Position numbers and translations under genes: made by a program
Assembly: GCF_004634385.1 (NCBI RefSeq)
Contig: NZ_CP037895.1
Location: forward strand, 2,145,245-2,209,244
Length of the DNA: 64,000 nucleotides
DNA from: Thermaerobacter sp. FW80
GTDB taxonomy: Bacteria; Bacillota; Sulfobacillia; Thermaerobacterales; Thermaerobacteraceae
Direction of reading: 5' to 3'
In this document: piece by piece, positions 1 to 64,000 of the stretch
Layout of the letters: each line of letters starts with the position of its first letter
Numbering within the stretch: the first letter of the stretch is position 1
Notes under the pieces: generated by a model
Database searches by the model: none
Told to the model about the DNA's origin: nothing
What the model saw: the letters and a program-made list of their open reading frames with translations, nothing else

Positions 1-15
1 GGCGAGGGGATTCCC

Positions 16-1305
16 ATGGGGTTCGACGGCGGGCACCCGCATCGGCGGCGGGCCGGCGCCGCGGCGCGGCGCCGGCGGGCGAGGCGGCAGGGTCTCCTGG
101 CGGTGCTGGGACTCGTCCTCGTGCTGACGGTGTTGCTGGCCGGGGGGCCGGCAGGGCCGCAGGCGGCGGCGCAGGAGGGGGCGCCGGCCGCCGCCGCCGC
201 GGCCCCGGCCGATCTCCGGATCCAGGCGCGGTCGGCCCTGCTGGTCGACGCCGTCACCGGCCAGGAGCTCTACGCCCAGGACCCCGACCGGCGCGTGCCG
301 CCGGCCAGCCTGGCGAAGATCATGACCCTCGACCTGGTCTTCCACGCCCTGGAGCAGGGCAAGATCGCCCTGGACCAGGAGGTGACGGTCAGCGAGGCGG
401 CGTGGCGGCTCTCGGTGCAGGCGGGCATCGGCGGGCCCTCGGCCATGTTCCTGCGGGTGGGGGAGCGGGTCCGCATCGAGGACCTGATCCGCGGCGTCGC
501 GGTGGCCTCGGGCAACGACGCCTCCCTGGTGCTGGCGGAGGCGGTGGCCGGCAGCGAGCAGGCCTTCGTCGCGATGATGAACCGGCACGCCGCGGAGATC
601 GGCCTGCAGGCGTCGCGCTTCAGCAACAGCCACGGCCTGCCGGGCGGGGAGCAGCACGTCACCGCGCGGGACATGGCCCGACTGGCCCTGCACGTGCTCG
701 CGGCGCACCCCGAGATCCTCGAGTACACCAGCCAGAAGACCTTCACGTGGAAGGACTTCGCGCCGCAGCCCAACTACAACCGCCTGCTCTTCCGCGATCG
801 GCGGGTCGACGGGCTGAAGACGGGGCACCTCGCCGCGGCGGGCTTCCACGTGGTCGCCACCGCCAAGGAGGGCGAGCGCCGGCTGGTCGCCGTCGTGCTG
901 GGTGCGGCCAGCGACGCGCTGCGGGTCCGCGAGGCCCAGCGGCTGCTGGACTACGGCTTCCAGCAGTTCACCAACACCCGCGTCGCCTTCGGCGAGGGGG
1001 GCCGCCAGGTGGTGCCGGTGTACAAGGGGGCCCGCCCTCGGGTCACCGTGGAGCCGGCGGCGTCGCCGGTGGTGACGGTGCCGAAGACCGAGGCCGGCGA
1101 GGTGCGCACCCGGGTCGAGCTTCGCGACCCGCTGGTGGCGCCGCTGGCGCAGGGGGCGCGGGTCGGGACCCTGACCATCGAGGACGCCCGCGGCCGGGTG
1201 CTGCGCACGGTGCCGCTGGTGACGGCGGAGGCCGTCCCGCGGGGCGGGCTCTTCCGCGTGTTCTGGGACAGCGTGCGGCTGCTCTTCCGCGACCTGTTCG
1301 CCTGA
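16..1305 (+). CDS. dacF: D-alanyl-D-alanine carboxypeptidase (DacF type, S11)
   Basis: Exported serine peptidase that trims the terminal D-Ala from peptidoglycan stem peptides. A basic N-terminus is followed by a hydrophobic signal segment (about residues 26-50, ending in AAAQ). All three penicillin-binding motifs are present: SLAK at 98-101 (catalytic Ser98, Lys101), SGN at 165-167 and KTG at 268-270. A beta-rich C-terminal domain and a hydrophobic/amphipathic tail (about 410-429) fit the membrane-anchored low-molecular-weight PBP5 family, and the length of 429 aa is usual. The ATG at 16 follows GAGGGGA at 4-10. No in-frame stop lies upstream inside the window, so a start further left cannot be excluded. 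A second paralogue lies at 4249-5766; asnS and a RodZ-like gene sit between them. Confidence 0.93.
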   Translation: MGFDGGHPHRRRAGAAARRRRARRQGLLAVLGLVLVLTVLLAGGPAGPQAAAQEGAPAAAAAAPADLRIQARSALLVDAVTGQELYAQDPDRRVPPASLAKIMTLDLVFHALEQGKIALDQEVTVSEAAWRLSVQAGIGGPSAMFLRVGERVRIEDLIRGVAVASGNDASLVLAEAVAGSEQAFVAMMNRHAAEIGLQASRFSNSHGLPGGEQHVTARDMARLALHVLAAHPEILEYTSQKTFTWKDFAPQPNYNRLLFRDRRVDGLKTGHLAAAGFHVVATAKEGERRLVAVVLGAASDALRVREAQRLLDYGFQQFTNTRVAFGEGGRQVVPVYKGARPRVTVEPAASPVVTVPKTEAGEVRTRVELRDPLVAPLAQGARVGTLTIEDARGRVLRTVPLVTAEAVPRGGLFRVFWDSVRLLFRDLFA

Positions 1306-1380
1306 GGCGTCGGGGATCGGCGCGGGGCGGCGCGGCGCCCGGGCTCGACGGCAGGATGGGCAAGGGTTGGAGGGATCGAC

Positions 1381-2673
1381 GTGACGGTGACGGTGGCCGA
1401 GGTCGGCCGGCACGAGGGCGAGGCGGTGGAACTGGCCGGCTGGGTCTACAACCGCCGGTCCAGCGGGCGCATCGCCTTCCTGCTGCTGCGCGACGGCACG
1501 GGCGTCATCCAGTGCGTCCTCAGCCGCGATCGGGTGGGCGACCAGGGCCTGGCGGTGTTCGAACGGCTGACCCAGGAGTCGTCCTGCCGGGTGCGCGGGC
1601 GGGTGCGGGCGGACCGGCGCGCCCCGGGCGGCTACGAGATCGAGGTCACCGACCTCGAGCCGGTCCACGTGGCCGAGGACTACCCGATCAAGCTCAAGGA
1701 GCACGGCGTGGACTTCCTGATGGATCACCGCCACCTGTGGATCCGCACGCCGCGCCAGAACGCCATCCTGCGGGTGCGGGCGGCGGTCATGGCGCTGGCC
1801 GCCGAGATCCTGGCCCAGGAGGGGTTCGTCCGGGTCGACGCGCCGATCCTGACGCCGTCGGCCCCGGAGGGCACGACGAACCTGTTCGAGACCGACTACT
1901 TCGGGGAGAAGGCCTATCTCTCCCAGAGCGGCCAGCTGTACATGGAGGCCGCGTGCATGGCGCTGGGGAAGGTCTACTGTCTCGGGCCCACCTTCCGCGC
2001 CGAGCCGTCCAAGACGCGGCGCCATCTCCTGGAGTTCTGGATGCTGGAGCCCGAGGCCGCCTTCTTCACCCACGAGGACAACGTGGCCCTGCAGGAGCGG
2101 CTGGTGCGCCGGCTGGTGCTCGAGGTGTTGGAGCGCTGTCCCCGCGAGCTGGAGACGCTGGGGCGCGATCCCGAGCACCTGCGGCGGCAGGTCGAGGGGC
2201 CCTTCGCGCGCATCACCTACGACGAGGCCCTGCGCATCCTGGACGAACACGGCCTGACCCTGCCCTGGGGCGAGGACTTCGGCGCCCCTCACGAGACGGC
2301 GCTGAGCCGGCACTTCGGGCGACCGGTCTTCGTCGAGCGGTTCCCGACGCGGGTCAAGGCCTTCTACATGGAACCGGACCCCGACCGGCCCGAGGTGGCC
2401 CTGTGCGCCGACCTGCTGGCGCCCGATGGCTATGGGGAGATCATCGGCGGCAGCCAGCGCATCAGCGACCTCGACCTCCTCTTGCGACGGATCGACGAAC
2501 ACGGCCTGAGCCGGGAGGCGTTGGCCTGGTACATCGACCTGCGCCGCTACGGATCGGTGCCCCATGCGGGGTTCGGCCTGGGGATCGAGCGCACCGTGGC
2601 CTGGATCTGCGGGCTCGAACACGTGCGCGAGGCGATCCCCTTCCCGCGGCTGCTGAACCGGCTCTACCCCTGA
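1381..2673 (+). CDS. asnS: asparaginyl-tRNA synthetase
   Basis: Charges tRNA-Asn with asparagine; cytosolic class IIb synthetase. An N-terminal OB-fold anticodon domain (about residues 1-105, GWVYNRR and FLLLRDGTG) precedes the class II core. Motif 2 reads FRAEPS...[11 protein letters not shown] and motif 3 [12 protein letters not shown]. The EFWMLEPE signature separates AsnRS from AspRS. 430 aa is the normal bacterial size. The GTG start has GGAGGGAT at 1369-1376 with good spacing. It lies 75 bp after dacF on the same strand and a hairpin begins at its stop codon. Confidence 0.96.
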
Positions 2674-2698
2674 CGACGCGCCCGGGCCGGGCGTCGTC
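2672..2698 (+). terminator. hairpin at the asnS stop codon
   Basis: Perfect 8-bp arms GACGACGC (2672-2679) and GCGTCGTC (2691-2698) enclose a GC-rich loop and start inside the asnS TGA. There is no T-tract, so this may be a GC-only terminator or an mRNA 3'-end stabiliser. The rest of 2699-2887 is very GC-rich and shows no other feature. Confidence 0.4.
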
Positions 2699-2887
2699 CG
2701 GCCGGCGGCGGGCGGCGGCCGGCTCCCGGGCGGCCGGGCGGGGCTCGGGGCGACGGCGGGCGGCCGCCGGACCACGGGATGGGGGCACCGCGGGCAGGGT
2801 CCGGGTGACCGGAGCCGGGGGTGGGGGGCGCGGGGCGCGACGGCCGCCGCGCGGGGGGATGGCAGGCGCGGGCACGGGGGTGATGGG

Positions 2888-4021
2888 GTGACCCTGGAGG
2901 AGATCGGGCGGCGTTTGCGGGAGGCCCGGGAGCGCAAGGGACTGACCCTGCACGACGTCCAGGTGGCGACGAAGATCCGGCGCAAGTACCTGGAGGCCCT
3001 GGAGCGGGGTGACGACGCCCAGCTGCCCCCGGAGGTGTACACCCGCGGCTTCATCCGGGCGTACGCCAAGCTGGTGGGGCTCGACGGCATGGAGCTGGCC
3101 CAGGCGTACAGCCGGTGGAAGCGGGCGCAGTCCGCGGCCGGCGCCGCGGCCGACGGGGCGGGTGCCGCCCCCGCCGGCGAGGGGGCGGCGGTCCCGTCCA
3201 CCGGGGACGACGAGGACCGCGATGGAGCGGACGCTGCCCCGTCGCGCCGCGCGGCGGGCGAGGGGCGGGTGGCGACGGACGCGGGCGGCGGGGCCCCGGC
3301 GGGCCGGGTGCCGCCACCGGAGAGGGGGCCGCAGGTGCCGGAGCCCTGGACGCCGCCGCCCCTGGTCGGGCCGCTGCCGCGCTCGGGCCGGCGATGGCGG
3401 CGCGGGGCCGAGGCGTTCGGTGGCACGACCCGACGGCGCGTCGGTCCCTGGGCGCGCTGGGGGATGGCGCTGCTCGGTCTCCTGCTGCTGGTCGGCGCGG
3501 GCCTCTACATCGCCGGGGCGCCGTCGGCGCCTGAGGCGGGGCGACCGCCGGCCGGCTCCGGCCCGGCGGGGTCGGCACCGGGCACCCAGCCCGCCGTCCC
3601 GGGTGGCGAGGGCGGGGGCGAGACCGCCGGGGAGGGCGGGGCGGCGCCGGGGTCGCCGGCCGAGGAGCCCCGGGTGCCCCAGGTGACGGTGCGTCGGGAG
3701 GGCGACGACGTCTACTACACCATCGCCGGCGTCTCCGCGGGCCCGGCGGCGGGTGCCGACGGCTCGCCCCTGACCGTGACCCTGGAGGCGACCGACCGCG
3801 TCTGGGTGCGGGTGCGCGATGCGGAGGGACGGGTGGTCTTCGAGCGGCTGATGCAGCGCGGCGACCGGCAGCAGGTCGAGCTGGGCCAGGGGTTGGACAT
3901 CCGCGTCGGCTATCCGCGCGGTCTGGCCCTGCGGGTGGAGACGGCGGACCTGGAGGTTCCCCCGGAGGAATCGCCGCTCAACCTGCACCTCGAGCCCGGC
4001 GCCGCAGCCGGGGCGTCCTGA
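2888..4021 (+). CDS. rodZ: RodZ-like helix-turn-helix membrane protein
   Basis: Probable cytoskeleton/cell-shape protein of the RodZ family. Residues 1-75 form a cytosolic Xre-type HTH (LREARERKGLTLHDVQ, then YLEALERGD and YTRGFIRAYAKLVGLD). An Ala/Gly/Pro-rich linker (about 80-185) leads to one transmembrane helix (about 192-212). A second low-complexity stretch precedes an external beta domain (about 265-377) containing LEATDRVWVRVRDAEG, typical of the DUF4115 C-terminal domain. RodZ normally links MreB to the envelope machinery, but no mre genes are visible here. The two D,D-carboxypeptidases on either side fit an envelope neighbourhood. The GTG start lacks a strong Shine-Dalgarno site. 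Function is by family. Confidence 0.82.
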   Translation: MTLEEIGRRLREARERKGLTLHDVQVATKIRRKYLEALERGDDAQLPPEVYTRGFIRAYAKLVGLDGMELAQAYSRWKRAQSAAGAAADGAGAAPAGEGAAVPSTGDDEDRDGADAAPSRRAAGEGRVATDAGGGAPAGRVPPPERGPQVPEPWTPPPLVGPLPRSGRRWRRGAEAFGGTTRRRVGPWARWGMALLGLLLLVGAGLYIAGAPSAPEAGRPPAGSGPAGSAPGTQPAVPGGEGGGETAGEGGAAPGSPAEEPRVPQVTVRREGDDVYYTIAGVSAGPAAGADGSPLTVTLEATDRVWVRVRDAEGRVVFERLMQRGDRQQVELGQGLDIRVGYPRGLALRVETADLEVPPEESPLNLHLEPGAAAGAS

Positions 4022-4248
4022 GGCGGGCCCGGGCCGCAGTCCGGCGGCTCGGGCCGCGAGCCGGCGGGGCTTCACGGCGGTCGCGGCGGCCCGGGGGACG
4101 CCGGACCGCCAGTCCGCCGGGGGCGGCGACCCCGGCCGCGTCCGCGTGCGCGTGCCGGTCGAGGGTGCGCGCTGCGCCCTGCGCCGGTCTACGGCGCGGC
4201 GATCCGCCATACCCATGGGGCGGAGGCTGGCGGGGGAGGGACCGCCCC

Positions 4249-5766
4249 GTGGTGCGGCACGCCGCGATCCGCGACGGGCATCGCGACCCGTCAGGGTGGA
4301 GCCCTCGGCGGCGCACGCTGCGGCAGGGGTTGGCCGTCCTGCTGCTGACCGCGGTCCTGCTGGGCGGTGCATCCGCCGCCCCGCCGCGGGGTGCCGGGGC
4401 CGCGACCCTGTGGCCGGGTCACCCGGCCGTCGCCCCCGTGGAACCGGCCTTGGCCCCGCCAACCGGGCCCGCGGCCGGTGGCGGCGGGCCCGGGGCGGCC
4501 GGGCTGCCGGCGGGCTTGGGACGGGGTGCCGCCGTACCCACCCGGCAGGGCGCGCCGGGATCGGCGGCAGCGGAACCCGGGGGCGCCGGTTCGTCCGATC
4601 CCGCGCGGCCGGGAACCGGGGCCTGGCGCCCTGCCGTGGGTGCGGGCGCACTCGAGGGATCCGCCGCCGCGGCCTTCATCGCCCCGGAGCGCGTGCCCGA
4701 GGGCGTGGCGCCGCTCTGGCGCCACCGGGTGGAGCCGCCGCCGGCCCCGGATGCGGCGGCCGCCATCGTGGTGGACGCCGCCAGCGGCCGGGTGCTCTAC
4801 GCCCACAACGCCCACCAGCGCCGGCCGCCGGCCAGCACCACCAAGATCCTGACGGCCATCGTCGCCCTGGAGTACGGCAGCCTGGACGACGTGGTGACGG
4901 TCAGCGCCCATGCGGCGGCGACCGAGGGGTCCACCATGGACCTCGAGCCCGGGGAGCGCTACACGCTGCGCGAGTTGCTGTGGGGGCTGATGCTGGAGTC
5001 GGGCAATGACGCCGCCGTCGCCATCGCCGAGCACATCGCCGGCAGCGAGGCCGCCTTCGCGCGCCTGATGAACGAGACGGTCCTGCGCCTGGGCCTGCGG
5101 GACACCCACTTCACCAACCCCCACGGGCTGCACGACCCCGGCCACTACAGCACGGCCTACGACCTGGCGGCGATGACCCGCTACGCCCTGGCCAACCAGT
5201 ACTTCGCGCGCCTGGTCTGCCAGCCGGAGAAGGTCCTCTGCCGGGGGGACGGGGACTGGGTGCGGGTCCTGAGCTCCACCAACCGCCTCCTCTGGTACCA
5301 CGAGTGGGTTCGCGGCGTGAAGACCGGCACGACCGGCCCGGCGGGACCGTGCCTGGTCAGCTCCGGGGAGCGGGACGGGCGCCGCCTGATCGCCGTCGTG
5401 CTGGACTCCGGCGACCGCTGGGCCGACAGCCAGCGCCTGCTGGAGTGGGGCTTCCGCGCCTTCGCACCGGTGGCGGGCGGTCGGCAGGGCGAGGTCCTGG
5501 GCCGGGTGCCGGTGCGCGACGGCATCGTCGCCGCCGTCGAGGCCCAGTTGGCGGGGGATCTCGGTGCGCTGGTGCCGCCCGCGGTGGCGCCCCGGGTCCG
5601 CCGGGTGGTGGAGGTGGCACGGGCGGTGGCGGCGCCGGTCGCGGCGGGTCAGCGGGTGGGCACCGCGCGCCTGGAGCTGGATGGGGTGACCCTGGCATCC
5701 CAGCCCCTGGTGGCGGCCGCGGCAGTCCCCCTGGCGCCCTGGTGGCGGCGCGCGCTGCCCTGGTGA
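4249..5766 (+). CDS. second D-alanyl-D-alanine carboxypeptidase (S11)
   Basis: Paralogue of the 16-1305 product. The reading frame is open from GTG 4165, but GTG 4249 has GGAGGG at 4235-4240 eight bases upstream and gives a clean signal peptide (about residues 22-44), so I chose it (505 aa). An unusually long Ala/Gly/Pro linker (about 45-150) precedes the peptidase domain. The catalytic motifs are STTK (196-199), SGN (251-253) and KTG (358-360). The C-terminal beta domain and a tryptophan/arginine tail fit a membrane-associated PBP5-like enzyme. Two S11 enzymes are common in spore-formers (DacA/DacB/DacF), but I cannot assign a specific paralogue. No feature other than GC-rich sequence is seen in 4022-4248. 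Confidence 0.9.
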   Translation: MVRHAAIRDGHRDPSGWSPRRRTLRQGLAVLLLTAVLLGGASAAPPRGAGAATLWPGHPAVAPVEPALAPPTGPAAGGGGPGAAGLPAGLGRGAAVPTRQGAPGSAAAEPGGAGSSDPARPGTGAWRPAVGAGALEGSAAAAFIAPERVPEGVAPLWRHRVEPPPAPDAAAAIVVDAASGRVLYAHNAHQRRPPASTTKILTAIVALEYGSLDDVVTVSAHAAATEGSTMDLEPGERYTLRELLWGLMLESGNDAAVAIAEHIAGSEAAFARLMNETVLRLGLRDTHFTNPHGLHDPGHYSTAYDLAAMTRYALANQYFARLVCQPEKVLCRGDGDWVRVLSSTNRLLWYHEWVRGVKTGTTGPAGPCLVSSGERDGRRLIAVVLDSGDRWADSQRLLEWGFRAFAPVAGGRQGEVLGRVPVRDGIVAAVEAQLAGDLGALVPPAVAPRVRRVVEVARAVAAPVAAGQRVGTARLELDGVTLASQPLVAAAAVPLAPWWRRALPW

Positions 5767-5872
5767 GGGGGTCGGGCTGCGGGCCTCCGTCCTTGGTTGC
5801 GCGGTCGGTCGGCGGGGGACGGGGACGGGGTCGGCGGCCTTGCGGGGCGGGCGGGCGCGGGGAGGGGAGAGG

Positions 5873-6760
5873 GTGTTCGTCACCCTGGGCCGGTCGGCGC
5901 GGGTCTGGCTGGTCGCCTTGGTGGGCCTGGCGGCGGTGCTGGCGCTGGGCCGGGCCGCCCTGCCGTGGCAGCGGGGCGAGCCGGTGGCGCCGGCGGCCCG
6001 CGCCAGCGGCGATCCGGTTCGGCCGACCAGCGGCGCCCCGGCGCCGGGCCCGGGCGCCGGGGCGCCGGGCGGCAGAGGGGTCGCCCTGACCTTCGACGTG
6101 CTGGAGGGCGACGCGGTGGTGGTCCAGGTGCTGGACGTGCTGGCCTGGCGCCGCGTGCCCGCCACCTTCTTCGTCACCCTTCCGTGGGCCCAGGGGCACC
6201 GCGAGCTGGTGCGGCGGATGATCGACGAGGGCCACGAGGTCGGCCTGCGCGAGCCACCGGCCGGGACCCTGCGCCGGGCCTCGGAGCCCCGGGGCCCGAC
6301 GGGCGGCGCGGCGGATGCCGGGCGGTCCGCGGAGGCGGGGCGGTGGGAGCGCGCGGCGGCGGCGCTGGCCCGTCTGACGGGGAGGCCCGTCCGGTTCGTC
6401 CGGCCGGCCCTGGTGGGCCTATGGGCGGGGGAACGGGACCGGACCGGCGGTGCCGGCGCCGGCGCGCCGGACGGCGGCGCCGGGCCGGGCTCTGCCGCCG
6501 GCGGGCCGCTGCGCGCGGTGCTGTGGACCCTGGACCTCCAGGATTGGATGAATCCCGGCGTGGACTACGTGGTCTATCGCGCCCAGGCGGCGCAGCCCGG
6601 CGACGTCCTGCTCCTCCAGGCCAGCGACTTCGCCCGGCAGACGCCGCGGGCCCTGCCCCGCGTGCTGGACGCCCTGGCCGCCCGCGGCCTCGAGCCCGTC
6701 GCCCTCCATCGGCTGCTGGCGCCGCCGGCCCCCGAGGGGCCGTCACGGCCGCGGTGGTGA
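5873..6760 (+). CDS. degenerate polysaccharide deacetylase-like (NodB fold) membrane protein
   Basis: One N-terminal transmembrane/signal segment (about residues 9-29) and a Pro/Gly linker lead to a NodB-like domain: VALTFD (Asp75), VPATFFV, a HEVG block, a WTLDLQDWMNPG block and a C-terminal LLLQASD. Catalytic residues are largely lost. The second Asp of TFDD is Val76, the HxxxH zinc histidines after HEVG are replaced (Arg126 at the first), and the usual LLHD near the end reads LLQASD. It resembles the PdaB/YlxY branch of Firmicute deacetylase-like proteins and may be a non-enzymatic envelope protein. GTG 5873 is preferred over the upstream TTG 5840 because GGAGGGGAGA lies at 5861-5870. It converges on mrfB. 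Confidence 0.75.
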   Translation: MFVTLGRSARVWLVALVGLAAVLALGRAALPWQRGEPVAPAARASGDPVRPTSGAPAPGPGAGAPGGRGVALTFDVLEGDAVVVQVLDVLAWRRVPATFFVTLPWAQGHRELVRRMIDEGHEVGLREPPAGTLRRASEPRGPTGGAADAGRSAEAGRWERAAAALARLTGRPVRFVRPALVGLWAGERDRTGGAGAGAPDGGAGPGSAAGGPLRAVLWTLDLQDWMNPGVDYVVYRAQAAQPGDVLLLQASDFARQTPRALPRVLDALAARGLEPVALHRLLAPPAPEGPSRPRW

Positions 6761-6915
6761 GGCGCGTCGGCGGTCGGCGGGCTCCGCCCGGGAGGGCAAG
6801 CCGGTGCGCCAGGGGGGAGAGGAGCCCCGCGGGTACGAGCCCGGTGCGGACGCCTCGACGGGGTCGGTGCGCCCGGGCGGCGCGGGGGGCTGCGTCCCGC
6901 CCGCGCCGGCGGGCG

Positions 6916-6935
6916 CCGCCCGCCGGCGCGGGCGG
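6916..6935. terminator. GC hairpin between convergent genes
   Basis: CCGCCCGC (6916-6923), loop CGGC and GCGGGCGG (6928-6935) form a perfect 8-bp stem, two bases before the mrfB stop in the 176-bp convergent gap. It has no T-run, so termination in either direction is inferred from position only. Confidence 0.35.
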
Positions 6936-6936
6936 G

Positions 6937-8781
6937 CTAGAGGGCTCGCGCCTGGGTGCCGTCGGGCCCTGCGGTCAGCCGCTGGCGCAAGTGGGCGATG
7001 CGCCGTTCCACCCGGGAGGGGGCTGTGCTCCGCGCGTCCCGGCTCGGCGCGGCCCGGGCCGCCGGCGGCGGCGGGAAAGCCGCCGCCGGCGCCGGCGGCG
7101 GGGCGCCGTCCCGGCCCTGAGCGGTGGCGGCGTCCTGCGCCCGGGCGGCCACCTCCGGCGGCCGGGGCGTCCCGGCCACGGGCAGCCGCCTTCGCCGCTC
7201 CCACAGCCGCTCGGCCTGATCCAGGCAGGCGGCCGCCCGCTGGCGCTGCCCTGCCCGCAGCCACAGCTCCGCCAGGTCGAGCCATGGCTCCACCGGTGCC
7301 AGCGGGTGGTGGGCGTCGCACAGGGCGGCCTGCACGGCGACGGCATCGCCCCAGCGCCGTTGCCGGCGGTAGAGGGGGACCAGCCGGCGGGCCACCGCCG
7401 CCACCGCCCCGCGGCCGCGGGCCAGGACCAGGGCGCGCTCGTACCACCGCGTCGCCACGTCGGGGTCGATGCGCTCCCACTCCCGCCCGGCGGCCAGGGC
7501 CTCATCCCAGCGGCGCGCACCGGGCGGCCCGGCCAGCAGCCAGCCGCCGAGCCACGCGGCGATGCCCACCAGCGAGAGCAGGTCCACCAGGTTGTGGCGC
7601 AGGACGGGAAGCAAGGGGTCCAGGGTCTCCGCCGCCCCGTCCCCCGCCGCCGGGACGGGCCCGCGCCGGGCGGGATCCGGTGCGCCGTCCCGCGGCCGGC
7701 CGGAGGCGCCGGTCGTCCCCGCAGGGTCCGGGGGAGGGGGCATCGGCGCCTCGGGGTGCGGGCCCTCCCGTCGACGCAGGAAGCGGGCGAAGCGCTCCGG
7801 GATCTCGGCGCCCTGGACGTCGCCCTGGCGCTGGACGCCCAGCAGCCGGCTCTCCAGCGCCCGCAGGTTCACCCGCTGCGCCGGCCCGGCCCACAGCCGG
7901 CGGGCCGGGTAGAGCAGGTCGAGGTGGCCGGCGGGTGCCGGTGCCGTCCGCCGGTGCCAGTGCCAGCGCGTCTCCAGCATGGGCCAGTCGAAGCCGCGGC
8001 CGTTGAAGGTGACCAGCCACGGGTGCTCGGCCAGCCGGCGCGCGATGGCGGCCAGCCAGGCCCGCTCCGTCTCGGGCTCCAGGTCCGGCACCAGGTACTG
8101 CTCGACGACCAGCACCGGCCCGACCGCCTCGGCGACGGCCTGATCCTCCGCGGCCCCGGGGCTCCCCGGCCCCCCGCCCGGCGTGCCGGCGCCCCGCGGC
8201 TCTCCCCCCCGGTCGCCGGTCCCCGCCCCGCCGGCGTCGAACCAGGCCAACCCCGCGAGGAAGGGGCGGTGGCCGGCGCCCACCGCCAGGCCGGTGGTCT
8301 CCAGGTCGAGGAAGAGGAGCTGCTCCACCGCGGCGGGCGCTGGCTGCCGGCTGCGGACGGGTCCCGCCACCGCGGCCAGCACGGCCAGGGAGCGGCGGAG
8401 GTCGCGATACCACGTGGCCGGGGTCCCGCTCCCGTGAGCGAAGGCGGCCGGGTAGACCGTGCGCCAGCACCAGGCGGTCCCCGCGGGCGTCGGCGAGGGC
8501 GTGAAGGGATGGCCGGGGCCGTCGGCGGCCGGCGGTCCCCCTGGGGCGGTCCCGTCCGCGGCATCGCCTGGGACCGGGACCGGCCCGGCCCCGGCGGCGA
8601 GGGAGGCCCCGGCTGCCGGGCTCGCTGTCACGGGCGTGCAGCTCACCGGACCGGATCCCCCGGGCGCCGACCCGGTCGCCGGGGGCGCCCCGCCCCGCGA
8701 GCCGGCCTCCGGCCGGCCGCGGGCCTTGAGCACCAGTCGTCCCTGGGCGTGGAGCGCGCGGAGCTCCTCGAGCCGGCTCAT
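6937..8781 (-). CDS. mrfB: MrfB/YprB-like exonuclease with TPR-like C-terminus
   Basis: Ribonuclease H-like (DnaQ-type DEDD) exonuclease, 614 aa. In Bacillus subtilis MrfB works with helicase MrfA in mitomycin C lesion repair. Visible motifs: FLDLETTGL (Asp159, Glu161), TFNGRGFDWPML (Asp265) and RHNLVDLLSL (Asp400), which together supply the acidic tetrad. The C-terminal part (about 430-600) is helical with repeated W/Y-A/L spacing, as expected for TPR repeats. An Ala/Gly-rich linker (about 20-115) sits between the first helix and the nuclease domain. The ATG at 8781 overlaps the mrfA stop as ATGA, so the pair is translationally coupled. The frame stays open far upstream over mrfA and beyond, which is a high-GC artefact. 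Confidence 0.88.
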   Translation of the reverse strand: MSRLEELRALHAQGRLVLKARGRPEAGSRGGAPPATGSAPGGSGPVSCTPVTASPAAGASLAAGAGPVPVPGDAADGTAPGGPPAADGPGHPFTPSPTPAGTAWCWRTVYPAAFAHGSGTPATWYRDLRRSLAVLAAVAGPVRSRQPAPAAVEQLLFLDLETTGLAVGAGHRPFLAGLAWFDAGGAGTGDRGGEPRGAGTPGGGPGSPGAAEDQAVAEAVGPVLVVEQYLVPDLEPETERAWLAAIARRLAEHPWLVTFNGRGFDWPMLETRWHWHRRTAPAPAGHLDLLYPARRLWAGPAQRVNLRALESRLLGVQRQGDVQGAEIPERFARFLRRREGPHPEAPMPPPPDPAGTTGASGRPRDGAPDPARRGPVPAAGDGAAETLDPLLPVLRHNLVDLLSLVGIAAWLGGWLLAGPPGARRWDEALAAGREWERIDPDVATRWYERALVLARGRGAVAAVARRLVPLYRRQRRWGDAVAVQAALCDAHHPLAPVEPWLDLAELWLRAGQRQRAAACLDQAERLWERRRRLPVAGTPRPPEVAARAQDAATAQGRDGAPPPAPAAAFPPPPAARAAPSRDARSTAPSRVERRIAHLRQRLTAGPDGTQARAL

Positions 8782-11156
8782 CGCCGCTCCCCCTCGCCGC
8801 GGACGGCGCCGGGGCCCGGCGGGAGCGGGGCCGGGAGGGAGCCCGCCGCCGGGGGTGACGGCAGCGCGGCCCATCGTCGTCCGGCCGGCGGCGCCGTGGC
8901 CTGCGGCGGGGCCAGCAGGGCCAGCAGCCGCCGGGCCGCCGCCTTCGCCCCCGGGCCGCTCTCCGTCTCCGGCCCCGTGCAGGCCGGGCACCCGGCCTCG
9001 CAGGGGCAGGCCGCCACCGCCTCCGCCGCCGCCTGCCAGAGCAAGGGCAGGATGTCGTACGCCTTCTCCGCCAGGCCGACGCCGCCGGGATAGGCATCGT
9101 AGAGGAACAGCGTCGGCCGGCCGGTGAAGGGCGAGCGCAGCTGCGCCACCGTGCCCAGGTCGCGGCGGTCGCAGAGCAAATAGAGCGGGGCCAGGTGACC
9201 CAGCAGATACGCCAGCCCCTGCAGGCCCGCCTGCAGCACCGCGGGCTCCATCCCCGCCGGTTCGTCCGCCAGGGTGACCCAGCAGGCGGCGGTGTGCATC
9301 TCCAGCTCGGGGAGGTGGATCCGGCCCCAGCCCACGTTCTCGTGGGTGAACAGCTTGATCTTCTTGAACAGCGTCGCCCGGGCGATCACCGCCACCTCGC
9401 CCCGGGACGCCTCGCCGCCGGGCACCGGCCGGCTGGCGAAGCAGTCCAGCACCTTCAGGTCCACGGCCAGGTGGGCGTCGGTGTAGTAGTCCACCCGCAC
9501 CGGTCGCACGTAGGCCTTGTTCTCGGCGAAGTCCAGCCGCTCCACCTGGTACTGCTCGCCCTCGTGGATGTAGATCGCCTGCTCGTGGACCAGCAGGGGC
9601 GCCGAGAAGCGGTCGACCTCGCCGATCACCCGGGCGCCGCGGCTGGTGTCGATGATCACCACGTTCTCCTCCGCCGCCGACCGCAGGCTGATCTCGTGGG
9701 CGGGGAAGGTGTCGCTGATCCAGTGCCACCGGTCGCCGGAGCGGTGCACCAGGCCCTGCTCCTCCAGGAAGGTCAGCACGTCGTCCACCGGCTGGTCGCC
9801 GAAGCGCTCCCCCGCCCGGAAGGGCAGCTCGAAGGCGGCGCACTGGATGTGGCTGACCAGGATGTACAGGTTGTCCGGGTGGATGAACGCGGCCTCCACC
9901 GGCTGCTCCAGCAAAAAGCGCGGGTGACGGGCGATGTACTGGTCGAGGGGGCTCGAGGAGGCGACCAGCACCGCCACGGCGGCCTCCTGGCGCCGCCCGG
10001 CGCGGCCGGCCTGTTGCCAGAAGCTGGCCACGCTGCCGGGGTAGCCCGCCAGCACCGCGGCCTGCAGGGAGCCGATGTCGATGCCCAGCTCCAGGGCGTT
10101 GGTCGCCACCACCCCCAGCACCTCCCCCGAGCGCAACCCGCGCTCGATCTCCCGGCGCTGGTTGGGCAGGTAGCCGCCGCGATACCCCCGCACCCGTTCG
10201 GACCGGTCGCCCATGGCGTGCCGCAGGTAGGTCAGGAGGACCTCCACCGCCAGGCGGGTGCGGGCGAAGACGATGGTCGGGATGCCGTTCTTCAAGAACC
10301 GCTCCGCCCAGCGCCGCGCCTCCTGCAGCACCCCCCGCCGGATGCCCAGCTGGGCGTTGACCACCGGCGGGTTGTAGACGATCAGGTGCCGCTCGCCCCG
10401 GGGCGCGCCGCTCTCGGCGATCACCCGCACCGGCCGCCCCAGGAGACGCCGGGCGTGCTCGCCCGGGTTCGCGATGGTGGCGGAGCACGCCACCACCCGC
10501 GGGCGCGACCCGTAGAAGGCGCAGATCCGGAAGAGGCGGCGCAGGACGTTGGCCACGTGGCTGCCGAAGACGCCGCGGTAGTGGTGGAGCTCGTCGACCA
10601 CCACGTACTCCAGGTTCTCGAACAGGTTGACCCAGCGTGTATGGTAGGGGAGGATGCCCGCGTGCAGCATGTCGGGGTTGGTGATCACCACCTGTCCGGC
10701 GGCCCGGATCGCCCGGCGCGCCGCCTCCGGCGTGTCCCCATCGTAGGTGTACGCCTTGAGGTCGAGGCCGAGCTCGTCGATGGCCTGCTGAAGGGCGGCG
10801 TACTGGTCCTGGGCCAGCGCCTTGGTGGGGAAGAGGAAGAGCGCGCGGGACGACGGCCGCTCCAAGATGCGCTGCAGCACGGGCAGGGTGTAGCAGAGGG
10901 TCTTGCCCGACGCCGTCGGGGTGACCACCACCACGTCGTCCCCCGCCAGGCTGGCCGCCACCGCCTCCGCCTGGTGGCTGTAGAGCCGGTCGATCCCCCG
11001 CCGCCGCAGCCACTGGACGAGGCGCCCATCGAGGGTAGGCGGCGGGGGCGCGAAGCGGCCCGGCTGGGCCGGTTCCACCTCCCAGGCCTGGATGCCCGCC
11101 ACCCAGGCGGGGTCGGTGCGCAGCTGCTCCAGCACCTGGCTCAAGGTCAAGGGCAC
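8778..11156 (-). CDS. mrfA: MrfA/YprA DEAD/DEAH-type helicase
   Basis: Superfamily 2 DNA helicase with DUF1998 domain. The partner of MrfB, known in B. subtilis for excision repair of mitomycin C damage. Walker A PTASGKT has Lys85, the DExH box is Asp188-Glu-Leu-His191, motif III is SATIANP, and motif VI QQAGRAGRR is followed by the zinc-binding cysteine cluster CPCEAGCPAC near the C-terminus. The frame is open to GTG 11549 but the extra 131 residues are low complexity. GTG 11156 follows TGGAGGTGG at 11170-11162 and begins VPLTLSQVLEQL, which aligns in length with YprA; this gives 792 aa. Confidence in the family is high, in the start moderate. Confidence 0.9.
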   Translation of the reverse strand: MPLTLSQVLEQLRTDPAWVAGIQAWEVEPAQPGRFAPPPPTLDGRLVQWLRRRGIDRLYSHQAEAVAASLAGDDVVVVTPTASGKTLCYTLPVLQRILERPSSRALFLFPTKALAQDQYAALQQAIDELGLDLKAYTYDGDTPEAARRAIRAAGQVVITNPDMLHAGILPYHTRWVNLFENLEYVVVDELHHYRGVFGSHVANVLRRLFRICAFYGSRPRVVACSATIANPGEHARRLLGRPVRVIAESGAPRGERHLIVYNPPVVNAQLGIRRGVLQEARRWAERFLKNGIPTIVFARTRLAVEVLLTYLRHAMGDRSERVRGYRGGYLPNQRREIERGLRSGEVLGVVATNALELGIDIGSLQAAVLAGYPGSVASFWQQAGRAGRRQEAAVAVLVASSSPLDQYIARHPRFLLEQPVEAAFIHPDNLYILVSHIQCAAFELPFRAGERFGDQPVDDVLTFLEEQGLVHRSGDRWHWISDTFPAHEISLRSAAEENVVIIDTSRGARVIGEVDRFSAPLLVHEQAIYIHEGEQYQVERLDFAENKAYVRPVRVDYYTDAHLAVDLKVLDCFASRPVPGGEASRGEVAVIARATLFKKIKLFTHENVGWGRIHLPELEMHTAACWVTLADEPAGMEPAVLQAGLQGLAYLLGHLAPLYLLCDRRDLGTVAQLRSPFTGRPTLFLYDAYPGGVGLAEKAYDILPLLWQAAAEAVAACPCEAGCPACTGPETESGPGAKAAARRLLALLAPPQATAPPAGRRWAALPSPPAAGSLPAPLPPGPGAVRGEGERR

Positions 11157-11331
11157 GGGGGCCACCTCCAGCGAATACCCGTTCGCTGCCGGCGGGGGCA
11201 TCCCTGCCGGGCGCGGGGTCGCCGGCGGTCCAGGCCCCGGGGGTGCCGCCGGGCCCGCCGCCCGGGCCGCCGCGGTGGGGCGCCGGCGAGCGCGCGGGAA
11301 CGGGCAGCGGTCGGGCTGCCCTGAGGGCGCG

Positions 11332-11439
11332 CAGCCGGGCAGCGACGCGGGCTGCGGCGAACGGGCGGAGCCGGGCAGCGATGCGGGCCGCGGCGAGCGC
11401 GTGGAGCCGGGCAGCAATGCGGGCCGCGGCGAACGGCGG
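11332..11439. repeat. three 36-bp imperfect tandem repeats between mrfA and bshC
   Basis: Three consecutive units begin at 11332, 11368 and 11404, each containing AGCCGGGCAGCRAYGCGGGC-like sequence followed by GCGGCGA. The period is exactly 36 bp (12 codons). They lie in the divergent mrfA/bshC region (11157-11685), or inside an N-terminal extension of mrfA if its upstream GTG is used. No A/T-rich promoter stands out in the rest of this 529-bp stretch. Confidence 0.8.
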
Positions 11440-11685
11440 ATTCGGGGACGCCGCCTGGGCGTGGTTCCGCGCCCGCGGCCGGCCGTAGGCGCGGGCCGGG
11501 GTCCCGACGGCGGCGCGGCGTGCCGGTCCGCCGCCGGCCGTGCCGTCACCCCCGGGGTCTCCCCGTCTGGCGGCCGGGGGAGGCATCCCCCGGCCGCCGG
11601 CGAAATCCCACCGGGGTGCGGCGATGGACCAGGGCGCCCCGGCGCACGGGGACCGACGCCACCGACGAGGGGAAGGGACCGCCCG

Positions 11686-13404
11686 GTGCAGATCCAGTCC
11701 TTGGAACGGCTGGAGTGGGTCTATCCGGAGTTCTTCGTCCACTACCAGCGCGACTTCGCCCGCGTGCAGTCGTTCTTCAACTACGATCCGTCCGACGAGA
11801 CGGCCTTCGCGCGCCGCGCCGAGGCGCTGGCGCGGTCGCCCCACCAGCCCCCGCGGGAGGTGGTCGCCCAGGCGCTGGTGGCCTACAACGCGTCCCTGGA
11901 TGCCGACGAGCCGGCCTTGGAGGCCGCCCGCCGGCTGGCCGACCCGCGGGCCCTGGTGGTGGTGGGCGGTCAGCAGCCGGGCCTGGCCACGGGCCCGCTC
12001 TACACGGTCTACAAGGCCGTGGGCATCCTGCGCTGGGCGCGCCAGATCGAGGCCGCCCTCGGGCGCCCGGTGATCCCGGTCTTCTGGTTGGCGACCGAGG
12101 ACCACGACCTGGCGGAGTGCAACCAGCTCCACGTGCTGGACGAACGCGGCCGCCTGCATCGCCTGGCGCTGCCCCTCCCGGCTGCCGTCGCCGGCGGGCA
12201 GCCGCCCGTGGGCACCCTGCCGCTGCCGCCCGCCGCCCGGGCGCTGGTGGCCGAGGTGGCGCGCCTCGCCGGCGTGCCCGCCGATCATCCCGCCCTGGAG
12301 GTGCTGGAGGACGCCCGCCAGCGGGCGGCGACCCTGGGCCAGTGGGTCGGCCGTCTCATGGCCCGGCTGTTCGGCCGCGACGGGCTGGTGCTGCTGGACC
12401 CCATGGACCCCACGCTCCGCCGGCTGAGCCGGCCGCTGTTGCAGCGGGCCGTGGTGCGGCGGGAGGCGATCCACCGCGAGCTCGCCGCGGCGGCGGCGCG
12501 CCTGCGGCGGCGCGGCTACCCGCCCGCCCTGGACGTGGACCCGGCCCACGCCAACCTGTTCTACTTCGACGGCCGGCGGCGGGCGGCGCTGCTCTGGCAA
12601 GGAGGCCGGTTCCGTGATCGGCAGGGGCGCGTGGCGTTCTCCCCGGCGGAGCTGGCGCGGGAGCTGGAGTCCCGGCCGGAGGCCTTCAGCCCGAACGTGG
12701 TGCTGCGCCCGCTGGTCCAGGACTGGCTGCTGCCCGTGGTGGGCTTCGTCGTCGGGCCGGGTGAGGCCCAGTACCTGGCGCAGATGCGCGACGTGTACCC
12801 CCTCTTCGGGCTGGAGATGCCGGTGCTGTTGCCCCGCCCCGGCTTCACGCTGGTCGAGCCCGCGGCGGTGGACCGGCTCCAGCGCTACCGGGCCACGGTG
12901 GGGGAGGTGCTCCAGGATCCGGAAGGGCTGCGCCGGCGGGTCCTGGAGGGGCTCGACCCCCTGGGCATCGACGCCCGCTTCGCCGAGCTGCGGCAACGGA
13001 TCAAGGCGCTCTACGCGGACCTGCTGGACGACCTGGAGCGGGTGCGGCCGGAGCTGCGCGCCCTCGGCCAGGAGAACCTGGGTCGCATCCTGATGCAGGT
13101 GGACTACCTGCACCGCAAGACGTGGCAGCACCACCGGCGCCGGCACCGGGAGGTGATGCGGGACCTGGACTGGCTGGAGGGCAGCCTGCGGCCCCTGGGC
13201 CAACCCCAGGAGCGGGTGCACAACGTCTTCCCCTACCTCCTGCGGTTCGGGGAGCGCTGGCTGCGCACGCTGCTGCGCGCAGCCAGCCCCGGCGGCCACC
13301 AGCTGGTCTTCCTCGATCCGCCCGCCCCGTCCCTGGCGGCCGAGTCCCGGGGGCCGGAAGCCCACCGAGCTCCGGTGGATGCGGGGAGGCCGGCGGTGGG
13401 GTGA
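11686..13404 (+). CDS. bshC: bacillithiol biosynthesis cysteine-adding enzyme BshC
   Basis: Putative ligase that adds cysteine to glucosaminyl-malate in the last step of bacillithiol synthesis. Family blocks are clear: GGQQPGLATGPLYTVYKA, FWLATEDHDLAE (about residues 140-152), LAQMRDVYPLFGLEMPVLLPRPGFTLVE, and a C-terminal coiled coil ending in ERVHNVFPYLLRFGERWL. The length of 572 aa is close to the 539 aa of B. subtilis BshC. The GTG at 11686 has GGAAGGG at 11671-11677. The stop overlaps the next gene's start as GTGA, so the two are co-translated. BshA and BshB are not in the window. Confidence 0.92.
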   Translation: MQIQSLERLEWVYPEFFVHYQRDFARVQSFFNYDPSDETAFARRAEALARSPHQPPREVVAQALVAYNASLDADEPALEAARRLADPRALVVVGGQQPGLATGPLYTVYKAVGILRWARQIEAALGRPVIPVFWLATEDHDLAECNQLHVLDERGRLHRLALPLPAAVAGGQPPVGTLPLPPAARALVAEVARLAGVPADHPALEVLEDARQRAATLGQWVGRLMARLFGRDGLVLLDPMDPTLRRLSRPLLQRAVVRREAIHRELAAAAARLRRRGYPPALDVDPAHANLFYFDGRRRAALLWQGGRFRDRQGRVAFSPAELARELESRPEAFSPNVVLRPLVQDWLLPVVGFVVGPGEAQYLAQMRDVYPLFGLEMPVLLPRPGFTLVEPAAVDRLQRYRATVGEVLQDPEGLRRRVLEGLDPLGIDARFAELRQRIKALYADLLDDLERVRPELRALGQENLGRILMQVDYLHRKTWQHHRRRHREVMRDLDWLEGSLRPLGQPQERVHNVFPYLLRFGERWLRTLLRAASPGGHQLVFLDPPAPSLAAESRGPEAHRAPVDAGRPAVG

Positions 13405-14108
13405 GCATCCGGGGCCGCCCGGCGGGAGGCGCGTCGTCTGGGCGGCCGGTGTGGCCGGCGCCGGCCGGCGGCCCGTCCGCCTTCCGCTCGGTGCGCCGCG
13501 AGGCCGAGGTCGGGCTGGCCATCCGACGGTCGCGTTTCGTCGCCCACGTGGCGCCGGTGGACGGGGTCGCCGAAGCCCGGGCATGGCTGGAGGCGGCGCG
13601 AGCCCTCCACCCCCGGGCGACGCACCATGTCCCCGCCTTCGTGGCTGGGTTCCGCGGCGAGGAGCGCTGGTGCAGCGACGGCGGCGAGCCGCCGGGCACG
13701 GCGGGGCGTCCGGTCCTCGAGGTCCTGGAGCGCCAGGGCGTGGTGCAGGTGGCGGTCCTCGTCGCCCGCTACTTCGGCGGGACCAAGTTGGGGGCCGCAG
13801 GGCTGGTGCGCGCGTACGCCGACGCCTGTGCAGCGGGGCTGCGGGAGGCCGGGCTGGTGACCTTCCGCCGCGGGCGGCGAGGGCGCGTGGTCGCACCCTA
13901 TGCGACCTATGGGCCGCTGCGGGCGTGGCTCCAAGGGCGGGGAGTCCGGGTCCTGGCCGAGGGATTCGGCGTGCACGTGACGCTGGAGCTCTGGGTGCCC
14001 GAGGACCAGGTCGCCGCCCTGGCGACCGAGGTGGCCGACCGTTCCGCGGGGGCCGCGCGCTGGGAACCCGGTCCGTGGGAGTATCGTGCGGCGGATGCCG
14101 TCGGCTGA
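13401..14108 (+). CDS. YigZ/IMPACT family protein (UPF0029)
   Basis: Cytosolic protein of the YigZ/YvyE family; the molecular role is not established (IMPACT homologues regulate translation through Gcn2 in eukaryotes). The family signature is obvious: GTAGRPVLEVLE then VARYFGGTKLGAAGLVRAYADA. The C-terminal ferredoxin-like domain (LELWVPEDQVAAL) is also present. The length is 235 aa with a GTG start overlapping the bshC TGA (GTGA). The first about 30 residues are Gly/Pro-rich and a GTG near residue 17 is an alternative start. Confidence 0.85.
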   Translation: MSIRGRPAGGASSGRPVWPAPAGGPSAFRSVRREAEVGLAIRRSRFVAHVAPVDGVAEARAWLEAARALHPRATHHVPAFVAGFRGEERWCSDGGEPPGTAGRPVLEVLERQGVVQVAVLVARYFGGTKLGAAGLVRAYADACAAGLREAGLVTFRRGRRGRVVAPYATYGPLRAWLQGRGVRVLAEGFGVHVTLELWVPEDQVAALATEVADRSAGAARWEPGPWEYRAADAVG

Positions 14109-14212
14109 GGGCGGGCGGCGAGGCCGGCCATGCAGCCGGGAGGGGTGCCATCCCGCCGAGGCCTGGGCCGCGAGGGGCCGGAAGGCCCTGGCTCCGGGCG
14201 CGCGCTGAGGGG

Positions 14213-14221
14213 TGCTATAAT
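14213..14221 (+). promoter_or_regulatory. extended -10 promoter element
   Basis: TGCTATAAT is a perfect extended -10 (TGnTATAAT) in an otherwise GC-rich stretch 180 bp before the 14403 gene. No convincing -35 is seen, which is usual for extended -10 promoters. It would place the transcription start near 14228, inside the direct repeats. Confidence 0.6.
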
Positions 14222-14262
14222 GAATCTGCTTGGAAAGGGAATGAACCTGCTTGGAAAGGGCT
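14221..14262. repeat. two 21-bp direct repeats just after the -10 element
   Basis: Units 14221-14241 and 14242-14262 differ at few positions and both carry CTGCTTGGAAAGGG. The period is 21 bp. They may be an operator or a duplication of seven codons, since read from ATG 14220 they encode MNLLGKG twice. Confidence 0.75.
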
Positions 14263-14333
14263 TGCTTCACCATTGCCGTCTGCGACGTACCCCCCGTCGG
14301 CGCAGCACCCGCTGGTTCATGCGGACTGAATAG
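14241..14333 (+). CDS. possible small basic peptide (30 aa)
   Basis: ATG 14241 follows GGAAAGGGA and opens a 30-codon frame, MNLLGKGLL then an Arg-rich tail ending RWFMRTE, closed by TAG at 14331-14333. ATG 14220 in the same frame would add a second MNLLGKG but overlaps the -10 box, so it would precede the predicted transcription start. It could be a leader peptide or chance; I recognise no family. Confidence 0.25.
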   Translation: MNLLGKGLLHHCRLRRTPRRRSTRWFMRTE

Positions 14334-14402
14334 CGTTCGAAGGGCTTGGTGCGGGCGCCGAGGAGCGTCTCGAGGCGGCCGACGGACGACGAGGTCGAAG
14401 CC

Positions 14403-14939
14403 ATGTTTGGAAAGCCGTTGCAGATCCGCTGGGTGGCCGTCACCGCCGCGCTGACCCTGGGGGTGCTGCTGTTCGCCAACGTGCTGTACCAGGAGCAGGC
14501 CAAGGCGGCGCCGCTGGAGCGCGCGCTGGAGACGGTCCCCGGCGTTACCGCCGTGCAGGTCCAGCGGGAGGACGGACGGTGGCGGGTCCGGGTCCAGCTG
14601 GGGGCGGTCGACCTGTTGCCGGCCACCTACCAGGCCTTGCGGGAGCGGGCCGACCGCCACCTGGGGCTGGGCCGCTACGAGCTGGAGCTGGTGGACCGGC
14701 GGACGCCCGAGCTGGAGAAGGCCTTCTACGAGGTCAGCTATTTCGTCGAGGAGGGTCGCAGCCGCGGCGACTACGCCCGGGCGGCCCAGCAGGTCGCGGC
14801 CGCTGGTCGGCGGCTGGGGCTCGACCGGGCTCGGCTGTACGTGGACGCCGAGTTCCTCTATCTCGAGCTGGCGCGCGGCGATGGCGTGCTGTACGCCGTC
14901 ATGCCCTTGCGGCCCCCGCAGGAGGTGACCGGCCGGTGA
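14403..14939 (+). CDS. single-pass membrane protein of unknown function, coupled to FtsH-like protease
   Basis: I do not recognise this family. ATG 14403 (CGAGGTCG upstream) gives 178 aa; an in-frame GTG 14346 would add 19 residues. There is one N-terminal transmembrane helix (about residues 10-28). The rest is a soluble alpha/beta domain with ALETVPGVTAVQVQREDGRWRVRVQLG, followed by charged helices (LRERADRHLGL, YARAAQQVAAAGRRLGLDRARLYVD). The VPGV/VxV pattern resembles a small ferredoxin-like fold. The stop overlaps the GTG of the AAA protease downstream (GTGA), so the two are made together and the protein may be an adaptor or regulator of that protease; this is inference. Confidence 0.7.
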   Translation: MFGKPLQIRWVAVTAALTLGVLLFANVLYQEQAKAAPLERALETVPGVTAVQVQREDGRWRVRVQLGAVDLLPATYQALRERADRHLGLGRYELELVDRRTPELEKAFYEVSYFVEEGRSRGDYARAAQQVAAAGRRLGLDRARLYVDAEFLYLELARGDGVLYAVMPLRPPQEVTGR

Positions 14940-16597
14940 GGGAGCGGTGGCGTGAGATCGCCCTGGGGGCCGGCCTGGGCGTGGCGGCGTTCCTGCTCCT
15001 GCGCCTGCCGGTGGGCCAGTGGCTGCCCCTGCTGCTGCTGGCGGGGCTTGTGCTCTACGTGTTCCGGATGGGCCTGCTGCCCGGGACAGGCCGCGGTCCG
15101 GTGGCCCATGCGGTGGAGGCCACCGGCGTCACCTTCGACGACATCGGCGGCCAGGCGGCCGCCAAGCAGGAGCTCAAGGAGGCCCTGGAGTTCCTGCGTC
15201 GGCCCAAGGAGGCCCAGCGCTTCGGCATCCGCCCGATCAAGGGCATCCTGCTGGCGGGGCCGCCCGGCACCGGCAAGACCCTGCTGGCGAAGGCGGCGGC
15301 CACCTACACGGACTCCGCCTTCCTCGCCACCTCGGGATCGGCCTTCGTCGAGGTGTATGCGGGCGTCGGCGCCCAGCGGGTGCGCGAGGTGTTCGCCGAG
15401 GTCCGGCGCCTGGCGCGCCGGCAGGGCAAGCAGAGCGCCATCCTGTTCATCGACGAGATCGAGGTGCTGGCCGGCAAGCGCGGCCGCCACACGTCCCACC
15501 TGGAGTACGACCAGACCCTCAACCAGCTGCTGGTGGAGCTCGACGGCATCCGGCCCGAGGACGACGTCCAGGTCCTGGTCATGGCGGCGACGAACCGGCC
15601 CGACCTGATGGACGACGCCCTCCTGCGGCCCGGCCGCTTCGACCGCATCGTGCGGGTGGAGCTGCCCGATCGCGAGGCGCGCGAGCAGATCCTGCGCATC
15701 CACATGCGCGGCAAGCCGCTGGCGTCTGACGTGGACCTCGGGCAGGTCGCCCAGGAGACCTTCGGCTTCTCCGGTGCCCACCTGGAGAGCGTGTGCAACG
15801 AGGCGGCGATCCTCGCCATGCGGGCCGGCGCCCCCGCCATCGCCATGGAGCACCTGCGCGAGGCCATCGAGAAGGTGATGATGGGCGAGCGGCTGGATCG
15901 GCGGCCCGGGGAGGAGGAGCGCCGGCGCATCGCCGTCCACGAGTGCGGGCACGCGCTGGTGGCGGAGATCCTCCGCCCGGGTTCGGTGGCCAGCGTCACC
16001 ATCACCTCGCGGGGGCAGGCCCTGGGGTACGTGCGCCAGCGACCCGACGAGGACCGGTTCCTCCAGACCCAGGACCAGATGGAGGACACGATCTGCATCG
16101 CCCTGGCCGGTTCCCAGGCGGAGCGCCTGCTGCTCGGGCGGCCGAGCACCGGCGCCAGCGCCGACTTCCAGCAGGCCGTCGAGCTGGCCCGGCGCATGGT
16201 GGAAGACGGCATGACGCCGCTGGGGGTGGTGGCGCGGGACGTGCTGCCCCCCGCCGCCCTCCACCGGGCGGTGAGCCGCGTGTTGCGCCGGCAGGAGCAG
16301 CGGGCCCGGGCGCTGCTGGGCGAGTTCAGCGACGGGCTGCGGGCGGCGGCCGAGCGGCTGCTGGAACGGGAGCGGCTGACCTCGGCGGAGTTCCGGCGCC
16401 TGGTGGGGCTGCCGCCCCTGCCCCATGCGTCGGCCGAGCCGGCCGCGGGGGACGGACCTTCCGGCCGCGGGCGGGGCGAGGGGGCGACCGCCGGCGGCCA
16501 AGGGTCCGGGGATCGCGACGGCGGCGGTTCCGGCGTGGCGGACGAACCGGGTTCCCGCGGCCGGCGCCAGGCGCCGCGCGACGCCGCGGGCGACTGA
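14936..16597 (+). CDS. FtsH-like membrane AAA zinc metalloprotease
   Basis: 553 aa. Two hydrophobic segments (about residues 8-22 and 26-44) are separated by only a few residues, so the large extracytoplasmic domain of classical FtsH is missing. The AAA core has Walker A GPPGTGKT (108-115), Walker B ILFIDEIE and the second region of homology ending LLRPGRFDR. The M41 peptidase domain has HECGH (335-339; usual form HEAGH) and a later Asp-containing helix (STGASADFQQAVELA). It is probably an ATP-dependent membrane protease for quality control or sporulation. The Gly-rich C-terminal tail (about 505-553) is low complexity. The GTG start overlaps the upstream stop. Confidence 0.87.
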   Translation: MRERWREIALGAGLGVAAFLLLRLPVGQWLPLLLLAGLVLYVFRMGLLPGTGRGPVAHAVEATGVTFDDIGGQAAAKQELKEALEFLRRPKEAQRFGIRPIKGILLAGPPGTGKTLLAKAAATYTDSAFLATSGSAFVEVYAGVGAQRVREVFAEVRRLARRQGKQSAILFIDEIEVLAGKRGRHTSHLEYDQTLNQLLVELDGIRPEDDVQVLVMAATNRPDLMDDALLRPGRFDRIVRVELPDREAREQILRIHMRGKPLASDVDLGQVAQETFGFSGAHLESVCNEAAILAMRAGAPAIAMEHLREAIEKVMMGERLDRRPGEEERRRIAVHECGHALVAEILRPGSVASVTITSRGQALGYVRQRPDEDRFLQTQDQMEDTICIALAGSQAERLLLGRPSTGASADFQQAVELARRMVEDGMTPLGVVARDVLPPAALHRAVSRVLRRQEQRARALLGEFSDGLRAAAERLLERERLTSAEFRRLVGLPPLPHASAEPAAGDGPSGRGRGEGATAGGQGSGDRDGGGSGVADEPGSRGRRQAPRDAAGD

Positions 16598-16624
16598 GGA
16601 GCGCGGGCACGGGAGCGCAAAAGC

Positions 16625-18106
16625 ATGGTCAACGCCGAGATCGTCTGCGTCGGTACCGAGCTCCTGCTGGGCGAGACGGTCAACACCCATGCCGCCTTCC
16701 TCTCCCAGCGGCTCGCGGCCTACGGCATCGACGTCTACCACCACGTCACGGTGGGGGACAACCTAGCCCGCCTGGAGGCGGCCCTGCGCCAGGCCGCCCA
16801 GCGGGCGGGCATCGTCATCGTCACCGGGGGCCTGGGTCCGACGGGCGACGACCTGACCCGGGAGGCCATCGCCCGCGTGGCGGGACGGCCCCTGGTGCTG
16901 GATCCCGCGGTCCTGGCCGGCATCGAGCGGTACTTCGCCGCCCGGGGCCGACCGATGGCCCCGGGCAACCGCAAGCAAGCCCTCTTCCCCGCCGGCAGCC
17001 ACGTGCTGCCCAACGCCCACGGCACGGCCCCCGGATTCGTGCTGGAGTGGGCGCCGGGCCGCTGGTTCGTGGCCCTGCCGGGACCGCCGCGGGAGCTGCG
17101 GCCCATGGTGGACGGACCGCTGGTGCCCTTCCTGCAGCGGTGGTCCCGGTCCGCGGGCGGGGTGCGCCTGCTGCGGCGGGTGCTGCGGGTGGCCGGCCTG
17201 GGCGAGAGCGAGGTGGAGCACCGCCTGGCGGATCTCTTCGCCGGCCAGGGACCGGTGACCCTGGCCACCTACGCCAAGGACGGCGAGGTCCACCTGCGCC
17301 TGGCGGTCAAGGTGGCGTCGGCCGAGGGGGCGGCGGCCGCACCCGGAAGGAGCGTCCCCGCCCACCGGCAGGGGCCGGGCGCTGCGTCGGACGGACGGGC
17401 GGATGCCGACCGCGGCGGGGCCGGGGACGGCGCGGGTGCGCCGGGGACGTGGGCCGCGCCGGCGCAGGGCGGCGGGCCGGCGGCGGCTGGGGGCGGCGCC
17501 GGCGGCCGCGAACCCTGGGTGCTGCGGGAACCCGAGGCGCTGCGGCAGCTGGACGCGCTGACCGCCGAGATCCGGCGCCGCCTGGGCGAGCACGTCTACG
17601 GGCAGGACGAGGAGACCCTCGAGCAGGCGGTGGGCCGCCTGCTGCGGGAGCGCGGCGAGACCGTCGCCGTGGCCGAGTCCTGCACCGGTGGACGCGTCGC
17701 CGACCGGCTGACCGACGTACCCGGCAGCTCCGCCTACGTGCTGGCCGGCGTGGTCGCCTACGCCAACCAGGCCAAGGTGCAGGCGCTGGGCGTCAGCCCC
17801 CACGACCTGACGCGGTTCGGTGCGGTCAGCGAGCCGGTGGCCCGCGCCATGGCGACGGGGGTCCGCCGGTTCTTCGGCGCCGACTGGGGCGTGGCCACCA
17901 CGGGCATCGCCGGCCCGGGGGGAGGGACGCCGGAGAAGCCCGTGGGAACGGTCTACGTGGCGGTGGACGGGCCGGGCGGCACCCGGGTCGAGCGCCACCG
18001 CTGGGCCGGGGACCGGCAGGCGGTCAAAACCCGGACGGCGCAAGCGGCGCTGCTCCTGCTCTACCGCGCGTTGGTGCGCGCCGGACCCTCCGCCCGGGGC
18101 CGCTGA
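16625..18106 (+). CDS. cinA: CinA-like NMN amidohydrolase/ADP-ribose pyrophosphatase
   Basis: Two-domain CinA. The N-terminal COG1058 molybdopterin-binding-like domain (GTELLLGETVNTHA, TGGLGPTGDDLTREA, LPGPPRELRPM) acts on ADP-ribose-type nucleotides. The C-terminal NMN deamidase domain has AESCTGGRVAD with Ser352 and TTGIAGPGGGTPEKPVGTVY. A Gly/Ala-rich insertion (about residues 236-298) separates them, longer than usual. The total is 493 aa versus about 415 in B. subtilis. In many Firmicutes cinA lies directly before recA; here a phosphoesterase and thpR intervene. Confidence 0.93.
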   Translation: MVNAEIVCVGTELLLGETVNTHAAFLSQRLAAYGIDVYHHVTVGDNLARLEAALRQAAQRAGIVIVTGGLGPTGDDLTREAIARVAGRPLVLDPAVLAGIERYFAARGRPMAPGNRKQALFPAGSHVLPNAHGTAPGFVLEWAPGRWFVALPGPPRELRPMVDGPLVPFLQRWSRSAGGVRLLRRVLRVAGLGESEVEHRLADLFAGQGPVTLATYAKDGEVHLRLAVKVASAEGAAAAPGRSVPAHRQGPGAASDGRADADRGGAGDGAGAPGTWAAPAQGGGPAAAGGGAGGREPWVLREPEALRQLDALTAEIRRRLGEHVYGQDEETLEQAVGRLLRERGETVAVAESCTGGRVADRLTDVPGSSAYVLAGVVAYANQAKVQALGVSPHDLTRFGAVSEPVARAMATGVRRFFGADWGVATTGIAGPGGGTPEKPVGTVYVAVDGPGGTRVERHRWAGDRQAVKTRTAQAALLLLYRALVRAGPSARGR

Positions 18107-18485
18107 CCGCGCAGCCCAGACCGGCCGAATCCCGGGGCCCCGGGCGGCCGTCCCGGCGCCGAGGCGCGGCCGTCGCCGCCCCGCGCCCTACGCGGCAGGG
18201 CCCGGGATCGGGTCCGGCCGGCGCAGGGGCCCGGGCGCGGGCGCGGCCGGCGCGGTGGGCGGGGTCCGGTACGGCCGGCGCGGTGGCCAGGGTCCGTGGT
18301 GGCAAGCCCCGGCGGCCGTGGGCGCCGAGGCTTGCCGCCATGTGCCAGGGGCCCTGCCGCGGGGCGTCGCCCCGTCAAGGGCAACGGTAAGGTGGGGATC
18401 GCGAGACGGGACGGCGGCATCAGGGTGGCCCCACCCCCCGCCGCCCCGGCGCGGACGAACCGGCCCTTGCGGGAGGGAGACGGGG
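18107..18485. other. 379-bp gap without a recognisable gene
   Basis: GC-rich sequence with runs of GGCCGG/GGCGCGG imperfect repeats between cinA and the metallophosphoesterase gene. No A/T-rich promoter, T-tracted hairpin or conserved coding frame is evident. The Shine-Dalgarno site of the next gene (GGGAGGGAGA, 18471-18480) is at its right end. Confidence 0.5.
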
Positions 18486-19967
18486 ATGGCGACGTCCGGC
18501 GGCCGGCCGTGGCCCCGGCGCGCGGCGCTGGGGGTGGCGGCCGTCCTCGCCGCGTACCTGGCCATGGTGGCGGGATCGGGCGCCCGGGTGGGCCTGGGGC
18601 CCTTCGAGGTGACCCTCGCCGTGCGGCCGTCCTGGCGCGGGCTCACCGAGGTGGCCGTGCCGCCGCTGGGCCGGGTGCGCGCCGTCACCCACCGCGCGCC
18701 CCTCGCCCTGGCGGTGCGGCTGGATACCGTCGACGTCGAGGCGCTCTCACGGGTGCTGGACCGCCGGGGTGCCCACGGGCTGGTGGCCGGCCTGCGCCGC
18801 CAGGTGCAGGGCGTGGCGCGGCGGTATGCCCTGCGGCTGGTGCTGCTGGCGGTGGCGGGGGGTGCCGCCGCCGGCGCGCTCCTCGGTCGGCGGTGGCGGC
18901 GGGCGATGGCCGCGGCGGCCCTGGGCTTGGTCACCGGCGGCGGCCTGGTGACCGCGACCCACGCGACCTACGACCCCGGTGCCTTCCGCCACGCCGAGTA
19001 CAGCGGCGCCATCAGCGCCGCGCCGTGGCTCCTGGACGTCTTCACCCGCACGCCGGCCACCGTGGCGGCCTTCAGCGAGCAGATGGAGGTGCTGGTGGGC
19101 CGGCTCCACGACCTGTATCGCGGCATCGGCACCCAGGGCGCGGCGGTTCCCCGGGACGAGGGCCTGCGCGTGCTGATCGTCGCCGACCTGCACAACAACC
19201 CGGCCGGCGTGCGCCTGATCCGGGAGATGGCCGCCGCCTTCCGGCCCGACCTGGTGCTGGACGCCGGCGACGTGGCCGACTGGGGCACGGCGCCGGAGGC
19301 CCGGCTGGTGGCGGAGCTGGCCGAGCTGGACGTGCCCTACTACGTGGTCCCCGGCAACCACGACTCGCCCGCCTCCCTGGCCGCGCTGCAGGCCGCGACG
19401 GGGGTACAGGTGCTGGGGGACGGCCTCGTCACCCTGCCCGGCGGGCTGCTGGTGGCCACGAGCCGCGATCCGGCCAGCTGGCGCGCCTCGCCCGCCATGG
19501 GGAGTCCCGAGGAGATCGCGGCCCAGCGCCAGGCCCTGGCCTCCCTGCTCGAGGGCGCCCCGCGCCGGCCCGACCTGGTGGTGGTCCACAACCCCGCCGT
19601 GGCCCGCCGCTTTCTGGGCCGCGCCCCCGTGGTGGTGAGCGGCCACACCCACGTCCAGCGCGTCGAGGAGACGCCGCAGGGCCTGTTCCTCAACCCCGGT
19701 TCGACGGGCGCCGCCGGGTTGCGCGGCCTCATGGCGCCCCAGGAGATCCCGTACGGCCTCCTGCTCCTGACGTTGCTGCCCGCGCCCGACGGGGCGGGCT
19801 GGCGACCGGTCACGGTGGACGCGGTGGAGGTCTTCCGCCTCACCTCCACGGGGCTCACCCTGCAGCGCCACGTGGTGGACGGGAAGCCCGACGCGGCGGT
19901 GTCCGAGCGGGAGCGCCCGCCCTTCCCCCTGGAGGAGATCCCCGCCAGCGGATCCGAGGGGCGATGA
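18486..19967 (+). CDS. membrane-anchored calcineurin-like metallophosphoesterase
   Basis: 493 aa. N-terminal transmembrane helix (about residues 12-30), an extracytoplasmic-type stretch, then further hydrophobic segments (about 112-152), followed by a calcineurin-type domain: DLHNN with Asp234 and His236, LDAGDVADWG, PGNHDS and SGHTHVQR. These are the dimetal ligands of the family. The substrate is unknown; membrane phosphoesterases of this type include YkuE-like lipid-related enzymes. The ATG start has an excellent GGGAGGGAGA at 18471-18480. Confidence 0.85.
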   Translation: MATSGGRPWPRRAALGVAAVLAAYLAMVAGSGARVGLGPFEVTLAVRPSWRGLTEVAVPPLGRVRAVTHRAPLALAVRLDTVDVEALSRVLDRRGAHGLVAGLRRQVQGVARRYALRLVLLAVAGGAAAGALLGRRWRRAMAAAALGLVTGGGLVTATHATYDPGAFRHAEYSGAISAAPWLLDVFTRTPATVAAFSEQMEVLVGRLHDLYRGIGTQGAAVPRDEGLRVLIVADLHNNPAGVRLIREMAAAFRPDLVLDAGDVADWGTAPEARLVAELAELDVPYYVVPGNHDSPASLAALQAATGVQVLGDGLVTLPGGLLVATSRDPASWRASPAMGSPEEIAAQRQALASLLEGAPRRPDLVVVHNPAVARRFLGRAPVVVSGHTHVQRVEETPQGLFLNPGSTGAAGLRGLMAPQEIPYGLLLLTLLPAPDGAGWRPVTVDAVEVFRLTSTGLTLQRHVVDGKPDAAVSERERPPFPLEEIPASGSEGR

Positions 19968-20030
19968 GGCGCCTCGACGGGGACGAACCGGCCGGAGCGG
20001 AGTCGTCGCAGGATTCCCCGCGGTCATGTC

Positions 20031-20042
20031 AAACTATTGTTC
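20031..20042. promoter_or_regulatory. LexA/DinR-like box before thpR-recA
   Basis: AAAC-TATT-GTTC matches the Firmicute SOS consensus GAAC-N4-GTTC at all but the first base. It sits only three bases before the thpR ATG in a local A/T-rich island, where a bound repressor would block the start region. TATTGT within it could also serve as a -10 for a near-leaderless message. Confidence 0.5.
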
Positions 20043-20045
20043 GGT

Positions 20046-20663
20046 ATGACGGGAGACCGACGCGAGGGAAGGACCGGCGCCGCGTCCGACGAGCGCTGGC
20101 GGCTCTTCATCGCCGTGCCGGTGACGGGTACGGCGGCCGGTGCGCTGCGGGCGTGGATGGCGGTCGGACGTCGCGAGCGACCGGGGCTGAAGTGGGTGGA
20201 GCCCGACCACCTGCACATCACCCTGCGCTTCCTCGGCGAACGTCCGGCGGCGGAGATGCCCGCCCTGGTGGCGGCAGGGGCGCGGGTGGCGGGGGCCGCG
20301 GCGCCGGTGGAGGTGGAGGTCCGCGGCGTCGGCGGATTCCCCAGCGCCGAACGGACCCGCACGCTCTGGGCGGGGGTGGCGACCGGGGCCACGGAGCTGG
20401 CGGGGATGGCGGCGGGTCTGGAGCACGAGCTCCTGGCGGTGGCGCCGGACCTCGACCCGTTGAGCCACCCCTTCACCGCCCATGTCACCCTGGCGCGGGT
20501 GCGGGCGAGCTGGATCGACCTGACGCGATGGCCCCACGCGGTCGCCGCGCGGGAACGGCTCTGGGGTCGGCTGCCGGTGCGGGAGCTGGTGCTCTTCCGC
20601 AGCCGGCTGCGACCGGGCGGTCCCGTCTACACGCCCCTGCACCGCTGGCGCCTGGGACGCTGA
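20046..20663 (+). CDS. thpR: RNA 2',3'-cyclic phosphodiesterase (LigT/ThpR)
   Basis: 2H phosphoesterase, 205 aa. It opens 2',3'-cyclic phosphate ends of RNA in vitro; the in vivo role is uncertain. Both catalytic HxTx motifs are present, HIT at 57-59 in HITLRFLGE and HVT at 146-148 in HVTLARVR, with the usual spacing. ATG 20046 was chosen over TTG 20037. Neither has a Shine-Dalgarno site, so translation may be leaderless. It is immediately upstream of recA and downstream of the LexA-like box, so it may be damage-inducible. Confidence 0.9.
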
Positions 20664-20697
20664 GGGGCGCTCGCCCGCGACCGCCGGCGTCGCGGGA

Positions 20698-20745
20698 TTG
20701 ACGTCCGCACGGTTCCGCGGTAAGGTGACCGTTGGAATTTTCAAC
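20698..20745 (+). promoter_or_regulatory. recA promoter and adjacent palindrome
   Basis: TTGACG (20698-20703), a 17-bp spacer and TAAGGT (20721-20726) form a sigma-A-type promoter ahead of recA. At the expected start of transcription lies an imperfect palindrome, GTTGGAATTTTCAAC (20731-20745). It does not match the GAAC-N4-GTTC box, so the binding factor, if any, is unknown. Confidence 0.6.
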
Positions 20746-20841
20746 CAGACCGTCAAGGCACGGGAGACCAGCCCCGGGAGCGGGGGCGAAGTCGCGGTCG
20801 GGGCCGGGAGAGCGGCGCGGCCGGGCATGGAGGCGAGGTCC

Positions 20842-21864
20842 ATGATCGAGCGGGAACGGGCCCTGGAGATGGCCCTCAGCCAGATCGAGAAGCAGTTCGG
20901 CAAGGGCTCCATCATGCGGATGGGGGAGGCGTCGTCGCGCCTCAACGTCGAGGTCATCCCCACGGGGTCGCTGGCCCTGGACATCGCGCTGGGCGTGGGC
21001 GGCATGCCCCGGGGCCGCATCGTCGAGATCTTCGGTCCCGAGGCGTCGGGCAAGACCACCGTCGCCCTCCACGTCGTGGCCTCGGCGCAACGGGCGGGGG
21101 GCGTGGCGGCCTTCATCGACGCGGAGCACGCCCTCGACCCCGTCTATGCCGAGAACCTGGGTGTGGACGTGGACAACCTGCTGATCTCGCAGCCCGACAC
21201 CGGCGAGCAGGCCCTGGAGATCGCGGAGGCCCTGGTGCGGAGCGGTGCCGTGGACGTCATCGTCATCGACTCCGTCGCCGCGCTGGTGCCGAGGGCGGAG
21301 ATCGAGGGGGAGATGGGCGACGCCCACGTGGGCCTGCAGGCACGGCTGATGTCCCAGGCGCTGCGGAAGCTGACCGGGGCCATCGCCAAGTCGCGCACCT
21401 GCCTGATCTTCATCAACCAGATCCGGGAGAAGGTCGGCGTGATGTTCGGCAACCCGGAGGTGACCCCCGGGGGCCGGGCGTTGAAGTTCTATGCCTCCGT
21501 GCGGCTGGACGTGCGGCGGGTGGAGACGTTGAAGCAGGGCGGCGAGATGATCGGCATTCGCGCGCGGGCCAAGGTGGTGAAGAACAAGGTGGCGCCGCCC
21601 TTCCGGCAGGCGGAGTTCGACCTCATCTACGGCAAGGGGATCTCCCGCGAGGGCGACCTGCTGGACATCGCCACCCAGCACGGGATCATCGAGAAGTCCG
21701 GCGCCTGGTACTCCTACGGCGACACCCGGATCGGCCAGGGTCGAGAGAACGCCCGCGAGTACCTGGTCCAGCACCCGGAGGTGGCCGACGCCATCGAGCA
21801 GCGGGTGCGCGAGCTCCTGAGCCTGGGCGGCATCCGGGCGGCCACCGCCAGCGAAGAGGAGTAG
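20842..21864 (+). CDS. recA: recombinase RecA
   Basis: Forms the strand-exchange filament on ssDNA and stimulates LexA self-cleavage. Walker A GPEASGKT at 65-72, the MAW-type opening [15 protein letters not shown], loop L1/L2 regions ([44 protein letters not shown]), and an acidic SEEE tail. ATG 20842 has GGAGGCGAGG just upstream and gives the canonical 340 aa; ATG 20827 in frame is less likely. It is followed 13 bp later by recX, a common pairing. Confidence 0.98.
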
Positions 21865-21877
21865 CCGGGACCCGGCC

Positions 21878-22618
21878 ATGGTCGAGGGCCGCGGGGGCGG
21901 ACCCACCGGGCGCGACGCCGCCCCGGGGGACGCCGGGGCGGGGACCGACGAAGCCGTCCGACGGGCTGTGGCGACGGCGCTCCGCTGGCTCGCGGTGCGG
22001 GCCCGCAGCGAGTGGGAGGTGCGCCAGCACCTGCGGCGCCACGGGGTGACGGAGGCGATGGTAGACCAGGTCCTGGCCCAGCTGCGGGCCTGGGGCTACG
22101 TGGACGACCGTCGCCTCGCGCTGGAGGCCGCGGAAGCGGCCCGGGTTCGCCATGTCGGACCCCGGCGGCTGCGTGACGAGCTGCTGCGGCGCGGGGTCCC
22201 CGAGGCGGTGGTGCGCGACGCCCTGGAGGCCACGTGGCCGGCCGAGGTCGAGCGGGAGGTGGCGTGGGAGCTGGCGCGGCGGCGCTGGGCCCGGTTCGTC
22301 GCGCCATCCCCTGGGGGTGACGGCCGGGAGCGGAGGGGGGTCGTCGACGCCGCCGGCTGCGCCGACGGCGAGGAGGGGGCCGGCGAGGGGCCTGACGGCC
22401 CGGTCGGCGATCGGCCTGCATCCGCCGGTCCCGCGGGCCGTCCCGAGGGGCGCGGGGGCGCGCGGCAGCGGGCCGCCGCCCGGCTCTACCGATTCCTGGT
22501 GGGGCGGGGCTTCGGGGCGGAGGTGGCCGAGGCGATCGTCCGACGGCTGGCCGAGGAGGACGGCGAGCCCGGCCGCCCCGCGTCGGCGGGGGACGGGCCG
22601 CGGCGGCCGTTCCCTTGA
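21878..22618 (+). CDS. recX: RecX regulator of RecA
   Basis: Helical protein that binds the RecA filament and limits its activity. Three-helix repeat motifs are visible: ALRWLAVRARSEWEVRQHLRRHGV, VLAQLRAWGYVDDRRLALEAAEA, and RRLRDELLRRGVPEAVV. A Gly/Asp-rich insertion of about 55 residues (roughly 140-195) interrupts the third repeat before YRFLVGRGFGAEV. 246 aa with a low-complexity N-terminus; the true start could be slightly downstream. The last codons overlap the -35 box of the next promoter. Confidence 0.9.
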   Translation: MVEGRGGGPTGRDAAPGDAGAGTDEAVRRAVATALRWLAVRARSEWEVRQHLRRHGVTEAMVDQVLAQLRAWGYVDDRRLALEAAEAARVRHVGPRRLRDELLRRGVPEAVVRDALEATWPAEVEREVAWELARRRWARFVAPSPGGDGRERRGVVDAAGCADGEEGAGEGPDGPVGDRPASAGPAGRPEGRGGARQRAAARLYRFLVGRGFGAEVAEAIVRRLAEEDGEPGRPASAGDGPRRPFP

Positions 22619-22644
22619 CAGGGGTTTCTTGCAACCCCTAGAAT
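22615..22644 (+). promoter_or_regulatory. strong sigma-A promoter upstream of rny
   Basis: TTGACA (22615-22620) and TAGAAT (22639-22644) are separated by 18 bp. The spacer is itself an inverted repeat, GGGGTT (22621-22626) with AACCCC (22633-22638), which could be an operator. The -35 overlaps the recX stop codon. The first transcribed base should be near 22651. Confidence 0.8.
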
Positions 22645-22650
22645 GAATTA

Positions 22651-22839
22651 TCGGGATCTCTCGAAAACGCGGCCACAATTGCGTAATCCGATGATATCCG
22701 GCGCAAAATCATGAAAACGCGGCGAAATCTGGGTGTCATGACAATCCGGTCGCCGGTCCCCGTCCCGACGCCCGAGGGGCGTGGGGCGCGGGTCACAGTG
22801 GTCAGCGCGCCGAGCCGGGTCCCTGCACTCGGCTTTTTT
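22651..22839 (+). promoter_or_regulatory. structured leader ending in a terminator: attenuator or small RNA
   Basis: About 190 nt between the strong promoter and a T-tracted hairpin lying 50 bp before rny. The first half is A-rich for this genome and contains GAAAACGCGGC twice (about 50 bp apart). A hairpin CGCCC-GAG-GGGCG is at 22769-22781. The layout suits a riboswitch-like attenuator of rny or a free small RNA. I could not match it to T-box, cyclic-di-GMP, fluoride or other leaders from memory. Confidence 0.55.
22809..22839 (+). terminator. rho-independent terminator before rny
   Basis: GCCGAG (22809-22814) pairs with CTCGGC (22828-22833) across a 13-nt loop and is followed directly by six T residues. 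It would end most transcripts from 22651 before rny unless an alternative fold forms. Confidence 0.75.
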
Positions 22840-22888
22840 GTTAGGGGGCCGGCGGGGGCGTCGACCGCGGGCCGAGGGAGTGAAGGAG

Positions 22889-24436
22889 ATGGTCGTTCCG
22901 ACAGGCGTCTTCGTCCTCATCCTCCTCGCGACCCTCGTGATCGCCGGGCTGGCCGGCTACCTGGTCCGCAAGGTGGTGGCGGAGAGCCGCATCGGCTCCG
23001 CCGAGGCCCTGGCCCGACAGCTGATCGAAGAGGGCCGGAAGGAGGGCGAGGCGCGCAAGCGCGAGGCCCTGCTGGAGGCGAAGGAAGAGGTCCACAGGCT
23101 GCGCACGGACTTCGAACGGGAGAGCCGGGAGCGGCGGCAAGAGCTGCAGCAACTGGAGCGGCGCCTGCTGCAACGGGAGGAGGCGCTGGAACGACGGGCG
23201 CGCCAGCTGGACGAGCGGGAGGAGCTGATGCGGGCCCGTGAGCGCGACCTGGACCGGGCCGAAGAGCTGGTGGAGGAGCTGCGCCTGCGGCAGATGACGG
23301 AGCTGGAGCGCATCGCCGGCATGAGCCGCGACGAGGCGCGGGAGCTGCTCATGAGCCAGGTCCGGGAGGAGATGCGCCACGACCTGGCGGTGATGATCCG
23401 GCAGATGGAGGAGGAGGCCCGCGCCGAGGCGGACCGCCGGGCGCGGGAGATCATCGCCAACGCGGTCCAGCGCCTGGCGGCGGAGTACGTCCCCGAGCTC
23501 ACCGTGTCGGTGGTCGAGCTGCCCGGGGACGAGATGAAGGGCCGCATCATCGGCCGCGAGGGGCGCAACATCCGGCACTTCGAGGCCCTGACGGGGGTCG
23601 ACCTGATCATCGACGACACGCCGGAGGCGGTGGTGATCTCCTGCTTCGACCCGATCCGCCGGGAGATCGCCCGCATGACGCTGGAGAAGCTGATCGCCGA
23701 CGGGCGCATCCACCCGGCGAAGATCGAGGAGATGTACGCCAAGGCCGTGGAGGAGATGGAGGAGCGCATCCGCCAGGAGGGCGAGCGCGCCTGCTACGAG
23801 GTGGGCGTGCACAACCTGCACCCGGAGCTGGTCAAGCTGCTGGGCCGGTTGGCCTTCCGGACCAGCTACGGCCAGAACATCCTCCAGCACTCCATCGAGG
23901 TGGCCCACCTCTGCGCCCTGATGGCGTACGAGCTAGGCGCCGACGTCAACGTGGCGCGGCGCGCCGGGCTCCTGCACGACATCGGCAAGGCGCTGGACCA
24001 CGAGATGGAGGGCACCCACCTCACCATTGGCATGGAGATCCTGCAGAAGTATCATGAGTCGGAAGAGGTCATCCATGCCATGTCCTGCCACCACGGGGAC
24101 TTCGAGGCGAAGACCATCGAGGCGGTCATCGTCACCGCCGCCGACGCGCTGTCGGCGGCGCGACCCGGGGCGCGGCGCGAGACCCTGGAGGCGTACATCC
24201 GCCGGCTGCGCCAGCTGGAGGAGATCGCCTCCAGCTTCCCCGGGGTGGCGAAGGCCTACGCCATCCAGGCGGGGCGCGAGGTGCGCATCATGGTCCACCC
24301 CGACCAGGTGGACGACGCCGAGGCGTACCTCCTGGCGCGGCAGATCGCCAAGCGCATCGAGCGGGAGCTCCAGTACCCGGGCCAGATCAAGGTGACGCTG
24401 ATCCGGGAGACGAGGGTGACCGAGTACGCGCGGTAG
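22889..24436 (+). CDS. rny: ribonuclease Y
   Basis: Membrane-anchored endoribonuclease that starts mRNA decay in Firmicutes. An N-terminal transmembrane helix (about residues 5-25) leads to a long coiled coil (about 30-200, rich in Glu/Arg). The KH domain has [11 protein letters not shown] at 218-228. The HD domain has [17 protein letters not shown] and LLHDIGKA with His363-Asp364. 515 aa is normal. ATG 22889 is chosen with GAGGGAG at 22874-22880 as Shine-Dalgarno; a GTG at 22880 is in frame but badly spaced. It is expressed through the leader and terminator described above. ymdB follows, as in B. subtilis. Confidence 0.97.
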
Positions 24437-24442
24437 CCACGG

Positions 24443-24479
24443 GCGGGGGTGCCGCGGCCGGCGGCCGCGGCACCCCCGC
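24443..24479. repeat. 17-bp perfect hairpin downstream of rny
   Basis: Arms 24443-24459 and 24463-24479 are fully complementary around the loop GGC. There is no T-run. The high stability suggests an mRNA 3'-end block to exonucleases or a GC-only terminator. Confidence 0.7.
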
Positions 24480-24499
24480 GGGCCGGCATGGGGTGCGCA

Positions 24500-24543
24500 G
24501 GCGCGCCGGGACGGCGGGCCCCCGCCCGCCGTCCCGGCGCGCC
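24500..24543. repeat. 19-bp perfect hairpin upstream of ymdB
   Basis: Arms 24500-24518 and 24525-24543 are fully complementary around the loop CCCCCG. It follows the previous hairpin by only 20 bp and ends 14 bp before the ymdB Shine-Dalgarno GAGGGGG (24558-24564), so it could affect termination or ribosome loading. Confidence 0.7.
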
Positions 24544-24571
24544 GTGGCATTCCCCCCGAGGGGGCTGGGGC

Positions 24572-25360
24572 GTGCGGCTGCTGTTCATCGGCGACGTGGT
24601 GGGCCGGGCGGGGCGCCGGATGCTGCGGGACCACCTGGAGAGCCTCATCGAGCAACACGGCATCGAGCTGACGGTGGTCAACGGCGAGAACGCCGCCGGC
24701 GGGTGGGGTCTCACCCCCGAGACCGCCGACGAGCTCTTCGCCGCGGGCGCGGACGTCATCACCCTGGGCAACCACTGGGCCGACCGCAAGGAGATCCTGC
24801 CCTACCTGGAGCGCAATCCGCGGGTCCTGCGCCCGCTGAACTGGCCGGGTGAGCCGCCGGGGCAGGGGGCGGTGGTGGCCGAGGGCCGCAGCGGGTGTCG
24901 GGTGGCCGTCCTCTGCCTGATGGGACGGGTCTTCGCCGACAGCCTGCTGGACGACCCCTTCGTGGCCGCCGACCGTGCCCTGACCGGCCTGGCGGGCCAG
25001 GCCGCGGCGATCCTGGTGGACGTGCACGGCGACGCCACCTCGGAGAAGCAGGCCCTGGCCTGGTACCTGGACGGCCGGGTGTCCGCGGTGGTCGGGACCC
25101 ACACCCACACCCCCACGGCGGACGAGCGGGTCCTGCCGGGCGGGACGGCCGCCATCACCGACGTGGGCATGACGGGTCCGCGGGACTCGATCATCGGCTT
25201 CGAGCCCGACGGGGTCATCCGGCGGCTGCGCACCCAGCTCCAGGTGCGCCTCGAGGTGGCCCGCGGCCCCCGGGTGCTCTGCGGCGTCATCGTCGACGTC
25301 GACCGGGACACCGGCAAGGCCACGGCCATCGAGCGCATCCGCGTCGAAGACCCCGGCTAG
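24572..25360 (+). CDS. ymdB: YmdB-type metallophosphoesterase (2',3'-cyclic-nucleotide phosphodiesterase family)
   Basis: 262 aa. In B. subtilis YmdB hydrolyses 2',3'-cAMP and controls biofilm/motility switching. Metal-ligand motifs: FIGDVVGRAGRR at the N-terminus, VVNGENAAGGWGLT, LGNHWADR, DVHGDATSEKQALAWYLDGR and VGTHTHTPTADERVLPGGTAAITDVGMTGP. Start GTG 24572 with GAGGGGG eight bases upstream. Directly after rny, matching the conserved pair. Confidence 0.95.
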   Translation: MRLLFIGDVVGRAGRRMLRDHLESLIEQHGIELTVVNGENAAGGWGLTPETADELFAAGADVITLGNHWADRKEILPYLERNPRVLRPLNWPGEPPGQGAVVAEGRSGCRVAVLCLMGRVFADSLLDDPFVAADRALTGLAGQAAAILVDVHGDATSEKQALAWYLDGRVSAVVGTHTHTPTADERVLPGGTAAITDVGMTGPRDSIIGFEPDGVIRRLRTQLQVRLEVARGPRVLCGVIVDVDRDTGKATAIERIRVEDPG

Positions 25361-25396
25361 GGGCGGCACGGGTGGGATGGGAGGCGAGGGAACGGG

Positions 25397-26416
25397 ATGC
25401 CGTACACGCCCTACGGCCCCATCGTCGACGCTCACGTGGACACCGTGCTGGATCTGGCCGCCGGCCGGCGCCGGCTGGGCGAGCGGTCGCCAGAGGGCCA
25501 CGTGGACCTGCCCCGCCTGGAGGAGGCGGGGGTGGGGGTGCAGGTCTTCGCCCACTGGATCGAGCCGGCCTACAAGCCCCACGCGGCCCTGGTCCGCTTC
25601 ATGGAGCTCTACGACGCCTTCCTGGCGGAGGTGGCCCGCAACGCCGACCGCATCGCGGTGGTCACGGGCGTGGACGACCTCCAGCGGACCCTGGCCGCCG
25701 GCAAGGTGGCCGCGGTCGTCGGCATCGAGGGCGGCGAGGTCCTCCACGGGCGTCTGGGCGTGCTGCGGCTGCTCCACCGGCTGGGGGTGCGGCTGGTCGG
25801 CCTGACCTGGAACGAGCGCAACGACCTGGCGGACGGCGCCGGCGACGGCCGCAGCGGCGGCGGGCTCTCGCAGCGGGGCGTGGCGGTGGTGCGGGAGATG
25901 AACCGCCTGGGGATGGTGGTCGACGTCAGCCACCTCTCCGACGCCGGCTTCTACGACGTCCTCGCGGTCTCCCGCCAGCCGGTGGTGGCCTCCCACTCCA
26001 ACTGCCGCGCCCTGTGCCCCCACCCGCGGAACCTCAGCGACGACCAGATCCGAGCCCTGGCCGCCCAGGGGGGCGTCATGGGCATGAACTTCTACGCCCG
26101 TTTCCTGCGGGCGGACGGTCCGGCCACGGTGGACGACGTGGTTCGACACATCGAACACGTGGCCTCGCTGGTGGGGCCCGAGCACGTCGGCCTCGGGTCG
26201 GACTTCGACGGCATCGGGGAGACGCCCCAGGGCCTGGAGGACGTCACCCGGCTGCCCAACCTGATCGAGGCGCTGCTGCGCCGCAACTGGAAGGAAGACC
26301 ACCTGCGGCTGGTCCTCGCCGAGAACTTCCTGCGGGTCTTCCGCCAGGTGTGGTCCGCGGGGGAGCCGGCCTATCCCGCGCCGGAGGAGCCCGACGTCGG
26401 CGGGCCCGGGCTGTGA
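25397..26416 (+). CDS. membrane dipeptidase (peptidase family M19)
   Basis: Renal-dipeptidase-like zinc dipeptidase, 339 aa. Motifs: DAHVDTVLDLA (metal His-x-Asp), GIEGGEVLHGRLGVLRLLHRLGVRLVGLTWNERN with the bridging Glu, VVDVSHLSDAGFYDVL, ASHSNCRAL and GLGSDFDGI. No signal peptide is visible, so it is probably cytosolic and may hydrolyse dipeptides, including D-amino-acid forms. It lies 36 bp after ymdB and upstream of an aminopeptidase gene, giving a peptide-turnover pair. Confidence 0.92.
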   Translation: MPYTPYGPIVDAHVDTVLDLAAGRRRLGERSPEGHVDLPRLEEAGVGVQVFAHWIEPAYKPHAALVRFMELYDAFLAEVARNADRIAVVTGVDDLQRTLAAGKVAAVVGIEGGEVLHGRLGVLRLLHRLGVRLVGLTWNERNDLADGAGDGRSGGGLSQRGVAVVREMNRLGMVVDVSHLSDAGFYDVLAVSRQPVVASHSNCRALCPHPRNLSDDQIRALAAQGGVMGMNFYARFLRADGPATVDDVVRHIEHVASLVGPEHVGLGSDFDGIGETPQGLEDVTRLPNLIEALLRRNWKEDHLRLVLAENFLRVFRQVWSAGEPAYPAPEEPDVGGPGL

Positions 26417-26614
26417 CGGCAGCCGGGTGCCGGGAGCGCCGGGGCAGGCCCTGGGCCGCAGGCTTGCCCATGCGGCGACCCCCGCGGCGCGGGGCGGGCG
26501 GCACCGGCCCGAGGGGCCGGGCGGCGGCACGGGCCAGGGCCGGTCTGCATCCCGGGGCCGGCCGGAGCCGGGGGAGGGGGCCGGGCCGGGGCGCGGAACA
26601 GGGGAGGGATCGCA

Positions 26615-28303
26615 TTGGCGCGCGCTGGCGTAGAGCTTCCCACGGTGGCCTTTCGCGTGGCGTCGGTGACCGAGGTGGACGCCGACGCCGTCGTGGTCAA
26701 TCTGTTCGAGGGGGTGCGCGTTCCCGGGGGCGCCACCGGCGCGGTGGACCAGGCCCTGGGCGGGGCGATCCGCGACGCCATCGCGGCGGGTGCCCTGCGC
26801 GGCCGCCTGGGCGAGGCGCTGGTGCTGCCCACGCTGGGCCGGCTGCCCGCCCGCTGGGTGATCGTGGCCGGCCTGGGACCGCGGGAGGGGTTCGGGCGGG
26901 CGGCGGCCCGCACGGCGTCGGCCGCGGCGCTGCGCGCCGCCCGGCGCCACGGCTGCCGCGAGGTGGCTACCATCGCCCACGGCGCCGGGATCGGGGGCCT
27001 GGCGCCGCAGTTGGCGGCGCTGGCCACCGTGGAGGGGGCGCTGCTGGGCCTCTACCGCTACCGCCGCGAACGCAGCCCGGGCCGCCGGGCACCCGGTGCC
27101 GCGCCGGGGGACGGGGCGGCGGGCACGCCGGCGGAGGCGGGGGCGCCGGGCCTGCTGGGCGCGGCCGTCGACCCCACCGGGCGGCGCGGCGGCGAGCCGC
27201 TGGGTTCCGGCTCCGCCCAGGATCCGACGGATGAACGCGGCGTGGAGCGCCTCTGGCTGATCGACCGCACCGACGCCCAGCAGGCGGCCCTGGAGCGCGG
27301 GCTCGAGGAGGGCCGCGTGGTGGCCGAGGCGGTGATGGTCGCCCGGCAGCTGGGCAACCGGCCGGCCAACGACCTGACGCCGGCCCGCCTCGCCGCGGCG
27401 GCCCTGGAGCTCGAAGACCTCCCGGGCATCCAGGTCACCGTGCTGGACGAGGACGCGTTGCGCCAGCAGGGATTCGGCGCCATCCTGGCCGTCGGCCAGG
27501 GCAGCGCCCAGCCGCCCCGGCTGGTGGCCATCGACTACGTGGGGCCGGGTCGCGATGCGTCGGAGCCGCCGGACGCGGCCTTCATCGGTAAGGGCGTCAC
27601 CTTCGACACCGGCGGCATCTCCCTCAAGCCGCGCGAGGGCATGGAGGACATGAAGTTCGACATGATGGGCGCCGCCGCGGTGATCGGCGCCCTCCACGCG
27701 GTGTCGCGGCTGCGCCTGCCGGCGCGGCTGCTGGGCGTGGTGGCGGCGGTGGAGAACATGCCCGGCGGGCGCGCCTTCAAGCCCGGCGACGTGATCACCA
27801 CCTACGACGGCACCACGGTGGAGGTCAACAACACCGACGCCGAGGGCCGGCTGATCCTGGCCGACGCCATGGCCTACGCCCGCCAGCGTGGCGCGCGGCG
27901 GCTGGTCGACCTGGCGACCCTGACGGGCGCCATGGTCATCGCCCTCGGCGACCACGTGGCGGGCCTCTTCGCCAACGATGACGCCTGGGCGGCGCGGGTC
28001 CTGCGGGCGGCGGACGCAGCCGGCGAACCCCTCTGGCGCCTGCCGCTGGTGGCCGCCTACCGCCGCCGGCTGCGCAGCGAGTACGCCGACCTGCGCAACA
28101 CGGGGGGCCGGGCGGCGGGCTCCATCCTGGCCGCCCTGTTCCTGGCGACCTTCGCCGGCGAGACGCCCTGGGCGCACCTGGACATCGCCGGCGTCGCCTG
28201 GTCGGACCAGGTGGAGGGCGATCACGGCAAGGGCGCTACCGGCTACGGCGTGCGCACCCTGGTGGAGCTGGCCCGCAACCTGGCGGCGGGGGGACGGTCG
28301 TGA
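26615..28303 (+). CDS. pepA: leucyl aminopeptidase (M17)
   Basis: Dimetal cytosolic aminopeptidase, 562 aa. N-terminal macro-like domain (about 1-155), then a Gly/Ala/Pro linker unusually long for the family (about 150-210), then the catalytic domain: FIGKGVTFDTGGISLKP (metal Lys/Asp), the signature NTDAEGRL, and LTGAMVIALGDHVAGLF. A TTG start at 26615 is supported by GGGGAGGGAT at 26601-26610. The stop overlaps the next gene as GTGA. The 198-bp gap before it contains a small hairpin (CCGGCCC/GGGCCGG type near 26504-26520) and no promoter that I can see. Confidence 0.93.
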   Translation: MARAGVELPTVAFRVASVTEVDADAVVVNLFEGVRVPGGATGAVDQALGGAIRDAIAAGALRGRLGEALVLPTLGRLPARWVIVAGLGPREGFGRAAARTASAAALRAARRHGCREVATIAHGAGIGGLAPQLAALATVEGALLGLYRYRRERSPGRRAPGAAPGDGAAGTPAEAGAPGLLGAAVDPTGRRGGEPLGSGSAQDPTDERGVERLWLIDRTDAQQAALERGLEEGRVVAEAVMVARQLGNRPANDLTPARLAAAALELEDLPGIQVTVLDEDALRQQGFGAILAVGQGSAQPPRLVAIDYVGPGRDASEPPDAAFIGKGVTFDTGGISLKPREGMEDMKFDMMGAAAVIGALHAVSRLRLPARLLGVVAAVENMPGGRAFKPGDVITTYDGTTVEVNNTDAEGRLILADAMAYARQRGARRLVDLATLTGAMVIALGDHVAGLFANDDAWAARVLRAADAAGEPLWRLPLVAAYRRRLRSEYADLRNTGGRAAGSILAALFLATFAGETPWAHLDIAGVAWSDQVEGDHGKGATGYGVRTLVELARNLAAGGRS

Positions 28304-29238
28304 CGGAGGGCCGCGGGCTCGCCGACGGGCCCGGGGGGGACGTCGGCCCCGGACGGCCGGGCCCGGGGGCGGACGGATCCGGCGAGGCCGCTGCCCGGGA
28401 GGGTGGCGCCGACCTGCACACCCACACCACCGCCTCCGACGGCACGGTGACGCCGGAGGAGCGGATCCAGATGGCCCGCCGGGCCGGCCTGGAGTACGTG
28501 GGCATCACCGATCACGACACCCTGGCCGGCCTGCCCGCGGCCCGGGCGGCGGCGCGGGCCGCGGGGATCGGCCTGGTCCCCGGGGTGGAGCTCAGCACCG
28601 ACGTGGACCTGGGTAGCCGCCGGGTGGGCGTGCACGTGCTGGGGTACTGGGTCAAGGAGGACGACCCGCCCCTGGTGGAACTGCTCGCCCAGCGGCGGGC
28701 ATCGCGGGAGCGGCGCCTGGCACGCATCCTGGAGCGATTGGCCCAGGTGGGCATCGCCCTCGACGAGGGGCGGATCCGGGCCCTGGCCCGGGGGGGTGCC
28801 GTGGGCCGACCCCACGTGGCGCGGGCGCTGGTCGAGGCCGGCGTGGTGGCCACCGTCGCGGAGGCCTTCGAGCGGTACCTGACGCCCGGCAAGCCGGGCT
28901 ACGTGCCCCGGGCGCCGCTGGCACCCGAGGCGGCCATCGCCGCCATCCGCGCGGCGGGCGGCGTTCCCGTGCTGGCCCACCCGGGCCTGCTCCCGGAGCG
29001 GTTGCACGCCCTGTGGCCCGTCTGGCAGCGCCACGGCCTGGCGGGCGTGGAGGTCTACCACACCAAGCACTCGCCGGAGCAGGCGGCCGCCTTCCTTCGG
29101 CGGGCGCGGGAACTCGACCTGCTGCCGACGGGCGGGTCGGATTGCCACGGCCCCCAGCCCGGGCAGCCGGCGCTGATCGGGCGCGTGCGCATCCCGGTGG
29201 AGTGGGTGGAGCGGCTGCGGGAGCGCTCGGCGCGTTGA
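28300..29238 (+). CDS. PHP-domain phosphoesterase (YciV/RNase AM-like)
   Basis: Polymerase-and-histidinol-phosphatase fold metalloenzyme, 312 aa. After a Gly-rich N-terminus (about 1-40) come DLHTHTTASDGTVTPEE, YVGITDHDTLAG, VPGVELSTD, VLAHPG and TGGSDCHGP, the full set of PHP metal ligands. Relatives include nucleoside-3',5'-bisphosphate phosphatases and 5'-3' exoribonucleases acting on small RNAs; which applies is not decidable here. The GTG start overlaps the pepA stop (GTGA). Confidence 0.87.
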   Translation: MTEGRGLADGPGGDVGPGRPGPGADGSGEAAAREGGADLHTHTTASDGTVTPEERIQMARRAGLEYVGITDHDTLAGLPAARAAARAAGIGLVPGVELSTDVDLGSRRVGVHVLGYWVKEDDPPLVELLAQRRASRERRLARILERLAQVGIALDEGRIRALARGGAVGRPHVARALVEAGVVATVAEAFERYLTPGKPGYVPRAPLAPEAAIAAIRAAGGVPVLAHPGLLPERLHALWPVWQRHGLAGVEVYHTKHSPEQAAAFLRRARELDLLPTGGSDCHGPQPGQPALIGRVRIPVEWVERLRERSAR

Positions 29239-29316
29239 GGCGCGGGGACCGGGGGAGGGGCGCGCGGCCGCGGCGGCGGTCGGCGGGGGCCGGGCCTGCG
29301 GCGCGTCCCCGCGCCC
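29239..29316. repeat. 11-bp inverted repeat after the PHP gene
   Basis: GGCGCGGGGAC (29239-29249) and GTCCCCGCGCC (29306-29316) are perfect complements enclosing 56 GC-rich bases. This may fold as a branched terminator or 3' stabiliser. No T-run. Confidence 0.4.
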
Positions 29317-29386
29317 CCGGGCCGTCCCGCCCCCGCATGGGCTGGGGCGCGGATGCATAGACCTCCCAGCAGGGGGGTCAAGCTCG

Positions 29387-29716
29387 ATGAGCCGTTCCGC
29401 CCGATGGTCCGACCGCTCCCGGGGGTCGTCCCCGTCCGCCGCCGGGCGGGTCGGGGCGGCCGGTGCGGCGACCAGCGAGTGGCAGTATCGGGTCCTGCTC
29501 CTGGAGCGCCGGGTCGTGACGCTGCGGCGCAGCCGTCGGGTGCTGCTGGAGCTGCTGGCCACCCAGCAGGCGTACTACGAGGCGGAGGTCGACCGCCTGC
29601 GCCGGCGGGTGGACGAGCTGGAGCGGCAGCGCCAGCGCCTGCTGGCGTTCATCCGGCGGCGCCGGGTGCTGGTGGGAAGGGCGGCGGCGGAGGCAGGCGG
29701 CGCGCCGCCGCCGTGA
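29387..29716 (+). CDS. small coiled-coil protein of unknown function
   Basis: 109 aa; I do not recognise the family. ATG 29387 has AGGGGGG at 29371-29377. After a Ser/Arg-rich start, residues 30-95 are a continuous amphipathic helix (YRVLLLERRVVTLRRSRRVLLELLATQQAYYEAEVDRL...), very rich in Arg and Leu, consistent with a dimeric coiled coil that may bind nucleic acid or another protein. The last 68 bp overlap the convergent zinc-ribbon gene on the other strand. Confidence 0.6.
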   Translation: MSRSARWSDRSRGSSPSAAGRVGAAGAATSEWQYRVLLLERRVVTLRRSRRVLLELLATQQAYYEAEVDRLRRRVDELERQRQRLLAFIRRRRVLVGRAAAEAGGAPPP

Positions 29717-30500
29717 ACATCGACTCGGGTCCCGTGAAGCCGCAGAGCTCGCAGCGCACCGTCAGCTCGGGACCGCCGTCGGCGGCCGTCGCCAGGGTGG
29801 GGCCCGACCGCCACTGCTCCACCTGGCCGGTGTGGGGATCCTTGCGGACCGACCAGAGCACCGGCCAGGCCAAGTCGAAGGAGGCCCGGTTGCCGGTGCA
29901 ACGCGGACACGCGTAGGGCGGTCGGTGGCTGAGGGACGCCAGCGCCGCTTGCCAGGGCGGGACGGCCCCCGGGGCGGCCGGTCCACCGGTGGCCCAGGAT
30001 GCGGCCCCGGGCCCAGCGGCCTCGCCGGCGGCCCGGGATGGGGCTCCGTGGCCAGCCGCCTCGCCGGTGGCCCAGGATGCTGCCCCCTGGCCAGCGGCCT
30101 CGCCGGTGGCCCTGGAGGGGGCCCCGGCGCCAGGCGCCTCGCCGGTAGCCCAGGGCGCGGCCCCGTGGCCGGCCGCAGCGGCATCCGCCGGGACCCCGCC
30201 TGCAGCGGAGGCGGCCGTTCCACGCGCATCCCCCGCCGGCGGATCGGCCACCCGCGCCCCGGCGGCACCCGTGGTCGCCCCGTCGCCGCCGGCCCCGGCG
30301 CCCGCGGCCGCCACCGCGCCATGGCCTGCCGTCGCCGCTGGGCCCGCAACCCATGGGGATTCCCCACCCGCCCCGATCCCCTCGTCCACCGCCTCCGGCC
30401 GATCCGTCGCCCCGGCCGACGCACCCGCGCGGGGGTCGCCCTCCCCGCCGGCCGCCGGATCGGGGCCGGCGGTGCCGCCGGCCGGTTCGTCCCGGTCCAC
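29649..30500 (-). CDS. zinc-ribbon protein with 13-residue repeats
   Basis: 283 aa; family not recognised. The start is GTG 30500, placed eight bases after GGAGG in GGAGGTGAT (30513-30505); GTG 30515 and ATG 30506 are alternatives. The N-terminal two thirds are Ala/Gly/Pro-rich and include five 13-residue repeats such as GEAAGHGAPSRAA. The C-terminal 85 residues look folded: YACPRCTGNRASFDLAWPVL, then LTVRCELCGFTG, two CxxC knuckles of a zinc ribbon, with conserved-looking Trp and hydrophobic spacing. A role in nucleic-acid binding is inferred from the ribbon only. Opposite in strand to its neighbours. Confidence 0.55.
   Translation of the reverse strand: MDRDEPAGGTAGPDPAAGGEGDPRAGASAGATDRPEAVDEGIGAGGESPWVAGPAATAGHGAVAAAGAGAGGDGATTGAAGARVADPPAGDARGTAASAAGGVPADAAAAGHGAAPWATGEAPGAGAPSRATGEAAGQGAASWATGEAAGHGAPSRAAGEAAGPGAASWATGGPAAPGAVPPWQAALASLSHRPPYACPRCTGNRASFDLAWPVLWSVRKDPHTGQVEQWRSGPTLATAADGGPELTVRCELCGFTGPESMFTAAARRLPPPPPFPPAPGAAG
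29989..30183. repeat. five 39-bp tandem repeats inside the zinc-ribbon gene
   Basis: Units start at 29989, 30028, 30067, 30106 and 30145, each exactly 39 bp (13 codons), sharing GCCTCGCCGGTGGCCCAGGA-type sequence. In-frame period and degeneration between units fit expansion of a coding linker rather than a CRISPR array. Confidence 0.85.
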
Positions 30501-30640
30501 GACCATCACCTCCACCGGGGCTTCCCATCGGTCTACGCCCTAGGTTTCCCGCCGCCGCGCCGGGGCACGCGGGTCCCGGCGCCGCGGTGCCCTGGGCGCG
30601 AGGGCTGGCCGGCCCCGTGCCCCCGGCCGGAGCGTCCGCA

Positions 30641-30670
30641 TTGCCCGGCCCGCGGCCCAGCGTCCATAAT
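30641..30670 (+). promoter_or_regulatory. probable miaB promoter
   Basis: TTGCCC (30641-30646), an 18-bp spacer and CATAAT (30665-30670) precede miaB by 30 bp. The Shine-Dalgarno GGAGG follows at about 30684. Confidence 0.5.
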
Positions 30671-30699
30671 CAACAGAGGACCGAAGGAGGAAGCGAGCC

Positions 30700-32253
30700 A
30701 TGGAGACCCTGCCCCTGATGCCCGGGCCGTCGGCGCGGGCCCTCGACTACCGCGCCCTGCAGGCCCAGTGGGCCGCCCGCTACGGCGCATACCGCGACGA
30801 GCAGGGCGTCTGGCGCCTGCCCGACGGCCGCACGCTGGCGGAGTCCATCTTCGGCAAGCCCCGGCCGGCGTACAAGATCCTGACCTGGGGCTGCCAGATG
30901 AACGAGCGGGACAGCGAGATCCTGGCCGGGCAATTAGAAGAGATGGGCATGGTCCCGGCGGGGCTGCTGGACGAGGCGGACCTGGTGCTGCTCAACACCT
31001 GCGCCGTGCGCGAGACGGCGGAGGAGAAGGTCTTCGGCACCATCGGCTACCTCAAGGCGTTCAAGCAGAAGAACCCGGAGATGATCCTCGGGCTGTGCGG
31101 CTGCATGGCGCAGGAGGAGGCCACCATCCGCCGCATCCAGCGGTACTACCCCCACGTGGACTTGGTCTTCGGCACCCACAACGTCCACCAGCTGCCCCAG
31201 CTGATCGAGCGGGTGCGACGGGAAGAGGGCATGGTGGTGGACGTCTGGCAGGCGGCCGAGGGGGTGGTGGAGCACCTGCCCTCGCGCCGCGCCGGTGGCG
31301 TGAAGGCGTGGGTCAACATCATCTACGGGTGCGACAAGTTCTGCACCTTCTGCATCGTGCCCACCACCCGCGGCCGCGAGCGCAGCCGCCGCCCGGAGGA
31401 CGTGATCGCCGAGGTGGAGTACCTGGCCGCGGAGGGGTACAAGGAGGTCACCCTGCTCGGCCAGAACGTCAACTCCTACGGCAAGGACCTGGGCATCGGC
31501 TTCGACTTCGCGGACCTCCTGGCGCGGCTCGACCGGGTGCCGGGGATCCGCTGGATCCGCTACACCACCTCCCACCCGCGGGACTTCACGGACAAACTCA
31601 TCCGGACCATCGCGGAATCCGACAAGGTGACCGAGCACTTCCACCTGCCCGTGCAGTCGGGGTCCAACCACGTCCTGCGCTGGATGAACCGGCGTTACAC
31701 CCGGGAGTACTACCTGCGACTGATCGAGAGGATCCGTACCGCGGTGCCCGACGCCTGCATCACCACGGACATCATCGTCGGCTTCCCGAAGGAGACTGAG
31801 GAGGACTTCCAGCAGACCCTGGACCTGGTGCGGCAGGTGGAGTTCGACAACGCCTTCACCTTCATCTACTCGCCGCGGGAGGGCACGCCGGCCGCCCGCT
31901 GGCCCCAGCTGCCGCGGGAGGTCAAGCAGGAGCGGCTGGAGCGGCTGATGGAGGTCCAGTACGCCATCAACCTGCGGAAGAACCAGCGGCTGGTCGGCCA
32001 GCAGGCCGTCGTCCTGATCGACGGGCCGAGCAAGAAGAATCCGCAGGTCCTCAGCGCCCGGACGCGGACCAACAAGCTGGTCCTGGTCCCCGGGGATGCG
32101 GCCTGGGCCGGCCGGTTCGCCCGGGTGGCGATCACCCGTGCCCAGACCTTCACCCTCGAGGGGCGGGTGGTGGAGCTGCTGCCCGACGACGCGCCGGAGA
32201 TCGGTCGGCACGGCCAGTTCGCGCCCTACGTCGCCGTGGCGCAGGGCGCCTGA
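30700..32253 (+). CDS. miaB: tRNA-2-methylthio-N6-dimethylallyladenosine synthase MiaB
   Basis: Radical-SAM methylthiotransferase acting on position 37 of tRNAs reading UNN codons, after MiaA. The N-terminal MTTase domain supplies Cys65 (WGCQMNERDSE), Cys101 (NTCAVRE) and Cys135 (GCMAQEE) for the auxiliary cluster. The radical SAM motif CxxxCxxC is Cys211/215/218 in YGCDKFCTFCIVP. A TRAM RNA-binding domain ends the protein (about 445-510). 517 aa includes about 50 extra N-terminal residues. ATG start with GGAGG upstream. First gene of a miaB-mutS-mutL-miaA cluster, so both steps of the tRNA modification flank the mismatch repair genes. Confidence 0.97.
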   Translation: METLPLMPGPSARALDYRALQAQWAARYGAYRDEQGVWRLPDGRTLAESIFGKPRPAYKILTWGCQMNERDSEILAGQLEEMGMVPAGLLDEADLVLLNTCAVRETAEEKVFGTIGYLKAFKQKNPEMILGLCGCMAQEEATIRRIQRYYPHVDLVFGTHNVHQLPQLIERVRREEGMVVDVWQAAEGVVEHLPSRRAGGVKAWVNIIYGCDKFCTFCIVPTTRGRERSRRPEDVIAEVEYLAAEGYKEVTLLGQNVNSYGKDLGIGFDFADLLARLDRVPGIRWIRYTTSHPRDFTDKLIRTIAESDKVTEHFHLPVQSGSNHVLRWMNRRYTREYYLRLIERIRTAVPDACITTDIIVGFPKETEEDFQQTLDLVRQVEFDNAFTFIYSPREGTPAARWPQLPREVKQERLERLMEVQYAINLRKNQRLVGQQAVVLIDGPSKKNPQVLSARTRTNKLVLVPGDAAWAGRFARVAITRAQTFTLEGRVVELLPDDAPEIGRHGQFAPYVAVAQGA

Positions 32254-32316
32254 CGGCGGGGTGCGGGACCGCGTCGGGACGCCGGTCCCAGGGCGGGGGG
32301 TGGCAGGCTGACGCCG

Positions 32317-35559
<3,243 letters not shown>

Positions 35560-37684
35560 GGTGGTCGAGCGGCCCGCCTCGGTGGTCAAGGAGCTGGTGG
35601 AGAACAGCCTGGACGCCAGCGCCCGCAGGATCCGCGTCGCCGTCGAGGCGGGCGGACTGCGGTCCATCGTGGTGGCCGACGACGGCTGCGGCATGGATCC
35701 CGAGGACGCGGTCCTGGCCCTGGAGCGCCACGCGACCAGCAAGATCACCCGCCTCGACGACCTGGTACACGCCGGCACCCTGGGCTTCCGCGGGGAGGCC
35801 CTGGCCGCCATCGCCTCCGTCGCCCGCGTCGAGCTGCTGACCCGGGCCGCCGACGCCGACGCCGGCTGCCGCGTGGTGGTGGAGGGGGGGACGCGGCGCA
35901 GCGTCGGCCCCTGGGCCAGCCCGCCGGGCACCCGCGTGACGGTGCGGGACCTCTTCTTCAACACCCCGGCCCGCCGCAAGCACCTCAAGGGGCCGGCGGC
36001 GGAGTTCGGCCGCATCGCCGACGTGGTCACCGCCCACGCCCTGGCCCGACCGGAGGTGCGCTTCGAACTCTGGCACGACGGCCGTCCGGTGCTGCAGACC
36101 TCCGGCAGCGGCGACCGCGCCGTCGCGGTGCTGGAATGCTTCGGGCCCGACGTGGCGGCGGCCCTGATCCCCGTGGCCGGCCGACGCGACGGGTACCGGG
36201 TGGAGGGGTACGTGGGGGCGCCGCGGGTGGCGCGGGCCAGCCGGGCGTGGCAGTTCATCAGCGTCAACCGCCGGCCCGTGCAGGTGGCGAGCCTGCGCTT
36301 CAGCCTGGAGAACGCCTACCGGCACCTGCTGCCGGCCCGCCGCCATCCCGTGGCCGTGATCGAGGTCGCCGTACCCGGCGAGGAGGTCGACGTCAACGTC
36401 CACCCGGCCAAGCTGGAGGTCCGCCTCGCCCGGGAGCGCGCGGTGGCCGGCCTCCTCTACGAGGCGGTCCGCGAGGCGCTGGCGGACCGCGACCTGCTGC
36501 GACCGGGCGCCGGATGGGGACGGGAGGCCGAGCGGGCCGGGCCGCCCCGCCCCGGCGCCGGGGCCGGGCGGCCCGGCGCCCCGCGGTTCGTCCGCGGCGC
36601 CACCTGGGCCGGGGCCAGCGGGGCGGCCGCCGCGGGCGGGGAGGCGGGCGGCGGGGCGGGGGACGGCCAGGCCCTCCCGGCCTGCGGCCCCGCGGGGCCG
36701 CAGGCCGGGCGCGCTCCCGGGCGGGGCGCCGACCCGCCGTGGCAGTCGGCGGCCGCGGCCGCCGAGGGGCCCGGCCCCTACGGGACGCCGGCTCCGGTGG
36801 CGGCATGGGTCGAGGTCTTTGGCCGCCACGGGGCCCCCGGTGCCGGCGGCCCCGCCCCACCCGGCGAGGCGACGGCGCCGGCGGCCACGGGGCCGTCGCC
36901 CGCCGGACGGGCGGTCGCCGACGGCCGCGACCTCCTGCGGCACCTCCAGCCCCTGGGGCAGGTGGTGGGCACCTACCTGGCCTGCGCGGGTCCCGACGGC
37001 CTCTACCTGGTGGACCAGCACGCGGCCCACGAGCGCATCTACTTCGAGCGCTTCCTCCGGGAGGGCGACGCGCCCGGCGGCGTGCCGGCGCAGGTGCTGG
37101 CGGTGCCCGTGGTGGTCGACCTGCCGCCGTCGGAGGCCGCCCTGCTGGTGGAGCACGCCGCCGCCGTGGCGAGGCTGGGGTTCCGCGTCGAGCCCTTCGG
37201 CCCGCACGCCGTCGCGGTCCGCGCCGTGCCGGCGGCGCTGGCCGACCGGCCGACGGCGGCCCTGCTGAGCGATCTCCTCTCCCGCCTCTTGACCGAGGCG
37301 GTGCTGGGCGAGGGGGACGGCGCCGTCGCGGGTCGGGATCATGGGCCGCCGCCGGATCCGGGGGCGGGGGCAGCCCGGGGGCGGGTGCGGGCGTCGTCGA
37401 CGGACGGCGCGGGGGACGGCGCGGGGGCGACGCCCGGGTCGGCGGGCACCCCCGCCTCCCTGACGGCCCTCGACACCGAGCGCGCCGCCCGCATCCTGGC
37501 CGCGTGCAAGGCGGCCATCAAGGCGGGGGACCGGCTCCATCCCCGGGAGATGGCCCAGCTGCTGGCCGACCTGGCCGCCTGCCGGCAACCATATGCGTGC
37601 CCCCACGGGCGGCCGACGGTGATCCGCCTCGGCGTCGAGGAGCTGGAGCGCCGCTTCGGCCGCCGCGGCGGAGGGTGATCCGGC

Positions 37685-38638
37685 GTGGACCCCTCGCCGG
37701 CACCGCCCCTGATCGTCATCGTCGGGCCGACGGCCGTCGGGAAGACGGAGCTCTCGCTGCTGCTGGCTGAGCTGCTGCCGGTGGAGGTGGTGTCGGCCGA
37801 CTCCACCCAGGTGTATCGCGGTCTCGACATCGGCACCGACAAGGTGGACCCGGCGGTGCGGCGCCGGATCCCCCACCACCTGATCGACATCCGCGACCCG
37901 GACGAACCCTACAGCGTGGCCGACTTCCGGCGGGACGCCGCGGCCGCCATCGCGGACATCCGCAGCCGGGGGCGCTTCCCCGTGCTGGTGGGCGGCACGG
38001 GGTACTACGTGACCGCCCTGCTCTTCGGGTACGAGTTCCAGCCGGTTCGTCCCGATCCGGCGCTGCGCCGGCGGCTGGAGGAGGCCTACGAGCGGCTGGG
38101 GCCCGAGGCCCTGCACCGGCAGCTGGCGGCCGTCGACCCCCAGCGGGCGGCGGCGATCCACCCCCATGACCGCAAGCGCCTGGTGCGGGCGCTGGAGATC
38201 TGGCATCAGACGGGCCAGCCGCCGAGCCGGTTCGTCCCGTCCCGGCGCGCGTCGCCGGCCTTCGACGCCCGGCTGTACGGCCTGACCGACCACCGGCAGC
38301 GGGTGTACCGCGCCATCGCCGCCCGGGTCGACCGGCAGCTGGCCCGGGGGCTCGTGGACGAGGTCCGGCGGCTGCTGGCGGCGGGCTACGGGCCCGAGCT
38401 GCCGGCGATGCAGGCGCTGGGCTACAAGGAGATCGTCGGGTACCTCCGGGGCGAGTACGACCTCGCCGAGGCGCGCCGGCGGCTGATCCGCAACACCCGT
38501 CGCTACGCCAAGCGCCAGTGGACCTGGTTTCGCCACCAGCTGCCGGGCGTGCGCTGGTTCCACCGCTCCCAGTGGTCGCTGCCCGCCATCGCGCGGGCCA
38601 TCGCCGAGGAGGTGCGGGGGGAGCGGGGGGGAGGGTGA
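37685..38638 (+). CDS. miaA: tRNA dimethylallyltransferase MiaA
   Basis: Transfers dimethylallyl from DMAPP to A37 of tRNA, giving the substrate for MiaB. P-loop GPTAVGKT at 14-21, SADSTQVYRGLDIGTDK, GGTGYYVTALLFG and the C-terminal Zn-less ALGYKEIVGYL and NTRRYAKRQWTWFR motifs are all present. 317 aa, standard. GTG start with GGAGGGTGAT in the 3' end of mutL, six bases after the mutL stop. No hfq follows it here. Confidence 0.96.
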   Translation: MDPSPAPPLIVIVGPTAVGKTELSLLLAELLPVEVVSADSTQVYRGLDIGTDKVDPAVRRRIPHHLIDIRDPDEPYSVADFRRDAAAAIADIRSRGRFPVLVGGTGYYVTALLFGYEFQPVRPDPALRRRLEEAYERLGPEALHRQLAAVDPQRAAAIHPHDRKRLVRALEIWHQTGQPPSRFVPSRRASPAFDARLYGLTDHRQRVYRAIAARVDRQLARGLVDEVRRLLAAGYGPELPAMQALGYKEIVGYLRGEYDLAEARRRLIRNTRRYAKRQWTWFRHQLPGVRWFHRSQWSLPAIARAIAEEVRGERGGG

Positions 38639-39022
38639 CGGTGGAGCCCACCGTCCGCACCCGGTAGTCGGTCCCTTCCGTGGTGCGAGGGGAGGGTGAC
38701 GGCGGCGCGCCGCCCCGGCGGCGCGCCCGCGGCTGGGGGCCGGGGGCCGCGGGCGACGCCGGCCGCCAAGTGGTCCGTGGTCTCGATGGGGCCGGGCGTC
38801 CAGCGCCTTGGCCGTGCTCCAGCCTGGCGAGGGCGGGGCGGTCTGCGGTCCCGAACCGGCCGGGCGTACAGCGGCTCGGCGTTCCCGTGCCCGAGCGTGG
38901 CGAGGGCGCAGCGGCCCGCGGCCTCGAGGCGGCCGGGCGTCCGCGGTGGCCGGCGCCGAGGCCCGAGGGTGGCGCCGACCGGGGGTGGGCGGGTCGGGCG
39001 GGCGCTCGGCACGGCCCCGGCG
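38639..39022. other. 384-bp convergent gap with hairpins and about 70-bp imperfect repeats
   Basis: A perfect 11-bp inverted repeat GGCGCGCCGCC/GGCGGCGCGCC (38704-38727) is followed by a CCCGCGGC/GCCGCGGG stem, probably acting as terminators for miaA. From about 38790 to 38940 a GGCCGGGCGT-led unit recurs three times at spacings of 68 and 73 bp. No supported gene. Confidence 0.5.
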
Positions 39023-39424
39023 TCATGGGCGAACCGGGCCGCCGGGCCTGTCGGCCTCGGGATCCGCGGGATCCGGCGCCGCCCGGCCGCCCGCACGCCG
39101 CGCCGGCGCCCGCGGCCCCGGAGCTCGGCGCTGCGGGGCGACGTTGCCCTCCCGTGGGTGCCCGTCGCCGCCGGCCGGCGCGGCCCCGGGGTCGCCGTCG
39201 CAGACGGGGCAGGCGCCGCGGACCAGGGCCTCGGCGCGAAGGAGGAGGGGGGCCTCCGCCCGCCCCAGGCGGTATCCTTCCCGACGGCCCCGCCGCCGGC
39301 CGACGGCGTAGCCGAGGGCCACGGCGAAGAGCAGGGCGCCGACGGCCGCCGCCCATGCCGTGGGCCCCTCCGGGCCCGCCGGCCGCGGGGCGGCGGCCAT
39401 GCCCGCGGCGACCCATTCGGCCAT
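39023..39424 (-). CDS. small single-pass membrane protein of unknown function
   Basis: 133 aa; family not recognised. The ATG has an excellent GGAGGGGTGAG site and lies four bases after the stop of the UbiA-like gene, so the two form an operon. A transmembrane helix (about 22-41) is followed by a basic stretch (GRRRGRREGYRLGRAEA) and a CPVC pair (Cys72, Cys75) that could hold a metal or disulfide. The last 50 residues are Pro/Arg/Gly-rich and may be disordered. Confidence 0.55.
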   Translation of the reverse strand: MAEWVAAGMAAAPRPAGPEGPTAWAAAVGALLFAVALGYAVGRRRGRREGYRLGRAEAPLLLRAEALVRGACPVCDGDPGAAPAGGDGHPREGNVAPQRRAPGPRAPARRAGGRAAPDPADPEADRPGGPVRP

Positions 39425-39428
39425 GGTC

Positions 39429-40268
39429 TCACCCCTCCGGACGATGGCCCGGTGCGCTGGGGTCGGCGACGGGTGCGGCGGCGCCCTGCGGTGGGGGCTC
39501 CGCGACCCCGCCCGGGGCAGCTCCCGGGGCGTCCGGCCCGGCCCGCCCGGGGCCGCCCCGCCGCCCCAGCAGGCCGGCGGCCAGGGCCACGGCGCCCGTG
39601 GCGGCGGCCCGCACGGGATCCCAGGTCGCGGCCAGCCACCCCAGGGCGAGGGCGGTCAAGAGGGCTTCGCCGGGGCCCAGGCGGACGGCCCAGTTGCGCC
39701 GCGGCCCCGCCGCGGCCCCGACCCCGGGCGAGCCGGGCAACCCGGGCCGGACCGCCGCGGGCCGCCGTCCCGGCCCCCCGCCCCCCGCCGCGCCCAGGGC
39801 GCCCGGCGATCCGACCCCCTCGCGGCGCAGGTCGACCCAGTCGTCCAGCATCTGCACCGCGCCGATCAGGGCCAGAGCGGCCAGGGCGTCGGGCACACCT
39901 GCCGTCAGGACCGCCAGCGCCACCGCCAGGGCCGTCTCCTGCCACGCCCGCAGGCCGAGGGGGAGCCGCTGGCCGGCCCCGTGGGCCATGCCCCAGGCGT
40001 AGCTGGCCCAGAACAGCGACAGGGCGTCCCGCGGCGAGAGGGCGGCGGCCAGTGCGAAGGCGGCGAGGGCGTACGCGACCGCGGCGCCGCCGAGGGGGAC
40101 CGCGACGTTCGGCTGGCCGGTGACGGCGTCCTCCTGCTGGTCGAGGACGTCGTCCATCAGCTTGACCGCGATCCCCGTGGCGACGACGGCCAGCACCCGG
40201 GCGGCCACGGGAGGCGCCCCCGGCGGCAACCACCCCGATGCGAGCCACCGCCCGAGCTCGGCCGTCAT
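39429..40268 (-). CDS. UbiA-like polytopic membrane protein
   Basis: 279 aa with about seven hydrophobic helices. Two aspartate-rich motifs sit at helix ends: DDVLDQQEDAVTGQPN (Asp39, 40, 43, 47) and LDDWVDLRREGVG (Asp142, 143, 146). Their spacing resembles the two prenyl-diphosphate-binding motifs of UbiA prenyltransferases, but the canonical first-motif Asn and the KPxRP end are missing. It may be a divergent prenyltransferase or another intramembrane protein. ATG 40268 was chosen over an upstream start because the residues before it are low complexity. A Gly-rich insertion of about 30 residues precedes the third hydrophobic block. Confidence 0.6.
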   Translation of the reverse strand: MTAELGRWLASGWLPPGAPPVAARVLAVVATGIAVKLMDDVLDQQEDAVTGQPNVAVPLGGAAVAYALAAFALAAALSPRDALSLFWASYAWGMAHGAGQRLPLGLRAWQETALAVALAVLTAGVPDALAALALIGAVQMLDDWVDLRREGVGSPGALGAAGGGGPGRRPAAVRPGLPGSPGVGAAAGPRRNWAVRLGPGEALLTALALGWLAATWDPVRAAATGAVALAAGLLGRRGGPGRAGPDAPGAAPGGVAEPPPQGAAAPVADPSAPGHRPEG

Positions 40269-40543
40269 GTCCCCACCCCCGCCATGCCCCCACCCTCCCC
40301 GCGCCCCGACCCTCCTGGGAGGGACGGGGCGTCCCGCCGGCCTCCGCAACCCGCCGCGACCGCCGTCCCGCGCCCGTGCCCGGTGACCGGGGCCGGGCGG
40401 CAGTCACCGGGTGCCGGGCGGGGGCGCCCCGGACCGTCGCCGCCTCGCGCCGCCCGACTCCCCCGCAGCCCTCCCGGCCGGGGCCGGCCGCAGCCCTCCC
40501 GGCCGGCGGCGCCCGAAGGCGGCCCGGGGTGCGGGCCGCGTCC

Positions 40544-41149
40544 TCACACGTACCGGGCCACGAACCGCCGCACCTCGCGGAACCCCGTCCGCTTCAGCGC
40601 CGAGATGGGGAACACGGGCCGCCCGTGGAAGACCCGGCGGATGGTGACGAGGCCCGCCGCGGCCGCGGGCAGGTCCATCTTGTTGGCCAGGACGGCGTAG
40701 GGCGCCCGCAGGGGCAGGTAGCGGGCGATCTGGACCTCCACCTGGGCGATGGCCGCCCGCCCCTGGCGTCCGACGCGGTCGGCGTCGACCACGTGCAGGA
40801 CCGCGTCCGCCAGGCGCAGCGCCCGGAGGGTCTGCGCCACCGCGAGGCGCACGTGCCGGTCCTCGTCGATGCCGTCCACCAGCCCTGTGGAGTCCGTCAG
40901 CACGACGACCCGGGCCCGCTTGCGGGCGGGCAGCGACACCGCCAGCGACTGCAGGCCGCGGGTGGTGTGGGGCTCGTCCCCCACCAGCAGCGGCCGGTCG
41001 CGCTCCACGTGGCAGGACCGGGTGAAGGTCCCGCCTTCCGCCGCCTGCACCGTCATCTCCGCCCGCTCGACCCCGAGATAGCGCGCGAAGTTCAGCAGGA
41101 AGAGGGTCTTGCCGGCGTTGGCCTGACCGATGATCAGGGCCGTCCTCAC
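40544..41149 (-). CDS. GTPase of the TRAFAC class, coupled to SpoVK-like ATPase
   Basis: 201 aa. The G1 loop GQANAGKT starts at residue 8 (Lys14). A plausible G3 region is VVVLTDSTGLVDG, G4 is NKMD (156-159) and G5 is SALK. The protein is little more than a G domain, and the specific family is not recognised. The GTG overlaps the upstream ATPase stop as GTGA, so the two are translated as a pair, and a joint AAA-GTPase function is inferred. The 275 bp beyond its end (40269-40543) contain only GC-rich short repeats. Confidence 0.7.
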   Translation of the reverse strand: MRTALIIGQANAGKTLFLLNFARYLGVERAEMTVQAAEGGTFTRSCHVERDRPLLVGDEPHTTRGLQSLAVSLPARKRARVVVLTDSTGLVDGIDEDRHVRLAVAQTLRALRLADAVLHVVDADRVGRQGRAAIAQVEVQIARYLPLRAPYAVLANKMDLPAAAAGLVTIRRVFHGRPVFPISALKRTGFREVRRFVARYV

Positions 41150-42198
41150 GGCCACCCCTCCCCGCGGCCGGGGGCCGGGTCGAAGTCCGCCGCGGTCAGG
41201 CGCATGAGCTCTTCCCGCCCGGCGCCGGGGCGCTCCAGCAGCCGCACCGCCTGCCGCCGGATGGCCCGTTCGATCAGGTTGCGCACGGTGCGGGCGTTGC
41301 CCGAGCGCTCGCCGAAGCCGGGCGGCAGGGCGAGCAGGATCTCCCGCAGGCGCTGCTCCGCGCCGGCATCCAGCACGTACTGGCGCTGCCCCGCCATCTG
41401 GTGGGCGATGGCCACCAGCTCCTCCACCGTGTAGTCCGGGAAGGTCAGGTGGATGGGGAATCGGGAGCGGAGGCCCGGGTTGGTCTGGAGGAACCAGGCC
41501 ATCTCCTGCCGGTACCCCGCCAGGATCACCACCAGGCGCTGCCGGTGATCCTCCATCTGCTTGACCAGGGTGTCGATGGCCTCCTTGCCGAAGTCCTTCT
41601 CGCCGCCCCGGGCCAGGGAGTAGGCCTCGTCGATGAACAGCACCCCGCCCAGGGCCTGGTGGATGACGTGGCGGGTCTTCTGCGCCGTGTGGCCGATGTA
41701 CTCGCCCACCAGATCCGCCCGTTCCACCTCCACCAGGTGGCCCTTCTCCAGGACGCCCAGGGCCCGGAGCAGTCGGGCCAGGATCCGGGCCACGGTGGTC
41801 TTGCCGGTGCCGGGGTTGCCGGTAAAGACCATATGCAGCGTCAGGGGTTCGTTGATCAGGCCGACCCGGGAGCGGCGCTCGCGCACCGTGACGTAGGCGC
41901 GGATCTCCCGGATCACCCGCTTGACGTGATGGAGGCCGATGAGGGCGTCCAGGTCGGCCAGGGCCGCCTCGATCTCCCGCTCGCGCTGCCGTTCGTCCTC
42001 GGTGACCGGCGGCGCCGGTTCCCGCTCGAGCCGATGCAGGTAGTCCACCGCCTGGGGCGGCGCGATGCGCCCCTCCTCGATCCAGCGCAGGACCTCGTCG
42101 GGCGACGACGGTTGCGGCGGCCGCCGCGGCAGCTGTCCGTCCCGGCGCGGTGGCATCCGTCCGTCCCGGGAGGGGTGGGGGAGCACGACGCGTTCCAT
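41146..42198 (-). CDS. spoVK: stage V sporulation protein K-like AAA ATPase (CbxX/CfxQ family)
   Basis: 350 aa. Walker A GNPGTGKT (127-134), Walker B VLFIDEAYSLARGG, and the arginine-finger region LQTNPGLRSRFPIHLTFPDYT are those of SpoVK/CbxX. In Bacillus SpoVK acts in late spore maturation; the same family activates Rubisco elsewhere. ATG 42198 was chosen since GGAGGTGG lies directly upstream. It is divergent from hflX, and spoVK-hflX adjacency also occurs in B. subtilis, which supports the assignment. Confidence 0.87.
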   Translation of the reverse strand: MERVVLPHPSRDGRMPPRRDGQLPRRPPQPSSPDEVLRWIEEGRIAPPQAVDYLHRLEREPAPPVTEDERQREREIEAALADLDALIGLHHVKRVIREIRAYVTVRERRSRVGLINEPLTLHMVFTGNPGTGKTTVARILARLLRALGVLEKGHLVEVERADLVGEYIGHTAQKTRHVIHQALGGVLFIDEAYSLARGGEKDFGKEAIDTLVKQMEDHRQRLVVILAGYRQEMAWFLQTNPGLRSRFPIHLTFPDYTVEELVAIAHQMAGQRQYVLDAGAEQRLREILLALPPGFGERSGNARTVRNLIERAIRRQAVRLLERPGAGREELMRLTAADFDPAPGRGEGWP

Positions 42199-42313
42199 GG
42201 AACCACCTCCGGCCGGCATCGTTCCAGTCTATTCCCCGGCAGGCCCACCGGTGCGGGACGGCGCCGGGGGCGCGGCGGGCGACGGGCCGCCGCGGGAGGG
42301 TCCGCGGGGGCGG

Positions 42314-42322
42314 TGGTAGAAT
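42314..42322 (+). promoter_or_regulatory. extended -10 element upstream of hflX
   Basis: TGGTAGAAT fits TGnTATAAT with one change in the hexamer. No -35 is visible. It is about 185 bp before the hflX start in the spoVK/hflX divergent region. Confidence 0.45.
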
Positions 42323-42505
42323 GGCGATGGGACGCGGCCCGCGGTCCGCGGCACGGGGCCGGGCGGCGGCACGCCGAGGTGCCGGCGCCGGGCGCCGGGA
42401 GGCGATGCGGCCCGGCGAGGGCCGCGAGGCGCCGCCAGCCCGCCAGCGGGACGAACGCGGCCGCGCCCTGGGCGGTCCCGCATGCCCGCCGCCGGGAGGT
42501 GGCCC

Positions 42506-44026
42506 ATGGGACGAGGACGCGAGCCGATGGAATCCGCCGGTGAGGAGGCCAGAGAGCCCATGGCGCCGGGCGCGCCTGCGACGTCGGCCGTTCCTGCGGC
42601 GTCGGCCGCGGCGGCGGCCGGGCCCCAGGACCCCCGAACGGCCCAGGAGCGCCGCGGCCCCGAGCGCGCCTTGCTGGTCGGCGTCGCCTGGGGGCGAGGG
42701 GGACGGCTGTCCTTCGACGAGCGGATGGAGGAACTGCGCGAGCTGGCCCGGTCGGCCGGCGCGGAGGTGGTGGGGGAGATCCGACAGCGCCGCGGTCGAC
42801 CGGACCCCGCCACCCTGATCGGCCCCGGCAAGGTCCAGGAGGTGGCCGAGGCGCGACGCCGGCTGGAGGCCGACGTGATCATCTTCGACCGCAACCTGAC
42901 CCCGGCGCAGCAGCGCAACCTGGAGCGGGCCATCGGCGGCAAGGTGATCGACCGGACCCAGTTGATCCTGGACATCTTCGCCGCCCGCGCCCGCACCCGC
43001 GAGGGGCAGCTCCAGGTGGAGCTGGCCCAGCTCCAGTACCTGCTGCCGCGCCTGGTGGGCATGGGCGAGGCGCTGTCCCGGCTGGGCGGCGGCATCGGGA
43101 CCCGCGGTCCCGGCGAGACCCGCCTCGAGGTGGACCGGCGGCGCATCCGCGGGCGCATCGCCGAGCTGCGGCGCATGCTGTCCGAGGTGCGTCGCCACCG
43201 CGCCGTGCAACGCCGGGGGCGCCGGCGGGCGGGGATCCCGGTGGTGGCCCTGGTCGGCTACACCAACGCCGGCAAGACCACACTGCACGCCGCCCTGGTG
43301 CGGCGCTTCGGGGAGGCCGCCGGCCCCGTGACGGCGGGCCGGGATCGCCTGTTCGACACCCTGGATCCCACGGTGCGGCGGGTCGTCTGGCCCGGCGTGG
43401 GTCCCGTCCTGGTGGCGGACACCGTCGGGTTCATCCACGACCTGCCGCCGCAGCTGATCGCTGCCTTCCGCGCCACGCTGGAAGAGGTGCTGGACGCCGA
43501 CCTCCTGCTCCACGTGGTCGACGCCTCCCAGCCCCGCTGGCCGGTGGACGTGGAGACGGTGGAAGCCATCCTCGACGACCTCGGCGCGCGGCAACCCCGG
43601 CTCCTGGTGATGAACAAGATGGACCGGGTGCCGGGCTGGGGACCCGAGGCGAACCGGCCACCCGCCGACGGTCCCGTGGGTGGCGACGGCCGGGATGCGC
43701 CGGGGGCCGGCCGGGATGCCGGTGCGGTCCGCCTGTCCGCGCGCACCGGCGAGGGGCTGGAGGCCCTGGCCGCGGCGGTCGCCGCCCTCCTCGAGCGGGG
43801 ACGGTGGCGCGTGACGGTGTGGGTGCCCTACCGTCGCCCGGATCTGAGGGCGCGCATCCACGCCGCCGGCTCCGTCCTGGCGGAGGAACCCGGCCCCGAC
43901 GGGTGGGCGGTGACGGCGCTCCTCCCGGAGGCGGAGGTGGGTCGGCTGGAGCGGTCCGGCTGCCGCCTCGTAACCGCCGCCGGCACCGCCGCCGGCGCCG
44001 CGGCCGGGGCGGAGGCCTCCTCGTGA
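42506..44026 (+). CDS. hflX: GTPase HflX
   Basis: Ribosome-binding GTPase that splits stalled ribosomes after stress. The N-terminal HflX domain has GVAWGRGG, ELARSAGAEVVGEIRQ and IGPGKVQEV. A coiled linker with LSRLGGGIGTRGPGETRLE precedes the G domain: G1 GYTNAGKT (251-258), G2/G3 TLDPTVRRV and ADTVGFIHDLP, G4 NKMD (370-373), G5 SARTGEG. The A/P-rich 45-residue N-terminal extension and a Gly-rich stretch after NKMD are extra. ATG 42506 has GGGAGGTGG upstream; ATG 42482 in frame is possible. Confidence 0.95.
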   Translation: MGRGREPMESAGEEAREPMAPGAPATSAVPAASAAAAAGPQDPRTAQERRGPERALLVGVAWGRGGRLSFDERMEELRELARSAGAEVVGEIRQRRGRPDPATLIGPGKVQEVAEARRRLEADVIIFDRNLTPAQQRNLERAIGGKVIDRTQLILDIFAARARTREGQLQVELAQLQYLLPRLVGMGEALSRLGGGIGTRGPGETRLEVDRRRIRGRIAELRRMLSEVRRHRAVQRRGRRRAGIPVVALVGYTNAGKTTLHAALVRRFGEAAGPVTAGRDRLFDTLDPTVRRVVWPGVGPVLVADTVGFIHDLPPQLIAAFRATLEEVLDADLLLHVVDASQPRWPVDVETVEAILDDLGARQPRLLVMNKMDRVPGWGPEANRPPADGPVGGDGRDAPGAGRDAGAVRLSARTGEGLEALAAAVAALLERGRWRVTVWVPYRRPDLRARIHAAGSVLAEEPGPDGWAVTALLPEAEVGRLERSGCRLVTAAGTAAGAAAGAEASS

Positions 44027-44156
44027 CGCGGGCGCCGGGGCCGCCGGGCGAGCGCACCGCGGGGGACATCCGGCTGCGTCGGCCCGGCGGACGCCCGGCG
44101 GCGCCGGCCCGAACGTCCATGGGGCCACGGGTTCACGGCGGAAGGGAGGCGGCCCG

Positions 44157-44708
44157 GTGGGAGCGACGTCCATGCGGCCGGGGGAAGCGGGCTGGTTCGC
44201 GGCGGCGATCGGGGCGGATCCCGGCGGGGCGCCCTGGTGGCTGGGCGCCCTGGCCTCGCTGGGCATCGTGGTGGGCCTGCTGGGTACGCTGGTCCCCGTG
44301 CTGCCCGGCCTGCCGCTGGTGTTCGTCTCCATCGCCGGCTACGCCGTCGCGACGGGCTTTCGCGTCATCTCCGCGACGGCTTTGGGCGTCATGCTCGTCG
44401 CCACCGTGGCGGGGATGGCCCTGGAGTACGGCCTCGGCCCCGCCGCCGCCCGGCGGCGGGGTGCCAGCCGAGCCGCCTTCTGGGCCGCCATTCTGGGGGG
44501 CCTCGTCGGGGGCGTCACCTTCCCGCCCTGGGGCATCGTCCTCGGCCCGCTGGCCGGGGCGGTCCTGGGGGAGCTGCTGAGCGGCCGTACGTGGCAGCAG
44601 GCGCTGGCCGCGGGCTGGACCACGGTGGTGGGCCTGCTGGTGGGCTTGCTGCTGGAGCTGGGCATCGGGCTGGCGATGGCGATCTACTTCTGGACGCGCG
44701 TGTTCTGA
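44157..44708 (+). CDS. DUF456 family membrane protein
   Basis: 183 aa with five or so hydrophobic helices covering nearly the whole chain. The conserved block GLLGTLVPVLPGLPLVFVSIAGYA and the glycine-rich GGLVGGVTFPPWGIVLGPLAGAVLGELL are hallmarks of DUF456 small membrane proteins, whose role is unknown. GTG start with GGAAGGGAGG upstream. The end of the gene is part of a tandem duplication. Confidence 0.85.
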   Translation: MGATSMRPGEAGWFAAAIGADPGGAPWWLGALASLGIVVGLLGTLVPVLPGLPLVFVSIAGYAVATGFRVISATALGVMLVATVAGMALEYGLGPAAARRRGASRAAFWAAILGGLVGGVTFPPWGIVLGPLAGAVLGELLSGRTWQQALAAGWTTVVGLLVGLLLELGIGLAMAIYFWTRVF

Positions 44709-44843
44709 AGGTGGACGCGCGTTCGGATTCTGAAGGGCGTGCCGGAAACCGTACGCACCGCGGCGGAGCGGCGGGCGCCATAGGCCGAGAAGGGCGCCGT
44801 TGGCCGGCAAGGTGGCAAGTCAGGCCGGCAAGGGGGCAAGTCA
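44691..44843. repeat. two short tandem duplications after the DUF456 gene
   Basis: TGGACGCGCGT...TTCTGAAGG occurs at 44691-44711 and again at 44712-44736 (with a 4-bp insert), spanning the stop codon. A 21-bp unit GGCCGGCAAGGKGGCAAGTCA occurs at 44802-44822 and 44823-44843. Otherwise the 44709-44967 gap holds no gene that I can support. Confidence 0.7.
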
Positions 44844-44967
44844 AGACGCCGCTTGCGCCAAGCCCACCCCCGCAGCGCCCGAGCCCGGTCCCCGACCGCG
44901 CCCTGTCCCAGCCGGGACCCGTCCCCGACCGCACCCGTCGGCCGAGCAGGGGCTCCACGGGCTCGGC

Positions 44968-45573
44968 TCATGCCATCCGGCGGAGCAGCGCCACCACCTT
45001 TCCCAGGACGCGGACGTCGCGGACCCGGATGGGCTCCATCGCCGGATTCTCCGGCTGCAGCCGGATGCCGTCGCGCTCGCGGTAGAAGCGCTTGACCGTC
45101 GCCTCGTCGTCCAGCAACGCGACGACGATGTCGCCGTCCTCGGCGGTGTCCTGGCGGCGCACGATCACGTAGTCCCCGTCCAGGATGCCGGCACCGATCA
45201 TGCTGTCGCCCCGGATGCGAAGGGCGAAGACCTCGCCTTCCGGCAGGAGGTCGGAGGGGAGGGGGAGGACGTCCTCGATGTTCTCCACCGCGAGGATCGG
45301 CCGACCCGCCGTCACCTGACCGACCAGGGGCACCGCCACGGTGCGCGTCCGCACGCCAGCCTCGCCGCGCACCTCGATGGCCCGCGGCTTCGTGGGATCT
45401 CGTCGGATGTAGCCCTTGCGCTCCAGTTGGGCGAGATAGGTGTGGACCGTCGAGGTGCTCTTCAAGCCGACCGCCTCGCCGATCTCGCGCACCGACGGCG
45501 GGTAGCCCCGCTCGCGCACGGACGCCTTGATGAACTCCAGGATCTCCCGCTGACGGCGGGTGAGTTCCTCCAA
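44968..45573 (-). CDS. lexA: SOS repressor LexA
   Basis: 201 aa. Winged-helix DNA-binding domain ([44 protein letters not shown]). The self-cleavage site is Ala89-Gly90 in QVTAGRP, with catalytic Ser124 (GDSMIGAG) and Lys161 (EATVKRFY). TTG 45573 is the likely start: it follows AGGAGGTG at proper spacing, whereas GTG 45582 overlaps that site. This start gives MEELTRRQ and puts the cleavage bond close to the Ala91-Gly92 of B. subtilis. Its promoter region contains two candidate LexA boxes, implying autoregulation. Confidence 0.97.
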
Positions 45574-45783
45574 CGCCGGCACCTCCTGCTATGGCCATCC
45601 GTCGCGCCGGCCGGGAGCCGGATCCCAGCGAGGGCCCTCGCCACGGGCCCCATGGGTCCTCGCCAGGGCCGGGCCGCCTCCTCGGTGCCCCCGACCGCCC
45701 CGCACGGTTGGTCCCCCGGAGCCGGGCCGGCCCGTCGGGGGACGTCGGGCGCCGCTAGCAGGCCGAGGAAGCGGGCCGACTGC

Positions 45784-45822
45784 CGAATACGGGACGAATA
45801 TAGGTTCTGCAAACAGGCGTTC
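45784..45822 (-). promoter_or_regulatory. lexA promoter with two LexA-like boxes
   Basis: Read on the minus strand: -35 TTGCAG (45812-45807), a 17-bp spacer, -10 TATTCG (45789-45784). GAAC-CTAT-ATTC (45807-45796) fills the spacer and GAAC-GCCT-GTTT (45822-45811) overlaps the -35. Each differs at one base from GAAC-N4-GTTC. The boxes start 15 bp apart. Confidence 0.6.
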
Positions 45823-45984
45823 CATCCGGGTATTCGGGGCCGCCGGCCCGATTCCTCCTACGCCCGGCTCGATTCCTGCTGCGCCCGTCGCGTTGCTGCA
45901 CCCTGCGCCCGTCGCGTCGCGCAGCCGCCACGGCTGCCCACCCCGGACCGCCGGCCTCCCTTCCAAAGCGTGACGAGGGAAGGC

Positions 45985-46013
45985 TTGACGAGGGAACACA
46001 CGTTCCCTATCAT
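45985..46013 (+). promoter_or_regulatory. SOS promoter of the yneA-like gene: perfect LexA box as spacer
   Basis: TTGACG (45985-45990), exactly 17 bp, TATCAT (46008-46013). The spacer contains the perfect palindrome GGGAAC-ACAC-GTTCCC (45992-46007), a full match to GAAC-N4-GTTC. LexA bound there would fully occlude RNA polymerase. Confidence 0.85.
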
Positions 46014-46057
46014 GGGGGCATCGGCAAAACGGGTGTTCGGTCGAGGGAGGGGACGGC

Positions 46058-46705
46058 ATGCTGGTGGGTCGGGCGCAGGTGCGGTGGGCGGACCGGGTGA
46101 CCCGGGGGTCGGTCCGTTCGGAGGGCCGGGGGATGCGGACGAACGCGGCGCCGACCGGCAAGACCGAGGCCTTCGGCCCCGGCGGTGGCGGAGAAGGCGT
46201 CGACCGCCTTCGCCGGCGCGCCATGCAAGCGCCGGCGGTACGGCGGCGTCGGTACCGCTGGCGGCCGACGCGGCGCCCGGCGATGGTCGGCCTGGTGCTG
46301 ATCCTCCTGCTGCTCGGGGCGCTGGGGCGGGAGAGCGAGCCGTCCAGCACGGCGCCGGTGCCGACGCCGATGGCGGCGGCCCGACTCGCCCGAGACGCGG
46401 GGCCCGCGTCCCGGATGGACCTGGCTGCCGGCATCGCGGCTGCGGGAGCCGCAGCAGGCGGTGACGAGGCCGCGGCCTCGCCGGTTCGCGGCCTGGGGGC
46501 GGTGGATCGCGTGGACGGTGACGGGGCCGTGCAGGTGGTGGTTCGTCCCGGGGACACCCTGTGGGAGGTGGCGCAACGGCTCGGCCGACCGGGTCGCGAT
46601 CCCCGCGAGGGCGTGGCGGCGATCATGGAGGCCAGCGGCCTGTCCACGGCGGCGCTGCGGCCGGGGATGGTGCTGACGGTGCCGGCCGACTGGGTCGGCC
46701 GCTGA
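46058..46705 (+). CDS. yneA: LysM membrane protein, probable YneA-like SOS division inhibitor
   Basis: 215 aa. A long basic N-terminus, a transmembrane helix (about 76-91), an Ala-rich external linker and a C-terminal LysM domain (about 158-211: VVVRPGDTLWEVAQRLG...AALRPGMVLTVP). This architecture and the divergent position beside lexA match B. subtilis YneA, which halts division during SOS. YneA itself is only about 105 aa, so the N-terminal extension is unusual and a downstream start is possible. GAGGGAGGGGA lies before ATG 46058. A perfect LexA box controls its promoter. The assignment rests on context and architecture, not on sequence identity. Confidence 0.75.
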   Translation: MLVGRAQVRWADRVTRGSVRSEGRGMRTNAAPTGKTEAFGPGGGGEGVDRLRRRAMQAPAVRRRRYRWRPTRRPAMVGLVLILLLLGALGRESEPSSTAPVPTPMAAARLARDAGPASRMDLAAGIAAAGAAAGGDEAAASPVRGLGAVDRVDGDGAVQVVVRPGDTLWEVAQRLGRPGRDPREGVAAIMEASGLSTAALRPGMVLTVPADWVGR

Positions 46706-46843
46706 CCGCCGGATCGAAGCCGGCGGCCGGTGGCAGCCGCCGGCCGCCGGCCGCTGCCGCGGGCCGCCGTCGGCCGCCGTGCACCGTTGGCGGGCAGCGG
46801 TCCGCCCGTGAGTCCGCAGCGGTCCCCAAAGTGCGCAGCCCTA

Positions 46844-46871
46844 AGTTCGCATAAGTAGCATTATGTTAACT
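46844..46871. other. dif: candidate dif site (XerC/XerD chromosome dimer resolution)
   Basis: 28-bp layout: XerC-like arm AGTTCGCATAA, 6-bp centre GTAGCA, XerD-like arm TTATGTTAACT. The XerD arm agrees with the conserved TTATGTWAACT of Firmicute dif sites, and GCATAA/TTATGTTAA also matches E. coli dif. It stands as an A/T-rich island in an intergenic region, and the coding-strand bias reverses around it. The flanks 46706-46843 and 46872-47068 hold GC-rich inverted repeats (for example GGCGGCCGG/CCGGCCGCC near 46720) but no gene. Confidence 0.82.
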
Positions 46872-47068
46872 AACGCGTGGCGAGCCGACCTCCTCGCGCA
46901 CGGCCGCCCTGGGTCGTGGGCCTTCGAGGGCACCCGCCACCCAGCCGACCGGCCGGCGCTGTTCATCAGCCTCGCCAAGCTGGTAAGCCGGAGCCGCTGG
47001 CCTTGGCCACCGGCGTTGGATCCGCGCGGCGCCGCGGCGCGGGGAGCCAACGTTACAGCGGCGACCCC

Positions 47069-47878
47069 CTACAGCGGCGACTCGGATCCGAACCGCGGCG
47101 GCCGCTTGGCGCGCAGCGAGGCCAGCCCTTCTTCGGCGTCCGGCAGCGTGAAGCCCAAGAACTCCAGGGCTGTGGACGTGTCGAAGATCGGGCCGGCCCA
47201 CCGCAACCAGTTGTTGAGCGCGTACTTGGTCCAGCGGAGGGCCGTCGGGCTGCCCTCGGCCAGACGTCGGGCGATGGACAGGGCGGCCTCCCGGGCCTGC
47301 CCGTCGTCGACACAGAGCGACACCAGGCCCATGCGTTCGGCCTGCTCCCCCGTCAGCGGTTCGTTGAGGAGCAGGTGGTACTTGGCCTTGGCCATGCCGA
47401 TCAGCAGCGGCCAGATGATGGCGGCGTGGTCGCCCGCGGCCACGCCCAGGCGGACGTGGCCGTCCAGCAGCCGGGCGCTGCGGGCCGCGACGGAGATGTC
47501 GGCGAGCAGCGCCACGGCAAGACCCGCGCCCACCGCCGGGCCCTCGATGGCGGAGACGATGGGCTTGGAGCAGTCGATCACGTTGTAGACCAGGTCGCGG
47601 GCCTCCTTCCACACCCGCACCCGCGTCTTCGGGTCCTGGATGATGGCCTCCACGAGGCGGAAGTCGCCGCCGGCAGAAAAGGCCTTCCCGGCACCCCGGA
47701 CCAGGACCACGCGCACCGCGGGGTCTTCGTCCAGGTCGCGCCAGATCCGGGTCAGCTCCGAATGGGTTTCGGCATCGACCGAATTGAGGGTCTCCGGCCG
47801 CTCGAGCACCACCTCGAGGATCCCGGGCTCCGCCCAGGCCAGCCGCAGCCGTCCATACCGCGCCCACCACGCCGACAT
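47069..47878 (-). CDS. enoyl-CoA hydratase/isomerase family protein
   Basis: Crotonase-fold enzyme, 269 aa. Motifs: [39 protein letters not shown] (oxyanion hole Gly-Gly) and [46 protein letters not shown]. The Glu pair of true hydratases is not evident (position 2 reads GVAAGDHAA), so the reaction could be isomerase, lyase or thioesterase. ATG 47878 with GAGGGGAAGGG upstream. First gene after dif on the minus strand. Confidence 0.87.
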
Positions 47879-47965
47879 GGACCCTTCCCCTCCCCGCCCG
47901 TTCGTCCGCCGAATGCCGTCGGCGCCGCGCGCGAGCCGTCGACCCGGCAAGTCGCCACGATAGGA

Positions 47966-48011
47966 AAAAGGACGGGGAGGAGTTCGGCCACCCGGTGGCC
48001 GAACTCCTCCC
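47966..48011 (-). terminator. rho-independent terminator of the MDR oxidoreductase gene
   Basis: Positions 47975-48011 form a near-perfect palindrome (18-bp arms around one central base). On the minus strand the stem is followed after four bases by TTTTT. It lies 157 bp after the end of the 48168-49133 gene and before the enoyl-CoA hydratase gene. Confidence 0.75.
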
Positions 48012-48167
48012 ATCCCCCTCGACCTCGCGATGCCCGGCTCCTCCCCGCCGTCGCCCCGCGAATGGGCTCGGAGTCTCGCTTGCGGCCCGCGGGCCCCCTC
48101 ACGGATCACGGTCGCGGAAACGCCGGCTGGTGCCCTCGCACGTCCGTCCCGCGACGTCCCAGGGGGC

Positions 48168-49133
48168 TCAGGGGCGCACCCGCAGGACGATCTTGCCGCG
48201 AACGCCCCCCTCCTCCAGCCGGCGATGGGCCTCGGCCACCTCCTCGAGGGGCAGGACGCCGTCCAGGGCGGGGCGCAATTGGCCGCCCTCGATCAGGGTC
48301 CGCAGTGCGTCCAGCTTGTACCGGGCCCGCTCGAGGAAGAGGCCGTGGATCGTCAGGTTCCGGAAGTAGGCCGGGCCCAGGTTGACCTGCCCGCCCAGGA
48401 TGCTCACCACGCGGCCGTGGGGCCGGGTGACCTCGAAGCTCCGGCCCAACACGTCGCCGCCCACCGTATCCAGCACCAGGTCGACGCCCCGGCCGTTCGT
48501 CTCCCTTTGGACGACCTCGACGAAGTCCTGGTTGCGGTAGTCGATGACGCGATCGGCCCCGAGGGACCGGACGAACTCCATGTTCTCGGCCCGGGCCGTG
48601 GCGTAGACGAAGGCGCCCGCGGCCTTGGCGATCTGCACGGCGAAGTGGCCCACCCCGCCGGCGGCACCGTGGATCAACACGGTCTCCCCGACCCGCAGCC
48701 CGCCGCGGGTGATCAGGGCATCCCACGCCGTGCCGCCGGCCAGCGGCACCGCCGCCGCTTCCGTGTGGGACAGGTTCTCCGGCTTGCGGGCGACGATCTC
48801 CTGCCGGGCCACGTGGTATTGCGCGTAGCTCCCCGGCCGCCCGCCGAAGATCTCCGGCGTGTAGTAGACCTCGTCGCCCTCCTTGAAGTCCGTCACGCCG
48901 GGACCCACGGCCGCCACGACCCCGGAGACATCGTAGCCGATGATGGCCGGCGGCTGGACGCCTGCCCACGTGCCGTTGCGCCGGATCTTGTAGTCCACGG
49001 GGTTGACCGAGGAGGCATGGACCTCGACCAGGACCTCTCCCGGTCCCGGCTCCGGGATCGGCACCTCCCGTTCCTCGAAGACCTCGGGCCCGCCGAAGGA
49101 ACGGATGAACATCGCCTTCATGGTAGCGGCCAT
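48168..49133 (-). CDS. MDR-family NADPH:quinone oxidoreductase/zinc-free alcohol dehydrogenase
   Basis: 321 aa. GroES-like N-terminal domain ([22 protein letters not shown]) and Rossmann domain with [25 protein letters not shown]. The zinc-binding cysteines of classical ADHs are missing, as in quinone oxidoreductases and enoyl reductases (cd05272-like). The motif [25 protein letters not shown] is standard. Start ATG 49133 with GGGGGAAGA upstream. Substrate not predictable. Divergent from the MFS gene. Confidence 0.9.
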
Positions 49134-49295
49134 GATCTTCCCCCCTGCTCCGCTCTCCGGGTTGCCGACGCCTTGAGGCCCGGACGAGGGGGGCGGACGA
49201 CCCGGAGGATCGTGCCCCACCCGTCGCCGGAGGCCTGGCCCGGCCCATCCCGCGGCCCACGCCCCGGTTCCCCGGCGATGGGCCCCTCCCACCGC

Positions 49296-49323
49296 GTATC
49301 CCATCGCCGGCAGCGTCGTCAAG
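49296..49323 (-). promoter_or_regulatory. possible promoter for the MDR oxidoreductase gene
   Basis: On the minus strand TTGACG (49323-49318), a 16-bp spacer and GATACG (49301-49296). The -35 agrees with the recA and yneA promoters; the -10 is weak. The rest of the 264-bp divergent gap shows nothing else. Confidence 0.35.
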
Positions 49324-49397
49324 GGATGGCCACCGCCCGCCGAGCCCTGGCAGGAGCAGGCCTTCCCCCTGAGGAAATCCCAGGGCGGAAAGGGGCG

Positions 49398-50837
49398 ATG
49401 GCTACGAAGACCGGCGGACCCCCGCGGACCGGCGGCACCGGCGGCGAACCCGGCGCCGGGCTCGACCGCCGGCCCCAGCGGCGATCGGGGCGCCGGGCCG
49501 GACCGGCCGATGGCAGGCCCGACGCACCGGGGGCTCCACGCAATCGCTGGCTGCTTCTCGCCCTGGCCACCCTCCAGCAGGCGGGGCTCACCGCCGTGCG
49601 GTTCGGCATCCCCGTGGTGGCTCCCTTCGTCCGGGCCGACCTGGGGCTCTCCCTGTCCACCACGGGGATGGTCCTCGGCGCCTTCGACCTGGGCGCCCTG
49701 CTCACCTTCTACCTGACCGGCCGGCTGACCGATCGCTATGGCGAACGGCGGGTCATGGCCGCCGGGGCGGTCTTGACGGGTGTGGTCACCGCGGCCGCGG
49801 CCCTGGCGGGCCGCGGCCTGGGCGCGCTGCTGGCCCTGTTGGTCCTGGCGGGGACCGGCTTCCCGTCCAGCCAGGTGGCGGGCAGCCACGCCGTCGTCAG
49901 CTGGTTTCCCGTCCGCGAGCGCGGCCTGGCCATGGGCATCCGCCAGGCGGGCCTGCCGGCGGGCGGGTTCGCAGCCGCATTGCTGCTCCCCGGCCTGGCC
50001 AGCGGGTGGGGCTGGCGGGCCGCGCTCCTGGTGGCCGCCCTGGCCTGTGCGGCCAGCGGGGTGCTGGTCGGGCTGGTTCTTCCCCGGGACGAACCCGGCG
50101 CCACCCGCGGGGCCACGGCGGACGCCGGCGCGCCCACCACCGCCGGCGGGACGGGCGGCGGCCGGAGCCAGCGGGAGCCGGCGGACGCCGGCGGGAGGGC
50201 CCTGGTCGGGTGGTTCCTCCGGCAGGCGCCCCTGGTGTGGGTGACCCTCGTCGCGTGTCTCCTGGCGGCCGTCCAGTTCTGCCTGACGGGCTACCTCCCC
50301 CTCTTCATGGAGGACGTCTTCCGCTGGTCGCCGGGGGCGGCGGGGCGGCTCCTGCTGGTGGTCCACCTGGGCGGGATGCTGGGGCGGCTCGCCTGGGGAT
50401 GGGCGTCGGATCGGCGGTTCGCGGGGGAGCGGACGCGGCCCATGGCTGGGGCGGCCTGGACGGGGCTGGTGGTCGCCACCCTGCTCGCCCTCGTGGCGCT
50501 GGTGGGACGCCCGGAGGGGGGTGCCGCGGCGGCAGGGGCGATGGTGGTCCTGGCGGCCCTCGGCGGCTTCGGTTGCCTGGGCTGGAACGGGCTCTACACC
50601 ACCGTGGTGGCGGAGTGCGCCGGGCGGCGGTCGGCGCCGGCGCTGGGCATGAGCATGACGGTGCTGTACGTCTTCACCATGCTGGCCCCGCCGCTGTTCG
50701 GCCGCGTGGTCGACGCCGCCGGCCACTACGCGGTGGCCTGGGGCCTGGCGGGCTGCCTGCAGATCCTCGGCCTCGGGGCGATCCGCGGCCTCGCCCGCGC
50801 CCTGAGGGGGCACCGACCGCCGGTGGCCGTGGCCTGA
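49398..50837 (+). CDS. major facilitator superfamily transporter
   Basis: 479 aa with twelve hydrophobic helices in two halves, split by a charged Gly-rich loop. The MFS loop 2-3 motif is GRLTDRYGERRVMAAG and the second-half copy GMLGRLAWGWASDRRF. SWFPVRERGLAMGIRQAGLPAGG is typical of the CynX/nitrate-porter-like branches. Substrate unknown. ATG 49398 with GGAAAGGGG upstream; a Gly/Arg-rich 45-residue N-terminus precedes the first helix. Confidence 0.9.
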   Translation: MATKTGGPPRTGGTGGEPGAGLDRRPQRRSGRRAGPADGRPDAPGAPRNRWLLLALATLQQAGLTAVRFGIPVVAPFVRADLGLSLSTTGMVLGAFDLGALLTFYLTGRLTDRYGERRVMAAGAVLTGVVTAAAALAGRGLGALLALLVLAGTGFPSSQVAGSHAVVSWFPVRERGLAMGIRQAGLPAGGFAAALLLPGLASGWGWRAALLVAALACAASGVLVGLVLPRDEPGATRGATADAGAPTTAGGTGGGRSQREPADAGGRALVGWFLRQAPLVWVTLVACLLAAVQFCLTGYLPLFMEDVFRWSPGAAGRLLLVVHLGGMLGRLAWGWASDRRFAGERTRPMAGAAWTGLVVATLLALVALVGRPEGGAAAAGAMVVLAALGGFGCLGWNGLYTTVVAECAGRRSAPALGMSMTVLYVFTMLAPPLFGRVVDAAGHYAVAWGLAGCLQILGLGAIRGLARALRGHRPPVAVA

Positions 50838-50936
50838 GGCATGGATGGAGCACCGTCAGCGCTGGCCCGCAGCGGCCCGCGGCGATCCGGAGCGCCGAGC
50901 CCCCAGGCGGACGGCAGACCCAGGAGGTGGAACGCG

Positions 50937-51740
50937 GTGAAGGTGGCGGTGATCAGTGACATCCACGGCAACGGGGCCGCCCTGGACGCGGTGCTGGCCG
51001 ACATCGACGGCCGCGGGGTCGACGCGGTGTACTGCCTCGGCGACGTGGCCCTGCAGGGGCCGGACGCGGCCCGGTGCGTCGACCGGCTGCGAGAGCGGGC
51101 CATCCCCACGGTGCGCGGGAACACCGACCGGTACCTGGCCCGCGGGGGTGGCGTACCCAACCTGTCGCCGGCGGAGGCCGACGCCTTCCTGCGGCCGTGG
51201 CGCGAGATGCTGGGGCCCGAACGGCTGGCGTGGCTGGGGGAGCGACCCGAGCGCCTCGAGGTGGAGTGGGAGGGGCTGCGCGTCCTCCTGGTCCACGGCT
51301 CGCCCCGGTCGGACGAGGAGCCGCTGCTGCCCTGGAACGGCGCCGGTGGAGGAACCGGCGGTGCCGCCGGGGCCGGGCCGGGTGGCGCGCCCAACCCGGA
51401 GGCGGAGGGACCGTTGGCAGGGGTCACGGCCGACCTGGTGCTCTTCGGGCACCATCACCGGCAGCTGGCCTGGCGCCAGGACGGGCGGTGGATGGTCGGC
51501 CCCGGCAGCGTGGGCATGCCCTTCGACGAGGATCCCCGCGCCGCCTACGCCCTCATCGAGGTGCGACCCACGGTGCGACCCACGGGCCGCCCGCCCGCCC
51601 TGGACATCGCGCTGATCCGCGTCCCGTACGACCTCGAGGCGACGGTGGCCGCCCACCGGCGGGCCGGGCTCGCGGAGCACAACCCCCTCTTCCCCGAGCA
51701 GCTCCGCCAGGCGCGCCAGCAGCCGCGCCCACCCCGCTGA
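50937..51740 (+). CDS. YfcE-like metallophosphoesterase
   Basis: 267 aa. Calcineurin-type phosphodiesterase: VISDIHGNGAALDAVL, YCLGDVALQGPD, VRGNTDRYL, LLVHGSPRSDEEP, and LFGHHHRQLAWRQDGRWMVGPGSVGMP. These are the dimetal ligands of the YfcE/MJ0936 family. GTG 50937 has AGGAGGTGG upstream. A Gly-rich insertion of about 30 residues follows LLPWNG. Substrate unknown. It converges on the aldehyde dehydrogenase gene. Confidence 0.9.
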   Translation: MKVAVISDIHGNGAALDAVLADIDGRGVDAVYCLGDVALQGPDAARCVDRLRERAIPTVRGNTDRYLARGGGVPNLSPAEADAFLRPWREMLGPERLAWLGERPERLEVEWEGLRVLLVHGSPRSDEEPLLPWNGAGGGTGGAAGAGPGGAPNPEAEGPLAGVTADLVLFGHHHRQLAWRQDGRWMVGPGSVGMPFDEDPRAAYALIEVRPTVRPTGRPPALDIALIRVPYDLEATVAAHRRAGLAEHNPLFPEQLRQARQQPRPPR

Positions 51741-52044
51741 GGGGTGGGCGCGGCTGCTGCGGCCCGGGGCGCCGGCGCGGGATCTTTGCCAAGATCGGGG
51801 CCGGATCGTGCCGGGACCCTGCCCGGATCGCGCCGAACCGCGGCCGGCCCCGGACCCGTGCCCGGACCGGGGCCGGATCCTGCCCCGCCGGGCCCGGCCC
51901 CGCTCCGGGGCCGGGCCCGGCCCGCTGCTACGCCCCCCGCGGGTCCGCGAGCCCCGGCCCCAGCCACGGATGCGACGCTGGGTTGCGTCCGGTCCGCTGC
52001 GCCGCCCCGAGTGGGCCTGCAAGCCGCCGCGCTTCCCGGTCTTT
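51741..52044. other. 304-bp convergent gap with no gene
   Basis: GC-rich sequence with imperfect copies of GGGGCCGGATC (near 51797 and 51869) and CGGGGCCGGGCCCGG-type palindromic runs. No T-tracted terminator or coding frame is supported. Confidence 0.5.
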
Positions 52045-53544
52045 CTAGCCGATGTCCTCGATCTTGACCTCGTCGATCTGGGCCCGCTGCAGGCGGCCGC
52101 TGAAGTCGACGTAGATCGCCTTCCACTCGGTGTAGACCTCCAGCGCGGCCAGGCCCGCCTCCCGGTGGCCGTTGCCCGTCGCCCGCATGCCGCCGAAGGG
52201 CAGGTGGATCTCGGCGCCGATGGTGCCGTGGTTGACGTAGCAGATGCCCGTGGCCAGGTCGCGCATGGCGACGAAGGCGTTGCGCACGTCGCGGGTGAAG
52301 ATCGCGCTGGAGAGGCCGTACTGGACGCCGTTGTTGATCGCGATGGCCTCCTCCAGGCTGCGGACCTTGATGATCGCCAGCACGGGGCCGAAGATCTCCT
52401 CGTTGGCGATGCGCATGTCGGGCGTGACGTCGGCGAAGATCGTCGGCTGGAAGAAGAAGCCCCGCGCCAGCTCCCCCTCGGTCGCCGGCCGGCCGCCCAC
52501 CACCAGCCGCGCGCCTTCCTCCTGGCCCACGTCGACGTAGTAGGCCACCTTCTCCAAGGCGCGCCCGTTGATCAGCGGTCCCACGTCGGTCTGCGGGTCG
52601 AGCCCGTTGCCGAGGCGCAGCTTGGCCGCCCGGGCGGCCAGCCGCTCGACCACCTGGTCGTAGACCGCCTCGTGGACCAGGAGTCGGCTCGTGGCGGTGC
52701 AGCGCTGGCCGGTGGTGCCGAAGGCGCTCCAGGTCACGGCCTGCTCCACCAGGTCCAGGTCGGCGTCGTCCATGACGATGACCGCGTTCTTCCCACCCAG
52801 TTCCAGGTGGACCCGCTTCAGCTGGGCGCCGGCGACCTGGTTGACATGCCGGCCCGACTCCACCGACCCGGTGAAGGAGATCAGGTGCACGTCGGGGTGG
52901 CGCAACAGGGCCTCGCCCACCGTCTCCCCGGGGCCGTAGACCAGGTTGAGCACGCCGGGCGGCAGGCCCGCCTCCTCGAAGATCCGCACCAGCTCGTAGG
53001 CCATCCAGGGCGTGTCGGTGGCCGGCTTGAAGACCACGGTGTTGCCGGCCACCAGGGCGGGCATGATCTTCCAGGTGGGGATCGCCATGGGGAAGTTCCA
53101 CGGGGTGATGGCCGCCACCACCCCGATGGGCTCCCGCACCGCCATGGCGAACTTGTCCGGCATCTCCGCCGGCGTGGTGTAGCCCAGGAGGCGCCGCCCC
53201 TCGCCCGCCATGTAGTACGCCATGTCGATGCCTTCCTGCACGTCGCCGCGGGCTTCGGGCAGCACCTTGCCCATCTCCTGGGTCATCTTGCGCGCCAGCT
53301 CTTCCTTGCGCTCGCGCAAGAGCTCGCCCACCCGGTAGAGGATCTCCGCCCGGCGCGGGGCGGGCACCTTGCGCCACTTGGCGAAGGCCGCCTTGGCGGC
53401 GGCGACGGCCTCCGCCACGTCCTCCTCGGTGCCCACCGCGGCCCGGCCCAGCACCTCGCCCGTGGCGGGGTTGACGTTGTCGACGTACCGGCCCGAGCGC
53501 GGCTCGGTCCAGCGGCCGTTGATGTAGTTCCGGTAGACGGTCAC
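52045..53544 (-). CDS. NAD(P)-dependent aldehyde dehydrogenase
   Basis: 499 aa ALDH superfamily enzyme. Cofactor motif ITPWNFPMAIPTWKIMPALVAGNTVVFKPA, FTGSVESGRHV, the general base Glu in LELGGKNAVIV, and nucleophile Cys282 in TTGQRCTATSRLL. NEEIFGPVLAI and LPFGGMRATGNGHREAG are also normal. Closest by feel to semialdehyde dehydrogenases of thermophilic Firmicutes and archaea; substrate unproven. GTG start with GGGGGGAG upstream. Complete and in a single-gene unit. Confidence 0.93.
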   Translation of the reverse strand: MTVYRNYINGRWTEPRSGRYVDNVNPATGEVLGRAAVGTEEDVAEAVAAAKAAFAKWRKVPAPRRAEILYRVGELLRERKEELARKMTQEMGKVLPEARGDVQEGIDMAYYMAGEGRRLLGYTTPAEMPDKFAMAVREPIGVVAAITPWNFPMAIPTWKIMPALVAGNTVVFKPATDTPWMAYELVRIFEEAGLPPGVLNLVYGPGETVGEALLRHPDVHLISFTGSVESGRHVNQVAGAQLKRVHLELGGKNAVIVMDDADLDLVEQAVTWSAFGTTGQRCTATSRLLVHEAVYDQVVERLAARAAKLRLGNGLDPQTDVGPLINGRALEKVAYYVDVGQEEGARLVVGGRPATEGELARGFFFQPTIFADVTPDMRIANEEIFGPVLAIIKVRSLEEAIAINNGVQYGLSSAIFTRDVRNAFVAMRDLATGICYVNHGTIGAEIHLPFGGMRATGNGHREAGLAALEVYTEWKAIYVDFSGRLQRAQIDEVKIEDIG

Positions 53545-53709
53545 GCCGCTCCCCCCTTGGGGCCAGACTTCGCGGCCGGCGGGGGGCGATCCTGCGGCGG
53601 GGGCGGCTGGGGTGTCGCGCCGCGGCCGGCTCGCGGGGCCGCGCGGGCCGGGGCGGGGACCGGCCCGCGCGGCCCCTGCGCTGGGAACCGGCGGGGGCCG
53701 TCCTGGGTC

Positions 53710-55089
53710 TCACGTTCCGCCCGCTCCCGCCGAACCTCCAGCCGCCCCTTGTGCGGCCCGTCGCGCCGGCGCCGCGGAGGCCTCCAGGGCCGCGAGGAGT
53801 TCGTCCACCGTCACCGGTCGCAGCCCCCGGGCGGCCAGGCGCTGCAGCAGTTCGGGCAACGCCTGCACCGTGCCCGGCTGGGTGGCGTGGAGCATCAGGA
53901 TGGCGCCGTTGTAGGCGCTGGCCGCCACCCGGGCCGCCAGCTGGTCGGGCGGCTGGGGGGGCACGTCCTGGGCGCCGATGTTCGTCCACAGCAGCACCTG
54001 GTGGTCCTCGGCATGGGCCCAGCGGAAGACGTCCGCCTCCCGCAGCGCGCCCGGGGGTCGGTAGTAGAGCGAGCGCCGGCCCGTCAACCGGGCGATCAGG
54101 GCGGCCGTGCGCCGGATCTCGGCACGGGTGGCCGCCGCACCCAGCTCCTGCGGGCTGCGATGGCTCCACCCGTGATTCTCCACCTGGTGGCCGCGGCGGG
54201 CCAGTTCCTGGACCAGCTGGGGATGCTGCTGCATCTTGGCGCCCTCGAGGAAGAAGGTGGCCTTCGCCCCCGCGGTGTCCAGGGCGTCCAGCAGGGCGGG
54301 CCAGGTGGCCGGATCCGGGCCGTCGTTGAAGGTCACCGCCACGATCCCGCCGCCGGCGCGGTCCGCCGCTCCCCGGCGCCGGGCGGCGTCCCCCGCCCCA
54401 CCGGATGCCGCTCCGCGCCCGGAGGCGCCCGCTTCGATGCGGTCTCCCGCGGTCGCCTGCGGGTTCGTGATCGGGCCGCCGCCGGCGCCGTCGGCTCCCG
54501 ATCCGGACGAACCGGCCCCGCCGTCGGCCGGGTCGCCGCCCGCCCCGGGCGCGCCGGCCGGGATCCGCAACCGCTGGCCGGCGCGGATGCGCGCCGGGTC
54601 GTCCAGCCCGTTGAGCCGCGCAAGCTCCTGCACGCTGACCCCGTAGCGGCGCGCGATGCGGTAGAGGGTCTCCCCCCGCTGGACCACGTGGACCGTCGGC
54701 TGCGCCGCCAGCACCGCGTCGGGACGCCGGCCGGCCGCGGCCGATGGCGCCGGGGCGTGGGCGTCCCGGGCCTCGGTGCCCCGGCCGGCCGCCAGGGCGG
54801 TGACGGCCTGGGGCGTGGCGGCCACCTCCCGCCACAGCTGCCCGGCGCCCCACCCGGCCGTGGCCGCGATCAGGAGGGCGACCACCACGGGGATCCAGGG
54901 CTCGGTGCGCCGCGGCCCACCGGGCCGGGGCGCGCCCGCCCGCCGGGCGACGGTGGGACGGTTCGCCGCCGATGGCGCGGGCTCCCTCGGGTCCGACGCC
55001 GTGCCTGACGCGGCCCCCGCGCGGGATGCCCGGGCCCGGGGTGGCTGGGCGGCGCCGGGCGACGACGGTGCGGAACGACGGGTGATCAC
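53710..55089 (-). CDS. LysM-polysaccharide deacetylase-like membrane protein
   Basis: 459 aa. Basic/disordered N-terminus, a transmembrane helix (about 61-80), a LysM domain (about 125-170: VVQRGETLYRIARRYGVSVQELARLNGLDDPARI), a Gly-rich linker and a NodB deacetylase domain. The metal ligands are kept (Asp256, His306 and His310 in HGWSH) and RPPG follows, but the catalytic base Asp of TFDDG is Asn255 (TFNDGPDP). LMLHAT keeps the late His. It could act on peptidoglycan at the cell surface with altered activity. GTG 55089 lies after GGAGG; ATG 55107 is an alternative. Confidence 0.88.
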   Translation of the reverse strand: MITRRSAPSSPGAAQPPRARASRAGAASGTASDPREPAPSAANRPTVARRAGAPRPGGPRRTEPWIPVVVALLIAATAGWGAGQLWREVAATPQAVTALAAGRGTEARDAHAPAPSAAAGRRPDAVLAAQPTVHVVQRGETLYRIARRYGVSVQELARLNGLDDPARIRAGQRLRIPAGAPGAGGDPADGGAGSSGSGADGAGGGPITNPQATAGDRIEAGASGRGAASGGAGDAARRRGAADRAGGGIVAVTFNDGPDPATWPALLDALDTAGAKATFFLEGAKMQQHPQLVQELARRGHQVENHGWSHRSPQELGAAATRAEIRRTAALIARLTGRRSLYYRPPGALREADVFRWAHAEDHQVLLWTNIGAQDVPPQPPDQLAARVAASAYNGAILMLHATQPGTVQALPELLQRLAARGLRPVTVDELLAALEASAAPARRAAQGAAGGSAGAGGT

Positions 55090-55112
55090 GCCCGGCTGGC
55101 CTCCCATCGCCG

Positions 55113-55517
55113 TCACAGCAGCATGCCGACCACGCCGCCGATGGCGCCGAGGACGAATCCCAGCACCATGCGCGGTCCCAGGTGTGCCAGCGGTGATCCG
55201 TCCCCCGGGAACAGCCAGTGCCCGAGGACGCTGCCGACCAGCACGTAGAGCAGGCCGGCCGCCCCCCCGTGGAGCCACCCCTTGTGGTCCGCCCAGCGCG
55301 CGGCCACCAGGCCGCCGGCGGCGGTGGCCACCGTCCCCAGGTAGTAGAGCAGGGCTTCGAGCTGGTATTCGTGCAGCGCGGTGAGGTACACCGCCAGGGC
55401 CAGGACGCCCGACGCCAGCAGCACCAGCACCAGGGCGACGGCGGCGCCGACGGCCGGCGCGCGGGCGTCGAAGGGCGGGGGCGTCCGGTACCGCTCCTTG
55501 ACGCCGGCTCCCTGCAC
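55113..55517 (-). CDS. TIGR04086/YrzE-like membrane protein
   Basis: 134 aa with four transmembrane helices (about 24-48, 55-75, 85-103, 115-133). The pattern, with short charged loops and a Gly-rich last helix (GFVLGAIGGVVGML), matches the TIGR04086 family found in sporulating Firmicutes, whose function is unknown. It is 23 bp upstream of the deacetylase gene on the same strand, probably one operon. GTG start with a weak GGGGGAT site. Confidence 0.75.
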   Translation of the reverse strand: MQGAGVKERYRTPPPFDARAPAVGAAVALVLVLLASGVLALAVYLTALHEYQLEALLYYLGTVATAAGGLVAARWADHKGWLHGGAAGLLYVLVGSVLGHWLFPGDGSPLAHLGPRMVLGFVLGAIGGVVGMLL

Positions 55518-56227
55518 GATCCGATCCCCCCTCGCCGGGACGGGTGCCGACGGGCCTCGCCGAGACGGCTGCCGACGGGGTGCGATCCCTACGGACGATG
55601 GATATGGCGGCGGGGATCGGTGTAGAACGGCGGATCAAGGGCCGAGCCGGCGCGAACGCGCCGGCTCGGCCAGGCCGTGGCCCGGGGGATCGGAGGCATG
55701 GGGCGATCGGCGTACGACCGCGACGACGGGGTCCGTGGTCCCGATCCGGCGGACCGGCCGGGGCGCTGGACCCTGCCGGTGCCACCCCGATCGAGACCCG
55801 TTCGTAGCGTGGCCGGAGGCATCTGCCGCTAGCCTAGAAAAAACCGGCCGGCAAGGCGGCCGCGGGTCGAAGCCTCTCGGTCCGCCGCCGGGGGGCCCGG
55901 CACATAGCCTCCCCGTCCAGGCGCCGGCCGCGGGTCGTCGGCCTCTGTCGCCGGCGCGCCGGGCGCGGCGGCCCGGGCACCGGCCCGCGCGGGGGAACGC
56001 CCCGGCCCGTGGACGGGGAGCCGCCACCGGCCCGGGCGCGTCGCGCCGGCCACCGGCCCGTGCGCGGCGGCCCGGGCATCGGCCCGCCCGGGGAGCGCCA
56101 ACCGGCCCTGCGCGCGGGGCAGCGCCCGCCGACGCCGCCCGGTCCCCGGACGCCCTTCGGGCGTGACGGGTTGCGGGCCCGTCGCCCTCCGACCCGCGCG
56201 CAGCCCGCCCCCGCGCGCAAGCGCCGC
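55518..56227. other. 710-bp gap with hairpins and degenerate GC repeats
   Basis: Contains a 14-bp hairpin at 55640-55671 (GCCGAGCCGGCGC arm, GAAC loop), a minus-strand terminator at 55838-55862, and between 55863 and 56227 imperfect copies of GCGCGGCGGCCCGGGCAYCGG (near 55965 and 56062). An open minus-strand frame here is Arg/Pro/Gly-only and looks non-coding. Confidence 0.5.
55838..55862 (-). terminator. rho-independent terminator downstream of surE
   Basis: On the minus strand CGGCCG (55862-55857), loop, CGGCCG (55850-55845), then one G and six T residues (55843-55838). It is 366 bp beyond the surE stop in the transcription direction. Confidence 0.6.
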
Positions 56228-57040
56228 TCAAGCGCGGCGGGCGGGCGTGCCCGTGCGACCGCCGAGGCCGGCCTCCAGCTCCTCCATCCAGCCTTCCAGG
56301 TGGGCCAGGGTCCGGCGGTCCGTGAGCTGGAGCTGCAGCGGCGTGATGGACACGTAGCCGGCGCGGACGGCGCCGACGTCGGTCTCGACGGAGGGCGGCT
56401 CCTCCACGGGTTCGCCGGCCAGCCAGTAGTACGGCCGACCGCGGGGGTCCACCCGCTTCTCGAAGCGGTCGCGATAGCTGCGCCGGCTCAGCACCGTCAG
56501 CGCCACGCCCGCCATCTGGGTCGTCGGCAGGGGCGGGACGTTGACGTTGAGCAGGACCCCGCGCGGGAGCCCCTTCTTGGCCACCATCGCGGCCAGGTGC
56601 GCCGTGAAGGCGGCGGCAGGGCCGTAGTCCGGATCGTCCCAGGCGGCCAGGCTGACGGCGATGGCGGGCACGCCCATGATCACGCCCTCGATGGCCGCCG
56701 ACACGGTGCCCGAGTACAGCACGTCGAAGCCGAGGTTGCCGCCGCGGTTGATCCCGGAGATCACCAGGTCGCACGGACCGGGGAGGACCGCCAGGAGGCC
56801 AAGCTTCGTGCAGTCGGCCGGCGTCCCGTTGACCGCGTAGACCGGCGAACGGGCCCCCGGGATGTCCACGGGGTCCAGGTACAGGGGCTTGTGGAGCGTG
56901 ATGGCGTGGCCCGACGCGCTGCGCTGGCGGTCGGGTGCGACCACGTAGACCTCCCAGTCCGTCCGCTCCTCGAGGATGGCGCGCAGCGCCTGGATCCCCC
57001 GGCTGTAGACGCCGTCGTCGTTGACCAGTAGTACCCGCAA
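56228..57040 (-). CDS. surE: 5'/3'-nucleotidase SurE
   Basis: Metal-dependent survival-protein phosphatase, 270 aa. LLVNDDGVYSRGI (metal Asp-Asp), APDRQRSASGHAITL, VNGTPADC, LVISGINRGGNLGFDVLYSGTVSAAIEG and a C-terminal VSITPLQLQLTD are all classic. The start is TTG 57040, supported by GGGAGG nine bases upstream and by LRVLLVNDDG aligning with the family N-terminus. A TGGTACCAT element at 57138-57130 (minus strand) could be an extended -10. Confidence 0.95.
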   Translation of the reverse strand: MRVLLVNDDGVYSRGIQALRAILEERTDWEVYVVAPDRQRSASGHAITLHKPLYLDPVDIPGARSPVYAVNGTPADCTKLGLLAVLPGPCDLVISGINRGGNLGFDVLYSGTVSAAIEGVIMGVPAIAVSLAAWDDPDYGPAAAFTAHLAAMVAKKGLPRGVLLNVNVPPLPTTQMAGVALTVLSRRSYRDRFEKRVDPRGRPYYWLAGEPVEEPPSVETDVGAVRAGYVSITPLQLQLTDRRTLAHLEGWMEELEAGLGGRTGTPARRA

Positions 57041-57263
57041 CGCTGGTGCCTCCCGGCCTCTCGGACTCCCGTCGCGCGCCGGCCCGCCGACGCCGCCATC
57101 CCGCGCGTCGGCGATCGCCGGTATCCGCCATGGTACCACATCGCACCGGCCCATCGCAGGCCCTGGCGGCGTGGTCCGAGCCGAAGGGGAGCGATGCGGT
57201 CGCCGGCGGACGGCGTCCCCTGACCGGGGCGCAGGCCGGTCGGGGGTGGGCCGCCCGGCCTCG

Positions 57264-57962
57264 TCATCCGGGCCCCTGCTGCCCGGGCTCGGCGGCGGGG
57301 CGGGTGCCGCCGGCACCGGGTCCCCGTGGGCGCCGGGGGACGGGGTGCCGCAGGTGGCAGGTGTCGTTGAGGTAGCGCAGGAGCGGCGGTCGACCCTCCC
57401 GCAGCTCGACGGCGGTGACGCTGGCGTTGTCGATGAGCAGGCGCGGGCGCAGGGTCAGCGGCAGGTCCAGCAGCCGGCAGAGCAGGGCCTTGACCGTCCC
57501 GCCATGGGCCACCACGGCCAGCTGGCGGAGCCCGGGCCGGGCGAGCCGCTCGGCGACGGCCGCCCACGCGCGCTCGCCCAGCTCCCGGAAGGTCTCCCCG
57601 CCCGTGGGCCGTCCCTCCGCCGGGTCCGCCCGGTACGCGGCGTAGTCGTCGCCGAAGCGGGCGCGGATCGTCGCCAGCGGCAGCCCCTCCCACTGGCCGA
57701 AGGACATCTCGCGCAGGCGGCCATCGGCCTCCAGCGGCACCGGCGGCCGGCGGCTCGCCGCCAGGGCGCGGGCCGTCTCAAGCGCGCGGCGGAGGTCGCT
57801 GGTGAGCACGAGGTCCAGGGGGGTGCGGGCGAAGCGCCGCGCCAGCTGGCGCGCCTGCTGTCGCCCCCGGGCCGACAGGGCCACGTCCCGCTGGCCCTGG
57901 TAGAGGCCGGCCCGGTTCCACGTCGTCTCGCCGTGCCGGATCAGATAGACGGTGATGCCCAT
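57264..57962 (-). CDS. histidine phosphatase family protein (phosphoglycerate mutase-like)
   Basis: 232 aa. The phospho-histidine motif is LIRHGETTWNRAGLYQG. Arg/Glu motifs are SDLRRALETARAL and LREMSFGQWEG, and the second His lies in VVAHGGTVKALL. It resembles alpha-ribazole phosphatase/PhoE-type broad phosphatases more than glycolytic GpmA, which is longer. ATG 57962 with GGGAGGG upstream. The C-terminal 25 residues are Pro/Gly-rich. It lies upstream of surE on the same strand. Confidence 0.88.
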   Translation of the reverse strand: MGITVYLIRHGETTWNRAGLYQGQRDVALSARGRQQARQLARRFARTPLDLVLTSDLRRALETARALAASRRPPVPLEADGRLREMSFGQWEGLPLATIRARFGDDYAAYRADPAEGRPTGGETFRELGERAWAAVAERLARPGLRQLAVVAHGGTVKALLCRLLDLPLTLRPRLLIDNASVTAVELREGRPPLLRYLNDTCHLRHPVPRRPRGPGAGGTRPAAEPGQQGPG

Positions 57963-58177
57963 CGCACCCTCCCGCCCCTCCTCGGGCGAGGAGACGCCGA
58001 CCAACGGCGCGAGCCCGCCGGCGCGGGGCGACCCGCCGGTGCGGGCGCCGGCGGGGCCTCCGAGGGCGGTGCCGCCAGGGAGCGTCGGCGCCGGCGCCGT
58101 TCGCGGGCGGCGGGGCGGGGTCCGAGAGGAAGGTCGCGCCCGCCAAGGAATCCCCAGGGAGGAGGAGGTCGAGCCCC

Positions 58178-59143
58178 ATGGCCCTGGAGATCCTCTGCAC
58201 CGTCCCCCTCTCGCCGGAACAGGCGGCGCGCGTCCAGGCGGCGGCGCCGGGGGTACGGCTGCACCTCTTGCCCGGCCGGGTTCGTCCGGAACAGCTGGAC
58301 GAGGCCTTCGCCCGCGCCGAGGTGGCCTTCCTCTTCGGGCGCGAGCTGACCGGCGCCCGCCTGGCCGCCGCCCGACGTCTCCGCTGGATCCAGTGTGCCT
58401 ACGCCGGGGTCGACGCGATGCTCGGGGCGGTGCCGGAGCTCCGCTGGCACCCCGTGGTGCTGACCAACGCCCGGGGCATGCACGCCGCCACCATCGCCGA
58501 CCACGTCTTCATGTTCATGCTCGCCTGGGCCCGTCGGCTGCCGGCCTACCTCGACCAGCAGCGGCGCCGGGAGTGGCGCCGTCTCCCCATGCGCGAGTTG
58601 GCCGGCGAGACCGTGGCCGTCGTCGGCCTGGGCGCCATCGGCCGCGAGGTGGCGCGGCGGGCCCGGGTGTTCGGCATGCGGGTCCTGGCCTGCCGGCGCC
58701 ACCCCGCGCCGGAGGAGGGCATCGAGGCGGTGGTCGGGCCCGCCGACCTCCGCCGCATCTTGGCCCCGGCCCACTGGGTGGTGGTCAGCGCGGCGCTGAC
58801 GCCGGAGACCCGCCACCTGATCGGCCGGGAGGAACTGGCGGCGATGCGGTCCGACGCCTTCCTGATCAACGTCGCCCGCGGCGCCGTGGTGGACGAACAG
58901 GCCCTGCTGGAGGCCTTGCGCCAGCGGCGCATCGCGGGCGCCGGCCTGGACGTCTTCGCGGAGGAGCCGCTTCCGCCCGACCACCCGCTGTGGACCCTGG
59001 ACAACGTGCTCATCACGCCCCACAACGCGGGCGCCATGCGCGACTACACCGGCGCGGCGCTGGAGCTGTTCCTCGACAACCTGGGCCGGTTCGTCCGCGG
59101 TGAACCGCTGCGCAACGTGGTCGACAAGGAACGGGGCTACTAG
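58178..59143 (+). CDS. D-isomer-specific 2-hydroxyacid dehydrogenase
   Basis: 321 aa NAD-dependent dehydrogenase. Rossmann motif VVGLGAIGREVARRARVFGMRV. The catalytic Arg is in INVARGAVVDE, Glu in FAEEPLPPDHPLW and His in ITPHNAGAMRDY. The substrate cannot be told from the sequence (glyoxylate/hydroxypyruvate or phosphoglycerate-like). ATG 58178 with GGGAGGAGG upstream. It ends tail-to-tail with mtaD, the two stop codons sharing CTAG. Confidence 0.93.
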   Translation: MALEILCTVPLSPEQAARVQAAAPGVRLHLLPGRVRPEQLDEAFARAEVAFLFGRELTGARLAAARRLRWIQCAYAGVDAMLGAVPELRWHPVVLTNARGMHAATIADHVFMFMLAWARRLPAYLDQQRRREWRRLPMRELAGETVAVVGLGAIGREVARRARVFGMRVLACRRHPAPEEGIEAVVGPADLRRILAPAHWVVVSAALTPETRHLIGREELAAMRSDAFLINVARGAVVDEQALLEALRQRRIAGAGLDVFAEEPLPPDHPLWTLDNVLITPHNAGAMRDYTGAALELFLDNLGRFVRGEPLRNVVDKERGY

Positions 59144-60477
59144 GGCGTCCCGTCCGCGGCCCCACCCCGGGCCAGCCGCGCCAGGCGTCGAGCTCGCTCC
59201 TCCACCTCGTGCTCGACCCGTTCCAGGTCCACGGTGAGCAGCTCCCCGCCGTCCACCAGCACCTTGCCGTGGACCAGGACGGTGTCCACGTCCGACGCCT
59301 TGGCGGAGTAGACCACCAGGCTGGTCAGGTCGTGGCGCGGGCGCAGGTGCGGCGCCCGCAGGTCGAGGACGACGATGTCCGCCAGATAGCCGGGCGCCAG
59401 GCAGCCCAGGCGGTCGAAGCCCAGGGCGCGGGCCCCGCCCACCGTGGCCATGCGCAGGACCTGCCACGCCGGCAGGACGGTGGCGTCGTACCGGCTCACC
59501 TTCTGCAGGCTGGCCGCCAGCCGCATCTCCTCGAAGAGGTCCAGGTGGTTCGTGCTGGCGGCGCCGTCGGAGGCCAGGCCGACCGTCACGCCGGCGGCCA
59601 AGAGGTCGGGCACCGGCGCGATGCCGCTGGCCAGCTTGCAGTTGGAGATCGGGTTGTGGGCCACCGCCACGCCGTGTTCCGCGAGAATCGCGATGTCGTC
59701 CGCGTCCACGTGCACGCAGTGGGCGGCCAGGGTCGGGTGCTGGAAGACGCCCAGGTCGGCGAAGTGGCGGATGGGGCTCTTGCCGTACTGGGCGCGGATC
59801 TGCTCCACCTCGGCCCGCGTCTCCGCCAGGTGGGTGTGGATGGGACAGCCCAGGGCGGCCGCCGCCTCGAGCACCCGGGCGAGGAAGGGCGGTGGGCAGG
59901 TGTAGGGGGCGTGGGGCGCCAGGGCGCAGCGGATGCGGCCGTCGCCGGCCCCCTGGAACGACGCCACCAACGCCTTGCCCTCGGCCAGGGCCTGGTCGGC
60001 GCCGGGGGCCACGCCGATCAAGCCCCGGGAGAGGTGGGCCCGGACCCCGGTCTCCACCACCGCCTGGGCCACCCGATCCATGAAGAAGTACATGTCGGCG
60101 AAGGTGGTGACCCCCGCCAGCAGCGACTCGGCGATGGCCAGGAGCGTCCCCCAGTAGACGTCGTCCCCCGTCAGGTGGGCCTCGGCCGGCCAGATGTGCC
60201 GTTCGAGCCAGGGCATGAGGGGCACGTCGTCGGCGTAGCCGCGCAACAGCGACATGGCGTGGTGGGTGTGGGCGTTGACCAGGCCGGGCAGCACGGCCTT
60301 GTCGCGGGCGTCGATGCGGCGGGTGGGCTGCCAGGCGGGATCGAGCCCGTCCCGCGGGCCCACGTAGGCGATGCGCTCGCCCTCGATGGCCACCACGCCG
60401 TCTTCCACCACCTGGAAGGGGCCGTCGCCCTCGCCGGCGAACACCCAACCCCCTTCGATCAGCACCCGTGACGGCAT
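59140..60477 (-). CDS. mtaD: 5-methylthioadenosine/S-adenosylhomocysteine deaminase
   Basis: 445 aa amidohydrolase. Metal and substrate motifs: LPGLVNAHTHHAMSLLRG (His70, His72), ALAPHAPYTCPP, IHTHLAETRAEVEQI, AAHCVHVD and GLASDGAASTNHLDLFEEM. It deaminates MTA or SAH to the inosine forms, feeding the phosphorylase and hydrolase encoded upstream. ATG 60477 with GGAGGAGG nearby. The 233-bp gap to ahcY (60478-60710) shows no promoter, so co-transcription is possible. Confidence 0.92.
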   Translation of the reverse strand: MPSRVLIEGGWVFAGEGDGPFQVVEDGVVAIEGERIAYVGPRDGLDPAWQPTRRIDARDKAVLPGLVNAHTHHAMSLLRGYADDVPLMPWLERHIWPAEAHLTGDDVYWGTLLAIAESLLAGVTTFADMYFFMDRVAQAVVETGVRAHLSRGLIGVAPGADQALAEGKALVASFQGAGDGRIRCALAPHAPYTCPPPFLARVLEAAAALGCPIHTHLAETRAEVEQIRAQYGKSPIRHFADLGVFQHPTLAAHCVHVDADDIAILAEHGVAVAHNPISNCKLASGIAPVPDLLAAGVTVGLASDGAASTNHLDLFEEMRLAASLQKVSRYDATVLPAWQVLRMATVGGARALGFDRLGCLAPGYLADIVVLDLRAPHLRPRHDLTSLVVYSAKASDVDTVLVHGKVLVDGGELLTVDLERVEHEVEERARRLARLARGGAADGTP

Positions 60478-60710
60478 CGCCGCCTCCTCCCTCCTCCCCG
60501 GGTCCGTCCGCGCCCGATGCGGAACCCCGCGTCCCCCCTGCGCCGTCCCCGACCCGCCGGCGGGCGGCGGCCGGACCTTCCGGCGTGGTTCGGCGCCGCC
60601 GCGCGGTCCCGCCCCGGACGTCGGCGGAGCCGCTCCCGCCCCTGCGGATGCGCCGGATCGGCCTGGGCGGACGGCGGGGCGCGGGTCGCGGGGTCCCGTC
60701 GATCCGGCCC

Positions 60711-61988
60711 TCAGGCCGTCCCCTCCCGCCAGCTGGCGAGATAGGCCACCTGCTCCGGACGGAGCCGGTCGATCCGGATGCCGCGCGCCTCGAGGTGGAG
60801 CGATGCCACCTCGCGGTCCAGCGCCTCCGGCAACGGATGGACCCCCGGACCCAGCCGGTCCGCCTCGCGGTCGACCCACTCCAGGGCCAGCAGCTGGAGG
60901 CCGAAGGAGAGGTCCATGATCTCCGCGGGGTGCCCGTCGCCGCCGGCCAGGTTGACCAGCCGCCCGTCGGCCAGGAGGTGCAGCCGCCGCCCGTCGTCGA
61001 GGACATAGGTGCGGACGCCGGGTCGCCCCTCCTCGACGCGTCGCGCCAGCGCCTCGAGATCGGGCTTGCGGATCTCCACGTCGAAGTGGCCCGCGTTGGC
61101 CAGGAGGGCGCCGTCCTTCATGCGGCGGAAGTGCTCGGCCACCAGGACGTCGCGGCAACCGGTGACGGTGACGAACACGTCGCCGAGGGCCGCGGCCTCC
61201 GTGGACGGCATCACCTGGTGGCCGTTCATCAGGGCCTCGTTGGCTCGGATCGGGTCGACCTCGCAGACGATCACCCGCGCCCCGAGGCCGCGGGCCCGCT
61301 CGGCCACGCCCTTGCCGCACCAGCCGTAGCCGCAGACCACGACGGTCTTCCCCGCCACCACCAGGTTCGTCAGCCGCATGATGCCGTCCCAGACCGACTG
61401 GCCCGTGCCGTAGCGGTTGTCGAAGCGCTGCTTCATGCGCGCGTCATTGGTGGCCACCATGGGGAAGGCCAGGACGCCGTCCCGCGCCATGGCCTGCAGG
61501 CGCAGGACGCCGGTGGTGGTCTCCTCGGTGCCGCCCCGGACGGAGCCGAGGCGGTCCCGGCGACGGGTGTGCAGGTGCGCCACCAGGTCGCCGCCGTCGT
61601 CCAGGACCAGGTGCGGCCCGAAGGCGACGGCGTCGTCGAGGAAGGCCGCGTACTCCGCGGGGGTGGCGCCGTGCCAGGCGTAGACCGCCACCCCCGCCTC
61701 GGCCAGGGCGGCGGCCACGTCGTCCTGGGTCGAGAGCGGGTTGGAGCCGCAGATCGCCACCTGCGCCCCCGCGCGGTGCAGGGCCAGGGCCATCCGCGCC
61801 GTCTTGGCCTCCAGGTGCAGGCAGATGGCGATCCGGCGCCCGCGCAGGCTCCCGCATTCGGCCAGCCGCCGCTCGAGGGCGGCCACCACGGGCATGTGCG
61901 GTTCGACCCACCGGATCTTCTGCCAGCCGGATGCGGCGCGGCCGGGGTCGCGGATCCGGCTGGGCGGCGGGCTGGCGGCGGCCGTCAC
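60711..61988 (-). CDS. ahcY: adenosylhomocysteinase
   Basis: Splits S-adenosylhomocysteine into homocysteine and adenosine. 425 aa, the shorter form common in archaea and thermophilic bacteria. Motifs: DPGRAASGWQKIRWVEPHMPV, ICLHLEAKTA, DDGGDLV, GTEETTTGVLRL, the NAD site VVVCGYGWCGKGVAERARGLGARVIVCEVD, and NAGHFDVEI. The GTG start overlaps the upstream stop as GTGA, so it is coupled to the MarR-phosphorylase gene. Confidence 0.96.
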   Translation of the reverse strand: MTAAASPPPSRIRDPGRAASGWQKIRWVEPHMPVVAALERRLAECGSLRGRRIAICLHLEAKTARMALALHRAGAQVAICGSNPLSTQDDVAAALAEAGVAVYAWHGATPAEYAAFLDDAVAFGPHLVLDDGGDLVAHLHTRRRDRLGSVRGGTEETTTGVLRLQAMARDGVLAFPMVATNDARMKQRFDNRYGTGQSVWDGIMRLTNLVVAGKTVVVCGYGWCGKGVAERARGLGARVIVCEVDPIRANEALMNGHQVMPSTEAAALGDVFVTVTGCRDVLVAEHFRRMKDGALLANAGHFDVEIRKPDLEALARRVEEGRPGVRTYVLDDGRRLHLLADGRLVNLAGGDGHPAEIMDLSFGLQLLALEWVDREADRLGPGVHPLPEALDREVASLHLEARGIRIDRLRPEQVAYLASWREGTA

Positions 61989-63376
61989 GACTGCGTCTCC
62001 CCCGACGGGTGGGGGCCCTGGGCCGCGGGGATGCGGAGCGGGGCCGGCGTGGCCACGCAGCGGCAGGTGGGCGCGGCGGCCAGCGCGGGCAGGGCCTCGA
62101 GGATCAGCCGCCGCAGGTTGGCGCCGTTGGCCGCCATGACCTCCAGCACCTCCTCATGGGTCAGCGGCTGGCCCGCCATGCCCGCGGCGTAGTTGGTGAC
62201 CATGGCCACCGTGGCGTAGCACAGCCCGGCCTCCCGCGCCAGCACCACCTCGGGCACGCTGGTCATGCCCACCACGTCGCCCCCCAGGCGCTCGAACATG
62301 CGGATCTCGGCGGGCGTCTCGAAGCGGGGGCCCTCGGTGCACACGTACACGCCGCCGTTGGTGACCGCCAGGCCCAGGGCGGCACCCGCCTCGGCGAGAC
62401 GGGCCCGGATCTCCGGGCAGTAGGGCTCGGTGACGTCGACGTGGACGACCCCCTGCTCGCCCCCCTCGAAGAACGTGGCGACCCGGTTCTTCGTGAAGTC
62501 CAGGAACTGGTCCACCAACACGAAGTGCCCGGGGGCCAGCGCCCGGCGCAGGGAGCCCACGGCCGCCGTGGCCACGACCCGTCGTACCCCCAGGGCGGCC
62601 AGGGCGTAGATGTTGGCGCGGTAGTTGATCCGGTGGGGTGGCACCGTGTGCCCGGCGCCGTGCCGGGCCAGGAACACCACCTCCAGGCCGCGGAACGTCC
62701 CGATTCGGACCGTCGCGCGGCCGTAGGGCGTCACCACCGTCTCCTCCCGCACGTCCTCGAGGATCGCGGGGTCGTAGACCCCCGTCCCGCCGATGATGGC
62801 CAAGCGCACGGACCGGTTCCTCCCTTCGCCACCGTCGCCGGTCGGAGCCGAGGCTCCGGTGGTGCTGCCCGCCGCCTCTCCGCCGGCGCCCACCGCCGGG
62901 CCGGTCGCCGCCGGCGGCCCCCCACCCTCCCGGCGCATGGCCTCGACCAGGCGCTCCAGCGAGCGCAGCAGCCCCTGCCGATCCGCCGGCTCCAGGTGGG
63001 CCAGGACCCGCGCCAGGTAGGCGCGGCGCGCCTCCAGTACCGCGTCCATCAGCTCGCGGGCGCGGGGCAGCAGGCGCAGCCGGATCACCCGCCGGTCGTC
63101 GGGGTCGCGCACCCGCTGGACCAGTTGCTGCCGCTCCAGGCGGTCCACCAGATCGGTGACCGTGCTGGAGGCCAGATAGAGGTGCTGGCAGAGCTCCCCC
63201 ATGGTCAGGTCCGGGTGGCGCATCAGGACCAGGAGGGCGTCGAACTGGGGCGGGGTGATGTCGAAGCGCTCCAAGATGGCGCGGCCGTGATGCCGGACCA
63301 GCGTGGCCACCGCCCGCAGGTGCTGCTCGGCGGCCGCGACCAGTCCGTCGCCGCATCCCTCGTCCCTTCGGGTCAT
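61985..63376 (-). CDS. mtnP: MarR-family regulator fused to MTA/MTI phosphorylase
   Basis: 463 aa in one uninterrupted frame. Residues about 10-150 are a MarR winged helix (TPPQFDALLVLMRHPDLTMGELCQHLYLASSTVTDLVDRLER, then DPDDRRVIRL). A 38-residue Gly/Ala linker (152-189) leads to a complete nucleoside phosphorylase (about 190-450): IIGGTGVYDP, RHGAGHTVPPHRINYRANIYAL, CTEGPRFETPAEIRM and GMTSVPEVVLAREAG. GTG 62809 (residue 190) has GGGAGG nine bases upstream, so a separate 274-aa phosphorylase may also be made. It fits the neighbouring ahcY and mtaD; the substrate may be MTA or methylthioinosine. ATG 63376 has GGAGG upstream. Confidence 0.88.
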   Translation of the reverse strand: MTRRDEGCGDGLVAAAEQHLRAVATLVRHHGRAILERFDITPPQFDALLVLMRHPDLTMGELCQHLYLASSTVTDLVDRLERQQLVQRVRDPDDRRVIRLRLLPRARELMDAVLEARRAYLARVLAHLEPADRQGLLRSLERLVEAMRREGGGPPAATGPAVGAGGEAAGSTTGASAPTGDGGEGRNRSVRLAIIGGTGVYDPAILEDVREETVVTPYGRATVRIGTFRGLEVVFLARHGAGHTVPPHRINYRANIYALAALGVRRVVATAAVGSLRRALAPGHFVLVDQFLDFTKNRVATFFEGGEQGVVHVDVTEPYCPEIRARLAEAGAALGLAVTNGGVYVCTEGPRFETPAEIRMFERLGGDVVGMTSVPEVVLAREAGLCYATVAMVTNYAAGMAGQPLTHEEVLEVMAANGANLRRLILEALPALAAAPTCRCVATPAPLRIPAAQGPHPSGETQS

Positions 63377-63547
63377 GGGTGGCCTCCGTGCCGCCGGACC
63401 GGGGCGGTTGGGGCGGGGCGTGCGCCGCGCTGCGCGAGGGCGCCACCGGTCCCACCGCCGCGGGTGCGGACCTGGCGGCCGCGCCGGCGGCGGCGCCGCC
63501 CGTGGCCCAGCCCCCGTCCGGTCTCGCCTGCCCTGCGGTCGGGGATC

Positions 63548-64000
63548 TCAGCCGCGGTCGTACAGCCAGGCTTCCCTATGATTTTCCCAGTCCAGCAGCT
63601 CATCCTGCCGGAACCAGAGGTCGATCTCCCGCCGGGCGCTCTCGACGGAGTCGCTGCCGTGCACCAGGTTGAAGCCGATGTCGTTGGCCAGGTCGCCGCG
63701 GATGGTGCCCGGCGCCGCCTTGGCGCCGTCGGTGGGTCCGAGGAGGTTGCGCACCACGGCCACCGCCTCGCGGCCCTCCCAGACCATGGCCACCACCGGC
63801 GCCGAGGTGATGAAGCGGATCAGGCCCGGGAAGAACGGCTTGCCCTCATGGGCGGCGTAGTGGCGGCGCGCCAGCTCCTCGCCGACCCGCACCATCTTCA
63901 GCGCCACCAGCTTGAGGCCCTTGCGCTCGAGGCGTGCGATGATCTCGCCCACCAGGCCGCGCTGCACGCCGTCGGGCTTGACCATCACGAAGGTACGCTC
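63548..64000 (-). CDS. ndk: nucleoside diphosphate kinase (5' end outside the window)
   Basis: Transfers gamma-phosphate between NTPs and NDPs. Visible residues run from [20 protein letters not shown] to [14 protein letters not shown], so only the first few codons lie beyond position 64000. The catalytic His is in [23 protein letters not shown] and GTIRGDLA are standard Ndk blocks. The 171-bp gap to the MarR fusion gene shows no clear promoter. Confidence 0.96.

Follow-up and report, generated by a model that had tools for sequence, protein, structure and literature searches.

A probable transcription attenuator upstream of the RNase Y gene in Thermaerobacter

The rny locus and its leader

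The window, a 64,000-nucleotide stretch of the Thermaerobacter sp. FW80 genome, carries recA, recX and rny in this order, followed by a gene for a ymdB-type (TIGR00282) phosphoesterase. The features recognized from the end of recX onwards are as follows; P0 and P1 denote two predicted helices of the leader RNA.

22615..22644, + strand: sigma-A promoter, TTGACA-18 bp-TAGAAT (motif scan; kept in four relatives)
22650..22840, + strand: leader RNA of about 190 nt, its start placed from the -10 box; the single strong match to covariance model R1 in each of five genomes
22651..22664, + strand: small 5′ hairpin that would take the place of P0 in the terminated state (leader folding)
22653..22663, + strand: 5′ strand of P0, the predicted antiterminator, GGGAUCU and CUCG, pairing with 22817-22823 and 22811-22814
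22668..22676, + strand: 5′ strand of P1, CGCGGCCAC, unchanged in five genomes save for one G-U and co-varying across families
22720..22794, + strand: two hairpin domains, 22720-22755 and 22756-22794, enclosed by P1 in the part of the leader that varies (folding)
22798..22807, + strand: 3′ strand of P1, GUGGUCAGCG (alignment and folding)
22811..22823, + strand: 3′ strand of P0, CGAG and GGGUCCC, made up of the terminator 5′ arm together with some of the loop (folding)
22812..22839, + strand: intrinsic terminator, stem 22812-22820/22827-22835 and T-tract 22834-22839 (scan; conserved stem)
22882..22887, + strand: rny ribosome-binding site, AAGGAG
22889..24436, + strand: rny, encoding RNase Y, the gene presumed to be under control (TIGR03319, 755.6 bits against a cut-off of 454); its ATG, at 22889, lies just downstream of AAGGAG

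The original prediction was of a consensus promoter, with a hairpin in its spacer, driving an A-rich leader of about 190 nt that ends in a T-tracted terminator 50 bp before the RNase Y start. The promoter was borne out, with TTGACA (22615-22620) and TAGAAT (22639-22644) separated by 18 bp and matching the consensus at 11/12 positions. The recX gene ends at 22618, within the -35 box, which its stop codon overlaps. The spacer (22621-22638) is indeed a perfect inverted repeat, GGGGTTTCTTGCAACCCC, with a predicted hairpin of -7.7 kcal/mol, but the hairpin is not conserved: the spacers of relatives reach only -0.8 to -3.7 kcal/mol, and it is therefore probably due to chance. A motif scan of positions 20000-26000 returned 3 promoter-like sites, against 0.2 in shuffled sequences, and no further site between the terminator and rny; terminator-like sites over the same interval numbered 3, with 0.8 expected.

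If transcription starts near 22650, as the -10 box suggests, the leader has the predicted length. It is A-rich only over its initial 100 nt (A 30%, GC 51%, compared with A 12%, GC 76% for the whole window), and the 100 bp from 22641 are the most A+T-rich among 6390 sliding windows of this 76% GC stretch. The terminator agrees closely with the prediction, its tract of six T ending at 22839, 49 bp before the rny start. The fold of the leader as a single sequence was modest (z = -1.83), with equally good folds in 8/200 shuffles, so that it is conservation, and not folding alone, that places the observation above chance.

Comparison with Rfam gave no match at the gathering score for the window and 20 loci, and only chance-like sRNA and miRNA rows among 40 short loci at E of 1 or less. 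The BcKCsr2 row (23.1 bits, gathering score 40) reflects a GC-rich hairpin matching a Burkholderia sRNA and was taken as chance. 6S RNA, considered for its size and place, was found at a different site of the genome (G000:C1:2343866), with no RF00013 match at the leader, and a T-box leader was set aside for want of an Rfam T-box match in the window and 20 loci. No earlier description of an rny attenuator was found among the open-licence papers listed; the accessible portions of PMC11109978, PMC9045289 and PMC7438776 contain no description of such an rny leader. The results from Rfam and from the open-licence literature agree with the original remark that such a leader was not known for rny.

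Conservation and the alternative helix

A DNA search of 41 genomes, including its own, located the element in its own genome, in 3/3 other members of the genus and in 1/1 other member of the family; three further short matches (L006-L008) were not at rny and were discarded. The alignment of rny upstream regions proposed with the original prediction was run, and showed the element to be kept, not lost, in the relatives (5/5 family genomes). The aligned leaders are 186-188 nt long, and all five have the promoter ahead of the terminator. Almost no change is seen in the promoter, in the initial ~30 nt of the leader or in its final ~45 nt, which include the terminator, and P1 connects the two conserved ends; the middle is variable, the inner hairpin domains being poorly kept in sequence even within the genus. 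Covariance model R1 produced one strong match per genome, each before rny (5/5 genomes), with next-best matches in the family genomes at E 0.36 or weaker. Its strong reach is limited to the family. Class-wide it returned four weak matches, which were considered chance, as two (L023, L024) lie before rny but two (L022, L025) do not. RNAalifold found two-sided changes in 3/55 pairs among the five family genomes, with an unfavourable covariation term. Since this result was poor and the single-sequence fold modest, the case for an attenuator was not built on either.

The comparison was extended to the class, where rny was detected in 99/145 genomes of at least 80% completeness. The class set comprised 98 upstream regions from 41 families, being 97 of the 99 (two had no gene start) and one from an extra genome. 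Among the 46/145 genomes without an RNase Y match at E 1e-60 are all listed members of families f8 and f47, with completeness >90%. Under fixed criteria, a terminator was found near rny in 84/98 regions and a sigma-A promoter in 65/98; both occurred together in 58/98 regions, representing 31/41 families. The same criteria returned no terminator in 14/98 regions, and the pair was missing in 40/98. The class terminators are alike in sequence, reading GCCGAG(U/C)...CUCGGC and then U. Across 172 longer loci, a CYGAG/CUYGG stem was present in 42/101 terminators before rny vs 3/394 elsewhere, and two of these three represent an rny terminator read on its mirror strand; the ordinary terminators in those loci share no such stem.

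In many families the 5′ end of the transcript resembles the 3′ arm of the terminator (e.g. GGACUCG or GACUUGGCUU), and should therefore be able to pair with the 5′ arm. Free folding of the full window leader gave -82.8 kcal/mol with the terminator present. When the terminator 3′ arm was barred from pairing, the leader folded at -80.3 kcal/mol with P0 (22653-22659/22817-22823 and 22660-22663/22811-22814) lying outside P1 (22668-22676/22798-22807), a gap between the two states of 2.5 kcal/mol. This fold, together with co-variation over 30 families, is the basis on which the P0 5′ strand was assigned. P0 and the terminator share one strand, and the two are therefore mutually exclusive in the predicted folds. 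For the four relatives the gap was 2.3-5.0 kcal/mol; one of them (L005) has no terminator stem even in its free fold. Among 53 class leaders the terminator state was mostly favoured, with a median gap of 6.2 kcal/mol; 19 were within 5 kcal/mol.

Several tests addressed the pairing of the 5′ end across the class. Duplex energies, computed for 49/58 leaders (9 shorter ones were left out), were lower than for shuffled 5′ ends by a median z of -1.15, with p of 0.05 or less in 11/49, while the 3′ arm control gave a median z of +0.43. Long-range folding as far as the terminator loop was possible within length limits for 53/58 leaders. The first 32 nt formed a mean of 10.3 pairs with the 5′ arm vs 4.9 for shuffled 5′ ends; observed pairing exceeded shuffled pairing in 30/30 families, and 28/53 single leaders did so at 0.05 or less. 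Each 5′ end paired better with its own arm than with the arms of other families (-19.1 vs -14.3 kcal/mol, 0/5000 permutations). In the between-family permutation the P0 signal sits in nt 0-20 (z = -7.0); control pairings using nt 20-40, 40-72, 55-85, DNA upstream of the -35 or the 3′ arm gave z of -1.4 to +1.3. With permutation matched for GC, the class set retained both P0 (z = -5.2, 0/4000) and P1 (z = -4.4, 0/4000). Leader by leader, P1 was weak, with z below -1.64 in 4/21 and 9/33, and it was clear only in the across-family permutation. When 13 Clostridia-type leaders were aligned together, their P1 3′ strands failed to come into register, and for this reason a second covariance model was not built. 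Across the families of the class, P0 and P1 are established by co-variation as predicted helices.

Outside the class, rny was present in 244/249 genomes searched. One locus was taken from each of 61 families among the matches listed, and these 61 loci contained 44 terminators and 58 promoters, with 41 having both; the stems were again mostly CCGAG...CUCGG. Many of these leaders start with GGGAGAAACUAG, complementary to the terminator segment CCGAGUUUCU. P1 reads CUACCA...UGGUAG in many, changed to CUGCCA...UGGCAG in L268, and was supported by GC-matched permutation over 29 families with usable boundaries (z = -6.9, 0/4000). P0 reached z = -3.5 (1/4000) in the same 29-family test, but a control window at 35-55 also reached z = -3.1; because of this, the presence of P0 in other classes is graded as likely only.

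A predicted switch and its alternatives

There is a good probability that the element is a cis-acting transcription attenuator of rny, and the leader is probably an undescribed switch setting the rate of message destruction. The original prediction had offered an attenuator as one of its readings, and comparative evidence argues for it: relatives carry the element upstream of rny and keep the sequence of the terminator stem there, and the 5′ end co-varies with the terminator 5′ arm, as expected of an antiterminator. Promoter and terminator lie upstream of rny with no intervening promoter, and the co-varying helix is exclusive with the terminator. Promoter, P1, P0, terminator and their exclusive pairing are, as predicted elements, shown by comparison; from them we infer that a choice between read-through and stop is made co-transcriptionally in the cell and regulated by a signal.

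In the proposed mechanism, transcription of the leader would begin at the sigma-A promoter. P1 (22668-22676 with 22798-22807) would close the middle of the leader and place the 5′ end beside the terminator, where 22653-22663 could pair with the 5′ arm (22811-22823) to form P0, stacked outside P1. While P0 holds, RNA polymerase would continue into rny. Loss of P0 would allow the 3′ arm to recapture the 5′ arm, so that the terminator would form and only a short RNA would be made. Read-through could win by kinetics, since P0 and P1 would be complete before the terminator 3′ arm is made.

In many Bacillota, most mRNA decay is initiated by RNase Y, whose amount therefore sets mRNA lifetimes. Were terminator/antiterminator leaders widespread upstream of rny, transcription would provide a further level of control, the published B. 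subtilis mechanism being one of mRNA decay. Such an attenuator would be a sensor whose input is directly searchable, and a concrete tie of RNA synthesis to decay.

In E. coli, feedback by RNase E through the rne 5′ UTR acts on mRNA stability, binding of a stem-loop speeding cleavage elsewhere. The Thermaerobacter leader would resemble rne in that a decay-initiating nuclease is controlled via its own 5′ UTR, and would differ in being an attenuator. The rne feedback is mentioned in the discussion of PMC10303841, the available text of which concerns autoregulation through the rny 5′ UTR of B. subtilis. The likeness here extends to the same gene, a long 5′ UTR (164 nt there) and control via the leader. 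In B. subtilis, control is by mRNA cleavage and decay, with no terminator or antiterminator described in the sections available (PMC10303841); the Thermaerobacter leader, in contrast, contains a terminator and an alternative helix.

Among possible triggers we place RNase Y feedback first, as a favoured guess that is still less likely than not, ahead of a ligand and, in third place, a link to RNA polymerase. In the first case, excess RNase Y would cut or bind the 5′ part of the nascent leader, so that P0 is lost and rny goes down. The motif AUAGA, 25-62 nt past the -10 box, is found in 23/62 class leaders (1.3 expected) and 16/31 families (0.8 expected), frequently just past the P1 5′ strand, and could be either the core of a binding site or a place of cleavage. 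Cleavage by RNase Y occurs preferentially after G, according to the accessible part of PMC7101322, and the B. subtilis enzyme cleaves the 5′ UTR of its own mRNA, chiefly within 50 nt of the 5′ end, as stated in the available text of PMC10303841; both observations fit a trigger of this kind. Against it, AUAGA is missing from the window and its family, and where present its predicted accessibility is slightly above average (0.43 vs 0.33 for the rest), which leaves single-strandedness unsupported. RNase Y is also membrane-bound, so that cutting before the terminator is synthesized may be too slow. In the 76 leaders examined from an 80-locus set, mostly from Clostridia, the motif was not clearly enriched (31 vs 22.9 expected).

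A bolder version, which we regard as rather improbable, would have a leader class across much of Bacillota in which RNase Y itself cuts the nascent leader near AUAG/A, the cut being the switch. A cut ~35-45 nt into the transcript, made while the partner strands do not yet exist, would detach the 5′ part that contains the antiterminator and P1 strands; the terminator would then form and rny would be off. If true, this would be nuclease feedback by cutting that acts on transcription instead of mRNA stability.

Transcription-attenuating riboswitches combine a structured domain with an exclusive terminator/antiterminator pair and control the downstream gene in cis. The rny leader is like them in its closed structured domain, its exclusive pairings and its predicted cis control of the next gene, and unlike known ones in that the extreme 5′ end of the RNA supplies the predicted antiterminator strand and no Rfam riboswitch class was matched. 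A metabolite or ion riboswitch, with an aptamer enclosed by P1 and a ligand that either stabilizes P1-P0, giving read-through, or breaks it, is possible but doubtful. The P1-closed domain beside the terminator and antiterminator is riboswitch anatomy, and the near-fixed distance of AUAGA in the 16/31 families noted above would suit a binding core. Its absence from the window's family does not fit, nor does the P1 interior, which is highly variable in length and sequence even within the family.

Less likely again is that the leader senses transcription, with RNA polymerase or a partner binding it to adjust read-through and so couple decay to synthesis. According to the accessible text of PMC11077062, B. 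subtilis RNA polymerase carries rny mRNA at ~64-fold enrichment, and rny is genetically linked to rpoB/rpoC; the enrichment ties the rny transcript physically to the transcription machinery. In that text, however, the bound species is the full-length B. subtilis mRNA, with no leader defined or singled out, and the authors describe the interaction as species-specific.

The original prediction had also considered a small RNA. We consider an independent RNA that happens to lie before rny, with rny fed by read-through from recA-recX or by leakage, unlikely: it would account for the promoter, the terminator and the stable fold, but the single strong copy per genome always lies before rny (5/5 family genomes), a context not independent of that gene. 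Co-variation of P0 with the terminator arm would be unneeded for an sRNA, and the scan gave no promoter-like site from which rny could be transcribed downstream of the terminator. An ordinary recA-recX operon terminator with leaky transcription into rny, the 5′-end pairing being a by-product, is very improbable. A terminator would be expected where recX ends, but a promoter precedes it in all five family genomes and in the 58/98 class regions, and the conserved stem is nearly absent from ordinary terminators in the same loci (3/394). A leader-peptide attenuator, in which a ribosome stalled on an upstream frame selects the structure, is extremely improbable: a frame from 22711 is open through the leader, and three same-genus relatives share the ATG and open frame, but it has no evident Shine-Dalgarno sequence, continues beyond the terminator, has no start in the sister genus and shows almost even substitution across codon positions (7/12/13, 8/9/12 and 8/9/10), not the bias of a coding frame.

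Other rny leaders

In an 80-locus set, mostly from Clostridia, many Peptostreptococcaceae and Lachnospiraceae loci had a promoter and leader with no clear terminator, and the design is therefore not universal.

Different leaders were seen in particular branches. In the family f7 branch (L131, L181, L195, L203), a different conserved hairpin with a T-tract, GCCAGATAAGCCGGTGGCTGTCTGG, stands in for the usual terminator and lies immediately upstream of the ribosome-binding site. In Peptostreptococcaceae (L027-L048), the 330 bases upstream of rny contain a closely similar promoter, CTTGACA ... TAGAAAAAATTATAAAATTAA, and the leaders mostly end in TTTTGGGATTATTAACAAAGGAGGTGGATGTCAT with no clear terminator, a different conserved rny leader. 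Lachnospiraceae-type leaders (L077-L101) are mostly short, with a conserved TTGTAT...GTACAATGAAAA just upstream of the ribosome-binding site that corresponds to a small UUGUAC/GUACAA hairpin. In Negativicutes-type leaders (L068, L081, L096, L269), which are ~110 nt long, GCCGGUUU occurs close to the start, and a terminator of the AAGCCGGAC...GUUCGGCUUUUU type closes the leader immediately upstream of the ribosome-binding site of rny; their 5′ end resembles the 5′ arm of this terminator.

Follow-up and report, generated by a model that had tools for sequence, protein, structure and literature searches.

Organization of the lexA region

The window, by which we mean the whole 64-kb stretch of Thermaerobacter DNA analysed here, contains lexA and, as its divergent neighbour, a gene for a LysM protein (Table 1). 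The LexA protein carries both a LexA DNA-binding domain and an S24 peptidase domain, scores above the cut-off of its family model, and matches the solved LexA 3k2z in a phmmer comparison with an E value of 4.3e-42. We take its self-cleavage residues to be the Ala-Gly in VTAGRP, the Ser in RGDSMIG and the Lys in TVKRF.

The product of the LysM gene has a long basic N-terminus, a single hydrophobic stretch at about residues 75-93 (hydropathy peak at 75) and a C-terminal LysM domain. Against the YneA model NF010723 it reaches 29.2 bits, which is under the cut-off of 60 and reflects essentially its LysM part, and the gene is therefore labelled yneA-like rather than yneA. Of the features that mark YneA, we found one transmembrane segment combined with a C-terminal LysM, encoded by a gene that is divergent from lexA under LexA boxes.

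Table 1. Features of the lexA and recA regions of the window, and box-bearing standalone tnpB loci
Feature	Position or locus	Strand	Basis
lexA, SOS repressor, 204 aa, GTG start	44968-45582	-	TIGR00498 257 bits (cut-off 110.95); PF01726 and PF00717
LexA-like box of the lexA promoter, GAATATAGGTTC on +	45796-45807	-	matrix score 15.1
LexA-like box near the -35 of lexA, AAACAGGCGTTC on +	45811-45822	-	matrix score 15.5
-35 TTGACG of the yneA-like gene	45985-45990	+	sequence read and promoter scan
LexA operator 1 (predicted), palindrome GGGAACACACGTTCCC	45992-46007	+	pattern, promoter scan, matrix, simulation
-10 TATCAT of the yneA-like gene	46008-46013	+	sequence read and promoter scan
LexA-like operator 2, AAACGGGTGTTC	46027-46038	+	matrix score 15.8; counterpart downstream box in 5/5 family members
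yneA-like gene, 215 aa	46058-46705	+	LysM PF01476 34.1 bits (cut-off 20.9), residues 161-209
LexA-like box before thpR-recA, AAACTATTGTTC	20031-20042	+	best in window, matrix score 20.4
thpR-like RNA 2',3'-cyclic phosphodiesterase, upstream of recA	20046-20663	+	TIGR02258 118.3 bits (cut-off 65.7)
recA	20842-21864	+	TIGR02012 572 bits
Box-bearing standalone tnpB, own genome	L075, L076, L078, L079, L083, L087 (remnant)
Box-bearing standalone tnpB, G001	L099, L107, L110, L113
Box-bearing standalone tnpB, G003	L100, L108, L111, L114

A predicted LexA operator within the promoter spacer

The initial annotation placed GGGAACACACGTTCCC between TTGACG and TATCAT at a spacing of 17 nt, and these coordinates and letters are exact. 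It further equated the palindrome with the spacer. The palindrome does lie within the spacer, which reads AGGGAACACACGTTCCC (45991-46007, one A followed by GGGAACACACGTTCCC), but it is 16 bp long and fills 16 of the 17 bases; counting the flanking A45991 and T46008 extends it to 18 bp. Between 44500 and 47100 this is the only promoter-like match (10/12 positions; mean of 0.1 in shuffled sequence), and the 29-bp site has a GC content of 48% in a window of 76%. A role for the palindrome as a terminator or hairpin was considered and rejected, as 44500-47100 contains no terminator-like site and transcription from its own promoter is expected to begin downstream of the palindrome.

In terms of sequence, operator 1 agrees with the Gram-positive LexA (Cheo/DinR box) consensus CGAACRNRYGTTYC at 13 of 14 positions and has a perfect GAACN4GTTC core, the form given for the Bacillus subtilis LexA operator (accessible parts of PMC2248561 and PMC4234289, respectively). 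Its outer base pair is G/C, where C/G is usual. The window holds GAACN4GTTC once, at operator 1, against an expectation of 0.24; because at least one such site also arose in 21 of 100 shuffles, the box by itself is weak evidence and not improbable. The combination of box and promoter, by contrast, is improbable, since a box within a promoter spacer occurred in none of 200 windows simulated with a first-order Markov model.

The clean on/off switch originally described is not borne out, as a second LexA-like box lies downstream of the expected start and two more face lexA, so that no single operator accounts for the region. If transcription of the yneA-like gene begins at A46020, operator 2 would span about +8 to +19, just downstream of the expected start. 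On the lexA side, the box at 45796-45807 sits by eye in the spacer of a weak minus-strand TTGCAG-17-TATTCG promoter that the promoter scan did not report, and an AAACN4GTTC box occurs at a position comparable to 45811-45822 in most relatives. The lexA leader (45583-45790) is about 165 nt longer than that of L020, with the boxes at 214 here against 49 in L020.

Conservation of the layout

Among 41 genomes searched, 37 had LexA matches, and the best 30 of these 37 genomes, our own included, gave the loci that were compared. In 18 of the 30 (own included), lexA has a LysM motif next to it; by the pattern used, the remaining 12 lack one. Fifteen of these best 30 loci have a strong box within a promoter spacer of 16-18 bp on the LysM side, and 14 of the fifteen have the LysM motif. 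Expressed by LysM locus, the layout is present at 16-18 bp in 14 of 18, two more (L021 and L022) have it at a spacer of 19, and two (L033 and L041) do not have it at the thresholds used. Across the 30 loci, 15 of 78 strong boxes fall inside a LysM-side promoter spacer, whereas 200 shuffles of the flanks averaged 0.225 and never exceeded 2. Each of the five loci of the family has the order TTGAC, box, TA...T and then a second downstream box, with changed box centres and with spacers of 17, 18, 19, 19 and 18; spacer length is thus not fixed at 17.

By sequence comparison, the box-in-spacer layout is conserved at the orthologous place and across the class. The lexA–yneA switch with its putative operator inside the promoter spacer thereby extends across the deep-branching class to which Thermaerobacter belongs.

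LexA-like boxes in the window and the genome

For scoring, a LexA matrix was built from 70 boxes that precede lexA in 29 relative loci; this genome contributed none of them. As the training boxes were selected for at most one mismatch to GAAC/GTTC, there is circularity in the core of the matrix, but it does not stem from this genome; the analysis nonetheless yields a usable LexA matrix for the class of Thermaerobacter. Seven matches in the window score at least 7, at 20029 (20.4), 46025 (15.8), 45809 (15.5), 45794 (15.1), 45992 (14.8), 11171 (13.7) and 14395 (12.5). Five reach at least 14, compared with a mean of 0.2 per simulated window over 20 trials in which single maxima rose to 16.5. Four of the five are located in the intergenic region of lexA and the LysM gene; the remaining one is in front of thpR-recA. 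The 16-mer TCAAACTATTGTTCGG of this last box is identical in 4/4 Thermaerobacter genomes. Of the 30 recA loci examined, most of those outside Thermaerobacter lack a strong box within the 1.5 kb inspected.

These scores do not bear out the suggestion that operator 1 defines the LexA box of this organism. At 14.8 it is the lowest of the five strong boxes in the window, below that of thpR-recA (20.4) and the three others of its own region (15.1-15.8), and its outer G/C pair is atypical. GGGAACN4GTTCCC occurs at three places in the 3.04-Mb genome and at none in the reversed control; it was rejected as a definition of the LexA site of the organism, given that the other two sites score 9.5 and 7.9 and that one of them falls within an open frame.

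The genome scan with GAACN4GTTC that had been recommended does give an excess, with 44 places against 14 in the reversed control, but the pattern misses the four other strong boxes in the window, including that of thpR-recA. It was accordingly set aside as a regulon finder, since the boxes before lexA and before thpR-recA and operator 2 all escape it. The strict form CRAACRNNYGTTCG is found at two places in the genome, neither of which is the yneA-like box or the recA box. Dropping two duplicated C2 sites leaves 42 distinct GAACN4GTTC sites, nine of which have a matrix score of at least 18. Six of these nine are at tnpB elements (L065, L052, L066, L062, L012 and the remnant L071); the others precede a Y-family-polymerase-like frame (IMS; L054), separate an Rv2578c-like radical SAM gene from uvrC (L018), and lie inside a T2SSE gene (L058).

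At about 1501-1557 of L018, on the radical SAM strand, TTGACC-17-TACAAT holds an imperfect box, GAACGGCCATTC, in its spacer and is followed downstream by a perfect one, GAACACGTGTTC; the Rv2578c-like protein encoded there scores 329.6 bits, below the cut-off of 430. In L054 (1454-1512), TTGACG-17-TACAAT has GAACACATGTTC after it, where the Y-family-polymerase-like frame begins.

Boxes at standalone tnpB genes

In three Thermaerobacter genomes, 14 standalone tnpB copies were found whose 5' end is intact, and GAACN4GTTC precedes every one of them (Table 1), with ATAT, AGAT, AAAT or ACAT as its centre. It is absent at tnpB in 6/6 tnpA-linked copies of this genome (L077, L080, L081, L082, L084 and L085). 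In the standalone copies that were read, the box is situated inside a 17-bp promoter spacer, as in L052 (TTGACA CGGAACATATGTTCTGG TATGTT). Over the 14 copies, 8/8 core columns and 3/4 centre columns are invariant, as opposed to 53/138 other columns of the element; the sequences for this count were extracted by the box itself, although the same copies had been found earlier by tnpB alone. As the copies are relatives, they are not independent observations. Moreover, all four standalone tnpB genes of G003 carry a stop and yet have kept the box, an observation compatible with descent no less than with selection.

On these predicted sites, it is quite possible, if short of probable, that the box-in-spacer design places standalone tnpB (IS607-type without tnpA) under LexA repression, such that numerous copies of a gene for an RNA-guided nuclease would switch on together in the SOS response, at a time when homing or copy retention would profit most from single-stranded DNA and repair. 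Were this so, the SOS response would be tied to the control of an RNA-guided nuclease gene. A derivation of the standalone tnpB box from a TnpA site is also possible. The listings from the literature searched, which included papers that name both TnpB and LexA, showed no publication on LexA or SOS control of tnpB, and no paper in them joined IS607 with 'SOS response'.

Upstream of IS607-type tnpA, about 560-574 nt before tnpB, L081, L084 and L085 have AAACATATGTGC (score 16.8); among the five tnpA-linked loci compared, L077 has a variant of it (14.4) and L101 has none. This region contains phased ACATA repeats, and similar imperfect palindromes are present in four actinobacterial relatives (L123, L126, L130 and L132). 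We do not claim AAACATATGTGC as a LexA site, in view of these relatives and of the repeats, which could be TnpA sites; together, AAACATATGTGC and the ACATA repeats before tnpA may form an array bound by TnpA that looks similar to a LexA box.

Proposed switch and alternative explanations

Taken together, the sequence layout, the identities of the genes and the conservation make it very probable that 45992-46007 serves as the principal LexA operator of an SOS gene for a cell-division inhibitor of the YneA type, a gene that adjoins lexA and is transcribed away from it. The initial reading of the site as a LexA operator for the LysM gene is thereby strongly supported, through the divergent lexA, the conserved layout and the YneA-like gene. 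A LexA dimer bound between the -35 and -10 elements would be expected to keep the housekeeping RNA polymerase off the promoter, and a second dimer on operator 2, just downstream of the start site, would tighten repression, while the two boxes facing lexA would provide feedback of LexA on its own gene. When DNA is damaged, RecA filaments would be expected to induce LexA to cleave itself, which would release both genes and lead to synthesis of the LysM membrane protein. To judge from YneA of B. subtilis, this protein probably stops cell division, in that it would hold back septal peptidoglycan synthesis; the accessible text of PMC13396833 describes YneA as blocking this synthesis through FtsW and as requiring its LysM.

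With respect to the gene product, the promoter and its LexA control could be real and the LysM protein instead be an SOS-induced cell-wall or spore-coat factor. We regard this as unlikely. The protein does fall below the YneA cut-off and has a weak SafA-type match, which recurs in 6 of 16 aligned proteins, but its gene is beside lexA, it joins a membrane stretch to a terminal LysM, and 16/16 aligned LysM neighbours of lexA match the YneA model, the best at 1.3e-17. This alignment covered 16 of the 18 LysM neighbours and left out L021, where the choice of start gave a fragment, and L048, which is at a contig end.

With respect to the site, binding of the palindrome by a dimeric repressor other than LexA appears highly improbable, given that the palindrome agrees in core and centre with the Gram-positive LexA consensus, that a canonical LexA box occupies the corresponding position in relatives, and that the two further GGGAACN4GTTCCC sites elsewhere in the genome are poor as LexA sites. 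The existence of those two sites, and the outer GGG/CCC arms that are unusual for LexA, are what such a repressor would have in its favour. That the palindrome arose by chance in GC-rich intergenic DNA and regulates nothing is scarcely credible: the frequency of GAACN4GTTC in shuffled windows would allow it, but it is already contradicted by the failure of box and promoter to coincide in any simulation and by a layout conserved across the class. The LexA operator of a yneA-type gene thus remains our preferred reading of 45992-46007.

Comparison with known systems

LexA control of mobile elements has precedents in the transposase genes of ISCR (rcr) and Tn5, as far as the available portions of PMC13393415 and, for Tn5, PMC2806898 (a secondary source) describe them. 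The standalone tnpB genes are like these in having a LexA-like box at the own promoter of the mobile element, and unlike them in that the Thermaerobacter case is a standalone tnpB with a Gram-positive box that is a putative LexA site.

The literature searched yielded no paper on Thermaerobacter together with LexA. The Thermaerobacter locus is a classic Gram-positive lexA–yneA pair, ordinary in kind. For B. subtilis and Clostridium thermocellum, the accessible sections of PMC8457756 report lexA and a yneA-like gene in divergent orientation together with LexA sites, and those of PMC6851548 report comparable lexA synteny in other Gram-positive bacteria. The locus resembles B. subtilis lexA (dinR)-yneA in its divergent lexA and LysM membrane protein gene, its GAACN4GTTC boxes and its several operators (PMC8457756 and PMC13396833, in the parts available), and differs in its 215-aa protein with a long basic N-terminus, the G/C outer bases of the box and a window of about 76% GC. 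It is likewise similar to C. thermocellum Clo1313_1450 / LexA_1449, where a yneA-like gene is divergent from lexA and the LexA sites are conserved; according to the same portion of PMC8457756, three LexA sites lie upstream of lexA in that organism, and its sites are backed by DAP-seq, whereas those of Thermaerobacter are known from sequence alone. A broader parallel exists with Staphylococcus sosA, Mycobacterium chiZ and Corynebacterium divS, SOS-induced division inhibitors beside lexA (PMC6851548, available part), although SosA and DivS, unlike the Thermaerobacter YneA-like protein, have no LysM.

Follow-up and report, generated by a model that had tools for sequence, protein, structure and literature searches.

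The dif sites of bacterial chromosomes are known from several lineages. In Bacillus subtilis, dif, the site of the recombinases CodV and RipX, is 28 bp long, has an 11-6-11 layout and lies near the replication terminus. Dif sites were predicted in 97 of 100 Firmicutes (Kono et al. 2011, PMC3025954). In Proteobacteria, the XerD arm is better conserved than the XerC arm, the core is variable, the site lies near the cumulative GC-skew maximum, and its surroundings differ between species (Carnoy and Roten 2009, PMC2731167). Single-recombinase systems also exist, namely XerS/difSL and XerH/difH (PMC5357621, PMC2731167). In these, an atypical site is linked to a conserved gene, that of the recombinase itself.

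The 28 bp at 46844-46871 of the 64-kb window, which is the whole stretch of Thermaerobacter DNA analysed here, are almost certainly the dif site of this chromosome. This reading is supported because sequence, uniqueness, position at the GC-skew switch, conservation in relatives, and the presence of genes for XerD and for an FtsK with a gamma domain all point the same way. The site is an ordinary new example of the known Xer type. The original prediction had supposed that dif was probably undocumented in this lineage. A literature search, with most subscription journals outside its reach, found no publication pairing Thermaerobacter with a dif site, but the Firmicutes covered by Kono et al. may include members of the lineage. 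By analogy with the known Xer pathway, homologous recombination would leave sister chromosomes as a dimer, and FtsK at the septum would pump DNA until the two dif copies meet. XerC would then bind the left arm and XerD the right, the gamma domain of FtsK would activate XerD, and strand cleavage and exchange over the GTAGCA core, followed by resolution, would yield two monomers.

The original prediction had described a bipartite Xer/dif 28-mer here, and both its sequence and its coordinates are correct. The 28-mer, AGTTCGCATAAGTAGCATTATGTTAACT, reads AGTTCGCATAA-GTAGCA-TTATGTTAACT on the forward strand, and has the canonical form of 28 bp with 11-bp arms, a 6-bp core, and an XerD arm TTATGTNAANT. 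Its XerD arm, TTATGTTAACT, fits the Firmicute consensus TTATGTWAACT exactly, as had been claimed. It is also the predicted A/T island in a GC-rich intergenic gap: 19 of its 28 positions are A or T in a window of about 76% GC, a content equalled by only two runs in the 64 kb. The gap, 363 bp long, lies between the ends of a LysM/YneA-like gene and a minus-strand enoyl-CoA hydratase gene (Table 1).

Table 1. Features of the dif locus and its neighbourhood (positions in the window)
Feature	Position	Strand	Remarks
lexA, SOS repressor	44968..45582	-	TIGR00498, 257 bits against a cut-off of 111
SOS-box-like site CGAATATAGGTTCT, lexA side	45795..45808		2 mismatches to CGAACNNNNGTTCG; counterpart in relatives
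SOS-box-like site CAAACAGGCGTTCC, lexA side	45810..45823		counterpart in relatives
SOS-box-like site GGAACACACGTTCC, yneA side	45993..46006		counterpart in relatives
SOS-box-like site AAAACGGGTGTTCG, yneA side	46026..46039		counterpart in relatives
LysM protein, YneA-like (SOS-induced division suppressor)	46058..46705	+	Pfam LysM, E 2.6e-8; divergent from lexA
dif site, 28 bp	46844..46871	+	single in genome; GC-skew switch; conserved island in relatives
XerC-binding arm (predicted) AGTTCGCATAA	46844..46854	+	arm of 11 bp assigned from its place in the 28-mer; putative binding
Central hexamer GTAGCA	46855..46860	+	identical in G002 and G003; GTGGCA in G001; variable outside these genomes
XerD-binding arm (predicted) TTATGTTAACT	46861..46871	+	TTATGT invariant in 17 sites; putative binding
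Enoyl-CoA hydratase/isomerase family gene, adjoining dif on the right	47069..48109	-	NF005595, E 1e-130

Searches of the whole genome returned the same single site. The assembly (G000) totals 3.04 Mb and consists of the 2,953,026-bp contig C1 and two small contigs. A degenerate dif pattern with up to three mismatches matched it in one place, which was also reported as its palindrome from the opposite strand, while the reversed control pattern gave no match over the same 3.04 Mb. A 28-position profile likewise gave one match (E = 3.2e-6, the site itself being among the 17 sites of the profile). Thus, by pattern and by profile, there is a single occurrence on the chromosome, and the rival sites that might have spoken against the prediction are absent. 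Within the window, the 28-mer at up to three mismatches was found once, against none in 100 shuffles.

Separately, contig C2 of the same assembly (77,620 bp; L203, L204) was seen to repeat its first part 51.68 kb further on, the two copies being 99.9% identical where compared (19.3 kb), and an integrase gene is present on it twice. C2 is probably a 51.7-kb circle that was assembled one and a half times.

The site had been proposed to mark the replication terminus, and the GC skew inflects at this locus. After detrending, the skew of an unbroken 320-kb stretch has its change point at C1:2191977, which is 124 bp away from the centre of dif. The raw cumulative curve is flat-topped and peaks 4.7 kb from dif, at 8510 compared with 8501 at dif itself. 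A wider sample of 40 stretches of 20 kb together with the window showed negative skew before dnaA, positive skew from dnaA to dif and negative skew past dif, with the cumulative minimum at dnaA and the maximum at dif. The dnaA gene is located at C1:855.5 kb, which places dif at 163 degrees from it. The point exactly opposite dnaA lies 140 kb (17 degrees) beyond the site, a discrepancy that counts against the dif reading. In two single-contig congeners, G002 and G003, the corresponding angles are 166 and 167.5 degrees.

Conservation in relatives follows the pattern expected of dif. Each of four genomes from the same genus and family (G001-G004) has one dif site, in the same place by lexA and yneA. 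In an alignment that took in 150 bp of flank to the left and right, the columns of dif were 87% identical, against 37% elsewhere, and dif itself was the best 28-column window of the alignment. In the 17 sites, which come from across the class, the bases TTATGT are invariant, as is a portion of the XerC arm, and the core is variable; this is the dif pattern described in PMC2731167. The XerC arm as a whole mostly reads ACTTCGCATAA in relatives. The profile matched at E <= 0.01 in 40 of 61 genomes. These observations bear on the idea that the 28-mer is an A/T-rich imperfect palindrome that arose by chance, for example a terminator belonging to the LysM gene. The site does lie 139 bp past that gene, and its arms are partial inverted repeats. 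However, the arms are conserved across families while the flanks have diverged, the shuffled sequences contained nothing comparable, and the palindrome would have to coincide with the skew switch, so that the chance of this explanation being correct is negligible.

It is also very improbable that the 28-mer is the attachment site of a mobile element that hijacks the Xer system, such as an IMEX-like phage or plasmid, and not a resident dif. Elements of this kind do carry dif-like sites, and several other integrases are encoded in the genome. Nonetheless, there is only one copy, it sits at the skew switch, and nothing is integrated at dif in G001-G003, because the same genes flank it on both sides there. 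Moreover, an attachment site of such an element would itself be dif. A search of a plasmid collection found nothing resembling the dif flank. Among the relatives, the draft genome G014 has two dif-like sites on separate contigs (L205:13154-13181 and L206:1800-1827) in about 300 bp of 87% similar surroundings. This pair could stem from a mixture of strains in the draft, or from insertion of an element at dif.

The genes needed for a resident dif site were sought as the original prediction had suggested. The xerD gene (L003, C1:2256.9 kb) scores 359 bits against the TIGR02225 cut-off of 330 and lies 65 kb from dif. One FtsK/SpoIIIE protein was found (C1:2135.1 kb, 57 kb from dif); it comprises alpha, motor and gamma domains, the last matching PF09397 with E 1.6e-28. 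B. subtilis, in contrast, has both SftA and SpoIIIE (PMC5357621).

The expected XerC was recovered as an orthologue whose gene is frameshifted in the assembly, a caveat to the dif reading. The gene lies at L007:1158-2123 (C1 about 2058.0-2058.8 kb), and XerC is the best family for the first 269 amino acids of its product. The break is a net loss of one base in the G run GACGGGGGGCGGGG: the frame breaks after HLLRHTFATHLLDGG, G000 having GACGGGGGGCGGGGCTG where relatives stay in frame, and the last C-terminal catalytic residues are out of frame. The preceding gene was read as trmFO, which matches the context of codV in B. subtilis. By context (trmFO-xerC-hslV in G000) and by family scores, the recombinases are orthologous to those of B. 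subtilis. The frameshift may be an assembly error in the G run or a real mutation. In the latter case, dif could be used by XerD alone, or by XerD with another recombinase; the frameshift, seen in the G000 assembly only, speaks for this, and the single-recombinase systems named above offer precedents. It is nevertheless unlikely: the loss falls in a run that is a likely spot for base-calling errors, the XerC arm of the site is intact, and xerC is open in G001-G004 and G006.

No KOPS-like polar motif converging on dif could be established, which is a further caveat to the dif reading. The E. coli KOPS, GGGNAGGG, is skewed toward dif over the 1.0 Mb from dnaA to dif (348:198), but its bias is unremarkable, ranking 35th among 42 composition-matched motifs, 34 of which are more biased. 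The B. subtilis SRS, GAGAAGGG, showed no strand bias toward dif. Both were rejected as the polar motif of this chromosome, the former being less biased than most matched G/A motifs and the latter unbiased. The strongest polar octamers were also rejected as KOPS, as they resemble Shine-Dalgarno sequences and coding bias.

The gene neighbourhood on the left of dif, overlooked by the original prediction, contains lexA and a gene for a LysM protein of 215 amino acids. This protein matches the NCBIfam YneA model with E 6.7e-7 and 29 bits, under the 60-bit equivalog cut-off, and its orthology to YneA rests on context, namely its divergence from lexA and the SOS boxes. The two genes are very probably an SOS divergon that includes a division inhibitor, like the one in B. 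subtilis, because four SOS-box-like sites lie between them and have counterparts in relatives. Such counterparts were found between lexA and yneA in G001-G004, G006, G016 and G034; each of these intergenic regions has 3-5 of them, compared with about 0.15-0.4 per 500 bp in other sequence. A tRNA-Ser (CGA) called by ARAGORN at 46683-46771 was taken as false; it lacks Rfam support, and part of it coincides with the 3' end of the LysM gene.

The two sides of dif differ in how far they are conserved. Among the loci examined, the right side (the hydratase and an oxidoreductase) is kept only within the genus, in G001-G003. Conservation of the lexA-yneA side extends well outside the family, and the order and orientation of lexA, SOS boxes, yneA-like LysM gene and dif are maintained across the class (L156-L160, L162, L166). 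Frequently, spoVK and hflX are nearby too; dif therefore lies at the edge of an old block of genes. This retention of the lexA-yneA side in the Thermaerobacter lineage differs from the variable surroundings of proteobacterial dif. Linkage of the site to a conserved gene is shared with difSL/XerS and difH/XerH, although here the linked genes belong to the SOS response and the site is canonical.

Linkage between dif and lexA was counted from both directions. In G000, the two are 1.3 kb apart; in B. subtilis, the distance is about 25 kb. When profile matches were joined with lexA positions, 24 relatives had both on one contig. The distance was at most 11 kb in 23 of these, and in 21 dif lay upstream of lexA on the opposite strand, the layout of G000. 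The exceptions in layout were G010 (2.8 kb, same strand) and G058 (a weak dif match, with another layout), and G037 (3.6 Mb), at 98.6 kb, is the one clear break in linkage among relatives with both on one contig. With strong matches only (E <= 1e-4), 17 of 18 lie within 11 kb and 16 have the G000-like layout. Starting instead from 80 lexA loci across Bacillota, found by the LexA protein alone, a strong dif (score >= 24; best reversed control, 13.9) was present at 14, always 0.6-4.9 kb upstream of lexA and always on the opposite strand. In 20 whole genomes from this set, a subset that counts for little since it was partly chosen with known matches inside, both were on one contig in nine; seven of the nine pairs lie within 25 kb (three in another orientation), and the others are 277 and 487 kb apart. 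All these figures are counts and not tests, because genomes within a family are not independent.

The linkage may be passive synteny. The simplest account is that dif is bound to the replichore junction, and the adjoining ancestral block is inherited along with it. Rather doubtfully, lexA-yneA-dif could instead be an ancient functional neighbourhood, in which a division block is tied to the point that is replicated and segregated last, and septation after damage awaits the resolution of dimers. A literature search, which left most subscription journals outside its reach, found no report of dif-lexA linkage or synteny.

The site establishes where the terminus lies and where dimers would be resolved on a very GC-rich Bacillota chromosome, and it yields a dif consensus for related bacteria. 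The lexA/yneA-dif neighbourhood, with its repeatedly observed polar layout, provides an easy landmark for locating dif in draft genomes of the group. It also makes testable the idea that the arrangement of genes at the terminus couples the SOS checkpoint on division to the resolution of chromosome dimers.
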